Origin: a virus
Strand: one strand, 5' to 3'
Length of the DNA stretch: 37,421 nt
IMG/VR virus record: IMGVR_UViG_3300047157_000113
Span: 1-37,421 of that record
In this document: piece by piece, positions 1 to 37,421 of the stretch
How positions within the stretch are numbered: position 1 is the first letter of the stretch
Layout: each line of letters starts with the position of its first letter
Made by a program: the position numbers and the translations under genes
The notes under the pieces: generated by a model
What the model saw: the letters and a program-made list of their open reading frames with translations, nothing else
What the model was told of the DNA's origin: nothing
The model's database searches: none

Positions 1-211
1 ACTGCCGAAAATTTGTCTCCCGCACCCCCTCCCCCCCGCCAGCCAAAACCTGTACATACATACAGTGAAATAGTTAGTGCTTACTATCGCTGAGACCCGC
101 ATAAACACTAGGCCTATAGCTTCCTCTAATCAGCATTTAAGGAAGATAGAATGGCATAGGTAAGCCAATACAAAAACAAACCGGCGTGATTGTTTGTATC
201 GAAATGAAGAG
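1..211. repeat. Left direct terminal repeat (211 bp)
   Basis: The 211 bases at the start are identical to the last 211 bases of the window (37211-37421). Short direct terminal repeats of this size are known from T7-like phages, where they arise during packaging by the terminase. The repeat holds no convincing gene. It carries a C-rich tract near its outer end and the sequence AGTGCTTACT at 76-85. An assembly overlap of a circular molecule would look the same, but an arbitrary break would usually fall in a gene, and this one falls in the main non-coding region beside the terminase genes. Confidence 0.9.
16..44. other. C-rich tract; G-quadruplex potential on minus strand
   Basis: Within the terminal repeat, about 16 bases from the outer end, the plus strand has runs of C3, C5 and C7 separated by one to three bases. 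The minus strand therefore has at least four G3 tracts with short loops, which meets the usual pattern for a potential G-quadruplex. The same tract recurs at 37226-37254. Nothing else in the window is as strand-asymmetric. A role in terminase cutting or end protection is only inference. Confidence 0.5.
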
Positions 212-299
212 CAACCACCAAATAAAATTAGGGATAGTCTCAGGCTATTAGCATTCCCTCTCTACTCTCTTTCTATCTCTAGTAGTAATCAGGAATCCT

Positions 300-440
300 T
301 TGGCGGCAATGCCGTACCTATTCGCCATTAATCCGCATCAATAGCCCTTCAGACTTCCCCTATTAACTCAGGTACTTGAGTACCGTTAGCAGTGGCAGTC
401 GGTAGGCAATTTTCTATCGCCCTATATAGCCGCATATAGA
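300..440. promoter_or_regulatory. Palindrome-rich non-coding region upstream of early promoter
   Basis: The stretch 212-526 has no supportable gene. It contains several short perfect dyads: CGGCA/TGCCG at 304-314, GGTACT/AGTACC at 371-384 with a two-base centre, overlapped by ACTCA/TGAGT, and CTATAT/ATATAG at 422-439. There are also imperfect direct repeats of the type CCCTAT-GCCGCA around 420-457. Such clusters suit operators or a terminase recognition region next to the genome end. Function is inferred from position only. Confidence 0.4.
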
Positions 441-526
441 ACCCCCTATCGATGCCGCACGATCTCCCTACCTGTCAGCCTAATCCTCTACCTGATAAAA
501 TAATTATAAATAAATTGAAAAAATAC

Positions 527-555
527 TTGACAGTGTATTTGTCATTGATTATTGT
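527..555 (+). promoter_or_regulatory. Sigma70-type early promoter
   Basis: TTGACA at 527-532 is a perfect -35 box. It is followed by a 17-base spacer and TATTGT at 550-555, which matches four of six -10 positions. The 30 bases upstream are strongly A+T-rich, resembling an UP element. It sits about 35 bases before the first plus-strand gene and would drive the block 589-4382 using the host RNA polymerase, which fits the absence of a phage polymerase gene. Confidence 0.75.
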
Positions 556-588
556 GGCGACTCAATTCACTGATAAAGGTAATTCGAT

Positions 589-789
589 ATGACCAATTTA
601 ACTGCAATCAAAATTAAGGATTTGGCCAAGGGGGAGTTTTTCATCCGCAAGCCCGAAGCTAAAAAGGTATATGTTCGGGACGGTTATTGCGCCAGTAGCA
701 AAAAATATATTGGTGGCGATTGGACCGACATATCACGCGAGTGTTTGCTTAAAGGTGACACCGTTGTCTATACCGGCTTTGACTTCTAA
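589..789 (+). CDS. Small hypothetical early protein (66 aa)
   Basis: First gene behind the early promoter. The ATG at 589 follows an AAAGG-type ribosome site about ten bases upstream. The product is a basic 66-residue protein with a KIKDLAKGEFF-type start and a KGDTVVYTGF end, with no membrane segment or signal peptide. I recall similar small proteins beside antirestriction genes on phages and plasmids, but cannot name a domain or function. Its place at the head of the early operon with an ArdC-like gene suggests a host take-over or counter-defence role, which is inference. Confidence 0.75.
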   Translation: MTNLTAIKIKDLAKGEFFIRKPEAKKVYVRDGYCASSKKYIGGDWTDISRECLLKGDTVVYTGFDF

Positions 790-818
790 GCCGGCCATTA
801 CTCAAAGAGGATTTGACT

Positions 819-959
819 ATGTTGCATTTTTACATCGCATGCCAGTACACCGCAATCGCTGACAGGGCATTAAGCTCACTGCGTAGAGCGATCAATGCCC
901 GACAGGGCTTATGCCCTCGCCACTGGGCAATGATGTTGGCCGCGCGACTGAAAGGCTAG
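819..959 (+). CDS. Small basic hypothetical protein (46 aa)
   Basis: An ATG at 819 is preceded by the strong site AAAGAGGA and opens a 46-codon frame ending in TAG at 957-959. The protein is rich in Arg, Ala and Leu (ten basic residues) with no recognisable domain. Its leader (CTCAAAGAGGATT) is nearly identical to that of the gene at 2385, which supports translation. It could also be a non-functional reading frame, since the stretch 960-1398 is disturbed. Confidence 0.5.
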   Translation: MLHFYIACQYTAIADRALSSLRRAINARQGLCPRHWAMMLAARLKG

Positions 960-1025
960 AACACGGTTTTGACGCCATCGGATTTCGTCATCTAGTCCGC
1001 TCATTGCACTGAGGATTCTGAAGTA

Positions 1026-1299
1026 ATGAGCAATCATGAAGCACTGGTACACCATCTCAGTAAACCCATACCGCGGCTGGCAATTTTGAAACCGGTATCA
1101 GCGGCTCAAAGCTTGAGCGGAGCGCAAAGCCAAAGCCCATGCCGCACTTGCGCCAAGCCATATCTAGGCATCGCCCGACACGGACTGCGCCGTTATGTCA
1201 ACGCGTTGTTGACGCAGAAAGCGATTGTCTCGCATTATCATGGTCTACCACTCAGAAACAGATGCCGTTTGCGGCTACCTGGGCCAAGACTTCGACTAA
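1026..1299 (+). pseudogene. Disrupted small gene upstream of ardC
   Basis: An ATG at 1026 lies behind a GAGG ribosome site. Ten bases on, in the next frame, an ATG at 1036 begins MKHWYTISVNPYRGWQF then a stop. In that same frame, 1240-1299 reads MVYHSETDAVCGYLGQDFD and ends in TAA. Both pieces read like genuine protein, while the sequence between has four in-frame stops and protein-like stretches in other frames. The simplest reading is one gene of about 88 codons broken by several indels, either true decay or consensus error. The uninterrupted frame from 1026 to 1331 is Arg/Leu/Pro-rich and looks like an out-of-frame translation. No function can be assigned. Confidence 0.4.
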
Positions 1300-1398
1300 C
1301 CAACACCAGCACACCAGCCCTGCCGCGTTAGTGGCGACACTCGGCGGGCTTTCTAGGTGCCAGCAATGGCACAAACTCAAACCAAAGGATTAAAGATT

Positions 1399-2355
1399 AT
1401 GAAGCAACCAATCGACCATACCAAACGGATTAATGACCAACTAAAAGCCAAGCTTCAGGAAATTGTCGCGGCAATGGAAGCGGGAACATGCGCCCAAGAT
1501 TTTGAGATGCCATTCAGCACCATTGGTAGCAGACCATACAACCCAGCGACCGGACATGCCGCGACGGGAACCAATGCACTCATCGCCATGATGATGGGCC
1601 ATACCCACTACTCCACCTATGACGGATGGCAGAAACTGGGCTATCAAGTGACCGGCTCCGCTGATATGTATTTATCACGCCCCAACAAATTTAAGATTGA
1701 CGCGGACAAATCGTCTAGCGGTGAGGATGAGTACCGCATTGGTGGCTTTGTCTCTTTCGCTGTTTGGGGATTCGATACCGTGACACTCCGCACACCAGAG
1801 ACCGACGCGGAATTGAAGCGGGAACCAAAGCACAAGATACCCGCTAAGCCTTGGACGCCACCAGCAATACCCAAGCGTTCCGATGTTGAAACCCGCGAGA
1901 CTGTCGACGCATTTATTAATAACCTTGGCGCAAATATTAGCCATGCTCCAGAAGGGCGCGCGTTCTACCGTCCCTCTACCGACAGCGTAACCATGCCAGT
2001 ACGCGAGTTATTCAAAGCCACCAGCACCAGCACTGCGACCGAGGCTTATTACTCTACCTTTCTCCACGAAATGACACACTGGACCGGACACAAGTCACGC
2101 TGTGATCGATCCGACGACCGAAGCAAACGCGGCTATGCTTTCGAAGAATTGGTTGCGGAGATAGGCGCGATGCTCATGTGCGCGGACTTGGGTGTGACGG
2201 CATCGATGCGACTTGATCACGTTTCATATATTGCAGGATGGCTAAGAGCTTTGGACTCAGATCAAAAGTATATCTTTAGTGCTGGCAAGTTGGCGCAAGA
2301 TGCCTGCAATCACATGCACAGTCTGCAACCAGAAAACCAAACAGTAGCCGCGTAA
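1399..2355 (+). CDS. ardC: ArdC-like antirestriction protein with zinc-metallopeptidase domain
   Basis: A 318-residue protein with the ArdC layout. The N-terminal DUF1738-like single-strand-DNA-binding part spans about residues 10-130 and includes RPYNPATGHAATGTNAL and a YDGWQKLGY segment. The C-terminal zincin-like part spans about 165-310 with the HExxH motif HEMTH at 223-227 and a downstream EELVAEIGA helix (Glu250/Glu254) as the likely third zinc ligand. ArdC proteins protect entering DNA from host restriction. I chose the ATG at 1399 because AAAGGATTAAAG sits just upstream; an earlier in-frame ATG at 1357 has no ribosome site. It is the largest gene of the early block and suggests that the block handles host defence on entry. 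The family is well supported; the catalytic role is inferred. Confidence 0.88.
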   Translation: MKQPIDHTKRINDQLKAKLQEIVAAMEAGTCAQDFEMPFSTIGSRPYNPATGHAATGTNALIAMMMGHTHYSTYDGWQKLGYQVTGSADMYLSRPNKFKIDADKSSSGEDEYRIGGFVSFAVWGFDTVTLRTPETDAELKREPKHKIPAKPWTPPAIPKRSDVETRETVDAFINNLGANISHAPEGRAFYRPSTDSVTMPVRELFKATSTSTATEAYYSTFLHEMTHWTGHKSRCDRSDDRSKRGYAFEELVAEIGAMLMCADLGVTASMRLDHVSYIAGWLRALDSDQKYIFSAGKLAQDACNHMHSLQPENQTVAA

Positions 2356-2384
2356 GCGGCATTAACTCAAAGAGGATTAAGAAA

Positions 2385-2600
2385 ATGGAATGGAAATTTA
2401 ATCACAAAGGATACGCAATCTACATTGGAAGCGATCGCGTTTATTTTGAAAGCATAACGCTAGGTGAGGACGATTCTATTTGTGTCTACCACGACAACAA
2501 ACGGAATTGCTTTGACTACGATATGTCTTTCGGAATGCTAGACGAGGCGCGGGAATGGCTGGACTCTAACGGCTATAAAACTCAAGACATACTGGGGTGA
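2385..2600 (+). CDS. Hypothetical early protein (71 aa)
   Basis: The ATG at 2385 follows the strong site AAAGAGGATTAAG. The 71-residue acidic protein has alternating aromatic and charged residues (YAIYIGSDRVYFESI) suggesting a small beta-rich fold, then a helix (GMLDEAREWLDSNGY). No membrane segment, no recognised family. It is followed at once by the next gene, whose start lies five bases past its stop, so the two are probably co-translated. Function unknown. Confidence 0.75.
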   Translation: MEWKFNHKGYAIYIGSDRVYFESITLGEDDSICVYHDNKRNCFDYDMSFGMLDEAREWLDSNGYKTQDILG

Positions 2601-2605
2601 ATGAG

Positions 2606-2785
2606 ATGACTAATACATTTTATGTCGAAACGCGCAGTCTTTCGGACGATCACGATCGCATCATCACGAAGACGCAAGCGGAGAGCGCGCGCGATGCAGT
2701 AGCCAAGATCAAGCGACAACATGCCGCAAGCGGTGCTGATAACCGCGACTTTACTTACACCATCAACCCACACTCACACTGGTAG
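2606..2785 (+). CDS. Hypothetical early protein (59 aa)
   Basis: I place the start at ATG 2606 because GGGG at 2594-2597 gives reasonable spacing; a GTG at 2597 overlapping the previous stop is an alternative adding three residues. The product is hydrophilic and His/Asp/Arg-rich with a QAESARDAVAKIKRQH helix, resembling small DUF-type phage proteins with a 'duct-tape' strand-helix-strand pattern. Nothing more specific can be said. Confidence 0.65.
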   Translation: MTNTFYVETRSLSDDHDRIITKTQAESARDAVAKIKRQHAASGADNRDFTYTINPHSHW

Positions 2786-2795
2786 GGGATCAATT

Positions 2796-2999
2796 ATGAA
2801 AACCATAAAAGAATTGGGGTTAACGTATCGGGGATTACTAATCACAAGCGTGATTGCAGATCAAGACGCGCGGCGCGCACAGATTCATCCAGCGTTTGTG
2901 CAAATCAACTGCCAAGGATCAAACGGCATTGACAATGCAACGGGTATACAAATCCCCTTGTCTCAGTGGGCAGAAATCAAGCGTGGAAAAGGAGCATAA
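2796..2999 (+). CDS. Hypothetical early protein (67 aa)
   Basis: The ATG at 2796 follows TAGGGGATCAATT. The 67-residue product starts MKTIKELGLTYRGLLI. Its first 17 bases (2796-2812) are identical to the first 17 of the next gene (3004-3020), after which the two diverge completely, which suggests a shared or duplicated gene start. No domain recognised. It lies in the tightly packed early operon, four bases before the next start. Confidence 0.7.
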   Translation: MKTIKELGLTYRGLLITSVIADQDARRAQIHPAFVQINCQGSNGIDNATGIQIPLSQWAEIKRGKGA

Positions 3000-3003
3000 G
3001 AAT

Positions 3004-3342
3004 ATGAAAACCATAAAAGACTTTTCAGATGTGCAAGCCAAGAAAGCGGCTGGTCGTTACTGGGCGAAAAGAGATCAGTTTATATGGGCAAACGTTCGCG
3101 TTAAGTATTGCCAAGATGAGGCGTCCTGGATTGTGTATGGATACTTTCGATTAAGAGAGGATAAGAAGCCTGAGATATTAGCAAGTCAAAGACTAAAGAA
3201 AGACGCGATAGCAGAGGCGCAGTTGTACGCATTCGATACAAGCGCGGGGCCGCAACGCTCGGAACATGTTTATACATACAACAAGCGCGGGGAATTGATG
3301 GATGCATTTTATATCGACAACCGAGGGAGGCTTAGCAAATGA
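3004..3342 (+). CDS. Hypothetical early protein (112 aa)
   Basis: I chose ATG 3004, which follows GGAGCATAAGAAT; a longer frame upstream would overlap the previous gene completely. The 112-residue basic protein has a beta-rich centre (FIWANVRVKYCQDEASWIVYGYFRL) followed by a helix and a Tyr-rich tail. It shares only its first five residues (MKTIK) and 17 bases with the gene before it. Its last codons overlap the next start by four bases (ATGA), indicating translational coupling. No family recognised. Confidence 0.75.
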   Translation: MKTIKDFSDVQAKKAAGRYWAKRDQFIWANVRVKYCQDEASWIVYGYFRLREDKKPEILASQRLKKDAIAEAQLYAFDTSAGPQRSEHVYTYNKRGELMDAFYIDNRGRLSK

Positions 3343-3614
3343 GCAGAATAGGACAATGGGCGCAAGCCCAGCACGAAACAACAAACGATCTGCAAGCCCT
3401 TATGTTTGAGTGGACGGGTAAACCGCTAGAGGATGTTAGCAAGCGTGCCATGAGCGCCCTTGTGTGGGCGGCTCGCCTGTACTTGCGGAATGACTATTGC
3501 ACCATGCTATTTGATGACCCAGAAGCGCCACTAATGCCCGACGTTAAAGCGGAAGTTATGCGACGCGCACAGGAAGCGGAACAAGCAAACGATTATAAGG
3601 AGTTGAACCGATGA
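3339..3614 (+). CDS. Hypothetical early protein (91 aa)
   Basis: Starts at the ATGA overlap with the previous gene behind GGGAGG and ends with an ATGA overlap into the next. The 91-residue acidic protein is mainly helical (WTGKPLEDVSKRAMSALVWA, PDVKAEVMRRAQEAEQAND). No motif I can tie to a known function. Coupling at both ends shows it belongs to the early operon. Confidence 0.75.
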   Translation: MSRIGQWAQAQHETTNDLQALMFEWTGKPLEDVSKRAMSALVWAARLYLRNDYCTMLFDDPEAPLMPDVKAEVMRRAQEAEQANDYKELNR

Positions 3615-3865
3615 ACAATAGAGAATTGCGAAACATCTTAAACATGCTACCAGAGGAGCCAAGATTAGCGGACATTGCTATGGCAATAGACGAGGCTTGT
3701 CCGGAATTAATAGATCACCCCACCTACAAAGAATGGCGGCGCAAAGCGATAGCCTTTGAGATGCAACAAAACGCATTGATAGATGAGCTTGAACGGCGCG
3801 AGGATTATGTGCCAGAGGATAGCCCGCTACATTGGCTTGATAAATACACTCGCGGCTCATGCTAG
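3611..3865 (+). CDS. Hypothetical early protein (84 aa)
   Basis: Begins in a four-base ATGA overlap with the upstream gene; AAGGAG at 3597-3602 is a near-perfect ribosome site. The 84-residue product is acidic and helical with a run of charged residues at the end. No recognised domain. Its stop codon is overlapped by a possible 24-codon membrane peptide. Confidence 0.75.
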   Translation: MNNRELRNILNMLPEEPRLADIAMAIDEACPELIDHPTYKEWRRKAIAFEMQQNALIDELERREDYVPEDSPLHWLDKYTRGSC

Positions 3866-3933
3866 CGACTGCGTTAGAGGTCAGCATCGCATTGGCTTTG
3901 TTGGTGCTGGCCTATTCACTCACTTACTCATAG
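3859..3933 (+). CDS. Possible 24-aa membrane peptide
   Basis: An ATG at 3859 overlaps the stop of the previous gene (ATGCTAG) and opens 24 codons ending in TAG at 3931-3933. Residues 5-20 (ALEVSIALALLVLAYS) form one hydrophobic segment long enough to lie in a membrane. There is no good ribosome site, so expression would rely on coupling to the gene upstream. It could be a small membrane modulator or a chance frame filling an 80-base gap. Confidence 0.35.
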   Translation: MLATALEVSIALALLVLAYSLTYS

Positions 3934-3945
3934 GGAATTACTAAG

Positions 3946-4143
3946 ATGATACCCATCTGCGAATACTGTAGCGATCCGGTTCTAGACGATTGCGATCTGA
4001 AGACAATGCCCGACGACTTACCCGATGACTTACCATGGGGTCCAAGTTGGGACACGATGCACTATCACGGCTATTGTTTTGAGAATGCTGTTCACGATTA
4101 CCGCCAAGAGATTACAACCAAGCACGGGGAGATGATCAAATGA
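3946..4143 (+). CDS. Small zinc-ribbon-like hypothetical protein (65 aa)
   Basis: The 65-residue acidic product opens with CEYC (residues 5-8) and later has HYHGYC, giving a CxxC...HxxxC arrangement typical of a small zinc-binding knuckle. The linker repeats PDDLPDDLP. It starts at ATG 3946 behind TAGGGAATTAC and overlaps the next gene by four bases. Zinc binding is inferred from residue spacing; partner or target unknown. Confidence 0.7.
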   Translation: MIPICEYCSDPVLDDCDLKTMPDDLPDDLPWGPSWDTMHYHGYCFENAVHDYRQEITTKHGEMIK

Positions 4144-4382
4144 TGAGGCCAGAGTTTAACAAAGCGGAACCAATGCCAGCAAAGGGATCGCTGAGAGTAT
4201 CAAAGTATCAATGGCTGGATGAGTTGGGGGTCGGTCAAAGCTTTGATGTTGCGACTGATAAGGATTACACCAGAGTGTGGGCCGCATGTAAAAACCTGCT
4301 TGCTAACGGGGATCTGCCAGAAGGCTATACGTTAGCGCGTCGGAAGATTGGCGGGACCATTCGAGTATATCGGACAGCGTAA
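4140..4382 (+). CDS. Hypothetical early protein (80 aa), last gene of early operon
   Basis: Starts at ATG 4140, with a second ATG directly behind it at 4143, overlapping the previous stop. The 80-residue product has a QWLDELGVGQSFDV segment, a helix (VWAACKNLLANG) and a basic end (LARRKIGGTIRVYR), a pattern seen in small nucleic-acid-binding proteins, but no family is clear. A strong terminator follows seven bases after its stop. Confidence 0.7.
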   Translation: MMRPEFNKAEPMPAKGSLRVSKYQWLDELGVGQSFDVATDKDYTRVWAACKNLLANGDLPEGYTLARRKIGGTIRVYRTA

Positions 4383-4388
4383 TAACAA

Positions 4389-4425
4389 ACCGGCCTCAGT
4401 CGCAATGACGAGGCCGGTATTTTTT
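4389..4425 (+). terminator. Intrinsic terminator between convergent operons
   Basis: ACCGGCCTC at 4389-4397 pairs perfectly with GAGGCCGGT at 4410-4418 across a 12-base loop, followed by A and six T. It ends the plus-strand early operon. On the minus strand the same hairpin follows the last codon of the gene ending at 4424, though the U-tract there is weaker, so it may act in both directions. Confidence 0.92.
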
Positions 4426-4609
4426 ACTGAGAGAAAGTACCCTTGCGCTGAAAACGCTCAGTAATATATTCACGCAACACAAGCGGATGGCCTTTAGAGT
4501 CGAGCATATAAACAATCTCTTCCCGATCAAGCCATCGCCTTAGTGAATCCACTTGCGCGCAATTGCCAATCGAAAGTAATTCTTCATAAGGAATAATGTC
4601 TAGATTCAT
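4424..4609 (-). CDS. DUF4224-like small protein
   Basis: The product reads EELLSIGNCAQVDSLRRWL then a REEIVYMLDSKGHPLVLREY segment. This is the pattern of DUF4224 proteins: a short helix, a helix that ends in W-L, a turn and a 'G-P-hydrophobic' strand, usually small phage proteins near recombination genes. I favour the ATG at 4609, which has GGAG nine bases upstream; an ATG at 4624 overlapping the preceding stop (TGATG) would add five residues. Third gene of a minus-strand operon with an SSB-like and an annealing-protein-like gene. DNA binding is inferred. Confidence 0.65.
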   Translation of the reverse strand: MNLDIIPYEELLSIGNCAQVDSLRRWLDREEIVYMLDSKGHPLVLREYITERFQRKGTFSQ

Positions 4610-4623
4610 TTTCTGCTTCTCCA

Positions 4624-5019
4624 TCAAAAGGGAATGTCGCTGTTGTCTATCTCGCTTTCGTCTACTTCAAACACGTCACCTTGACCAGCAGGCTTAACGC
4701 GCTCAACAACTTTGACGCCCTGCAAGTAAGTGGTCACACCATATTCTTCATACGGCTCGCCAAGCTTGTAAGCAATCGTAACCTTTGAACCACGCCCAAG
4801 CTCGCCCTCTTGTTTCTTCTTGTCAGCGTCAACATATTGAAATTCAAACTTAGTTTTAAACGCTCGCTGTTTCTTGCCCTCGTAATCCTTAACCTTAACG
4901 CCTTCACCTTCTAGCTTTTTTGTGGCCTCATCATCTAGCGCGACAACGACAGAAAACTTACCGTAGTTATCATGCTCTGTCAGATTACTAAACACTACCT
5001 CACCATTTAGATATTCCAT
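4624..5019 (-). CDS. ssb: Single-stranded DNA-binding protein (SSB-like)
   Basis: A 131-residue protein with a beta-rich OB-fold-like body (NGEVVFSNLTEHDNYGKFSV at the start, many Lys and aromatic residues) and a highly acidic tail ending DNSDIPF (residues 125-131). The tail matches the conserved C-terminal tip of bacterial SSBs, which ends DDDIPF and recruits replication and repair proteins. It is closer to the phage DUF2815/gp2.5-type proteins than to E. coli SSB in the body. Its ATG overlaps the stop of the upstream gene (TAATG). It would coat phage single strands and help the annealing protein next to it. Confidence 0.75.
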   Translation of the reverse strand: MEYLNGEVVFSNLTEHDNYGKFSVVVALDDEATKKLEGEGVKVKDYEGKKQRAFKTKFEFQYVDADKKKQEGELGRGSKVTIAYKLGEPYEEYGVTTYLQGVKVVERVKPAGQGDVFEVDESEIDNSDIPF

Positions 5020-5669
5020 TACACCTTCCCCTGTTTACTTTCTTCATACTCACGTTTCTTAATTGTTGCAATGCACTTGCCGACCGGACCGTCAGCCTTC
5101 AGCATGTTCACTTCTTCAGTAGACCAGACCCCGCCCTTTGATGGGGCGCGGCGAAGGGCATTCATCACGTCCTCATCGAAGTCGAGAAATATACCCGCCG
5201 CAGTCATGTAATCCTGCTCAACTGTCATTGCGGTTTTCATTTGAACCACCTCATCTAGGTACTCACGCACTGCATTGCCGTGCGCTAGCGCATACTTATA
5301 GTCTGGATCAACGGTTACATTCTGCTGGCTAATGGCACCGGCTACCTCATCCGCGCTAGCAATCTCAGTGCCAGCCAAGCCAAAGAACGCAAGCGCCCTG
5401 CCAACCGCAGACGTTTCCCCGTTCTCAACGGCGCTAGTCTTATTAATGTTTGAACTGTTACGGCGCTCTTCTGCTATGCCACTTGATACCTGCCGACCGG
5501 ATGAGTCGGTAATCGTTGCGCGACACACCACAGTCTCATCATCAATCGAAAGCAATTCAGTGTGGATACCATAGTCTGGGTGGGCTTCTCTGAAGTCGCC
5601 AATCCTAGCCGCGACTGTCTTGTAAGCTTTGTTATGGATCATCACGATCCCGTCATCTTTCTTAGCCAT
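5019..5669 (-). CDS. Putative single-strand annealing protein (Erf/Rad52-like)
   Basis: A 216-residue protein of a common phage family that neighbours SSB genes. Its hallmark is ENGETSAVGRALAFFG at about residues 82-97, and its N-terminal part has a YKTVAARIGDFREAHPDYG start and alternating strands. These features recall Erf/Rad52-type annealing recombinases, which join complementary strands during phage replication. That functional link is inference, and similarity to named members is remote. The ATG at 5669 has AGAGGATT eight bases upstream. First gene of the operon, facing the divergent regulatory region at 5692-5778. Confidence 0.55.
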   Translation of the reverse strand: MAKKDDGIVMIHNKAYKTVAARIGDFREAHPDYGIHTELLSIDDETVVCRATITDSSGRQVSSGIAEERRNSSNINKTSAVENGETSAVGRALAFFGLAGTEIASADEVAGAISQQNVTVDPDYKYALAHGNAVREYLDEVVQMKTAMTVEQDYMTAAGIFLDFDEDVMNALRRAPSKGGVWSTEEVNMLKADGPVGKCIATIKKREYEESKQGKV

Positions 5670-5691
5670 TTCAAATCCTCTTGTGAGTTAT

Positions 5692-5740
5692 GTCGGACTC
5701 AACCCGACTTGCTCATTCTTAAATAACCTGCCAAAGAATG
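5692..5740. promoter_or_regulatory. Dyad symmetries in the divergent control region
   Basis: Between the minus-strand recombination operon and the plus-strand replication operon lie two inverted repeats: GTCGG/CCGAC at 5692-5708 with a seven-base centre, and CATTCTT/AAGAATG at 5714-5740 with a 13-base centre. They lie just upstream of the plus-strand -35 box, and any minus-strand promoter must overlap them. They are good operator candidates for the HTH protein encoded at 5819. No strong minus-strand promoter could be picked. Confidence 0.45.
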
Positions 5741-5749
5741 CAAGAAGAG

Positions 5750-5778
5750 TTGACATCTACTTTTACCAGCCCTAATAT
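5750..5778 (+). promoter_or_regulatory. Near-consensus sigma70 promoter for the replication operon
   Basis: TTGACA at 5750-5755, a spacer of exactly 17 bases, and TAATAT at 5773-5778. This is one of the two strongest promoters visible in the window. It fires into the HTH gene 40 bases downstream and presumably the whole block to 11047. Confidence 0.85.
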
Positions 5779-5818
5779 GGGTACTGCAAAACCTAAATTA
5801 CTCATAAGGAACTGCAAT

Positions 5819-6013
5819 ATGGATAAGCAAACTGCACGAATCGAAAAGCTCCTGCGTCGCAAGTGGACCACTCAGCTAGACGCAATCAACCACGCCAACT
5901 GCACCCGACTAGCCGCCCGAGTCCATGACTTGCGTAATGCTGGCATCGAAGTGCATGACAGATGGGTCACCTCTGAATCAGGCGCTCGCTTTAAGTCATA
6001 CAAAATTATTTGA
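5819..6013 (+). CDS. Small winged helix-turn-helix protein (HTH_39-like regulator)
   Basis: A 64-residue basic protein with the pattern of the phage HTH_39 family: a first helix (RIEKLLRRKWTTQLDAINHA), then RLAARVHDLRNAGIEV as the recognition helix region, and a short wing ending in RFKSYKII. I chose ATG 5819, which follows ATAAGGAACTGC; upstream in-frame codons lie inside the promoter. It is the first product of the near-consensus promoter and sits between dyads on both sides (5692-5740 and 6023-6034). It is therefore a good candidate for a Cro-like switch protein. Domain well supported; the regulatory role is inferred. Confidence 0.78.
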   Translation: MDKQTARIEKLLRRKWTTQLDAINHANCTRLAARVHDLRNAGIEVHDRWVTSESGARFKSYKII

Positions 6014-6022
6014 GAATCCAGA

Positions 6023-6079
6023 GGGATTAATCCCCCTTGAGTAACAGGTTAGCCAGCCCCTGTTGGATGAAATGCTGGC
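6023..6079. promoter_or_regulatory. Palindrome and overlapping hairpins between HTH and ParB-like genes
   Basis: The 137-base gap 6014-6150 holds a perfect 12-base palindrome GGGATTAATCCC at 6023-6034. It also holds two overlapping hairpins, AACAGG/CCTGTT at 6043-6064 and GCCAGC/GCTGGC at 6052-6079, that cannot form at the same time. The palindrome could be an operator. The alternative hairpins could be an attenuator-like switch or a weak terminator, but no U-run follows. Confidence 0.4.
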
Positions 6080-6150
6080 CCTAATTCGCTACGGGATGTG
6101 GCAATGCCCAGCCGAAGGCTCTATCGGCAACGAAAGAAAGGTAATTACCT

Positions 6151-7230
6151 ATGAAAGTGAAGCTGAAAAACGTGGAGGCAAACCCGTTTCGGGACATGGA
6201 AACCTACCCCTGTAAGCAAGACAAACTGGAAGCCCTCAAGCGGTCTATTGAGGACACTGATTTCTGGGAGAACATCGTAGCTAGGGAGGTGAAGGGCGGC
6301 ATTGAAATTGCTTACGGACACCACCGGCTTACAGCCCTGAGAGCAGTCTACCCCGCCACCAAGGAATTTAATTTCATCATCCGTGATCTGTCAGATACAG
6401 AGATGGCAAAGATCATGGCGGCTGAGAACATGGAGGAGTGGGGTTCCGATGCTGACGTTGAGCAGGAGACTGTTCGCGCAATCGTCAAGGGCTACGCCGA
6501 TGGTCGCATTAAGCTTGGCAACCTGCCAGCAAAGACAGCGAAAACCTCTATTCGGTATGCGCCCAGCTTTTCCATGACAGATGGTCCCGAGGCGCCTAGC
6601 AACCATCCGTACACCACTGCGATGCTGGTCGAATTTCTTGGGTGGAATGAGTACAGAGTTACGACTGCGCTCAAGGCTCTTGCCCTGATTGAATCAGGCA
6701 AGGTTAAAGCGGAAACCTATAAGGGGCTGTCGGCAGAGCAGGCGGCAGTTACTACCTCGCTTGTCAAACGTCACACCAAACCTTTTGAAAACCGTGCCAA
6801 GTTAGCTAGAGAGCGTGGCGACGAGGTGGCGGCAAGGGCGGCTGAGAAGAATGCCAAGAACAAAGCCAGCAAGGTGGCGGGAACACTGTCGCATGGCTTC
6901 CGCAATGGAAGCATCAGCACTCGGAGCGCAGGGGAGGAGGCTTGGAAAGCGGTTAACCCTCTCGGCAAGAGCGAGGATCTACCAGAGATTAACCGCAAGG
7001 CCAAGTCTCTTGCCAATTCTCTGAGCAAACTACTGACAGATGACAGCCAGCAAGGGTTGGCACTGGCAGAGGTCATTAAGTTTTCAAAGCACCTCGACGA
7101 AGAATCACTTGAGTCTCTGAGCCTAGCGTTATCTGGCTTGGAGTCTCGGTGTGCAGGGTTACGGGTAGCCCTGCCTAAGCAACCTACCCAGACAGTGCGC
7201 GAAAGCGTCAAGATGATAGGAGGTCAGTAA
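6151..7230 (+). CDS. ParB/Srx-fold N-terminal domain protein
   Basis: A 359-residue protein with a clear ParB-like N-terminal domain in residues 1-110: NPFRDMETYP at 11-20, a DKLEALKRSI helix, and AYGHHRLTALR at 54-64, where GHHRL replaces the GERR/GHRR motif of partition ParB. In other ParB folds this motif binds CTP. Phage proteins of this type are often annotated as ParB-like nucleases or regulators. The remaining 240 residues are helical and Lys/Ala/Ser-rich, probably DNA-binding. Its stop overlaps the next start (TAATG). No ParA partner is present, so plasmid-style partition is unlikely; a role in replication or gene control is more plausible. Confidence 0.82.
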   Translation: MKVKLKNVEANPFRDMETYPCKQDKLEALKRSIEDTDFWENIVAREVKGGIEIAYGHHRLTALRAVYPATKEFNFIIRDLSDTEMAKIMAAENMEEWGSDADVEQETVRAIVKGYADGRIKLGNLPAKTAKTSIRYAPSFSMTDGPEAPSNHPYTTAMLVEFLGWNEYRVTTALKALALIESGKVKAETYKGLSAEQAAVTTSLVKRHTKPFENRAKLARERGDEVAARAAEKNAKNKASKVAGTLSHGFRNGSISTRSAGEEAWKAVNPLGKSEDLPEINRKAKSLANSLSKLLTDDSQQGLALAEVIKFSKHLDEESLESLSLALSGLESRCAGLRVALPKQPTQTVRESVKMIGGQ

Positions 7231-7886
7231 TGACCAAAGAAAGAATGACACACCGTAAGAGAATGGTACTTGAAGCCGCTACAGCCGTAGCTGAACTGTA
7301 CGAAATGGGCAAGTCTGCTCCGACAATCGATCAGGTTGTGGAACAGATTGTTGATAACAGCGTTCAAGTAGCTGTTAGCTCAGCAATGCGCGCAACAATT
7401 ATGACGGAGGTGGGAAACATTGTTTCCTCTAGCTTCCGTGATATTTGCCAAGCCGCCGCTAGGGATTTGGAGATGGAGTTTCACTACACATCAAAGCGAT
7501 TTTATCAGCGCGATGCTGGTACATCGTTCCCTGCTGTGGGCGACATCATTCCCGGCGAGTACAGGGAGGACGGGCTAACACCAAGGCAGTACGACCAAGA
7601 GGCAATCAACAAGATCGCGCTTGGCCGCATTGTTTGCTTTGGAAATGGTGGCTTTCAGGGCCGCGCAGTTGGAGTGCGCTTTGTAAATGAAGCGGACTGC
7701 CCTGATCTGCTGATGAGCTTGTACGCAATGAAGGCTGTTGAGACAAATCGGACGGCGCTGAAAACCAATTCTGATCGCATAGAGAAGATGGTTAGCAGTC
7801 CAGCGATTCCGTCTGATCAGGCTGGGAGGCTGAAGGATCGTCACGGTGCGGCGAAAGTAGCAGGACAGCTAGCTATCAGCGACTAG
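7230..7886 (+). CDS. Hypothetical protein (218 aa), coupled to ParB-like gene
   Basis: Starts in a one-base TAATG overlap with the ParB-like gene, behind AGGAGG, an ideal ribosome site. The 218-residue protein has a basic N-terminal helix region (RKRMVLEAATAVAELYEMGK) followed by PTIDQVVEQIV, which resembles a small helix-turn-helix. The centre has a beta segment (GRIVCFGNGGFQGRAVGVRF) and the C-terminus a helix. It may be a DNA-binding partner of the ParB-like protein. No family is recognised with confidence. Confidence 0.7.
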   Translation: MTKERMTHRKRMVLEAATAVAELYEMGKSAPTIDQVVEQIVDNSVQVAVSSAMRATIMTEVGNIVSSSFRDICQAAARDLEMEFHYTSKRFYQRDAGTSFPAVGDIIPGEYREDGLTPRQYDQEAINKIALGRIVCFGNGGFQGRAVGVRFVNEADCPDLLMSLYAMKAVETNRTALKTNSDRIEKMVSSPAIPSDQAGRLKDRHGAAKVAGQLAISD

Positions 7887-7893
7887 CTAAACA

Positions 7894-7957
7894 GGAGGGG
7901 GGCAAACTCCTAGACCCCTCCGTATCCAGTTGCCGGTCTGGGTTACCAAAACCGGCA
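7894..7957 (+). other. Two hairpins upstream of the replication initiator gene
   Basis: In the 96-base gap, GGAGGGG at 7894-7900 pairs with CCCCTCC at 7915-7921, and TGCCGGT at 7931-7937 pairs with ACCGGCA at 7951-7957, followed by CCCATTTT. The second resembles a weak intrinsic terminator or an attenuator. They would lie in the mRNA leader of the initiator gene, whose ATG is 25 bases further on, and may limit initiator expression. Confidence 0.45.
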
Positions 7958-7982
7958 CCCATTTTACTGAGGATAAATAACA

Positions 7983-8720
7983 ATGGCCGCATCATTAATA
8001 GGCTGGATATGGACGCAAGAGGTAAGTAGCACCGCCAAGCTTGTGCTGTTTGCGCTGAACGAACACACAAACATTGGCGAGCATGGGGATTGGAGAATTT
8101 TCCCTAGTCAGGAAAGGATTGCAAGGATGTGCGGAGTCAGTAGGCGCACCGTTGTCACGGCAATGAAAGAGCTAACCGATAAGCAGGTAATCACTGTGGC
8201 TCACCAGCACGATGATAACGGCAGACAGCTTCAAAATCTTTACTGGATTCAAGCTCCGAAATTACTGGATGGGGGTGTGCAAATTTTTCACACAGGGGGG
8301 TGCAATAATTTCATACACGGGGGTGAAAATTCTTCACACAAATCCCTTAATAAGAACCCCTTAATAAAAACCCCTTTAACAAATGACTTGTTTGCAATTT
8401 TCTGGGACAACTACCCACGGAAGACAAACAAGAAGCTAGCCCAGAGCGCATTCAAAACAGCAGTCAAAGATGAGGACACCCTCAACTCCATAATCACTAA
8501 CATCCAAGAGCGGATTGAAGGTGGTGATTGGGAGCTAAACAATAAAGGATTCATACCTCACCCATCTACTTACCTCAACGGTAGGCGCTGGGAGGATGAG
8601 GTTGTGCCACGCACTACACACAAACCTAACTCAACGGAGATAGCTCGACGCAATTCCCAAGCTGTGAGCGATGACTTCACCAAGGTATCGGAGGATTTCG
8701 CATGGATAGGAAAGAACTAG
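7983..8720 (+). CDS. Lambda O-like replication initiation protein
   Basis: A 245-residue protein with the two-domain plan of phage O-type initiators. Residues 1-85 form a winged-helix domain: STAKLVLFALNEHTN, then FPSQERIARMCGVSRRTVVTAMKEL as the recognition helices. A low-complexity linker at about 95-135 is rich in Gly, Asn, His and Lys. The C-terminal segment has FWDNYPRKTNKKLAQSAFK and FIPHPSTYLNGRRWEDE, typical of these proteins. The linker DNA carries three iterons and three A+T-rich repeats, so the gene likely contains its own origin as in lambdoid phages. The ATG at 7983 follows GAGGATAAATAAC. The next gene, loader-like, overlaps it by 19 bases. Confidence 0.85.
   Translation: MAASLIGWIWTQEVSSTAKLVLFALNEHTNIGEHGDWRIFPSQERIARMCGVSRRTVVTAMKELTDKQVITVAHQHDDNGRQLQNLYWIQAPKLLDGGVQIFHTGGCNNFIHGGENSSHKSLNKNPLIKTPLTNDLFAIFWDNYPRKTNKKLAQSAFKTAVKDEDTLNSIITNIQERIEGGDWELNNKGFIPHPSTYLNGRRWEDEVVPRTTHKPNSTEIARRNSQAVSDDFTKVSEDFAWIGKN
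8271..8340 (+). repeat. Three origin iterons inside the initiator gene
   Basis: Three adjacent repeats with a 24-base pitch lie at 8271-8294, 8295-8318 and 8319-8340. Each begins G5-6 TG and ends in TTTCA-ACA/TAC. Each has internal dyad symmetry, for example TGTG-AAA/TTTT-CACA in the first and GTGAA/TTCAC in the third. This is the expected form of binding sites for an O-type initiator. They encode the protein linker GGVQIFHTGGCNNFIHGG. Confidence 0.75.
8343..8384 (+). repeat. Three 14-bp A+T-rich tandem repeats (candidate DNA-unwinding element)
   Basis: Immediately after the iterons come three head-to-tail 14-base units (8343-8356, 8357-8370, 8371-8384) of the form CCCCTTAATAAAAA. They resemble the 13-mers of bacterial origins and the A+T-rich flank of the lambda origin. 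The arrangement iterons then A+T-rich repeats strongly suggests where strands open. Confidence 0.7.
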
Positions 8721-9172
8721 AGGACTGTATGCACGGGCTAGGCCAAGTGTACGGGTTCTATAGCAAGGAGTTTGATGACGTTCAGAGAGCCTTCTGGATG
8801 CAGGCAATACAGGGTGTAGACCCACAAGCTTTTCTAATTGCTGTACGCCAGTACACCAGAGAAGGCCGTTACGCACCCAAGCCCAAGGATGTGCTGGATA
8901 TTATGGAGCGTGATAAGCCCCGTACTGCTGACGCACTGACGATACCCGCAGAGCTAGGCAACGTGGCACCCAAGCACATATCAGATGCTTGGCGATATTG
9001 GCTACCCAAGTTTTGGGGCAAGGAAACTGGCGGTGTTATGGGTCAGCCAGAGGGATCAGTGAGCCATGAGAAGGCTGAGGAGATGCTGATCTTGATTAAC
9101 AAAGAGGCCAAGCGGGTTAACAATCCTGACGCAATCCCTTTTGACTACAAGCTGGTGGAGGTTTGGCAATGA
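8702..9172 (+). CDS. Replicative helicase loader-like protein (G39P/lambda P position)
   Basis: A 156-residue protein starting inside the initiator gene. Residues 20-70 (FDDVQRAFWMQAIQGVDPQA then AVRQYTREGRYAPKPKDVLDI) match the helical pattern of the phage helicase loader/inhibitor family represented by SPP1 G39P, in which two helices are followed by 'PxPxDI'. The C-terminal half is less conserved. Position straight after an O-like initiator is where lambda has P. It would deliver the host DnaB helicase to the origin, since no phage helicase is encoded. Domain assignment moderate, role inferred. Confidence 0.65.
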   Translation: MDRKELEDCMHGLGQVYGFYSKEFDDVQRAFWMQAIQGVDPQAFLIAVRQYTREGRYAPKPKDVLDIMERDKPRTADALTIPAELGNVAPKHISDAWRYWLPKFWGKETGGVMGQPEGSVSHEKAEEMLILINKEAKRVNNPDAIPFDYKLVEVWQ

Positions 9173-9588
9173 CGTTTATCGGCTCTGGTCACGATGATGT
9201 TCAGCAGATACTAAAGAAATTCCCCAGATCATTTACCACCCAAGACGTAGCCAATCATTTTGGGTGGTCACCTCAGCGGGTACGGCAAGCAATGGTTGCT
9301 GGTCAGCAAACAGATCTAATCAGGATGCTGTTTGATGCACACCCCAGCAGTACAGGTAGGGTTCATGCCATCTATGAGCATGGGGCTTGGCGCAAGAAGT
9401 GGATAACTAAAGCATGGAGAGCAGAGAATGCAGGGTCAGTCATGGGTAGTGGACAGCAAGGAGAAAGCGGATCTGTTTTGTCAGTATGTGAGGGAGCAGG
9501 CGGCAGAAAATACCCACCGTATCTATCAGATCAAGTACGGCAGTCGGTCGAACAAACAATCCAACGCGCTTCACTTGATGTTTCGTGA
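9169..9588 (+). CDS. Helix-turn-helix protein overlapping the next gene
   Basis: The ATG at 9169 overlaps the previous stop (ATGA) and has GGAGG about nine bases upstream. Residues 15-60 (FPRSFTTQDVANHFGWSPQRVRQAM) form a convincing helix-turn-helix, and the following HAIYEHGAWRKKWITKAW is a basic wing-like segment. The last 50 or so residues overlap the next gene by 161 bases and are Gly/Ser/Gln-rich, unlike the rest. Either the overlap is real, or a nearby indel hides the true stop around 9406-9430. It is probably a DNA-binding accessory protein of the replication block. Confidence 0.6.
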   Translation: MTFIGSGHDDVQQILKKFPRSFTTQDVANHFGWSPQRVRQAMVAGQQTDLIRMLFDAHPSSTGRVHAIYEHGAWRKKWITKAWRAENAGSVMGSGQQGESGSVLSVCEGAGGRKYPPYLSDQVRQSVEQTIQRASLDVS

Positions 9589-9841
9589 GGTAGCCACGGC
9601 CATGAATGACGCTGGCTTCCACCAATCACACCCTTGGAAGCCTGAGTTTGAGATTCCTTACAACGAGGAGTCAGTTAAGAATTTATTTTTTCAGCCAATC
9701 ACCAAGGCGCTCTATGACAAAGAGCGAACCAGTGACCTTGATACTAAAGAATTAAGCGAGGCGTCCAACCACATGCTGAATGCCCTCGCCAAACACACAG
9801 GAATTGTACTTCAATTCCCTCACGCACTAAGGAACATCTAA
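9428..9841 (+). CDS. NinB-position conserved phage recombination-type protein
   Basis: The 137-residue product contains YGSRSNKQSNALHLMFREVA and NDAGFHQSHPW, then YNEESVKNLFFQPITKALY. This is the signature of a widespread phage family found near NinB/NinG genes, in which 'S-N-Q-N-x-x-L-H' echoes the SLDQNRKLW motif of NinB. NinB is implicated in lambda recombination and binds single-stranded DNA. I place the start at ATG 9428 behind GGAGAGCAGAG. Family membership is good; functional equivalence with NinB is inferred. Confidence 0.65.
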   Translation: MQGQSWVVDSKEKADLFCQYVREQAAENTHRIYQIKYGSRSNKQSNALHLMFREVATAMNDAGFHQSHPWKPEFEIPYNEESVKNLFFQPITKALYDKERTSDLDTKELSEASNHMLNALAKHTGIVLQFPHALRNI

Positions 9842-10008
9842 TGAGAAGCCACAGTAAGCCCTCTAAGGCACGTTTATTCACTCGGATTGGTGATCGTATG
9901 GGTCAATCCTATCGTCGCGTAGACGCCGATTCAGAGGCCATCTATGCGCTGGTGTTTGTTATCTCACTGGCCGTTGCGCTGGAGGCATTTACTTATTATG
10001 GAGTTTAA
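9841..10008 (+). CDS. 55-aa single-span membrane protein (lysis candidate)
   Basis: ATG 9841 overlaps the preceding stop by one base, and the 55-codon frame ends at TAA 10006-10008, two bases before the next start. Residues 1-27 are strongly basic (eight Arg/Lys), residues 28-34 acidic, and 35-53 form one hydrophobic segment (YALVFVISLAVALEAFTYY). This N-basic, C-terminal-anchor design occurs in small lysis proteins such as the MS2 L type and in some holins. No other holin is visible in the genome. Coding is supported by exact packing between its neighbours; the lysis role is a guess. Confidence 0.6.
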   Translation: MRSHSKPSKARLFTRIGDRMGQSYRRVDADSEAIYALVFVISLAVALEAFTYYGV

Positions 10009-10009
10009 T

Positions 10010-10450
10010 ATGAAACCAATCCCAAAATATGAGCGATACCTAGCGACCGTCGATGGTCAAGTCTGGTCAACCATAAGCAAGAAGTTCCTCAAGCTGGCTC
10101 TTGATAAAGATGGCTATCAGACATGCAAACCAAGCCCAAGTCCTACCCACAAGAAGGTGCATCGCCTTGTGGCGCAGGCATGGTTACCAAACCCACACGG
10201 CAAACCACATGTAAACCATGAGGATGGCGACAAAACCAACAACTCTGTGATTAACCTGTCGTGGTGTACTCAATCTGAGAACGAGCTTCACGCCTACGCG
10301 ACGGGCCTCAAGACCACGGGCCATCTAACAAAGCTATCTCCAGCAGACGTGAAGGCAATTCAATCGTCGGAAGAAATGGGGACCGTGTTAGCTGAAAAAT
10401 ACGGGGTGACACCAACCAGAATATCGCAGGTGAGAAATGGCAAAGCGTAA
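10010..10450 (+). CDS. HNH endonuclease with NUMOD4-like motif
   Basis: A 146-residue protein. Residues 3-25 (PIPKYERYLATVDGQVWS) form a NUMOD4-type motif, and residues 51-95 form the HNH_3 nuclease core: HRLVAQAWLPNP, VNHEDGDKTNNSV and NLSWCTQSENELHA, with His, Asn and His in place. The C-terminal 40 residues form a helix-turn-helix (VLAEKYGVTPTRISQVRNGK) that probably sets target recognition. The ATG at 10010 has GGAG six bases upstream. Free-standing HNH genes of this type are mobile homing endonucleases; here it sits between recombination genes. Its stop lies within the start of the next gene. Confidence 0.88.
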   Translation: MKPIPKYERYLATVDGQVWSTISKKFLKLALDKDGYQTCKPSPSPTHKKVHRLVAQAWLPNPHGKPHVNHEDGDKTNNSVINLSWCTQSENELHAYATGLKTTGHLTKLSPADVKAIQSSEEMGTVLAEKYGVTPTRISQVRNGKA

Positions 10451-10862
10451 ACCCAAGACTCTACCCAAGCTTACTGAAGAGTGCGCTGTCCTACTTCAAC
10501 GAATTGTCAGGATGAAGCAGGCGGTCTATTTAAATTCACCGTACATCGCCTGCGTAACCTGCGGGAAAGTTGACCACTGGAAGAACCATCACGGAGGTCA
10601 CTTTATCAGCAGGACGTGGACATCCACCAAGATACTGGAGGAGAACATACACCCCCAATGTCCGGGCTGTAACACCTTCAAGCCAGAGCGAGTTGCCGAT
10701 GATTACTTCAAGTTTATGGTTGATACCTATGGCTATGAGTTTGTCGAGGAGCTAACCCTAAAGAAGCGCATACCAATCAAGCGGCCAAGGGCTGTGCTAA
10801 TGGATACGCTGGCCTCTCTCAAGGAGCAGGCCAAGCAGTTAGAGAGTGAGGTGCCAGTATGA
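10437..10862 (+). CDS. ninG: NinG/Rap-like recombination nuclease
   Basis: A 141-residue protein with the NinG zinc-finger-nuclease pattern: CVTCGK at 39-44, HHGGHFISR at 51-59 and HPQCPGCN at 72-79. The basic N-terminus has a helix that could bind DNA. Lambda NinG (Rap) is a structure-specific nuclease acting on Holliday junctions and D-loops, so this protein should resolve branches made by the annealing protein. It overlaps the HNH gene by 14 bases and the next gene by four (ATGA). Confidence 0.85.
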   Translation: MAKRKPKTLPKLTEECAVLLQRIVRMKQAVYLNSPYIACVTCGKVDHWKNHHGGHFISRTWTSTKILEENIHPQCPGCNTFKPERVADDYFKFMVDTYGYEFVEELTLKKRIPIKRPRAVLMDTLASLKEQAKQLESEVPV

Positions 10863-11047
10863 GTGGACATTTAACAGAGCTACAGTATTCACCCGACGAA
10901 ACCAAGAAGACGTGGCACTTCTACAATGAAGATGGTGAGCCAATGATGGTGGTTGACATCACCTACATGAACGGGCACACCGACAGCAACCTTGAGAAGC
11001 TGGTCAAGCTACATGCCAAGGGCTTTCGGATTAAAGCCTCCGAGTAA
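10859..11047 (+). CDS. Hypothetical protein (62 aa), last plus-strand gene
   Basis: Coupled to NinG by an ATGA overlap. The 62-residue protein has two beta-like segments (TWHFYNEDGEPMMVVDITYM) and a C-terminal helix. No family recognised. Its stop at 11045-11047 directly abuts the stop of the convergent late operon (11048), leaving no room for a terminator between the two opposing transcripts. Confidence 0.7.
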   Translation: MSGHLTELQYSPDETKKTWHFYNEDGEPMMVVDITYMNGHTDSNLEKLVKLHAKGFRIKASE

Positions 11048-14000
11048 TCAATCATCCTTTGACCAATCTTGCACAAGCCTACCCATTGGCCCCCAACCAA
11101 GAGTCTCAGAGTTCTCTAAAAAGTCCTCCATTCCATCAAACTCACCGTAGCCAAGGTTTATTGCATCAGCTATTGGCGCACCTAGCATTTCGCCAAAAGG
11201 GGTAATAGAGAATGGACTGCCACCTGTCTGCCTTGCCTTCTTCAAGCTGTAGCTACTCACAAGGTTGGCAGTGCCAACGCCAAGCGCCCACTCTGCGTAG
11301 CGTTCGGCAAAGCGAGTGGGCGTAAACTCAGGCGTATCGCCCTTGACAGCTTGCCTAGCTTCCATCAAGAAGGTGTTAGTACCGCCAACAATACCCATGT
11401 AGGCGAGCGCATTTTTAACAGATTGCTTTTTGTCTCCCCGTTTCCACTGGTCTACAACTAAGGTTTCTATCTGCTGGAGTTGCTTCAAGGCAAAGGTCTT
11501 GAGCATCCAGAGAACTCGCCAGTTAGGATTCTCCAAGTACCACTTGGGCATTTGCGCCATGTCAGAGGGCTGTAGCTTTGCAAGGTTAGCGGCGGCAAAA
11601 TCCTTTGTTAGCTTTGTCTTCTTTCCTGCTATCAAGTCCAACTTCAATTGCCGCATCTCGGTTGTGCTAAAGGCAAACCCCCAATCATCTACAAAGGTGC
11701 CGTTCCTTATTGCCTGCTGGCCCTGACGGATAGCGGCGTTCATTGAAACCTCTTTGCCGAAAGTATCAACAGCCCTAAAGCCCGTTGCAGTAAACACTTG
11801 GTCTGACGCCCTCGCAAACTGCCTAGTAAACTCGCCCATCCCGTCTTGTAAGAATTCACCAGTTGCTTGGTTTGTTAATCCAACGTCATCGACTGTCATG
11901 TAAACGCCGCGTCGTTTGAAGACATCCACCACAGCGGCCGCAGTATTCTCAAAGCCAAAGTTCACAACAGAGTTTGCCATGTCGCCAAGGTTCAGCACTG
12001 CGGAATAAGGGTTACCAATGGTCCCCATGTACGCCGCCTTACGCATGTTAGAAATCCAAGTTGTCGGGCCGCGAGCGCCATACACAAGCAAGGTGTTCAG
12101 CACATTGCCAGCAACTTCCGCGCTTACTACCGCATTAGGATTCTCTGCCTTAACCTGATTCTCCATCTGCTTCATGGTTCTCTGCCCAAGCTCTGCCTGC
12201 CTATCAAGATTCTTTAACTTTCTCTCAGCCCCCGTTACGCCTGCCGCCACCTCCTGCTCTATACGCCTCCTGTCTAGTGCTATATTGCGTAGCTTGAAAG
12301 AGTCATGTGCCGCAACGTGACCATTCCATTTTCTAATCTGAGCCATTGCCGCAGTCAGTGGATCTTCATATAGAGCAAGCTCTAGGTCGCCCGACATAAG
12401 TTGGTTTCTTCTCTGGGTATATTGTACGTCTAGCTTATTTACGTTGGAGGGACCAAGCTCACCAGCCAGTTTGTTTTCTACTTTGTAAATTGACGGCCAA
12501 TAGAAAGGGTCGTTAGGCAAGTCAGAGTCTACCGCTCTGCGATACTCTGAAGCCTCTCGCGCAATTGTCCTCCGCGCTTGTTCAAAGCCCTGCATTACCT
12601 GTGCTGGATTCTGCTTGTTTTCCCACACATACCTACGCAAGTCTTCAAAGGCTTGTCGCCGCTCATCAAAGTTTCTGCCGGGATTGTTCTTGTAGATGTT
12701 AGACATGTTAAGGATGAGCCGCTTCATTTCATCATCTGTCTGCTCTTGAAACTGAACCATTGCAGGGGTGAACTCCCTATTTGGCATTAGCTCTTTTTCA
12801 ATAGATGCGTTTTTTCTGGCTATCTGAGTAGCTGTCCGCTGAAGCAATGCACCGTATCCCTTGCTGACCCACTTCTCTCCATACTTAGCCAGCGGTCGCA
12901 CTGCCTTGTTATAGAAACTAGCAAATGTGCCGGGGTCGTAAGTCTCCCCGTTAAAGCCTGTCTCTTTTGCAAGCCGACTATTCCTTCTAGTAAGCTCATC
13001 AATCGTAACATCCCTAAAGTCAATAACCTCCCGGCCAGTAGCCATCTCAGCATGAAGCAGGCGCTTAATTTTAAGGCCAGTAACCTCAGACATTTTCTTG
13101 AGCGCGTTACCGTAATCCAACCCCGTAAGCTCTTTGCCCGTTTGACGCATCCCGTCTTCAGCTAGCTCGGTGAGGTATCTTTGCGCCGTGTCAATAACAT
13201 CGTTGTTGTCAGACGTTGGAAGATTAAGCTCCTTGACCCGCTTAACCCTTGCCTCTTCTAGATCCTTGTCATGCTTTATTCTTTTCGCAGTGTTCTCAAC
13301 CATGCGGCCACCGACGTAGCCAAACCCACCGCCAAGCAATGTCGTTGCCGCGCCAAGATATGCGCCATTCTCAAGTCGACTAGCAAATGATCCGTCGCCT
13401 TCGTTATATCCGTAAAGAAATCCCTCTAAGCCTGCGCCAGTACCCTGCCTAGTCATGCCTTGAAGCCCTGTTTTTCCTACGCCAAACGCCCTGCTCACTG
13501 CGCTACCAGTTGCAACGCCGCCACCAAAGCGAGCAGTAAAATCCAGTACCGGATTATCGTTAGAAAATTCGTTTTCCTTTTCCCTCTCCTCTGCAAGCAA
13601 TGCCTTGTAGCGAGGGTCTTCCTTGTAATTGGTTGGCACAAACCATGGGGGCTTCTCATCCATGAAGCGGTAGTAGGCCCGGTCTTCATCTCCCCTGAAT
13701 CCCATCGTCAAACTTTCGTATGCCGCATTTTTAAAGCCGACAATCTCAGACATCACCTCGGTGTCATCCTTCGCAAGCCGCTCCATCTTGCTGAGAATCG
13801 GGGCCATCTCCTCTTCCTTCCCCTGCTCAACAGAAAGCTCTCTAAGATTATTTATTGTTTCTAAATTCGTGGCTACTTTTTCGTGCTTTCTTTTATTCTC
13901 TTTGGTCCACTCAACCTGACCGCGCATTGCAGGGTCAGCCAGCCTTAGCTCCGTTCCCTCTGATACGTTATCCCAGCCAGATCCGGTAGCGACAGCAAGC

Positions 14001-15297
14001 TTACGCATTTTAGAAAAGATGCCTGACAACTCTTCATTAAGAAGGCCGCGCGAACTAGCCTCGGCCTCCATCTCACTAATCTTCTGCAAGCTAGGATTCG
14101 GGTTGGTTCTTCTTTCGGTCGGTGGCACTGGAGCAATCGGTGGTGTTGGAGCAATGGTTTCTTCTGGCCTGTCGATGCTCGTTGGTACACGACGGGCGGT
14201 AACCTCTTGCTCTCTTAGTAATTCAGAGGGAACACGCTGTGCCGTTACCTGTTGCTCTCTTAGTAGCTGAGAGGGAACACGCTGTGCTGTCACTTGTTGC
14301 TCTGCTAGTAACTCAGGCGGGACACGACGGGCCTCTACGGACTGCTCCCTCAATAGTTCAGAAGGAACGCGACGGGCGTCAACTTGTTGCTCTCTCAGTA
14401 ACTGGGATGGAACCCGTTGCGCTGTTACCTCTTGCTCCCTAGCAACTCAGAAGGTACTCGACGGGCAGTAACCTGTTGCTCTCTTAGCAACTCAGACGGA
14501 ACCCGCTGTGCTGTTACCTCCTGCTCCCTTAGTAGCTCGGACGGAACTCGCTCGGTAGTAGGCATGTCAACACCAAGACCAGCCATCATGCCTTGGCGCT
14601 TACGCTCCCGTCCGTCTTCAAGCCCAAAGTTAGTACCTCTTAGGCTTGGCTGTGGTACTACGCGCATGTTCCTTTGAGGGGCTTCAACCCCCAAGCTGTC
14701 CATCTGCTCCTTCCACTCTGCATCCTGAACCGCATACGTTTTAGGAAGAGCCTCTATGACCTGCTCATATCCAACAGTCGCGGCGTTGGCTCCCTTTATG
14801 CCCATCTTTTCCATTACTTCTTCTGTGTAATGGGTCAAGCCACCTTCATCTTCAGGAAGGCCAGCCCACTCCTTTGCAAGCTTGGCAGAAAACTCTTTAC
14901 TGGACATATTCCCATTGAGGTATTCGTTAAGGCCGCGCCGCTCTGCCAGCCTAACCGCCATTCTGTCTTGCATCTCAGGATCAAACTTGTCATCCAAGTC
15001 CACATCCATCTTGCTCCATTTAACCAGCCACTCCATAGTGTCTTTAGTTATTTGGTATGCGCCAGATGCCTTATCTTCTTTTTTAAGAAGGTCATACACC
15101 TCGCCTACAGTCATGTCAGTAAGGCCCACGTCAGCCCTACTGCCATGCCGAACGTTGTACGGATCAGTATTAAGAATGCTTGTTAATAATCCATCTCCAT
15201 AACTTTCAGCATCTTTGATAAGCTGAAGCAACTCGGGAATATCACTAGGAGAAACAGTGTCCCTTTCTTTCTTTCTTTCAGCGGTTACGCTATCCAT
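11048..15297 (-). CDS. Internal virion protein with N-terminal muramidase (T7 gp16-like), frameshifted
   Basis: A protein of about 1,417 residues if one missing base is restored; as given it reads as 15297-14425 and 14353-11048. Residues 20-135 look like a lysozyme/transglycosylase fold: Glu31 in KDAESYGDG, the SGAYQIT motif at 78-84, and FDPEMQDRMAVRLAERRG. Then come eight copies of a 15-residue repeat, and about 1,000 largely helical residues with a Gly/Ala-rich stretch (ARFGGGVATGSAVSRAFGVG). The plan and place (last gene after tail tube and two other internal proteins) match T7 gp16, which is ejected into the cell envelope and cuts peptidoglycan. The break is at 14440/14441, where one T is missing relative to the other repeats. 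An ATG at 15380 overlapping the upstream stop could be the true start if another single base is missing near 15325. Confidence 0.8.
14189..14547 (-). repeat. Eight-copy 45-bp tandem repeat (VPSELLREQxVTAxR)
   Basis: Eight consecutive 15-residue units of the type VPSELLREQEVTAQR lie between the muramidase and the long C-terminal part. The copies differ at third codon positions and at a few residues (Glu/Gln, Gln/Arg, Thr/Asp/Glu), so the array is old and under protein selection. The array is 359 bases long, one short of 8 x 45, which pinpoints the missing base in the third copy. Confidence 0.92.
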
Positions 15298-15372
15298 TAT
15301 CTGCCCTACGTTCTGGTTGCTTAGTGCTTGGTTCTTATCTGGCGCAATTCTTGGAGCGAACCTATGGAAGCG

Positions 15373-16710
15373 TTACCCATCTGGGTCTGTCGCATCAGAA
15401 GTTTGCGCTAGGATCTCTTGAGCCTGACGCATTAATTGTTCAAGTTCTTCTTCAGAACTTCCACCCCCGCCCTGCTTGGCAAGCATTAAGGGGATAACCT
15501 TTAAAGCTTCCTCGGTACTATTTGTCTTCATAAAAACACCAGCCATCGCCAAGGCAATTTCTTTAGCCTTTGCTTCATCTTTTTCATCACTATCTTTACC
15601 GGGATGGTCGTATCCATCTCCTATCACCGCATTCAACGCCGCTCCCTCGAACAGTCCTATCATTGCAGAGGTGGGAGCTTCGGCCCCACCAAGCACAGAT
15701 TTAAGCGCCGTAATTACCATTGTGTTTCCAGCGTTAGGTACGTTCTTTCCAATTTTTATAATGTTTGCCGCAAGTTCCTCTGGTATTCCCAGCGAAACAA
15801 GATCGCTTGTTTTGTAATCAAAGCTACCTGACTCTAAGCGTTGGCTCGCTTCATCAATCTGAAGTTGTTGGGCAGTCCTTTGCTGTTGGACAGAATCAAA
15901 AACGCCCTCATACAATCCACCCGTTGCGGCATTAAACTTTTCTTTGCCGCCCTCAGTACCAGCAAATCGTTTAGCGAGCATAAGCGAATTTTCAAAATTG
16001 CCCTTGTCCTGCTCTATCGCTCGGAGTGTCTCTCTATAATCCGCAGTGTTTACCCACTCTCCATGCTTCTCGCTTGCCATAGCCAACGTTTCGCCAGCCA
16101 TATCAAGCCTTAATTGTTCGTTTCCAAGTCTCTCCCAATCCCTTTCATTTTGCTGGGTGGCTAGATCCATTTGTTGCTGGACCGATGCCTGACTGAGAAA
16201 CGCCTGCTCAACATTTGTCCTCAAGTTTGCCACCTTGAGGGGTTCCATATTTGGAGTAACCCTTGCAATGGCATTCGCACTCGCTTGCAAATTATTAAGC
16301 TGTGTTTCTCTGCCTTCTGGAGTGAGGGTTGGATCTTTAAGAATAGTCATCATTTTTCTGGACATGTCAGCAACGCCAGATTGACCTTCTTGCAACCGTG
16401 CCTGATCATTCAGAGCCGTTTCTTTTTCTTTTTGCTGATAGCTAAGCGCCATGTACTGCTTGGCCTGATCTTCATAACCATTCCTGCTAGCCCAGTTAGC
16501 CATAGCATCCAAGTTGTTTACATTGTTCATGTCAAACGCTGGTCTGCCATACTTACCCAGCACCTTGTCTGACCCAGCCATAAAGTCCGGTCTGTTTACC
16601 GTCCTAATAGCATTGCTTGTCCAATCCCCGCCTACACCTAGCTCACCTACAGTGCCTGCAATACCTGAGAGCATACCCTGTAACCTTGCTGACTGATCTT
16701 GTCCTGACAT
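15373..16710 (-). CDS. Internal virion protein (T7 gp15-like position)
   Basis: A 445-residue, mostly helical protein rich in Gln, Glu and Ala (YEDQAKQYMALSYQQKEKET) with no membrane segment. It lies between a gp14-like and a gp16-like protein, the place of gp15 in T7, where it forms part of the tube that carries DNA across the periplasm. T7 gp15 is longer (about 750 residues), so sequence evidence is weak and the call rests on order and helical character. It starts at ATG 16710 behind AAGGGGGC. The gp16-like gene follows in the same frame after a TAA, 75 bases apart. Confidence 0.65.
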   Translation of the reverse strand: MSGQDQSARLQGMLSGIAGTVGELGVGGDWTSNAIRTVNRPDFMAGSDKVLGKYGRPAFDMNNVNNLDAMANWASRNGYEDQAKQYMALSYQQKEKETALNDQARLQEGQSGVADMSRKMMTILKDPTLTPEGRETQLNNLQASANAIARVTPNMEPLKVANLRTNVEQAFLSQASVQQQMDLATQQNERDWERLGNEQLRLDMAGETLAMASEKHGEWVNTADYRETLRAIEQDKGNFENSLMLAKRFAGTEGGKEKFNAATGGLYEGVFDSVQQQRTAQQLQIDEASQRLESGSFDYKTSDLVSLGIPEELAANIIKIGKNVPNAGNTMVITALKSVLGGAEAPTSAMIGLFEGAALNAVIGDGYDHPGKDSDEKDEAKAKEIALAMAGVFMKTNSTEEALKVIPLMLAKQGGGGSSEEELEQLMRQAQEILAQTSDATDPDG

Positions 16711-16722
16711 TGTTATGCCCCC

Positions 16723-17576
16723 TTAATCAAAGAAGTCAAATAAGCCACCAGCATTATCAAAGATTGAATCAATGACATTACCTTCAAGCTCACTTGCGGC
16801 TTTCTGTGCGTTAACAGCGGCCTGTATGCCACCCAGTGCGGTCTGACCAAGATAGCCCTGACCTGTTAGCTGGCCGGTCTGCATCTGTCAGCATCTTTAC
16901 TCGCTAAGTTCATCATCTGCATCTGCTGATTCATTGGCAAGAAGCTAGTCTGATAGTTTGTTTGACCCAGCCCATTGAACATGCCAGCCATTTGACCCTG
17001 CTGTGCCTGCTCTGCCATACCCATCTGCTGAGCCTGTAGCATAGCCTGATTGCTACCCTGTACCCTAGCTCTAGCCATAGCCGCATCTTCTGCTGAGCCA
17101 CCAAACTGAGACCCTCTGATGCCACCACGACCCTGAGCATAAGACCTAGCCTGCTGTGCCGCCTGCATTTGATCTAGCATAGGATTCTGAACAGCCATGC
17201 TCTGGTCATACAGTTGTTGCTGTCGGGCATATGGATCTTGCATTGCCATCTGGCCCATCTGATTAGCGTACTGCATGTTCCCGTTAGCGGCGTTCAAGAA
17301 GTTTTGATTTTGACCAACACCGAGGGCTACGTTCATACCTCCGTTTGGCCCCATTGTCACATTGCTAGTCCCTAGTCCGGTGGTAACCCCATAGCCCTGA
17401 AACTTACTGTTCTCAGCAAGCTGTTGACCAAGTGCAGGGAGCGCCCCACTAGCGGTTTGAGTGCTTTGATCCCAGCTATAAAGGTCGTCGCCATAGTCCC
17501 TTATGTCATCGGCTATGGTAAAACCTCTGTCAGCCGCAAAGGTTGAACCTATAATGTTACTTAACCAGTTGCTCAT
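16723..17576 (-). CDS. Internal virion protein (T7 gp14-like position), frameshifted
   Basis: The frame from ATG 17576 stops at 16866. Shifting one base near 16887-16890 continues QMQTGQLTGQGYLGQ and ends NAGGLFDFFD at TAA 16723-16725, giving about 284 residues. The protein is Gln/Met/Ala/Gly-rich (QMGQMAMQDPYARQQQLYDQ), like the small internal virion proteins that insert in the outer membrane in T7-like phages. One missing C in GAC(C)AG would explain the break. The junction with the next gene (12 bases, ribosome site) only makes sense for the restored frame. Confidence 0.7.
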
Positions 17577-17587
17577 CCTGAAACTCC

Positions 17588-19444
17588 TTAAACTATTAGA
17601 CGCCCGACAAGCGTGTTAACTGAAACATTCTGCATAGAGAAACCTTTACCACTTATGGTTGTCTCAAAGCCTATTCGTAACATCTCGCCTGACGCACTGA
17701 GATTAACTTTATTTGTTGTAAACACTGGTGCATTTGGTTTGTTCTTTACCTTCTTAGAAAAAGGAAGGGGGTTAGATCCAAAGCCCCACTGTATAGATAA
17801 GTTGTTAGCCTCTTCAGACTTGTAGCTAAAGCTTACAGACTTGGGGACTAGCTTCCTCATTAGCTCATCACCACCCATCAATGTGGTGCTTTCATAGGCC
17901 ATCTGATAATCAGTAGGTTGAGAGTAGCCATAGTAGGAAGTCAGCCCTCTTTTATTTCTGCCTGCTAAAAGCTCTTGGTTGCCTTCAGCAGATCTGACAG
18001 TAACTGAATCCATAAAGTCACAACCAAGCCACTTAGTTGTCCTCAATCCACCTGTCATTCCCGGCTGACCTAGTTGGAATACATACGCCTCAGAGGTGGA
18101 GGGGAACAGGCAGGTAACAATAGACTTGCTAGACATGTGCATTAGCCGAACAGTCTCCCTGTTCTTGGCTATATCTTCTCGTATAACTGAAGCTACATTT
18201 AATGAGGGTTCTGATATAGGGGTAGACTTCTCTTGTATTACCCTACCAAGTGAGCGTACTCCCAGAGAATCCACGAATAGCAAGTCAGTGCCAATGTTGC
18301 ACATAGCATCTTGATTAACGAGACCCACATCCCTGATTGCATCCTGTAATTGCAGGCCAGAGCCTTGAACAAAATTGCCGCTAGCGTCTGTTGCGCCAGC
18401 AGGATCGCCTTGAGCGCCTGCATAAATAAGAATTGAGTTGACGCCAAAGACAACAAGGAAGCCATTGTGTGCGGCTATGCCCTGTATCTTGTCACTGCCA
18501 TTAGGCCAGTATTCACTGACATCGATTATCCCGCCCGTGTTTCTTGCATCTTCTGCCTGACCGTTGTTATCAGTAGTGCCGTCATACCACTGCTCAGGCA
18601 CAAGAAGATCAGAATAATATATAGTGTTGTAGTCATTGCCAGCACCACTAACCCACAGGCGACCATAAGCGGAACAAGCAACGTCACCATCAAGCTCTTC
18701 AACATAGATATTTGCATCATCCTGTGGAGGGGTGTAGTTAGGCATGCCCGATAGCTTAGAGACAGATCCATTGGTGTAAATCATAGGGGCATCGCCCTTA
18801 GAAAATACCAAAAACGAATCTTTAAAAGTAACTATCTGGCAATTGGTTAGGCCATTGGTTGGCCTCATCTCATTGATTACTGACAATCCCTGATCGGTCA
18901 CCGTGCAACCGATATACCTATCGTAAACAGGCACACCGCCAGTATCTAAATTTCCATTGCCTATCCCAATTAGAGCAAGAATAATCTTGCCGTTAGAGTT
19001 CATGTCACTGCGTCCAGAATACTCAGCTACTGTATATTCACCTTCATTGTATTCATTGCGCTTTCTGTTTTCGTCTAAAACAGAAGATCTGGCAGTAATC
19101 GGTTCTAGCTGATCTCCATTCCATTGACCAAGCAGATACTCTGAATTGTCATACTCGGTAGGCGTGTTGGGGATAGGCTTTGTGATTGGGCCGGTTGTAC
19201 TGTCTAAAGGCTCTAAGGATTCTATCCTCAAAAGATCAAAGGTTTCACCAACACCAAAGTTTATATTGTTAGTAGATATATAGTCAGCGAAAGCTTCACG
19301 GGCGGCTAGCCTGCCAATCCTATCAATGACTGCATTGTCTGCCTTCAAAGCAAACTCTGCCATCTGTTGGTAGGGAGTTATCTCAGAGTTAAGACCCTGA
19401 GACCCCGGCCCCTCAATGCTTACCTGTACTAATTGCTGTGCCAT
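17588..19444 (-). CDS. Tail tubular protein B (T7 gp12-like nozzle)
   Basis: A 618-residue beta-rich protein starting MAQQLVQVSIEGPGSQGLN. The central part has DYNTIYYSDLLVPEQWYD, GIAAHNGFLVVFGVNSILIY, then GTDLLFVDSLGVRSLGR, which are typical of podoviral nozzle proteins (T7 gp12) with their propeller-like central domain. T7 gp12 is 794 residues, so this is a shorter member. It begins immediately after the stop of the gp11-like gene, the standard order. It closes the tail end and opens the channel on infection. Confidence 0.82.
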   Translation of the reverse strand: MAQQLVQVSIEGPGSQGLNSEITPYQQMAEFALKADNAVIDRIGRLAAREAFADYISTNNINFGVGETFDLLRIESLEPLDSTTGPITKPIPNTPTEYDNSEYLLGQWNGDQLEPITARSSVLDENRKRNEYNEGEYTVAEYSGRSDMNSNGKIILALIGIGNGNLDTGGVPVYDRYIGCTVTDQGLSVINEMRPTNGLTNCQIVTFKDSFLVFSKGDAPMIYTNGSVSKLSGMPNYTPPQDDANIYVEELDGDVACSAYGRLWVSGAGNDYNTIYYSDLLVPEQWYDGTTDNNGQAEDARNTGGIIDVSEYWPNGSDKIQGIAAHNGFLVVFGVNSILIYAGAQGDPAGATDASGNFVQGSGLQLQDAIRDVGLVNQDAMCNIGTDLLFVDSLGVRSLGRVIQEKSTPISEPSLNVASVIREDIAKNRETVRLMHMSSKSIVTCLFPSTSEAYVFQLGQPGMTGGLRTTKWLGCDFMDSVTVRSAEGNQELLAGRNKRGLTSYYGYSQPTDYQMAYESTTLMGGDELMRKLVPKSVSFSYKSEEANNLSIQWGFGSNPLPFSKKVKNKPNAPVFTTNKVNLSASGEMLRIGFETTISGKGFSMQNVSVNTLVGRLIV

Positions 19445-20197
19445 CTATACAGCTTCCCATACATATTCAAGTTTAGAGTTCTCTACATCCCTAGCAATAG
19501 CATCACTTAGATACTGCTTAGCCATAGCAAATACCTCGGCACTTGCCTGACCTCCAGCTTCACCTCGCTCCCTCTGTGCATAAGCCAAGGTGTAATGAAT
19601 GACAGGCTCTTGAGGTACAAGTAGTAAGTCATCATCTAACTTCATCATAGGTGGCTGACCATAGCCAAATACCAGCAAGTCTTTATCAGGGCTACCAAAC
19701 TTTGCTCCCTCATTAAACCGTGCAGTTTCCGCAGAAGGTGGTGGGTTTATAGACCTGTCTGTGTTGCCATACTCATATACATCCCCAGTACCACCAAAGC
19801 GTTCATCAGGAGTAGGGAATACATTAATCTCTACATTGTTATTTGATACTGTCTTGGGTGCGTAATAAGCAGGAGCGCCTTTCTGTGTTGGCTGAGCCTC
19901 CATCTTTATCCCGTTAACTTCACTCACTATCCTGCCATTCTGGTATCTAACAAGGTAGATAGTGGTCTGCTCCACATTGCCTGTTAGCCTGTACCTATTC
20001 ACATCCTGTGCTAGATCTATAACCCATGACTTACGCAGTGCGTTCCATGTATGAGCGCGTTCTACTAGAGCCTTGGCATCATTAACAAACTTGCACACCA
20101 GCTTTTGTTGAGGATCATTCTCTGGATCACTAACGCTAGTGACCTCTTCCTCACGCATACGGACAAGCACTTCATTTGTTATCTCTAGGTAATTCAT
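19445..20197 (-). CDS. Tail tubular protein A (T7 gp11-like adaptor)
   Basis: A 250-residue protein. NYLEITNEVLVRMREEEV at the start, LVERAHTWNALRKSWVIDL at about 46-64 and YLSDAIARDVENSKLE at the end match the adaptor (gatekeeper) proteins that form the ring between portal and nozzle. Size is close to T7 gp11 (196) and its marine relatives. The ATG at 20197 overlaps the upstream stop (ATGA), and the nozzle gene follows with no gap. Confidence 0.85.
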   Translation of the reverse strand: MNYLEITNEVLVRMREEEVTSVSDPENDPQQKLVCKFVNDAKALVERAHTWNALRKSWVIDLAQDVNRYRLTGNVEQTTIYLVRYQNGRIVSEVNGIKMEAQPTQKGAPAYYAPKTVSNNNVEINVFPTPDERFGGTGDVYEYGNTDRSINPPPSAETARFNEGAKFGSPDKDLLVFGYGQPPMMKLDDDLLLVPQEPVIHYTLAYAQRERGEAGGQASAEVFAMAKQYLSDAIARDVENSKLEYVWEAV

Positions 20198-22830
20198 GTC
20201 AGCTTTCCTGCCTCGTATAATTCTTTATCAGTAAGACCCTTTGGTAGCTTAAAGTCTACACCTAGAGCTTGACCAGCCATTGCCTGCTTGAGCATCCCCA
20301 TGTTCTTGTCATAAGCCCTAGCTCTATCACCCTTCCCCTTGTATCCAAGATTGTTCTGCCTCCACTCTAGATCTGTCCACAGCACAGGGTCACTGCTTCT
20401 TGGGTTGCGTGGGTCAGGCGTGTCCTCTGGGAGAGCGATAGTTGCACCGCCGCTAGTAGGTAGCTTGGTAACAGTGCTAGCCACATTGTCATTACTTCCA
20501 CCTAAAACGACTGCGGTATTAGCGGCTGTATCGGCTGAAGAACTAGTAGCAACTGCGGCTGGCTTTGCAGTAGTGGCGCTAGCAACGTCTGAACTAGACG
20601 CGGAAGCGTTAACTAAATCTGCTGAGCTATTGCTCGCGCTTAACTCAACATCTGTGTAAGCCTTGTATATATCCCTAATACCCTGCTCAAGAAGACTGTC
20701 CTCTGCACTTCCAGCATCTGGTAACACAACCCTATCAAGATCATCTAAATTAAAGATTAGTGGGTTATATCCGGGGGGTCTGTCTTTAGGGGGAACGCGC
20801 TTGGTTCCCATTAAGTCGGCACCAACAGAATATAGCTTATCTCCAGTTGCAAACTGTATGTCGAGATTATCAGCAGTTCCCTTGACCTCGGTGTCGCCTC
20901 TTGGGTTGTCATTGAAGTTGTACTTCTCATCTAGCCCATACTTACCATGCCAGAATGGATCTCCATTGGCGTCTGTATAAGCCAGTATTGCCTTTGCTCT
21001 ATCCCTAAAGACCTTCATCTCTTCAGGCTTCATGGTTGCCGCAACCTTGGCTCTGGTGTCCATCTCTGGATCATTGAGATCAATCTTTGTATCGATTGTT
21101 TGATACAGCAATTCTTTGTATGCCGTCATCTGCTCAGACTCTTCTTGACTGACATCCTTACCAGCCTTTGCTTTATCTTTGTCGCCTGAGAGAAAGTCAC
21201 TGATCTTTGTGACCGTTGTATTGATTGCCTCCGCACTCTTATTTAATCCAGTAGCCAAGGTGTTAACAACAGGGTTATTAGCTAGCCCCATAGTTGACCT
21301 GTTAAATTCGTCTATAGGTATTGCCGTCCATTCACCCGTCACTGGATTTTGTATTGTTGTGAGATCAAGGAATTCTTCGTCGGTTAAATCATCTCTATTG
21401 AATATCCTTCCGTCAGGAAGTTGGAACTGATCTCCAAGATCAACGCCATTAACAAGGCTGTCAGTAGCATTGGCAAGCATACCTAAGCCATCTCTTATTG
21501 GGCCTACATCAAGCTCTGGTATGAAGGGAAGCAAGCCGCCCTCTCCTATCAATGCACCAAGGTTTGTTTTGTTTAGTAGCTGTCCCGTAGCCTGCTCAAT
21601 TAAGCCGTTATCTATGAGATTGGCAACATGATCTTTTGCCTGTTGAACAGAGGCAGTAGGATTGTCCATTAGGTATCTGGCTTCTGCGGCTTCTGGGCTG
21701 TAATACTCGTAATCATTCTTGGTGTCTTTAAAGGAATTAACTAAGCCTTCAAACAGGCCACTTGCTCCCGCTGACTTCAGATCTATATTGCCATTCCGCA
21801 CTAGGTCTGTAAGACCAGAATTGACAGAGCCTTCAACAAAACCATTTACAAAGTTGCTGGGAGATGTGCCACCAAATGTCAGGCTTTCATATACATCCTG
21901 CTGTGGAACCCAGTTCTCAGCCACATACTGACCGGGGTTTGCTCCACCCAGAACGGCATTAATAAGGACCGTTTTAGGATCTACATTGCCTGTAACAAGA
22001 GCCTGTGAAGCGGCACTTGCTACCCCCGCACCTACGCCTGAAGCAAGCGCACTAGGCACAGCACTGCCAGCGGCGGTAGCGGCTGAAGCTAAAATAGGGT
22101 TTGTGCTAGCGGCTATGCCCATGGTGGTTCCAGCACTGCCTAAAGCTCCTGCCGCAAACTGTGTAGCAAGAGGAGCCAGCATCGCACCAGCACCAGCGGC
22201 TACTAGCATCCTGCCGTATTCAGGGTTAGGGGTCTTAAATGTCTTGGTGAAGTTGCTTCCATTAAACTCAAACACGTCCCCATCACCGTTCTGGAAACTA
22301 GTGTTAATGCCATACTGGTCAGCTAGAGCATTGAATGGATCTGGGTCTTCATCCCTATTCAGCCCTTGATTAACTAGGCTGGAAGTATCTTTAATAAATG
22401 AAACATAGGTGTCTTCATCAAGGTCAGGGTTGGCCTCTTTAAAGTAGCCCATGCCCTGATCTGCGTTCCACTCTGCCCTAATGTCTTCTTCTGATTGATA
22501 CCTGCCCCGCACAGATATAGTGCCATTCTCCTGTCTATTGAAGTAATTACCCTCATAGACATCACCAAGCTCTTGGGAGTTTGCATAGTAGTAAAGGGGG
22601 ACATTACCCGTCTGCTCTGTCTCCCACCCCTCAAGTGTATAAGTAGAGTCTTGGGCATACATCTCCCCATCCTCTCCCTCTACAACAGGGCCGGGTCTAG
22701 CGTCCCTAGCCTCCTGTATATAACCGCTATTAAGGCCAAGAAACTGATTGCTGGGCATATCAAATACACTCTGAAATGCACTGCTTTGAACTACATCATC
22801 AGTTATAAAAGGTGATTTATACGGCCCCAT
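20194..22830 (-). CDS. Large virion-associated protein of unknown function (878 aa)
   Basis: An 878-residue protein encoded just before the tail adaptor. Residues 1-205 are hydrophilic and aromatic-rich. Residues about 207-290 are a long Gly/Ala/Ser-rich hydrophobic stretch (MLVAAGAGAMLAPLATQFAAG) that could insert in a membrane. About 690-760 is a low-complexity Ala/Ser/Thr region with many GCT/AGC codons. I do not recognise a family. The hydrophobic stretch and the position suggest a structural or ejected protein. It starts at ATG 22830, one base after the stop of the upstream gene. Confidence 0.65.
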   Translation of the reverse strand: MGPYKSPFITDDVVQSSAFQSVFDMPSNQFLGLNSGYIQEARDARPGPVVEGEDGEMYAQDSTYTLEGWETEQTGNVPLYYYANSQELGDVYEGNYFNRQENGTISVRGRYQSEEDIRAEWNADQGMGYFKEANPDLDEDTYVSFIKDTSSLVNQGLNRDEDPDPFNALADQYGINTSFQNGDGDVFEFNGSNFTKTFKTPNPEYGRMLVAAGAGAMLAPLATQFAAGALGSAGTTMGIAASTNPILASAATAAGSAVPSALASGVGAGVASAASQALVTGNVDPKTVLINAVLGGANPGQYVAENWVPQQDVYESLTFGGTSPSNFVNGFVEGSVNSGLTDLVRNGNIDLKSAGASGLFEGLVNSFKDTKNDYEYYSPEAAEARYLMDNPTASVQQAKDHVANLIDNGLIEQATGQLLNKTNLGALIGEGGLLPFIPELDVGPIRDGLGMLANATDSLVNGVDLGDQFQLPDGRIFNRDDLTDEEFLDLTTIQNPVTGEWTAIPIDEFNRSTMGLANNPVVNTLATGLNKSAEAINTTVTKISDFLSGDKDKAKAGKDVSQEESEQMTAYKELLYQTIDTKIDLNDPEMDTRAKVAATMKPEEMKVFRDRAKAILAYTDANGDPFWHGKYGLDEKYNFNDNPRGDTEVKGTADNLDIQFATGDKLYSVGADLMGTKRVPPKDRPPGYNPLIFNLDDLDRVVLPDAGSAEDSLLEQGIRDIYKAYTDVELSASNSSADLVNASASSSDVASATTAKPAAVATSSSADTAANTAVVLGGSNDNVASTVTKLPTSGGATIALPEDTPDPRNPRSSDPVLWTDLEWRQNNLGYKGKGDRARAYDKNMGMLKQAMAGQALGVDFKLPKGLTDKELYEAGKLT

Positions 22831-22831
22831 A

Positions 22832-23412
22832 TCAACGCCTCTTAGCTAGTTGCCCAAGCATGAATGGCCCCATATAACCCCTATTGGCACTGTGGTGGAG
22901 TTGGGCCAAATGTAACGCGTGGCATTCGTAGACATGAATAATCTCTGTGTTATAGAAGTCTGTGCCACTACCGCCAGATACATCAGCTACACCATCATTG
23001 TTTAAATCTATTGAGTAAGTGGCACCGGCAGACTTTAGCTCAGTGACTAACTCGCCAAGGTCATGTTTGTTCCTTCGTAATCAATCGTCGTATCCATTGA
23101 ATACGATGAAGTAGTTGTAGTCGTAGTGTCTTCGCTTGTTGTCGTAACTGTGCTGTTATCAACAGAAGCCGAATCTTCAAGATCATAGTAATCACCACTA
23201 ACTTCAATTCCAGTTTGAGCCGCCGCAATGCTACCCAATCCTGCAACCGCTTCAACAATCCCCCGGTCTGCAACTTGATCCCCCAAGAGGATGTCTCTGT
23301 TGTTATCCGATGCGTTCCTTTGTGTTTCTGCATTGATAGCCGCGATCCCTACGCCAGTTATTAATCCACCTACAGTTGGGGCCAGTGCCTTTAGTCCATT
23401 CCAGAGCCTCAT
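22832..23412 (-). CDS. Hypothetical virion-region protein (about 193 aa), frameshifted
   Basis: ATG 23412 overlaps the stop of the preceding gene (TAATG) and follows AGAGGCAGAC. The frame stops at 23047, but a one-base shift near 23061-23064 continues DLGELVTELKSAGATYSIDL to TGA at 22832-22834, just before the next start. Residues 8-25 (KALAPTVGGLITGVGIAA) are hydrophobic. The centre is a Thr/Ser-rich linker, and the tail has DLNNDGVAD, a DxNxDGxxD calcium-loop-like motif. A missing G in ATG(G)ACC would repair it. Function unknown. Confidence 0.6.
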
Positions 23413-23663
23413 TAGTCTGCCTCTGTAGCCCAATACGATTGGTGTATTTGACTTGTCCTGCTGAGAGCCTCTGACGTTCCTATCACAGCCAACGCTACCG
23501 CCACACTTGGCGCTTCCTGTGGGTTAGCTTCAGCGACCCGTGCAAGGGCTTCCATGAGCGCCTAGCTGGGTGCTTGATTCAGCCTTGGCTTCCTGCACCA
23601 TTGCCTCTCTCTGTACAGCCACTATCCTTACTTGGTCACTGGCATGTTGTGCATGTCTGACAT
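23412..23663 (-). CDS. Small helical protein (about 83 aa) with two cancelling frameshifts
   Basis: ATG 23663 follows AGAAAAGGGTA and opens MSDMHNMPVT. Near 23636-23643 the frame shifts to VRIVAVQREAMVQEAKAESS, and near 23554-23559 it returns to the first frame with MEALARVAEANPQEAP and ends TAA at 23412-23414. The span is exactly 84 codons, so one deletion and one insertion cancel. The restored protein is Ala/Glu-rich and helical. It fills the otherwise empty gap of 260 bases and overlaps the next ATG by one base. Function unknown. Confidence 0.5.
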
Positions 23664-23696
23664 TACCCTTTTCTGTGGCACAGCCTCAATAAAAAT

Positions 23697-26420
23697 CTAA
23701 GAGTAGACCACCGCAAGCCCGTACTCGTTCGTTGGAGTGGCGGGAAAGTCCGCGTCTCCATAAAAGAAACCAGACTGACCAGTTACAGGGTCATAAGCCA
23801 TCGAGGTATTATTAGGTTCACCAGTAGCAGTGACAAGAGGACCAAAGGCAATTGAATCGCCTGATACCACGCCAGATGTCATAGTACCCGTGTTCCCATC
23901 TGGACCGTTCTTTTGCCTAAAGCCAATAATGACCTTCTCGGCCACAGAGTCATAAGTAGTTGCAAAGCTTGACGAGCCATCATTCCAAAAGACCGTTGGC
24001 TGTCCGTAGCTAAAAGTGTCACCAGAGACCGTGGCTATCTTTACTACCCCCTGCTCGCTTTGATCATTATCCTGATAAACAATAACAACCTTACCGGCAA
24101 CAGGCTCATAGATAAGATCCATCTCCCATGACCTAGAACTTAGGAATACATACTCATTTTCAAATGAAATGCTATCCCCATTAATCCTACCGGCCACGCA
24201 AATACCGTAGCTATCTGCGGGTCTGCGAAAGGCGGCAACGGTTCTGTCAGCTAAAGGATCGTAGGCAAGTTTAATAATCTGCGCCATTCCCGACGCAAAT
24301 GTGCGAACACTACCAAAACTTATATCATCGCCCACCACAGTCCCAACCACGGCATCGGAATTTGTACTAGAGAAGGCAATGATGACTCTGTAAGACGTAG
24401 AATCGTAGGCGGTACTGAGAGCAGTCACATTACTATTAGTGAAGGTTTTTATAGCACCAACGCTAACACTGTCCCCCGTTACCGTAGCCACTACTGCCGA
24501 CCCTACATTCCCACTGCCGTTGGAATGGGCCATCGCAATAACTACCCTGCCTTCTTTAGTATCGTAGACGGCTGACATCTTCCCAACTACGCCGCCCGTA
24601 GCAATCACCGTAGGAGTGCCAAACGTCAGTGTCTTCCCTGAAACAGTGGCCGCAACTACAAGCCCTTGTGAATTCACAAAGTCAGGGTAGGCAAGCACTA
24701 TTTTACCAGATGGAGGGTGATAAACTGCGGCGGGTGATCCTTGTAGCTTTCTTTCAAGGAACGCTACTGGGTCACCAACTCCATCCGGTATCTCTATCTC
24801 GCCCTCATCTGATATAGCCTTGATGTCCAATTCAGTTGATGAGATCGCTGTGCCTGCAAATACAGAGGGAGTGCCTTCAGTGGTATCCAGAGAGCCGTCA
24901 GACTGTATGTACTGAGCGCCTATCGTCATATCCTGTTGGTCGGAGTTTATGCCCTTGATCTGTATATTGGCTTTTGTGCCATCAGTGTAGTCACCCTTAG
25001 ATACACCAATGAAGTTATCCTGACTGAGGTTGGTTTCAATAATGTCAGGCTTTGTGTGATCAATGGATATTGCGCGAGATCTGTAAACCTCATTGTCGTA
25101 GCATGTTTTTAAGAACAGGGCATCTCCAGCCTCAATGCACTGAATCTGACTGAGTCCAGAATCCTCTGGCATATTCACTGGATCACCAAAAGTAATAACG
25201 TCGCCCTCTACCGTTGCAGTTATTAGTAGATTGCTAGTGTCTGACATGTCTGAGTAGGCTATCTGTATTGTGCCGGTGTAAGGATCGCAAGCCATCATTC
25301 CTCTGGTGCTTACTCTTAAATACTGAACATAAGATCCAAACTGGATAGCGTTACCTGATGTATCTTGTTGAACGGTGCCAGCAACCAAGTTGGCTCCATA
25401 ATTACCCCAATAGTGAATAATTATTTTCCCTGACTTAGACTCGTACTGACACTGAAGAATCCAAGCTTCTACCTTAGTGGACTCCCAGACTGTTTCTGTG
25501 CCTAGATCCATAATGGCACTGCCATTAACCTTGCAAACTTTGCACCTGCCATAATGGGGGGTGTTATATTCCCTCCAAACAACTACGGCCCTGTCTGCAA
25601 TAGGGTCAAAAGCTACATCAAAATGTTCGTCAGTTTCCGATAGAGTGGGATCTACTGTGTTAGCGGAAACTAGCGCCGCCGTGCCAAAGGTAATCTCATC
25701 TCCAGACACTTTGCCAGTTGTTATGTGGAGCCTAGTGGCAGAGGCGGTCTGAAACTTGCAATACGCAATAATTATTTGGTTTGAATTAGGATCAAAAGTG
25801 CCTTTGATCTGGCCCAAACCCTTATCATCTAGCAGGCACTTGGGGCCAAGGTCACCTTGACTGACTTTGTCTCCAGAGACCTTTAAAACTCTTGCATACG
25901 TCTTGTGATTTTCTTTGTCCCAAACCTTTTGCTCTGCGTAAAGAATGACAACAGAATTACTGGAGGGATCAAATACTAATTGAACCGATTTTGGGAAAGG
26001 ATCTGGGCTGTTTGTTGGTTGCCACTCATAAGGGGGGCTGAATACAACAGAGTCTTCTACGACAGTGCCAAGTGTCAGCACAGTAGAGGTGTTAGTGCCA
26101 TTATTCTTGTGGGCAATTACTACCTTGCCGCTTGATGGGTCGTAACATCCTGTAGACCATGCCCCTTTGGTGTTTAGCATAGTGGAGTCGCTGTATCCAG
26201 CTTCAACCGTTTCGCCGGGAGTTACTGTTTGAGCAACAACACTTACCGTGCCATCGGCATTAACCACAACCATCTCACCAGTAGACATGACTCCAGAGGC
26301 AATGTATCTGGCGTTCTCAGTGTTAAGGAGAGATCCCCACTTAGTCCACTTATCGCCGTCCCAATTCCAATCATCATATTCTGTGGCTGTGGTAGGGTCT
26401 GGGAAATTCATATCGCCCAT
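23697..26420 (-). CDS. Large tail fibre/receptor-binding protein with beta-propeller-like repeats (907 aa)
   Basis: A 907-residue protein built almost wholly of repeats of about 50 residues of the form YDPxxxKVVIAY followed by ATVSGDxxxFG. Each has the four-strand look of propeller blades. The middle (about 475-560) is a different module, IIETNLSQDNFIGVSKGDY to FAGTAISSTELDI, that separates two propeller arrays. The same module ends the 704-residue protein upstream, so the two genes are paralogues. ATG 26420 follows AAGGGG. Such surfaces suit binding of host glycans or proteins; the call of receptor binding is inferred from place and fold. Confidence 0.72.
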   Translation of the reverse strand: MGDMNFPDPTTATEYDDWNWDGDKWTKWGSLLNTENARYIASGVMSTGEMVVVNADGTVSVVAQTVTPGETVEAGYSDSTMLNTKGAWSTGCYDPSSGKVVIAHKNNGTNTSTVLTLGTVVEDSVVFSPPYEWQPTNSPDPFPKSVQLVFDPSSNSVVILYAEQKVWDKENHKTYARVLKVSGDKVSQGDLGPKCLLDDKGLGQIKGTFDPNSNQIIIAYCKFQTASATRLHITTGKVSGDEITFGTAALVSANTVDPTLSETDEHFDVAFDPIADRAVVVWREYNTPHYGRCKVCKVNGSAIMDLGTETVWESTKVEAWILQCQYESKSGKIIIHYWGNYGANLVAGTVQQDTSGNAIQFGSYVQYLRVSTRGMMACDPYTGTIQIAYSDMSDTSNLLITATVEGDVITFGDPVNMPEDSGLSQIQCIEAGDALFLKTCYDNEVYRSRAISIDHTKPDIIETNLSQDNFIGVSKGDYTDGTKANIQIKGINSDQQDMTIGAQYIQSDGSLDTTEGTPSVFAGTAISSTELDIKAISDEGEIEIPDGVGDPVAFLERKLQGSPAAVYHPPSGKIVLAYPDFVNSQGLVVAATVSGKTLTFGTPTVIATGGVVGKMSAVYDTKEGRVVIAMAHSNGSGNVGSAVVATVTGDSVSVGAIKTFTNSNVTALSTAYDSTSYRVIIAFSSTNSDAVVGTVVGDDISFGSVRTFASGMAQIIKLAYDPLADRTVAAFRRPADSYGICVAGRINGDSISFENEYVFLSSRSWEMDLIYEPVAGKVVIVYQDNDQSEQGVVKIATVSGDTFSYGQPTVFWNDGSSSFATTYDSVAEKVIIGFRQKNGPDGNTGTMTSGVVSGDSIAFGPLVTATGEPNNTSMAYDPVTGQSGFFYGDADFPATPTNEYGLAVVYS

Positions 26421-26425
26421 ATCAA

Positions 26426-28540
26426 TTACCCCTTCACAATTAATTTGGTTGGGGAGATAGCAGTGCCTGCAAAGACATCACCACTTGTACCCAGAGAGCC
26501 ATCAGGCTGAACGTAGTACGCAAGACCAGCAGTAAGCCCCGACTGATCCTCGCTGACAGATCCAACCGTCTGAATTGTAGCGGCCTCACCATCAGCATAG
26601 TCAGCACTGGCCGTTCCTATGTAGTTAGTGTCAGTGAGATTGGTGCTTAAAATATCTGGAAATTTACCGCCGGGAGAATAGTGCGTGGCCTCTATTGTGT
26701 GAGTGGTGCCAGAAGTACCAGCCCTTCCAGCTATAACAAGTGACCTTCCCGCTATGGGGCTATAACAGACCGAGGTGACCTGTGCCTGAGTGCTTCTAAT
26801 TTCTACCGCAGTATCAAAAGAGACATTGCCGTCAGCGTCAGTAGAGCAGGCAATAACCTTTGCAGGATTGCCATCTAAATGTGTAATGATTACTTTTTCA
26901 GCGGCTGGGTCATAACAAGCGTCGATCATTGAACTCATCGTGCTTGAAAATACTATCCTTTCATCATGCACAAAAGAGTCACCCGATATTACGCCAGTGA
27001 CCACAGCGCCAAGGTTATTGTCAGGCCCAGACTGAAAAGCAATAACTACCCTTCCTGAACTATGGTCGTAAACAGACCGAATATGTGCGCCGTTAGTCTG
27101 GAATAAAGACTCTGCCCCATTAAAAACAACTTTATCTTCAGAAATCTCTCCAACTATTGAAAAGCTTTGATTTGGACTACTCACCCTATAAGACACCACT
27201 AGCTTCTCATTGACAGGATCATAAACAACTGAGGTTTCCCGACAATTGCCAACGCTAAATGTTGGGGTGGGGCCAAACTGAATAGTGTTTCCCGCAACTG
27301 TGCCAACAATAGCCTTACCGTGGCCACTAGATAGCTGGTCCTCATAGGTAATAACGTGCTTGCCGTTTTTAGAATCGTAAGCAGATGAGATAAATTCCGC
27401 TTTCTTGTCTTCAAAGGTTACGGCTGTGCCAAGAGTAACCGTGTCTTGCAAAACGGTGGCAACAATAGCCCTTCCCTTGTTGGCATTGTTGTAGTCGTTA
27501 TAGGCAATAACATGGTTGCCTGTATTGGGGTCATAGGTAATCGATATATACTGTGTAGATCCCCCGCTATTAAAAACCACCGGAGTGCCATAGGTAACGT
27601 CATTACCTGAGATTTTTGCTACAAGTACAAATCCATAATAAGAGCCACCCAGACTGCCATCCTTGTAAGCAACCAAGAAAGAGTCAGTCGATGGATCATA
27701 ACTTGCGGTAATTTCATTTGATCCTTCGGGAAGCATGACGGATATATTCGCAAGCCCCTCTGCAATGTCTTCTCCTGCCTCAACGGTTTCTATAGCCCCA
27801 CTCACCGTGCCGTCAGCGTTTACAATGACAGCCTCGCCAGTGGCTAACGCGCCAGAGGCAATGGCCTCTACACTGCCGCCACTACCGCCAGATGAGCCTT
27901 GACCAAAGGTGTTACTGCTAAACCACACATCACCGTCGTGGATGTAAAGAGCGCCCTCGCCCTCAGTGCTATCAAACCAAGTGTCACCAGACTTACCATT
28001 CGCTGGGGGTGTGTCTGCAATGGATACGGCATAATCACTGCCGCCACCTGCGTTATCCAATGCGTCCTGTAGACCATTAACCTCTGCAATTTCATGGGTG
28101 TGGTTAGATGGGGGAAATTCTGTGGGCTTGTTCTCTATGTCGGCCCAATCAGATACACCGCCGCTAGGCACTTCTTCCCAATTCTGAGACTGCCTGCCAT
28201 ATAGCTTGCCGTCATTTGGGGCATCAACAAAGTCACCACCACCCCCAATGCTGTCTTCTACTGCATCAATGCGTAGCTCTAGTGCGGCATCGCCGCTTGT
28301 CCTATCTTGTGTCTCTTTAGCTAAATCAGCTTTAATCTGGGTGTCATCATACGAGTCACCACCACCTGTACCATTTTCTAGATCTTCTTTTATTTCATCA
28401 AGGCTGGTTTCAACCTCAACAAAAGCATTAGAGATGGCATCAAACTCAACTGCAAACTCTGATCCATAAATGATCTTGTTTGCATCATTTCTATCAAGCC
28501 TATCTTTTTCCTCAAATCTAGTCTTTGGTATATAAGGCAT
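26426..28540 (-). CDS. Tail fibre protein with N-terminal anchor and propeller-like repeats (704 aa)
   Basis: Residues 20-50 (ANKIIYGSEFAVEFDAISNA) form an anchor-like motif also seen in the 192-residue protein upstream. Then come a coiled-coil segment (TQIKADLAKETQDRTSGDAA), fibre-type modules (DGKLYGRQSQNWEEV, GKSGDTWFDSTEGEGALYIH), and from about residue 220 a propeller-like array of repeats as in the downstream paralogue. It ends with the TNLTDTNYIGTASADY to FAGTAISPTKLIV module. Plan fits a fibre attached to the tail by its N-terminus, with the propeller at the tip. Confidence 0.78.
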   Translation of the reverse strand: MPYIPKTRFEEKDRLDRNDANKIIYGSEFAVEFDAISNAFVEVETSLDEIKEDLENGTGGGDSYDDTQIKADLAKETQDRTSGDAALELRIDAVEDSIGGGGDFVDAPNDGKLYGRQSQNWEEVPSGGVSDWADIENKPTEFPPSNHTHEIAEVNGLQDALDNAGGGSDYAVSIADTPPANGKSGDTWFDSTEGEGALYIHDGDVWFSSNTFGQGSSGGSGGSVEAIASGALATGEAVIVNADGTVSGAIETVEAGEDIAEGLANISVMLPEGSNEITASYDPSTDSFLVAYKDGSLGGSYYGFVLVAKISGNDVTYGTPVVFNSGGSTQYISITYDPNTGNHVIAYNDYNNANKGRAIVATVLQDTVTLGTAVTFEDKKAEFISSAYDSKNGKHVITYEDQLSSGHGKAIVGTVAGNTIQFGPTPTFSVGNCRETSVVYDPVNEKLVVSYRVSSPNQSFSIVGEISEDKVVFNGAESLFQTNGAHIRSVYDHSSGRVVIAFQSGPDNNLGAVVTGVISGDSFVHDERIVFSSTMSSMIDACYDPAAEKVIITHLDGNPAKVIACSTDADGNVSFDTAVEIRSTQAQVTSVCYSPIAGRSLVIAGRAGTSGTTHTIEATHYSPGGKFPDILSTNLTDTNYIGTASADYADGEAATIQTVGSVSEDQSGLTAGLAYYVQPDGSLGTSGDVFAGTAISPTKLIVKG

Positions 28541-28541
28541 T

Positions 28542-29120
28542 TTAGTTCACCGCAACAAGCAAGCAGAAAGCCTGATCCCAGACAACTTGCTGGCTACCAT
28601 CAAGGGCTGTTTGCCTAAAAGCTATTTCACAGCCATCTTTATCAATGTTAGTGACCGTGGCATTTACAAACCCTGCAAAACCCATGCTATTAAATGGGTT
28701 AGTGTTTGAAAACGGCGTGACCTGAATGTTTACATTGGCGTCTAACGTTCCATTTGAAGGGTTAGCTGGATACTCCGCACTTCCATCAAGCGGATTTGCA
28801 AACTCTACTCGACAAAACTTCCAAGTTGGTTGCCCTTCAACGGTCTGATTAACCCAAGTAACTGAACTGACGTTGTTAGTCTGAGTAGGATCAATTGGAC
28901 CTGACCCGCCTTTGAATGTACATGAGGCAAAAAGCCCCCTCGTTGTTCCCAGTTCCGCTAATGCCGACTGGATTTTAACAAACTCGGCCCTAATCCTATC
29001 GAAGTCACCGTTAGTGCCGTCTGAAAAGTCAGATCCCTTTAGCTTCTTTGCATCACTCCCTGTTTCGGCAATGTCTTTATCTGAATAAAGCGTAGGGGAG
29101 TACTCATTTGTATATGCCAT
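28542..29120 (-). CDS. Virion structural protein, fibre-anchor-like (192 aa)
   Basis: Residues 20-60 (SDAKKLKGSDFSDGTNGDFD, then FVKIQSALAEL) share the 'GS-F, FD-I, F' spacing with the N-terminus of the 704-residue fibre, which suggests a common attachment or trimerisation site. The remaining 130 residues are beta-rich. ATG 29120 has AAAGGG about eight bases upstream. It is the first gene after the terminator behind the capsid gene and opens the fibre cluster. Confidence 0.65.
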   Translation of the reverse strand: MAYTNEYSPTLYSDKDIAETGSDAKKLKGSDFSDGTNGDFDRIRAEFVKIQSALAELGTTRGLFASCTFKGGSGPIDPTQTNNVSSVTWVNQTVEGQPTWKFCRVEFANPLDGSAEYPANPSNGTLDANVNIQVTPFSNTNPFNSMGFAGFVNATVTNIDKDGCEIAFRQTALDGSQQVVWDQAFCLLVAVN

Positions 29121-29136
29121 CTGTCTGCCCTTTGTT

Positions 29137-29158
29137 AAAACCCCCTCTTTCGAGGGGG
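29137..29158 (-). terminator. Hairpin terminator after the capsid gene
   Basis: On the minus strand, GAGGGGG-type arms (29141-29147 with 29152-29158) form a seven-base GC-rich stem with a four-base loop, followed by TTTT at 29140-29137. It lies 21 bases past the capsid stop and directly before the ribosome site of the next late gene. A partial terminator at this place is known in T7 (T-phi after gene 10). Confidence 0.75.
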
Positions 29159-29179
29159 GGATATACTTTAAGTTGCTAT

Positions 29180-30070
29180 TTAGCCAGCAACGTAGATAAC
29201 TACACCTGAATCTTCACGGTATACATCTTCACCATAGAGGGTATCAGCAGTCATCAAGTCTGCAAGTACTCCTGCTTGTATTGGGTCTGTGTTCGCACAG
29301 CCATCTGCTCAGCAATTACCAGAGCATCTGTGTGGAACAACAAGCAAGGCTTCTCGCCATCGCGTTAGCAGGCAGGTTAGTAGAGACAAATACATTGATG
29401 CCGTATAGCTCACCGATCTTGCCGTTAACTACGCCCTTACCATTAACAAAGTCACTAGATACATAGCGATCAATGCCCATGATCTGGTTACGAGCGGCTG
29501 GTGGGATAACTAACTTACGGTTATCCATTGGTACATCTGCATCATCCAAGAGTTGAATAGCATCTCGGAAGGCTGATCGTTAAAATCACCAGCAGAACCA
29601 GCAACAGCAGGGACAACAAGCCCTGTATCTGATGCCATACCTACATTAGTGAAGTTAGCAATAGCAGTAGCAATCAGGTCAGCATCAACCTTGGTTGCTA
29701 ATGCGTAACCAGCGTCCTGCGTGTAGAACTTACGCATAGAAGCCAGTGCCTGTACTGAGGTAATGTCCTCAATCAAGCGGCTGTACTCCCAATGCTGATC
29801 TACAGTGATCTGCTTGTTACCAGAAGTGTCAGCAACCAGTGTTACCTGAGTCTCTGTTACCTTCTGATTAGCCGATCCGCGCAGTGGCATAGGGATATTA
29901 ATAGTATCTCCCTTCTTGCCAGCCATCTTCAGCGACTTAACGAGTGGCTTCATTACCAAGGACTTCTCGTACTCAGCAATGATCTCATCACTCCATAACT
30001 TAGGAATGAATGTTGCGTGGTTCGTGTTATTAACGCTTGAACCAGTAGCGTATGTTCCATCTAAAGCCAT
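29180..30070 (-). CDS. Major capsid protein, HK97-fold type, with three frameshifts
   Basis: About 297 residues when restored. Segment 1 (from ATG 30070) has FIPKLWSDEIIAEYEKSLVM, LVKSLKMAGKKGDTINIPMP and YSRLIEDITSVQALASM, which is the coat-protein pattern. Near 29571-29576 the frame shifts to AFRDAIQLLDDADVPMDNRK; near 29359-29364 to DGEKPCLLFHTDALVIAEQM; near 29262-29266 to ADLMTADTLYGEDVYRED, ending VVIYVAG at TAA 29180-29182. All three are single-base deletions. A very strong ribosome site (AAAGGAGAG) precedes it. It follows the scaffold gene, as expected. Confidence 0.85.
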
Positions 30071-30089
30071 TATGACTCTCCTTTAAGGA

Positions 30090-30908
30090 TTAATCTCGCA
30101 CTCTCCCCTCTGCGTAAGCCGCCATGATCTCCGGTTGGAGGGCTTCATAGCGGTCGGGGTCTGACTGCATTAGTTGTCGAATATCGGCACGGCGGTAAAC
30201 CCGCTTTGACGATGCCGCGTCTGCATTACCGCGAGGGCCACTAACTGCGGCGGCTCTTACGGCTTTCTTCTGAGCAGTCTTCTCTGCCGCTTTCGCGGTA
30301 GCAACTGTCTTATTCAACTGTTTGAAGGTTGAGATAAGATCATCAGCTTCATCAACATCACCTGATTGATCTGCGTACTGAAACCTCCGTACACGCGCCG
30401 CATTACCTTGAACCCATTGACCAAACTCTGGGCTTTGTAATACTTCTTTCACATCAGGATGCCGTTGTTGCAGAGTAGCCAAGCCTTGAGCATAGTTCAG
30501 TTTCTGAGCTGTCTCTTGGGCTTGCTTCAAAGCAGGGTGATTGCTGATTCTCTGATCTACTGCTTTCTGAGGATCAACAAAAAAGTCTGCTTCTTCTACT
30601 GGCTCTGGTTCCGGTTGGTCTGGAACAGACTGAGTTCTAGCCATAGCTTCAAAGGTTTGTCGCATGTTGCCCAACTCGTTTCCTTGTTGGCCTATTCGTC
30701 GATCCTGCTCGCGCACCATCTCCAATAGTTCTTCATGTGACCTACCAGCAAATCTATCTGGGTTATCTTGCTCAGGCTCTTCTTGCTGTTCAGGTGGTTC
30801 CTCTACAGACTCATAATCTGAGGGGTTCTCCTCCTCTAAATTGCCAAGAGTTTCGCCTTCTTCAAGTTCCATTTCTGGCTGTTGCTCAACGTCAAGTAGT
30901 TCTGCCAT
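30090..30908 (-). CDS. Capsid assembly scaffolding protein
   Basis: A 272-residue protein with a strongly acidic N-terminus (residues 8-60, mostly Glu, Gln and Pro), a helical centre (HEELLEMVREQDRRIGQQGN) and a basic C-terminus (KAAEKTAQKKAVRAAA then RRADIRQLMQSDPDRYEAL). The acid-helix-basic plan, the size and the position just before the coat gene are those of podoviral scaffolds (T7 gp9-like). It would guide procapsid assembly and then leave. Confidence 0.87.
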   Translation of the reverse strand: MAELLDVEQQPEMELEEGETLGNLEEENPSDYESVEEPPEQQEEPEQDNPDRFAGRSHEELLEMVREQDRRIGQQGNELGNMRQTFEAMARTQSVPDQPEPEPVEEADFFVDPQKAVDQRISNHPALKQAQETAQKLNYAQGLATLQQRHPDVKEVLQSPEFGQWVQGNAARVRRFQYADQSGDVDEADDLISTFKQLNKTVATAKAAEKTAQKKAVRAAAVSGPRGNADAASSKRVYRRADIRQLMQSDPDRYEALQPEIMAAYAEGRVRD

Positions 30909-30947
30909 GCTATCTCCGTTCCTTTAAAGGGTTGTCGGAAAATTGAA

Positions 30948-30974
30948 CAGGGGGTTTTCCATAAGGTTCCCCTG
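30948..30974 (-). other. Hairpin in the leader of the scaffold gene
   Basis: CAGGGG and CCCCTG (30948-30953 with 30969-30974) pair across a 15-base loop in the 92-base gap between the 78-residue gene and the scaffold. A U-rich stretch (TTCAATTTTCC) follows on the minus strand. It could be a weak terminator or an RNase III processing site like those between T7 genes. A smaller TCGCC/GGCGA hairpin lies just upstream. Confidence 0.4.
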
Positions 30975-31000
30975 CTATCGCCCCCGAATGAGGCGAGTTC

Positions 31001-31237
31001 TTATTGGAAGGTGGGATCTTCATCATCATCTTCCGTAATATTTTTAATATAGTTTTCAAAGTTCAGCATCATTCTAAGGACAGCAAGCCGTCCCTTTTGA
31101 AAGTGCAAATCTTCAAGAGTGTTGCAAGAATCCAGATTGCACATCTGTATCTGCTCTTCCCACTCATCTACCAAGTTTTTCCAACCCGGCATATTAAATA
31201 GATCTCTTGCCTGCTCTTCTTCTCTTTCTGAGATCAA
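31001..31237 (-). CDS. Small conserved head-region protein (78 aa), TTG start
   Basis: A 78-residue acidic helical protein: EEEQARDLFNMPGWKNLVDE, then LHFQKGRLAVLRMMLNFENY. This 'DLFxxPGWK' pattern is familiar from small proteins between portal and scaffold in marine podoviruses; its function is unknown. I accept the TTG at 31237 because GAGGAGG stands five bases upstream, and the TTGA overlap with the previous stop indicates coupling. Confidence 0.75.
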   Translation of the reverse strand: MISEREEEQARDLFNMPGWKNLVDEWEEQIQMCNLDSCNTLEDLHFQKGRLAVLRMMLNFENYIKNITEDDDEDPTFQ

Positions 31238-31404
31238 GCGGCCTCCTCTGCCAGTGAAGCTATAAACTTCTCTAGCTCTTTAATTTTCTTCTCTGTAGCC
31301 AGTAGCTTCTGGTCAGCCTTGTCCAGCCTCACCTTCATCTCTGTAAACAAACGCTCGGCATTAGAGCGGAGTTCATCAAATGTGTTTTGGTCTACTGGCT
31401 TCAT
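31234..31404 (-). CDS. Short coiled-coil protein (56 aa)
   Basis: ATG 31404 opens 56 codons ending TGA at 31234-31236 and exactly fills the space between two other late genes. The product is one long charged helix (RLDKADQKLLATEKKIKELE) with heptad spacing, so probably a coiled coil. The next gene starts in an overlap with its stop. Function unknown; position suggests a small head or assembly factor. Confidence 0.7.
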   Translation of the reverse strand: MKPVDQNTFDELRSNAERLFTEMKVRLDKADQKLLATEKKIKELEKFIASLAEEAA

Positions 31405-31407
31405 ATC

Positions 31408-31632
31408 TCACACTCGCACGTCAATGACGCGCCCCTTGGTTGAATCAGTGCTAGGTACTGTGTCAATGCCTTTGGCGGCATAAGGAACCTTTGATGAGTC
31501 AGCAGGTATCTGACTGTTGTTAAGGTTCTGCGGGTCCATAGCGGGATTGGCCGCGCCTGCAACAATGCCAGTGGGCTTCTGGAATTGGTTGGGCCAAGTG
31601 ATGCCCCCAATCTGTATAGGATCTGTTGCCAA
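31408..31632 (-). CDS. Small virion-region protein (74 aa), start uncertain
   Basis: The product ATDPIQIGGITWPNQFQKP and onward is Pro/Asn/Gly-rich with little helix and ends RVIDVRV. It can start at TTG 31632, nine bases after GGAGG. Alternatively it starts at ATG 31654, which overlaps the previous stop (TGATG) and reads MKLEAL before a stop; one missing base there would give a continuous 82-residue protein beginning MKLEALCELATDP. The second option matches the deletion pattern elsewhere. Function unknown. Confidence 0.65.
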   Translation of the reverse strand: MATDPIQIGGITWPNQFQKPTGIVAGAANPAMDPQNLNNSQIPADSSKVPYAAKGIDTVPSTDSTKGRVIDVRV

Positions 31633-31653
31633 CTCACAAAGCCTCCAGCTTCA

Positions 31654-33324
31654 TCAAAAGATCCCTGAGATGGTTATGTAGTAAGGCCCAGACCCATTAG
31701 CAAAGTTGCCTCCATTCAGGGCAGTCTTGCTGGAGACATAGCAAAGAGCGTGGTCAGGATGAAAATCAATCCTGCTGATAGTGCCTGTTACCCTCATCTT
31801 CCACCCACCACCTGATACTTCCCAGATAGTGAAAGGTACGTTATCGCTATAGCGAACGTCTTCACGGGGCGTATTAGTTCCCCAAGCAATGCCATCTCTA
31901 TCTGTAGTGGCAAGCTCTAGGTGCTGATTACCCGTGCTTTCCTTTACCCACCACTGGAAATACCCATTCGGCAAGTTAACGATACTGCACATAAACTTAA
32001 GTCCGGGTGGTCTAGAAGCAGAGACACCATCGCCAGCATTAGACCTAGAATCTACATAGCTCTTAGTGGCCGCATGATGTGACTCGGTAGGCTCCTTTAA
32101 GTTATAAACGCCAAGCCGACCACCAACGCCGTGTATCAGTGTCTTGTTCTTGCCTTCTGAGGTGTGTTGCCTAATCTTCCAATCAGTGTCATCAGGTAGC
32201 TGGTTAGCTCCTGAGTTATCTAGCTTAGATGAAAGCCCCTGATCTACATACTCTTGGCTAACGCCTGCCTGATTCTGTGGGTAGACATAAACCTCTTCAG
32301 CCTCATCCACCTCAAAGTTGTTAGTGCCTGACAGGTACTCAACTGCCAGCGCGTTATAATCTCCGCTGACTACCTTGTACCGAGTAATCTCACCAGCATT
32401 CCTAGAGCCAACCGCTTCGACGAACTCAACTATGTCATCAGGGTTTGCAGGCTTAGTGGCCTGTCCGTTTGAGTCAAATGGCGCAAAGCTAATGAAGGTA
32501 ACATCTGCCGCATTAGGACTGTCGACATATAGCTCACCATTCCTAGTGGCTACATTAACCTCTGTACCCTTGACCGTGTATCGGGCCACTGCGCCCTTAG
32601 TGACAGAAAGCTCTTCTACCTTGGCAACAATCTTTGCTTGGTCATCAAGGCTTTTGTCAATCTGATCAATGATGGCCTCTTGCGTAGTTTCTAACTCTTC
32701 AATGCCTTCAATCTGCTCAAGGAACCAGCGGTTTACCTCAAGCTGATTGTTAAGCTCAGGAACATTATTGGTAGACTTAAATCGCCCCTTAGAATCTCTA
32801 AACACAACATCGGAGTTAGTAGCTACTAGGTCAGTGGTAACAGGTGACCAGCCTTTGTTTGGTGCGCCCTTCTTGTACACCATCCAAGCTGTGTTGCTGG
32901 TGGGCTTTTCTACATAACCAGATAAGTCTACAGTGCCTGATCCACCACCACTGCTACCACCACTTACCTTGTAGTGAACCTCTGTGTTCTTACCTAGCGG
33001 CATCTCAATGGTGTAGGTCTCACCATCAGTCATAGTGACAATGATGGCGTCATCAACATCCTGCTCAATGTTAGCAATGCCTACAGCTTCTTCAGCACCT
33101 TACCGTCCTTGCCGTCTTTGCCATCCTTACCAGCCTTACCCTGCTTGCCGTCACCACCTTTAGGGCCAGCCTTACCTTGTGGGCCGGTGTCACCTTTTGC
33201 ACCGCGCTCACCTGTACCGCCCTGCTTACCATCTTTGCCTGCCTGGGCCCTCAACGCGAGACTCAGCAATCTCCTTGCGAATTAACGCAATGATCGTGAC
33301 TAAGCTAATAGCATCAGCACTCAT
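31654..33324 (-). CDS. Fibre-like virion protein with collagen-like stalk, two cancelling frameshifts
   Basis: Restored length about 556 residues. It starts MSADAISLVTIIALIRKEIA at ATG 33324, overlapping the portal stop (ATGA). An extra base near 33245-33250 leads into a 48-residue collagen-like stretch, and a missing base near 33096-33101 leads to AEEAVGIANIEQDVDDAIIV and the long frame that follows. The C-terminal 450 residues contain fibre-type modules: GYVEKPTSNTAWMVYKKG, a coiled coil at about 85-130, HHAATKSYVDSRSN and a beta-rich end. Insertion and deletion cancel exactly over 557 codons. It probably forms a trimeric spike or head fibre. Confidence 0.72.
33099..33242 (-). repeat. Collagen-like Gly-X-Y repeat
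   Basis: Fifteen unbroken Gly-X-Y triplets (GKD, GKQ, GGT, GER, GAK, GDT, GPQ and so on, ending GKDGKDGKD) encoded in the middle of the fibre gene. Collagen-like stalks are common in phage fibres and form rigid triple helices. Here the Y positions are often Asp, Lys or Gln, so stability would come from charge pairs rather than hydroxyproline. Confidence 0.88.
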
Positions 33325-35443
33325 TGCAGGGGTTGTTCCTCAATCATTGGTGGCCCCTGTTGAGGCTGTGGCTGTAGCATTTGCTGGAGCATTTCTTGCT
33401 CGCCCATCTTGTTCTGCATGTTCTGCTGACGCTCTTCTTTCTCGACTTGCCACTTGTCTTCTTGCATCAGCATGTTGGCTAGCTGGATCTTCTTCTCAAA
33501 GTCATCATCAACCTTGCCGTCTTTGTCCATGTCTGAGTACTTCAATGCCATCTCTTTAGGCATGACATCTATCTCAGTCATGTACTTAGCCGCCCGTGCT
33601 TCAGCTTCTTCAGCCTGCGCCATGAGTACAGCAGTCTGGGCTTGCTGTAATTGCATCTGCGCTTGCATCTGTTGCTGTTGCATTTGCTCGGCTTGAGGGT
33701 TGGGCTGACTAGCTTGATCTACAACCTCCAGCAGTTTCTCTTTGCTGAAGTCACATTCATGTGTTCAATGATGGCCTTAACCATAGCTCCATGAATAGGA
33801 GACTGTGGTGGCACCACCTGTAAGATCTGAGCTAACTGCTGAACCTCATACTCCCTAGCAATAACACCCAAGCTAGAGATAACTGAGAAGTGATAATCCT
33901 TTGATGGGTACTTCTCTGGATCGAACTGCATGTAACGCCAAGCAGTCTTCTTGATTAGTGGCTTAAAGAAGGATTCTTGGAAGTTGACCAGTGTCCTTCT
34001 CTGACGCTTCATAACCGCGCCCATGCTCATTGAGATACCAGCGGCAGTTGTGTCGCTTGATGGGCCTTTCGCCATCTCAGCGGCGTCCTGTGAGCCTGTA
34101 GCCTGCTGAACCATCATCTGTAGGTTCTGAGCTTGGTTGAAACTGATCTGATCTACCTGCCCAAACTTAAAGGGCATGATGGACTTCTTGACGGTGAGCC
34201 GTTAGTTAGGATCATCTTGCCGGGACGGACCTCGAATTTGTCCCCTCTTGGGATTCGGGTGGCGTCTACTGCCATCATTGGGTGGGTAGTCAAGTGCTAG
34301 TGCATCAATCCTTGCTCTCATTTCGGCGTCTAATGCCTTCTGAGACATGTAACCCTTCTCACAGACACCACGACCCCAGAACCGGCTGGGTACTACGTCC
34401 CAAGGGAAGGCCGCAATAGGCCGATCTTGGCACATATAGGGATTTGCCTGTGCTTTGAGGATTTCGCCGTTAGCAACAACAACAACTGCCTCTGTGTACT
34501 TGCCATCTTCTAGGTCTTCAGAGTCAACGCCCTCTTCCTTTAATAAGTCAGTAGGCACTAACCCGTAATACCGCTTAATCCTTACCTTTCTAACAGGCTG
34601 ATTGGTCAATTCTGAGTCAGCATCAATATCTGGGTCACTAGGGTCCACACCAATGTCTATATCACGGTAAACACCAGACTCTTGTAGCTGTTCAACAGTG
34701 TGTATTCCAACAAACTCTTCAATACAGACACCCATAGCACTGGTTACACAGGTAGCATTGGGGTCAATGAGGAAGTTTTTAGGCTGTACAGGGGTCAGCT
34801 TGACCAACGGCCTGCTTTTTGTCTCTACACCATACTCAACAAGGCTTGCCTCTTGGGGCATACCGTCTAATGGCTGGGTGCTTGGCACATATTCCTTAGA
34901 ATCTTCTATAGAGATCTCACCAATGCCTGTTCCATACACTGCGGCGTTGATTAATATCTCCCCAATAGCCGCTCGGTAGTTAGCGCGCTCTATATCCTTG
35001 TGTAATTGGTCTCTGACAGCCAAAGATTCTTCCATTGTCGGCTGATTTTGTGGGCCTTGAGCCATTTGGGGTGGCATTTGTTGACCACCACCCATCCCCT
35101 GCATGGCCTCGGGGGGCATCATCTGAGGAGGTTGACCTTGAGGGGGTGGGGGTGGAGTCTTTTTAGCGTCATCAATGTCAAACATGAATGCCTGACTAAA
35201 TGAAGCGGTCTCTATTTCTGCTACCGCACTCTCAACTGCCTGCTGTAAGGCGGGAGCAATGATGCGGCTACGCTCTGATTGGCGGGTCTTGTCATCTTCG
35301 GCCCAAATCCCACGCCAAAGTCGGTAATATTCGTCCTGCTTGGCTTCATAATTAGACTCGTAATGTTCTCGCCATTCGGTCGTAAGTGTTTCAACCCACT
35401 CTGTCAGACCTTGGTCGATTCCAATATGTTCTAAATCAGTCAT
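33321..35443 (-). CDS. Portal (head-to-tail connector) protein, frameshifted three times
   Basis: About 707 residues if repaired. The frame from ATG 35443 reads well to near 34290 (EMRARIDALAL). A +1 shift gives HPMMAVDATRIPRGDKFEVR, and a shift near 34192 restores the original frame (MPFKFGQVDQISFNQAQNLQ). A missing base near 33750-33754 leads to KEKLLEVVDQASQPNPQAEQ and the Gln/Met-rich C-terminus, ending TGA at 33321-33323. These are the typical segments of a podoviral portal that follows TerL. The tail has DMDKDGKVDDD, an EF-hand-like loop without the final Glu. Starts right after the TerL stop with AGGA upstream. Confidence 0.83.
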
Positions 35444-36691
35444 TTAATATCCTACGGCCACGTCGAGAGCTTCCCACTCGTCGGCCAATTCAATTCCGTC
35501 TAGGTAAGCAATCTGCGCCATCTGGTCGGCGTATGAAAGTGCATCGATAAGGTCATCGTGGACAAGGGTGGAGGGGAAGTTAGCCGCCTCGTCTACGAGC
35601 CTGTCGTTCCAAGCCGCCTTCTTTAGCGAGATCATGCCGTTGGCAAATCTCCCCTCTAACGCCCACGCAATTCGGTCTTCTTTTTTCTGATTTCCGTGGG
35701 TTAATAGTTCTATGTGGAACATTCTTCCTTTACGGCGCATTAGATCCCCAAGGGGAGACATAACCGCCTGCTGTGCAATACCTCTCTCAACCCCAACCTT
35801 AATAGGCCGGTACTTTTCTACAGCGGCAAAGATATTCTGGCAGGTTTCGTCTAGGCTCCACTGGCCGTAGATCATATCTTGAACCCACCATTTGCCATCA
35901 GGAGTTACTTTTGTCACCGCAATGGCAGAGTTATCGCGCTTCTTGGCTTTTCGCTGGCCCTGTTGCTTAAATCCAGCCAAGTCAATAGAGATATAATGGT
36001 CTCCGATCTCCTTACACTCTTCGTGGTACAGGAAGCTGTCAGCATCAAAGATTCCACCCGTCCTAGCGTCAAAAGAAGCCATGAATTCTTGGGCAAATGC
36101 CCACGCCGGTAGGGTTTGACGGGCGTGTTCTATCTCAGATTTGTCAACAAGGGGGTTATCAAAGGACGTGTAGTGGAAATTCTCCCATCCCTCCCAAGAA
36201 TCAGACCCAGTGAACATGTCGTAGAAGTGATTTCGACCCTCGGGAGTACCAATGGCGATCATTGTTCCTTTTTGGTCGGCCAAGGCGGGTCTGAGAATAG
36301 ACTCAAACACGTCAGGCTTCATAAAAGCGTACTCATCTAGAACTAAATGTTTTAAGGAAACGCCCCGGAGGGAGTCAGGTCTATCTGCTCCCTTCAGGTA
36401 AATAGTATTGCCACCGGCTAAAGTGATTTCTAAGTTGTTGATGTGGCTTCTTTCAATAATGTCGTTGGCTATATCAAAGATGGTGTGCCAGAGAACGTCG
36501 CGCGCTTGACCCTGTGTCGGCGCAACGTAAAAGACCTTTCCGGGTTTATCATCTAAAGCGGCGAGGATAAGAGAAATAGCGGCTAGATAGGACTTCCCTG
36601 TTCGTCGGCCTGCCGCCACGCACTTAAAACGGGCCTCGGATCTCATCACGTCCTGTTGCCACGGCAACAAAGATAAGTCGAGCGTCGTCAC
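35444..36691 (-). CDS. terL: Terminase large subunit
   Basis: A 415-residue packaging motor with both expected domains. ATPase: Walker A GRRTGKS at 28-34, Walker B HLVLDE at 115-120, and the coupling motif IGTPEGR at 147-153. RNase H-like nuclease: Asp237 in YISIDLAGF, and HDDLIDALSYAD at 378-389 for further metal-binding Asp residues. GTG start overlapping the TerS stop (GTGA). It packages concatemers and makes the ends, which here are 211-base direct repeats. Confidence 0.95.
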   Translation of the reverse strand: MTTLDLSLLPWQQDVMRSEARFKCVAAGRRTGKSYLAAISLILAALDDKPGKVFYVAPTQGQARDVLWHTIFDIANDIIERSHINNLEITLAGGNTIYLKGADRPDSLRGVSLKHLVLDEYAFMKPDVFESILRPALADQKGTMIAIGTPEGRNHFYDMFTGSDSWEGWENFHYTSFDNPLVDKSEIEHARQTLPAWAFAQEFMASFDARTGGIFDADSFLYHEECKEIGDHYISIDLAGFKQQGQRKAKKRDNSAIAVTKVTPDGKWWVQDMIYGQWSLDETCQNIFAAVEKYRPIKVGVERGIAQQAVMSPLGDLMRRKGRMFHIELLTHGNQKKEDRIAWALEGRFANGMISLKKAAWNDRLVDEAANFPSTLVHDDLIDALSYADQMAQIAYLDGIELADEWEALDVAVGY

Positions 36692-37071
36692 TGTAGGCTT
36701 ACCGGAGGCACTTCTTTTTCCTCCACGGAGTCTATCTGAAGTCCGGAGATATTAATCTGGACTGCATTGCTGGTTTTATTCTCCCCACCAAAAGAAGCAG
36801 TCGGAAGAATACGGTCGGCAATGATCTTAATAGCCCCCAACTGCCCGTTATGGTCATCATCCAAGGCGATGTCAAAAAGCTTACGAACGTAGCGATCAAG
36901 GGAGGAGTGAGTCAAAAATTCGGTCTTCAACTCAGCCAAACGGATCTGCTGTTGAGAACGGGTCATCTTAGCCATAGCCTGTTTCTCAGCGCGAGCAGTA
37001 TCACGGACAGCCTTCTTACGGGCTTTGATCTCCTCTTTTCTGTCGTCAGAGTAGGACAGCTTTGCCACCAC
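36688..37071 (-). CDS. terS: Putative terminase small subunit
   Basis: A 127-residue basic, helical protein directly before TerL with a four-base overlap. The N-terminal half (RKEEIKARKKAVRDTARAEK) is highly charged, and the centre (RYVRKLFDIALDDDHNGQLG) has two helices suited to ring formation. No direct sequence motif identifies TerS, so the call rests on size, charge and place. It starts at GTG 37071 (or 37068); the ribosome site is weak. It would bind the end region that begins about 140 bases away. Confidence 0.68.
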   Translation of the reverse strand: MVAKLSYSDDRKEEIKARKKAVRDTARAEKQAMAKMTRSQQQIRLAELKTEFLTHSSLDRYVRKLFDIALDDDHNGQLGAIKIIADRILPTASFGGENKTSNAVQINISGLQIDSVEEKEVPPVSLQ

Positions 37072-37210
37072 AGGTTAGTAAGCACTCACATTCTAATACG
37101 GTTATTCATCAAAAGTAAAACAATCAAGCGTGTTTGTTTTTTAGAGAAACGGGGTCTCAGACATAGAGCTGGCTCATTCTTAGTTTTTTTTCTAGTAAGG
37201 GGGAATGGGA
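37072..37210. other. Non-coding region between terS and the right terminal repeat
   Basis: No gene is visible. The region has AGTAAGCACT at 37077-37086, the exact inverse of AGTGCTTACT in the terminal repeat (76-85 and 37286-37295). It has GAGA/TCTC arms around 37144-37158, an eight-T run near 37183-37190, and GCTCATTCTTA at 37172-37182, which also occurs at 5711-5721 in the same orientation. It should contain the late promoter and may contain the terminase recognition site. Confidence 0.5.
37090..37119 (-). promoter_or_regulatory. Candidate late promoter
   Basis: On the minus strand TTTACT (37119-37114), an 18-base spacer and TAGAAT (37095-37090) form a moderate sigma70-like promoter about 20 bases before the terminase start. 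It is weaker than the two early promoters, as expected for a regulated late promoter, and would have to serve a 26-kb operon unless there are others. An activator would be needed; none is certain. Confidence 0.4.
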
Positions 37211-37421
37211 ACTGCCGAAAATTTGTCTCCCGCACCCCCTCCCCCCCGCCAGCCAAAACCTGTACATACATACAGTGAAATAGTTAGTGCTTACTATCGC
37301 TGAGACCCGCATAAACACTAGGCCTATAGCTTCCTCTAATCAGCATTTAAGGAAGATAGAATGGCATAGGTAAGCCAATACAAAAACAAACCGGCGTGAT
37401 TGTTTGTATCGAAATGAAGAG
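37211..37421. repeat. Right direct terminal repeat (211 bp)
   Basis: Identical copy of bases 1-211, base for base, including the C-rich tract. The repeat begins right after GGGAATGGGA and ends the window. If the molecule is linear, this is the end packaged last; if circular, it is the assembly overlap. Confidence 0.9.

Follow-up and report, generated by a model that had tools for sequence, protein, structure and literature searches.

The plan in which a replication origin lies inside the gene of its own initiator has been established experimentally for phage lambda (PMC7466680, PMC5043065), phage SPP1 (PMC6316719) and the plasmid pSK41 (PMC5703833). Lambda O binds its iterons as dimers (PMC7466680, PMC5043065). 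A flexible linker separates its DNA-binding and P-binding domains, and ori is located in mid-gene (PMC6022878, PMC7466680). In SPP1, the unwinding element lies within gene 38, with the loader gene immediately downstream (PMC6316719). The RepA_N plasmid pSK41 carries four Rep boxes centrally in rep; the ori-coding region is the linker, and the protein has a winged-helix domain (PMC5703833). The Rep protein of pPR9 combines a phage-type N domain, HTH_36 (pfam13730), with the pSK41 C domain (PMC5703833). Repeats have also been described within the O-like gene of Pseudomonas phage MD8, from which its authors infer lambda-like replication as a prediction only (PMC8508860).

The window analysed here is the whole of a linear virus record of 37,421 bp. 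For its first 24.9 kb, no close DNA relatives were found among known phages. It very probably contains an intragenic theta-type replication origin, located inside the initiator gene and working like lambda ori, SPP1 oriL or the pSK41 ori. The features of the locus are as follows.

7983..8720, plus strand: initiator gene, 245 aa, comprising winged helix, linker, C-terminal domain and tail (HTH_36 and phrog_270 matches)
8025..8183, plus strand: winged-helix DNA-binding domain, residues 15-67 (PF13730; AlphaFold2 mostly confident)
8271..8357, plus strand: disordered linker codons, residues 97-125 (AlphaFold2 pLDDT < 50)
8273..8294, plus strand: iteron 1, GGGTGTGCAAATTTTTCACACA, dyad GTGTG-N9-CACAC, centre 8284
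8296..8317, plus strand: iteron 2, GGGGGTGCAATAATTTCATACA, weakest dyad of the three, centre 8307
8319..8340, plus strand: iteron 3, GGGGGTGAAAATTCTTCACACA, dyad GTGAA-N5-TTCAC, centre 8330
8343..8384, plus strand: putative A+T-rich unwinding zone, three 14-bp units of the C4TTAATAAAAA type (TRF, 14 bp)
8343-8356, plus strand: 14-bp unit 1, TCCCTTAATAAGAA
8357-8370, plus strand: 14-bp unit 2, CCCCTTAATAAAAA
8371-8384, plus strand: 14-bp unit 3, CCCCTTTAACAAAT, a weaker copy
8394..8621, plus strand: conserved C-terminal domain (FWxxYP ... P.TYLNxxRWxDE), residues 138-213 (alignment, own HMM)
8616..8717, plus strand: C-terminal tail, residues 212-245, common to the otherwise different initiator of contig L230
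8702..9172, plus strand: putative helicase-loader gene, overlapping the end of the initiator gene by 19 bp (phrog_2289, 1.4e-4)

The locus resembles lambda ori in gene O in that dyad iterons 20-24 bp apart lie within the initiator gene, an A+T tract follows on their 3' side, and a loader gene, putative here, comes next. It differs in having three iterons instead of four, in an A+T zone built of 14-bp repeats, in an initiator of phrog_270 (lambda O belongs to phrog_277), and in a next gene without a P-like match. The iteron sequences are unrelated, as the first-pass annotation had noted: the best 14-mer match to the lambda iterons was 5-8, with a shuffled mean of 7.2. The same annotation called the origin lambdoid. 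This holds for the plan, with iterons and then an A+T tract in the initiator gene, a possible loader next and NinB-like and NinG-like genes downstream, but not for the protein, in which no homology to lambda O was detected (BLASTP E 1.2; hhalign probability 1.6%) and only distant O-like PHROG hits were common to both. SPP1 oriL in gene 38 (gp38/gp39/gp40) likewise has direct repeats and an A+T element inside the initiator gene; in contrast to SPP1, a scan of window genes revealed none for a phage helicase. With pSK41 the locus shares an origin within linker codons and a winged-helix domain, and plasmid initiator structures are a weak fold match here. However, pSK41 is a plasmid, not a phage, and its C domain binds DnaG primase, whereas the C domain in the window is of another family. 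The likeness to the MD8 gene, known from the published description, consists of the intragenic repeats. The origin proposed here is a further intragenic phage origin of the established plan, in the phrog_270 family and not in the lambda O family.

The gene that carries the repeats had been taken for a replication initiator, and profile searches bear this out. Its product matches Pfam HTH_36 (PF13730, 1.1e-9) and phrog_270, replication initiation protein (3.6e-36, residues 5-217), and both the N and the C domain of the phrog_270 family (HTH_36 and FWxxYP...WLNxxRW) are present. No sequence relatives were found in the PDB. The top Foldseek matches in the PDB were weak (E about 3e-3 to 1e-2) and included the DnaD N domain (2v79) and the plasmid initiators 4pql/5kbj, one plasmid initiator among them being a complex with DNA. 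AlphaFold2 predicted a confident winged-helix half and a confident helical C-terminal half with disorder between them. The codons of the predicted disordered linker coincide with the iteron region and extend into the A+T zone, of which they cover the first part. The winged-helix domain is expected to read the iterons.

Both repeat arrays, three iterons and three 14-bp A+T units, are present within the initiator gene where the first-pass annotation had placed them. The three 22-bp iteron units start at 8273, 8296 and 8319, so that the spacing is 23 and 23 bp rather than the 24 bp given earlier. The internal dyads noted there are real: their centres fall in an identical register in 3/3 iterons (p=0.001 against column shuffles). 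The three-copy match score of the iterons, 52/66, is the highest of the whole window, and none of 3000 synonymous-codon shuffles that kept the protein matched it (shuffle maximum 48). For the 14-bp array, which follows the iterons almost without a gap, as had been stated, the score was 31/39, also the best in the window, and was likewise reached by 0/3000 synonymous shuffles (maximum 29). Codon-order shuffles attained neither the iteron nor the 14-bp array score (0/3000). A two-copy 16-mer test was weaker for the initiator gene, at 18/500; lambda O behaved similarly on it, at 8/500. Taken as a positive control through the repeat analysis applied to the relatives (below), lambda O showed a matching pattern, its iterons lying in several frames (0, 2, 2, 1).

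Neither 23 nor 14 is divisible by 3, so successive copies fall in different reading frames, the iterons being read in frames 2, 1 and 0; the repetition is therefore in the DNA and not in the protein. Selection for the repeats acts at the DNA level. GG does occur three times in the linker, as it should if a repeated Gly-Gly-x peptide were selected at the protein level, but this explanation is hardly credible: it is contradicted by copies in three frames and by protein-preserving shuffles that never attain the score.

An autoregulatory operator is another conceivable use of dyad sites within the gene of a winged-helix protein. The HTH protein would bind the dyads in its own gene and regulate transcription running into the genes downstream, with the origin located elsewhere. 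We consider this quite unlikely. The sites are in mid-gene rather than at a promoter, with no promoter call nearby, and even with up to 3 mismatches allowed the iteron motif has no second copy in the window, where 0/100 shuffles yielded three hits. Moreover, the adjoining A+T array and the pairing of iterons with A+T across the family suit an origin. The operator and origin roles could coexist. Outside the window, the exact iteron motif gave 53 single hits in viral contigs and 0 in relatives with the C domain. Single-strand folding of the repeat DNA was no better than that of shuffles (z 0.11), and the predicted intrinsic curvature, computed from wedge parameters, was ordinary against the genome and codon shuffles. 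We also observed G or C runs (~5-9) between the dyads in window 8271-8325 and in the relatives L039, L044, L047 and L052, which represent several unrelated iteron sets; among initiator relatives, CCCCC was counted 101 times against 38 expected from codon shuffles.

The A+T content of 8341-8384 is 70%. Position 8346 is the first of the gene's least stable 40-mer, which ranks at the 99.4th percentile across the window; less stable places exist elsewhere in the window. An intragenic origin is the best explanation of the locus because out-of-frame repeats beyond codon shuffles and dyads in one register occur together in a gene of an initiator family, with the least stable 40-mer on the 3' side of the iterons.

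We compared the locus with relatives of the initiator. The set, drawn from viral and genome contigs and from phage records, comprised 171 distinct sequences that have the C domain in common, that of the window among them, and all were analysed identically. No whole-length relative closer than about 35% identity was found. Linker repeats exceeded synonymous shuffles (p<=0.005) in 54/171 relatives and in only 2/200 other genes of the same loci. The period was 20-24 bp in 35 of these 54 linkers and near twice that in others. The repeat sequences vary between relatives, and several are clear dyads, for example CGCAAAATCTGCG; only 18/85 units were significant as dyads, which does not support their being universal in the family. 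An A+T peak lies 30-60 nt before the C domain (0.599 versus 0.547 in codon-shuffled sequences, s.e. of the difference 0.006). Relatives that keep the protein linker and lose the DNA repeats had been named beforehand as the outcome that would speak against an origin. It turned out that the opposite is true: linker DNA repeats are kept while both the peptide and the repeat sequence change.

These data also bear on whether the repeats lack a function and arose by slippage or by tandem duplication in a linker under little constraint. The linker is predicted to be disordered and tolerates change among relatives, as slippage would require. However, the copies have diverged and yet keep the dyad register, spacing is held to about 20-24 bp over many unrelated repeat sequences, the excess over control genes is large in the counts given above, and the A+T tract exceeds codon expectation. 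Slippage is thus very unlikely to account for the repeats. A separate idea, that iteron similarity tracks the N domain, was rejected. Where two relatives were alike in the N domain and unlike in the C domain, 18.4% of the pairs shared a linker 14-mer, against 0.9% for the converse, but a stricter repeat-unit test left 4/79 pairs. N-domain DNA is shared similarly to the linker 14-mers, so such tracking is inseparable from common descent.

In the A+T zone of the window, AACC occurs at 8355 and 8369, 14 bp apart. We surveyed this motif in 135 linkers from initiator relatives, less than 40% identical in peptide. Over the stretch 30-75 nt before the C domain, AACC was overrepresented in each of the three frames, exceeding 100/100 codon shuffles per frame; its reverse complement GGTT was rare in this zone. 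After removal of 22 sequences with AACC-type iterons or at least four AACC, the total was 59 against a shuffle mean of 39.2 and a maximum of 53 (200 shuffles), and the single-frame excess became less extreme. Pairs of AACC 11-15 bp apart were found in 33 sequences, some of which have AACC-type iterons, whereas 200 shuffles gave 11.9 on average and never more than 19; this is the greatest excess among tetramers in the zone. In two other zones of the gene, AACC was not among the leading tetramers, and lambda has no AACC repeat in the corresponding stretch. The motif was discovered by inspecting the same, mutually related sequences in which the excess was counted. We tentatively suggest that the 14-bp units belong to a family-wide, strand-specific AACC element that recurs at intervals of 11-15 bp directly 3' of the iterons and is kept even where the iterons differ completely. 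It could serve as a single-strand recognition element for the initiator or a loading factor after opening, a role comparable to that of DnaA-trios or plasmid 13-mers. In the open-access literature, we found no paper on the AACC repeat or on the origin described here. The strand-specific repeat, present at this spacing in relatives with different iterons, may be a new signal.

The downstream gene has its closest homologue (53%) in contig L230. Window segments 7906-7975 and 8628-8803 show ~78% DNA homology with this contig, in which a different initiator lies between them. The L230 initiator has three iterons of its own, of the CATGTGTCGGAATCGACAG type, with a dyad and a spacing of 22 and 23, and an A+T tract of 74% A+T. 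The two initiators have only their last 35 residues in common (63% identity over 35 aa). On the simplest reading of the alignment, initiator and origin were exchanged together and the tail was retained beside its loader. The tail possibly contacts the loader, or it could instead merely mark the crossover point. A published precedent for a chimera with an HTH_36 domain is pPR9 (PMC5703833). The first homologous segment (L230 2120-2195) is intergenic and precedes the initiator gene; it is 78% identical, has no Rfam match and is possibly a regulatory leader. Its positions 7931-7957 form an imperfect hairpin, for which the fold z is -3.1 in the window and -0.6 in L230. A second intergenic block, window 6046-6105 and L230 24-82, is 92% identical and lies upstream of a ParB-like gene; it has two predicted hairpins and no Rfam match.

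The product of the gene at 8702-9172 may be a helicase loader, as hinted by weak matches to phrog_2289 (helicase loader) of the window gene and its L230 homologue (1.4e-6). Its structure model was poor (pLDDT 44) and was discarded as uninformative. NinB-like, HNH and NinG-like genes follow downstream, and the gene order is reminiscent of lambda O-P-nin. GC skew, a check proposed in the first-pass annotation, tracks gene orientation and is hence confounded. Elsewhere in the window, 45-bp tandem units (7.8 copies, 14202-14552) span the 5' end of a minus-strand ORF of 1101 aa that has no PHROG match, and 1357-2355 codes for an anti-restriction protein of the ArdC type, which includes a zincin-like metallopeptidase domain.

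Taken across the family, an intragenic origin is favoured because iterons occur in the family's linkers, the A+T peak accompanies them, initiator and iterons are replaced jointly in L230, the repeats coincide with the linker, and the lambda control behaves alike. The winged-helix domain of the initiator would bind each dyad iteron as a dimer. Three initiator dimers, their sites separated by about two turns of the helix, would form a compact complex that helps to melt the adjoining 3' A+T zone of 14-bp units. The C-terminal domain and tail may then deliver the helicase via the product of the next gene.

On this reading, an otherwise little-characterised uncultured phage has a compact origin and initiator module that takes up about 110 bp of a 738-bp gene. 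Iterons encoded within the initiator's own gene are common in this large and diverse family. The comparison with L230 provides a natural swap of initiator and origin against a constant downstream gene and suggests an exchange of origin specificity in the form of a single module. The AACC repeat, if real, would provide a shared point of access to origin opening in phages whose iteron sequences have nothing in common.
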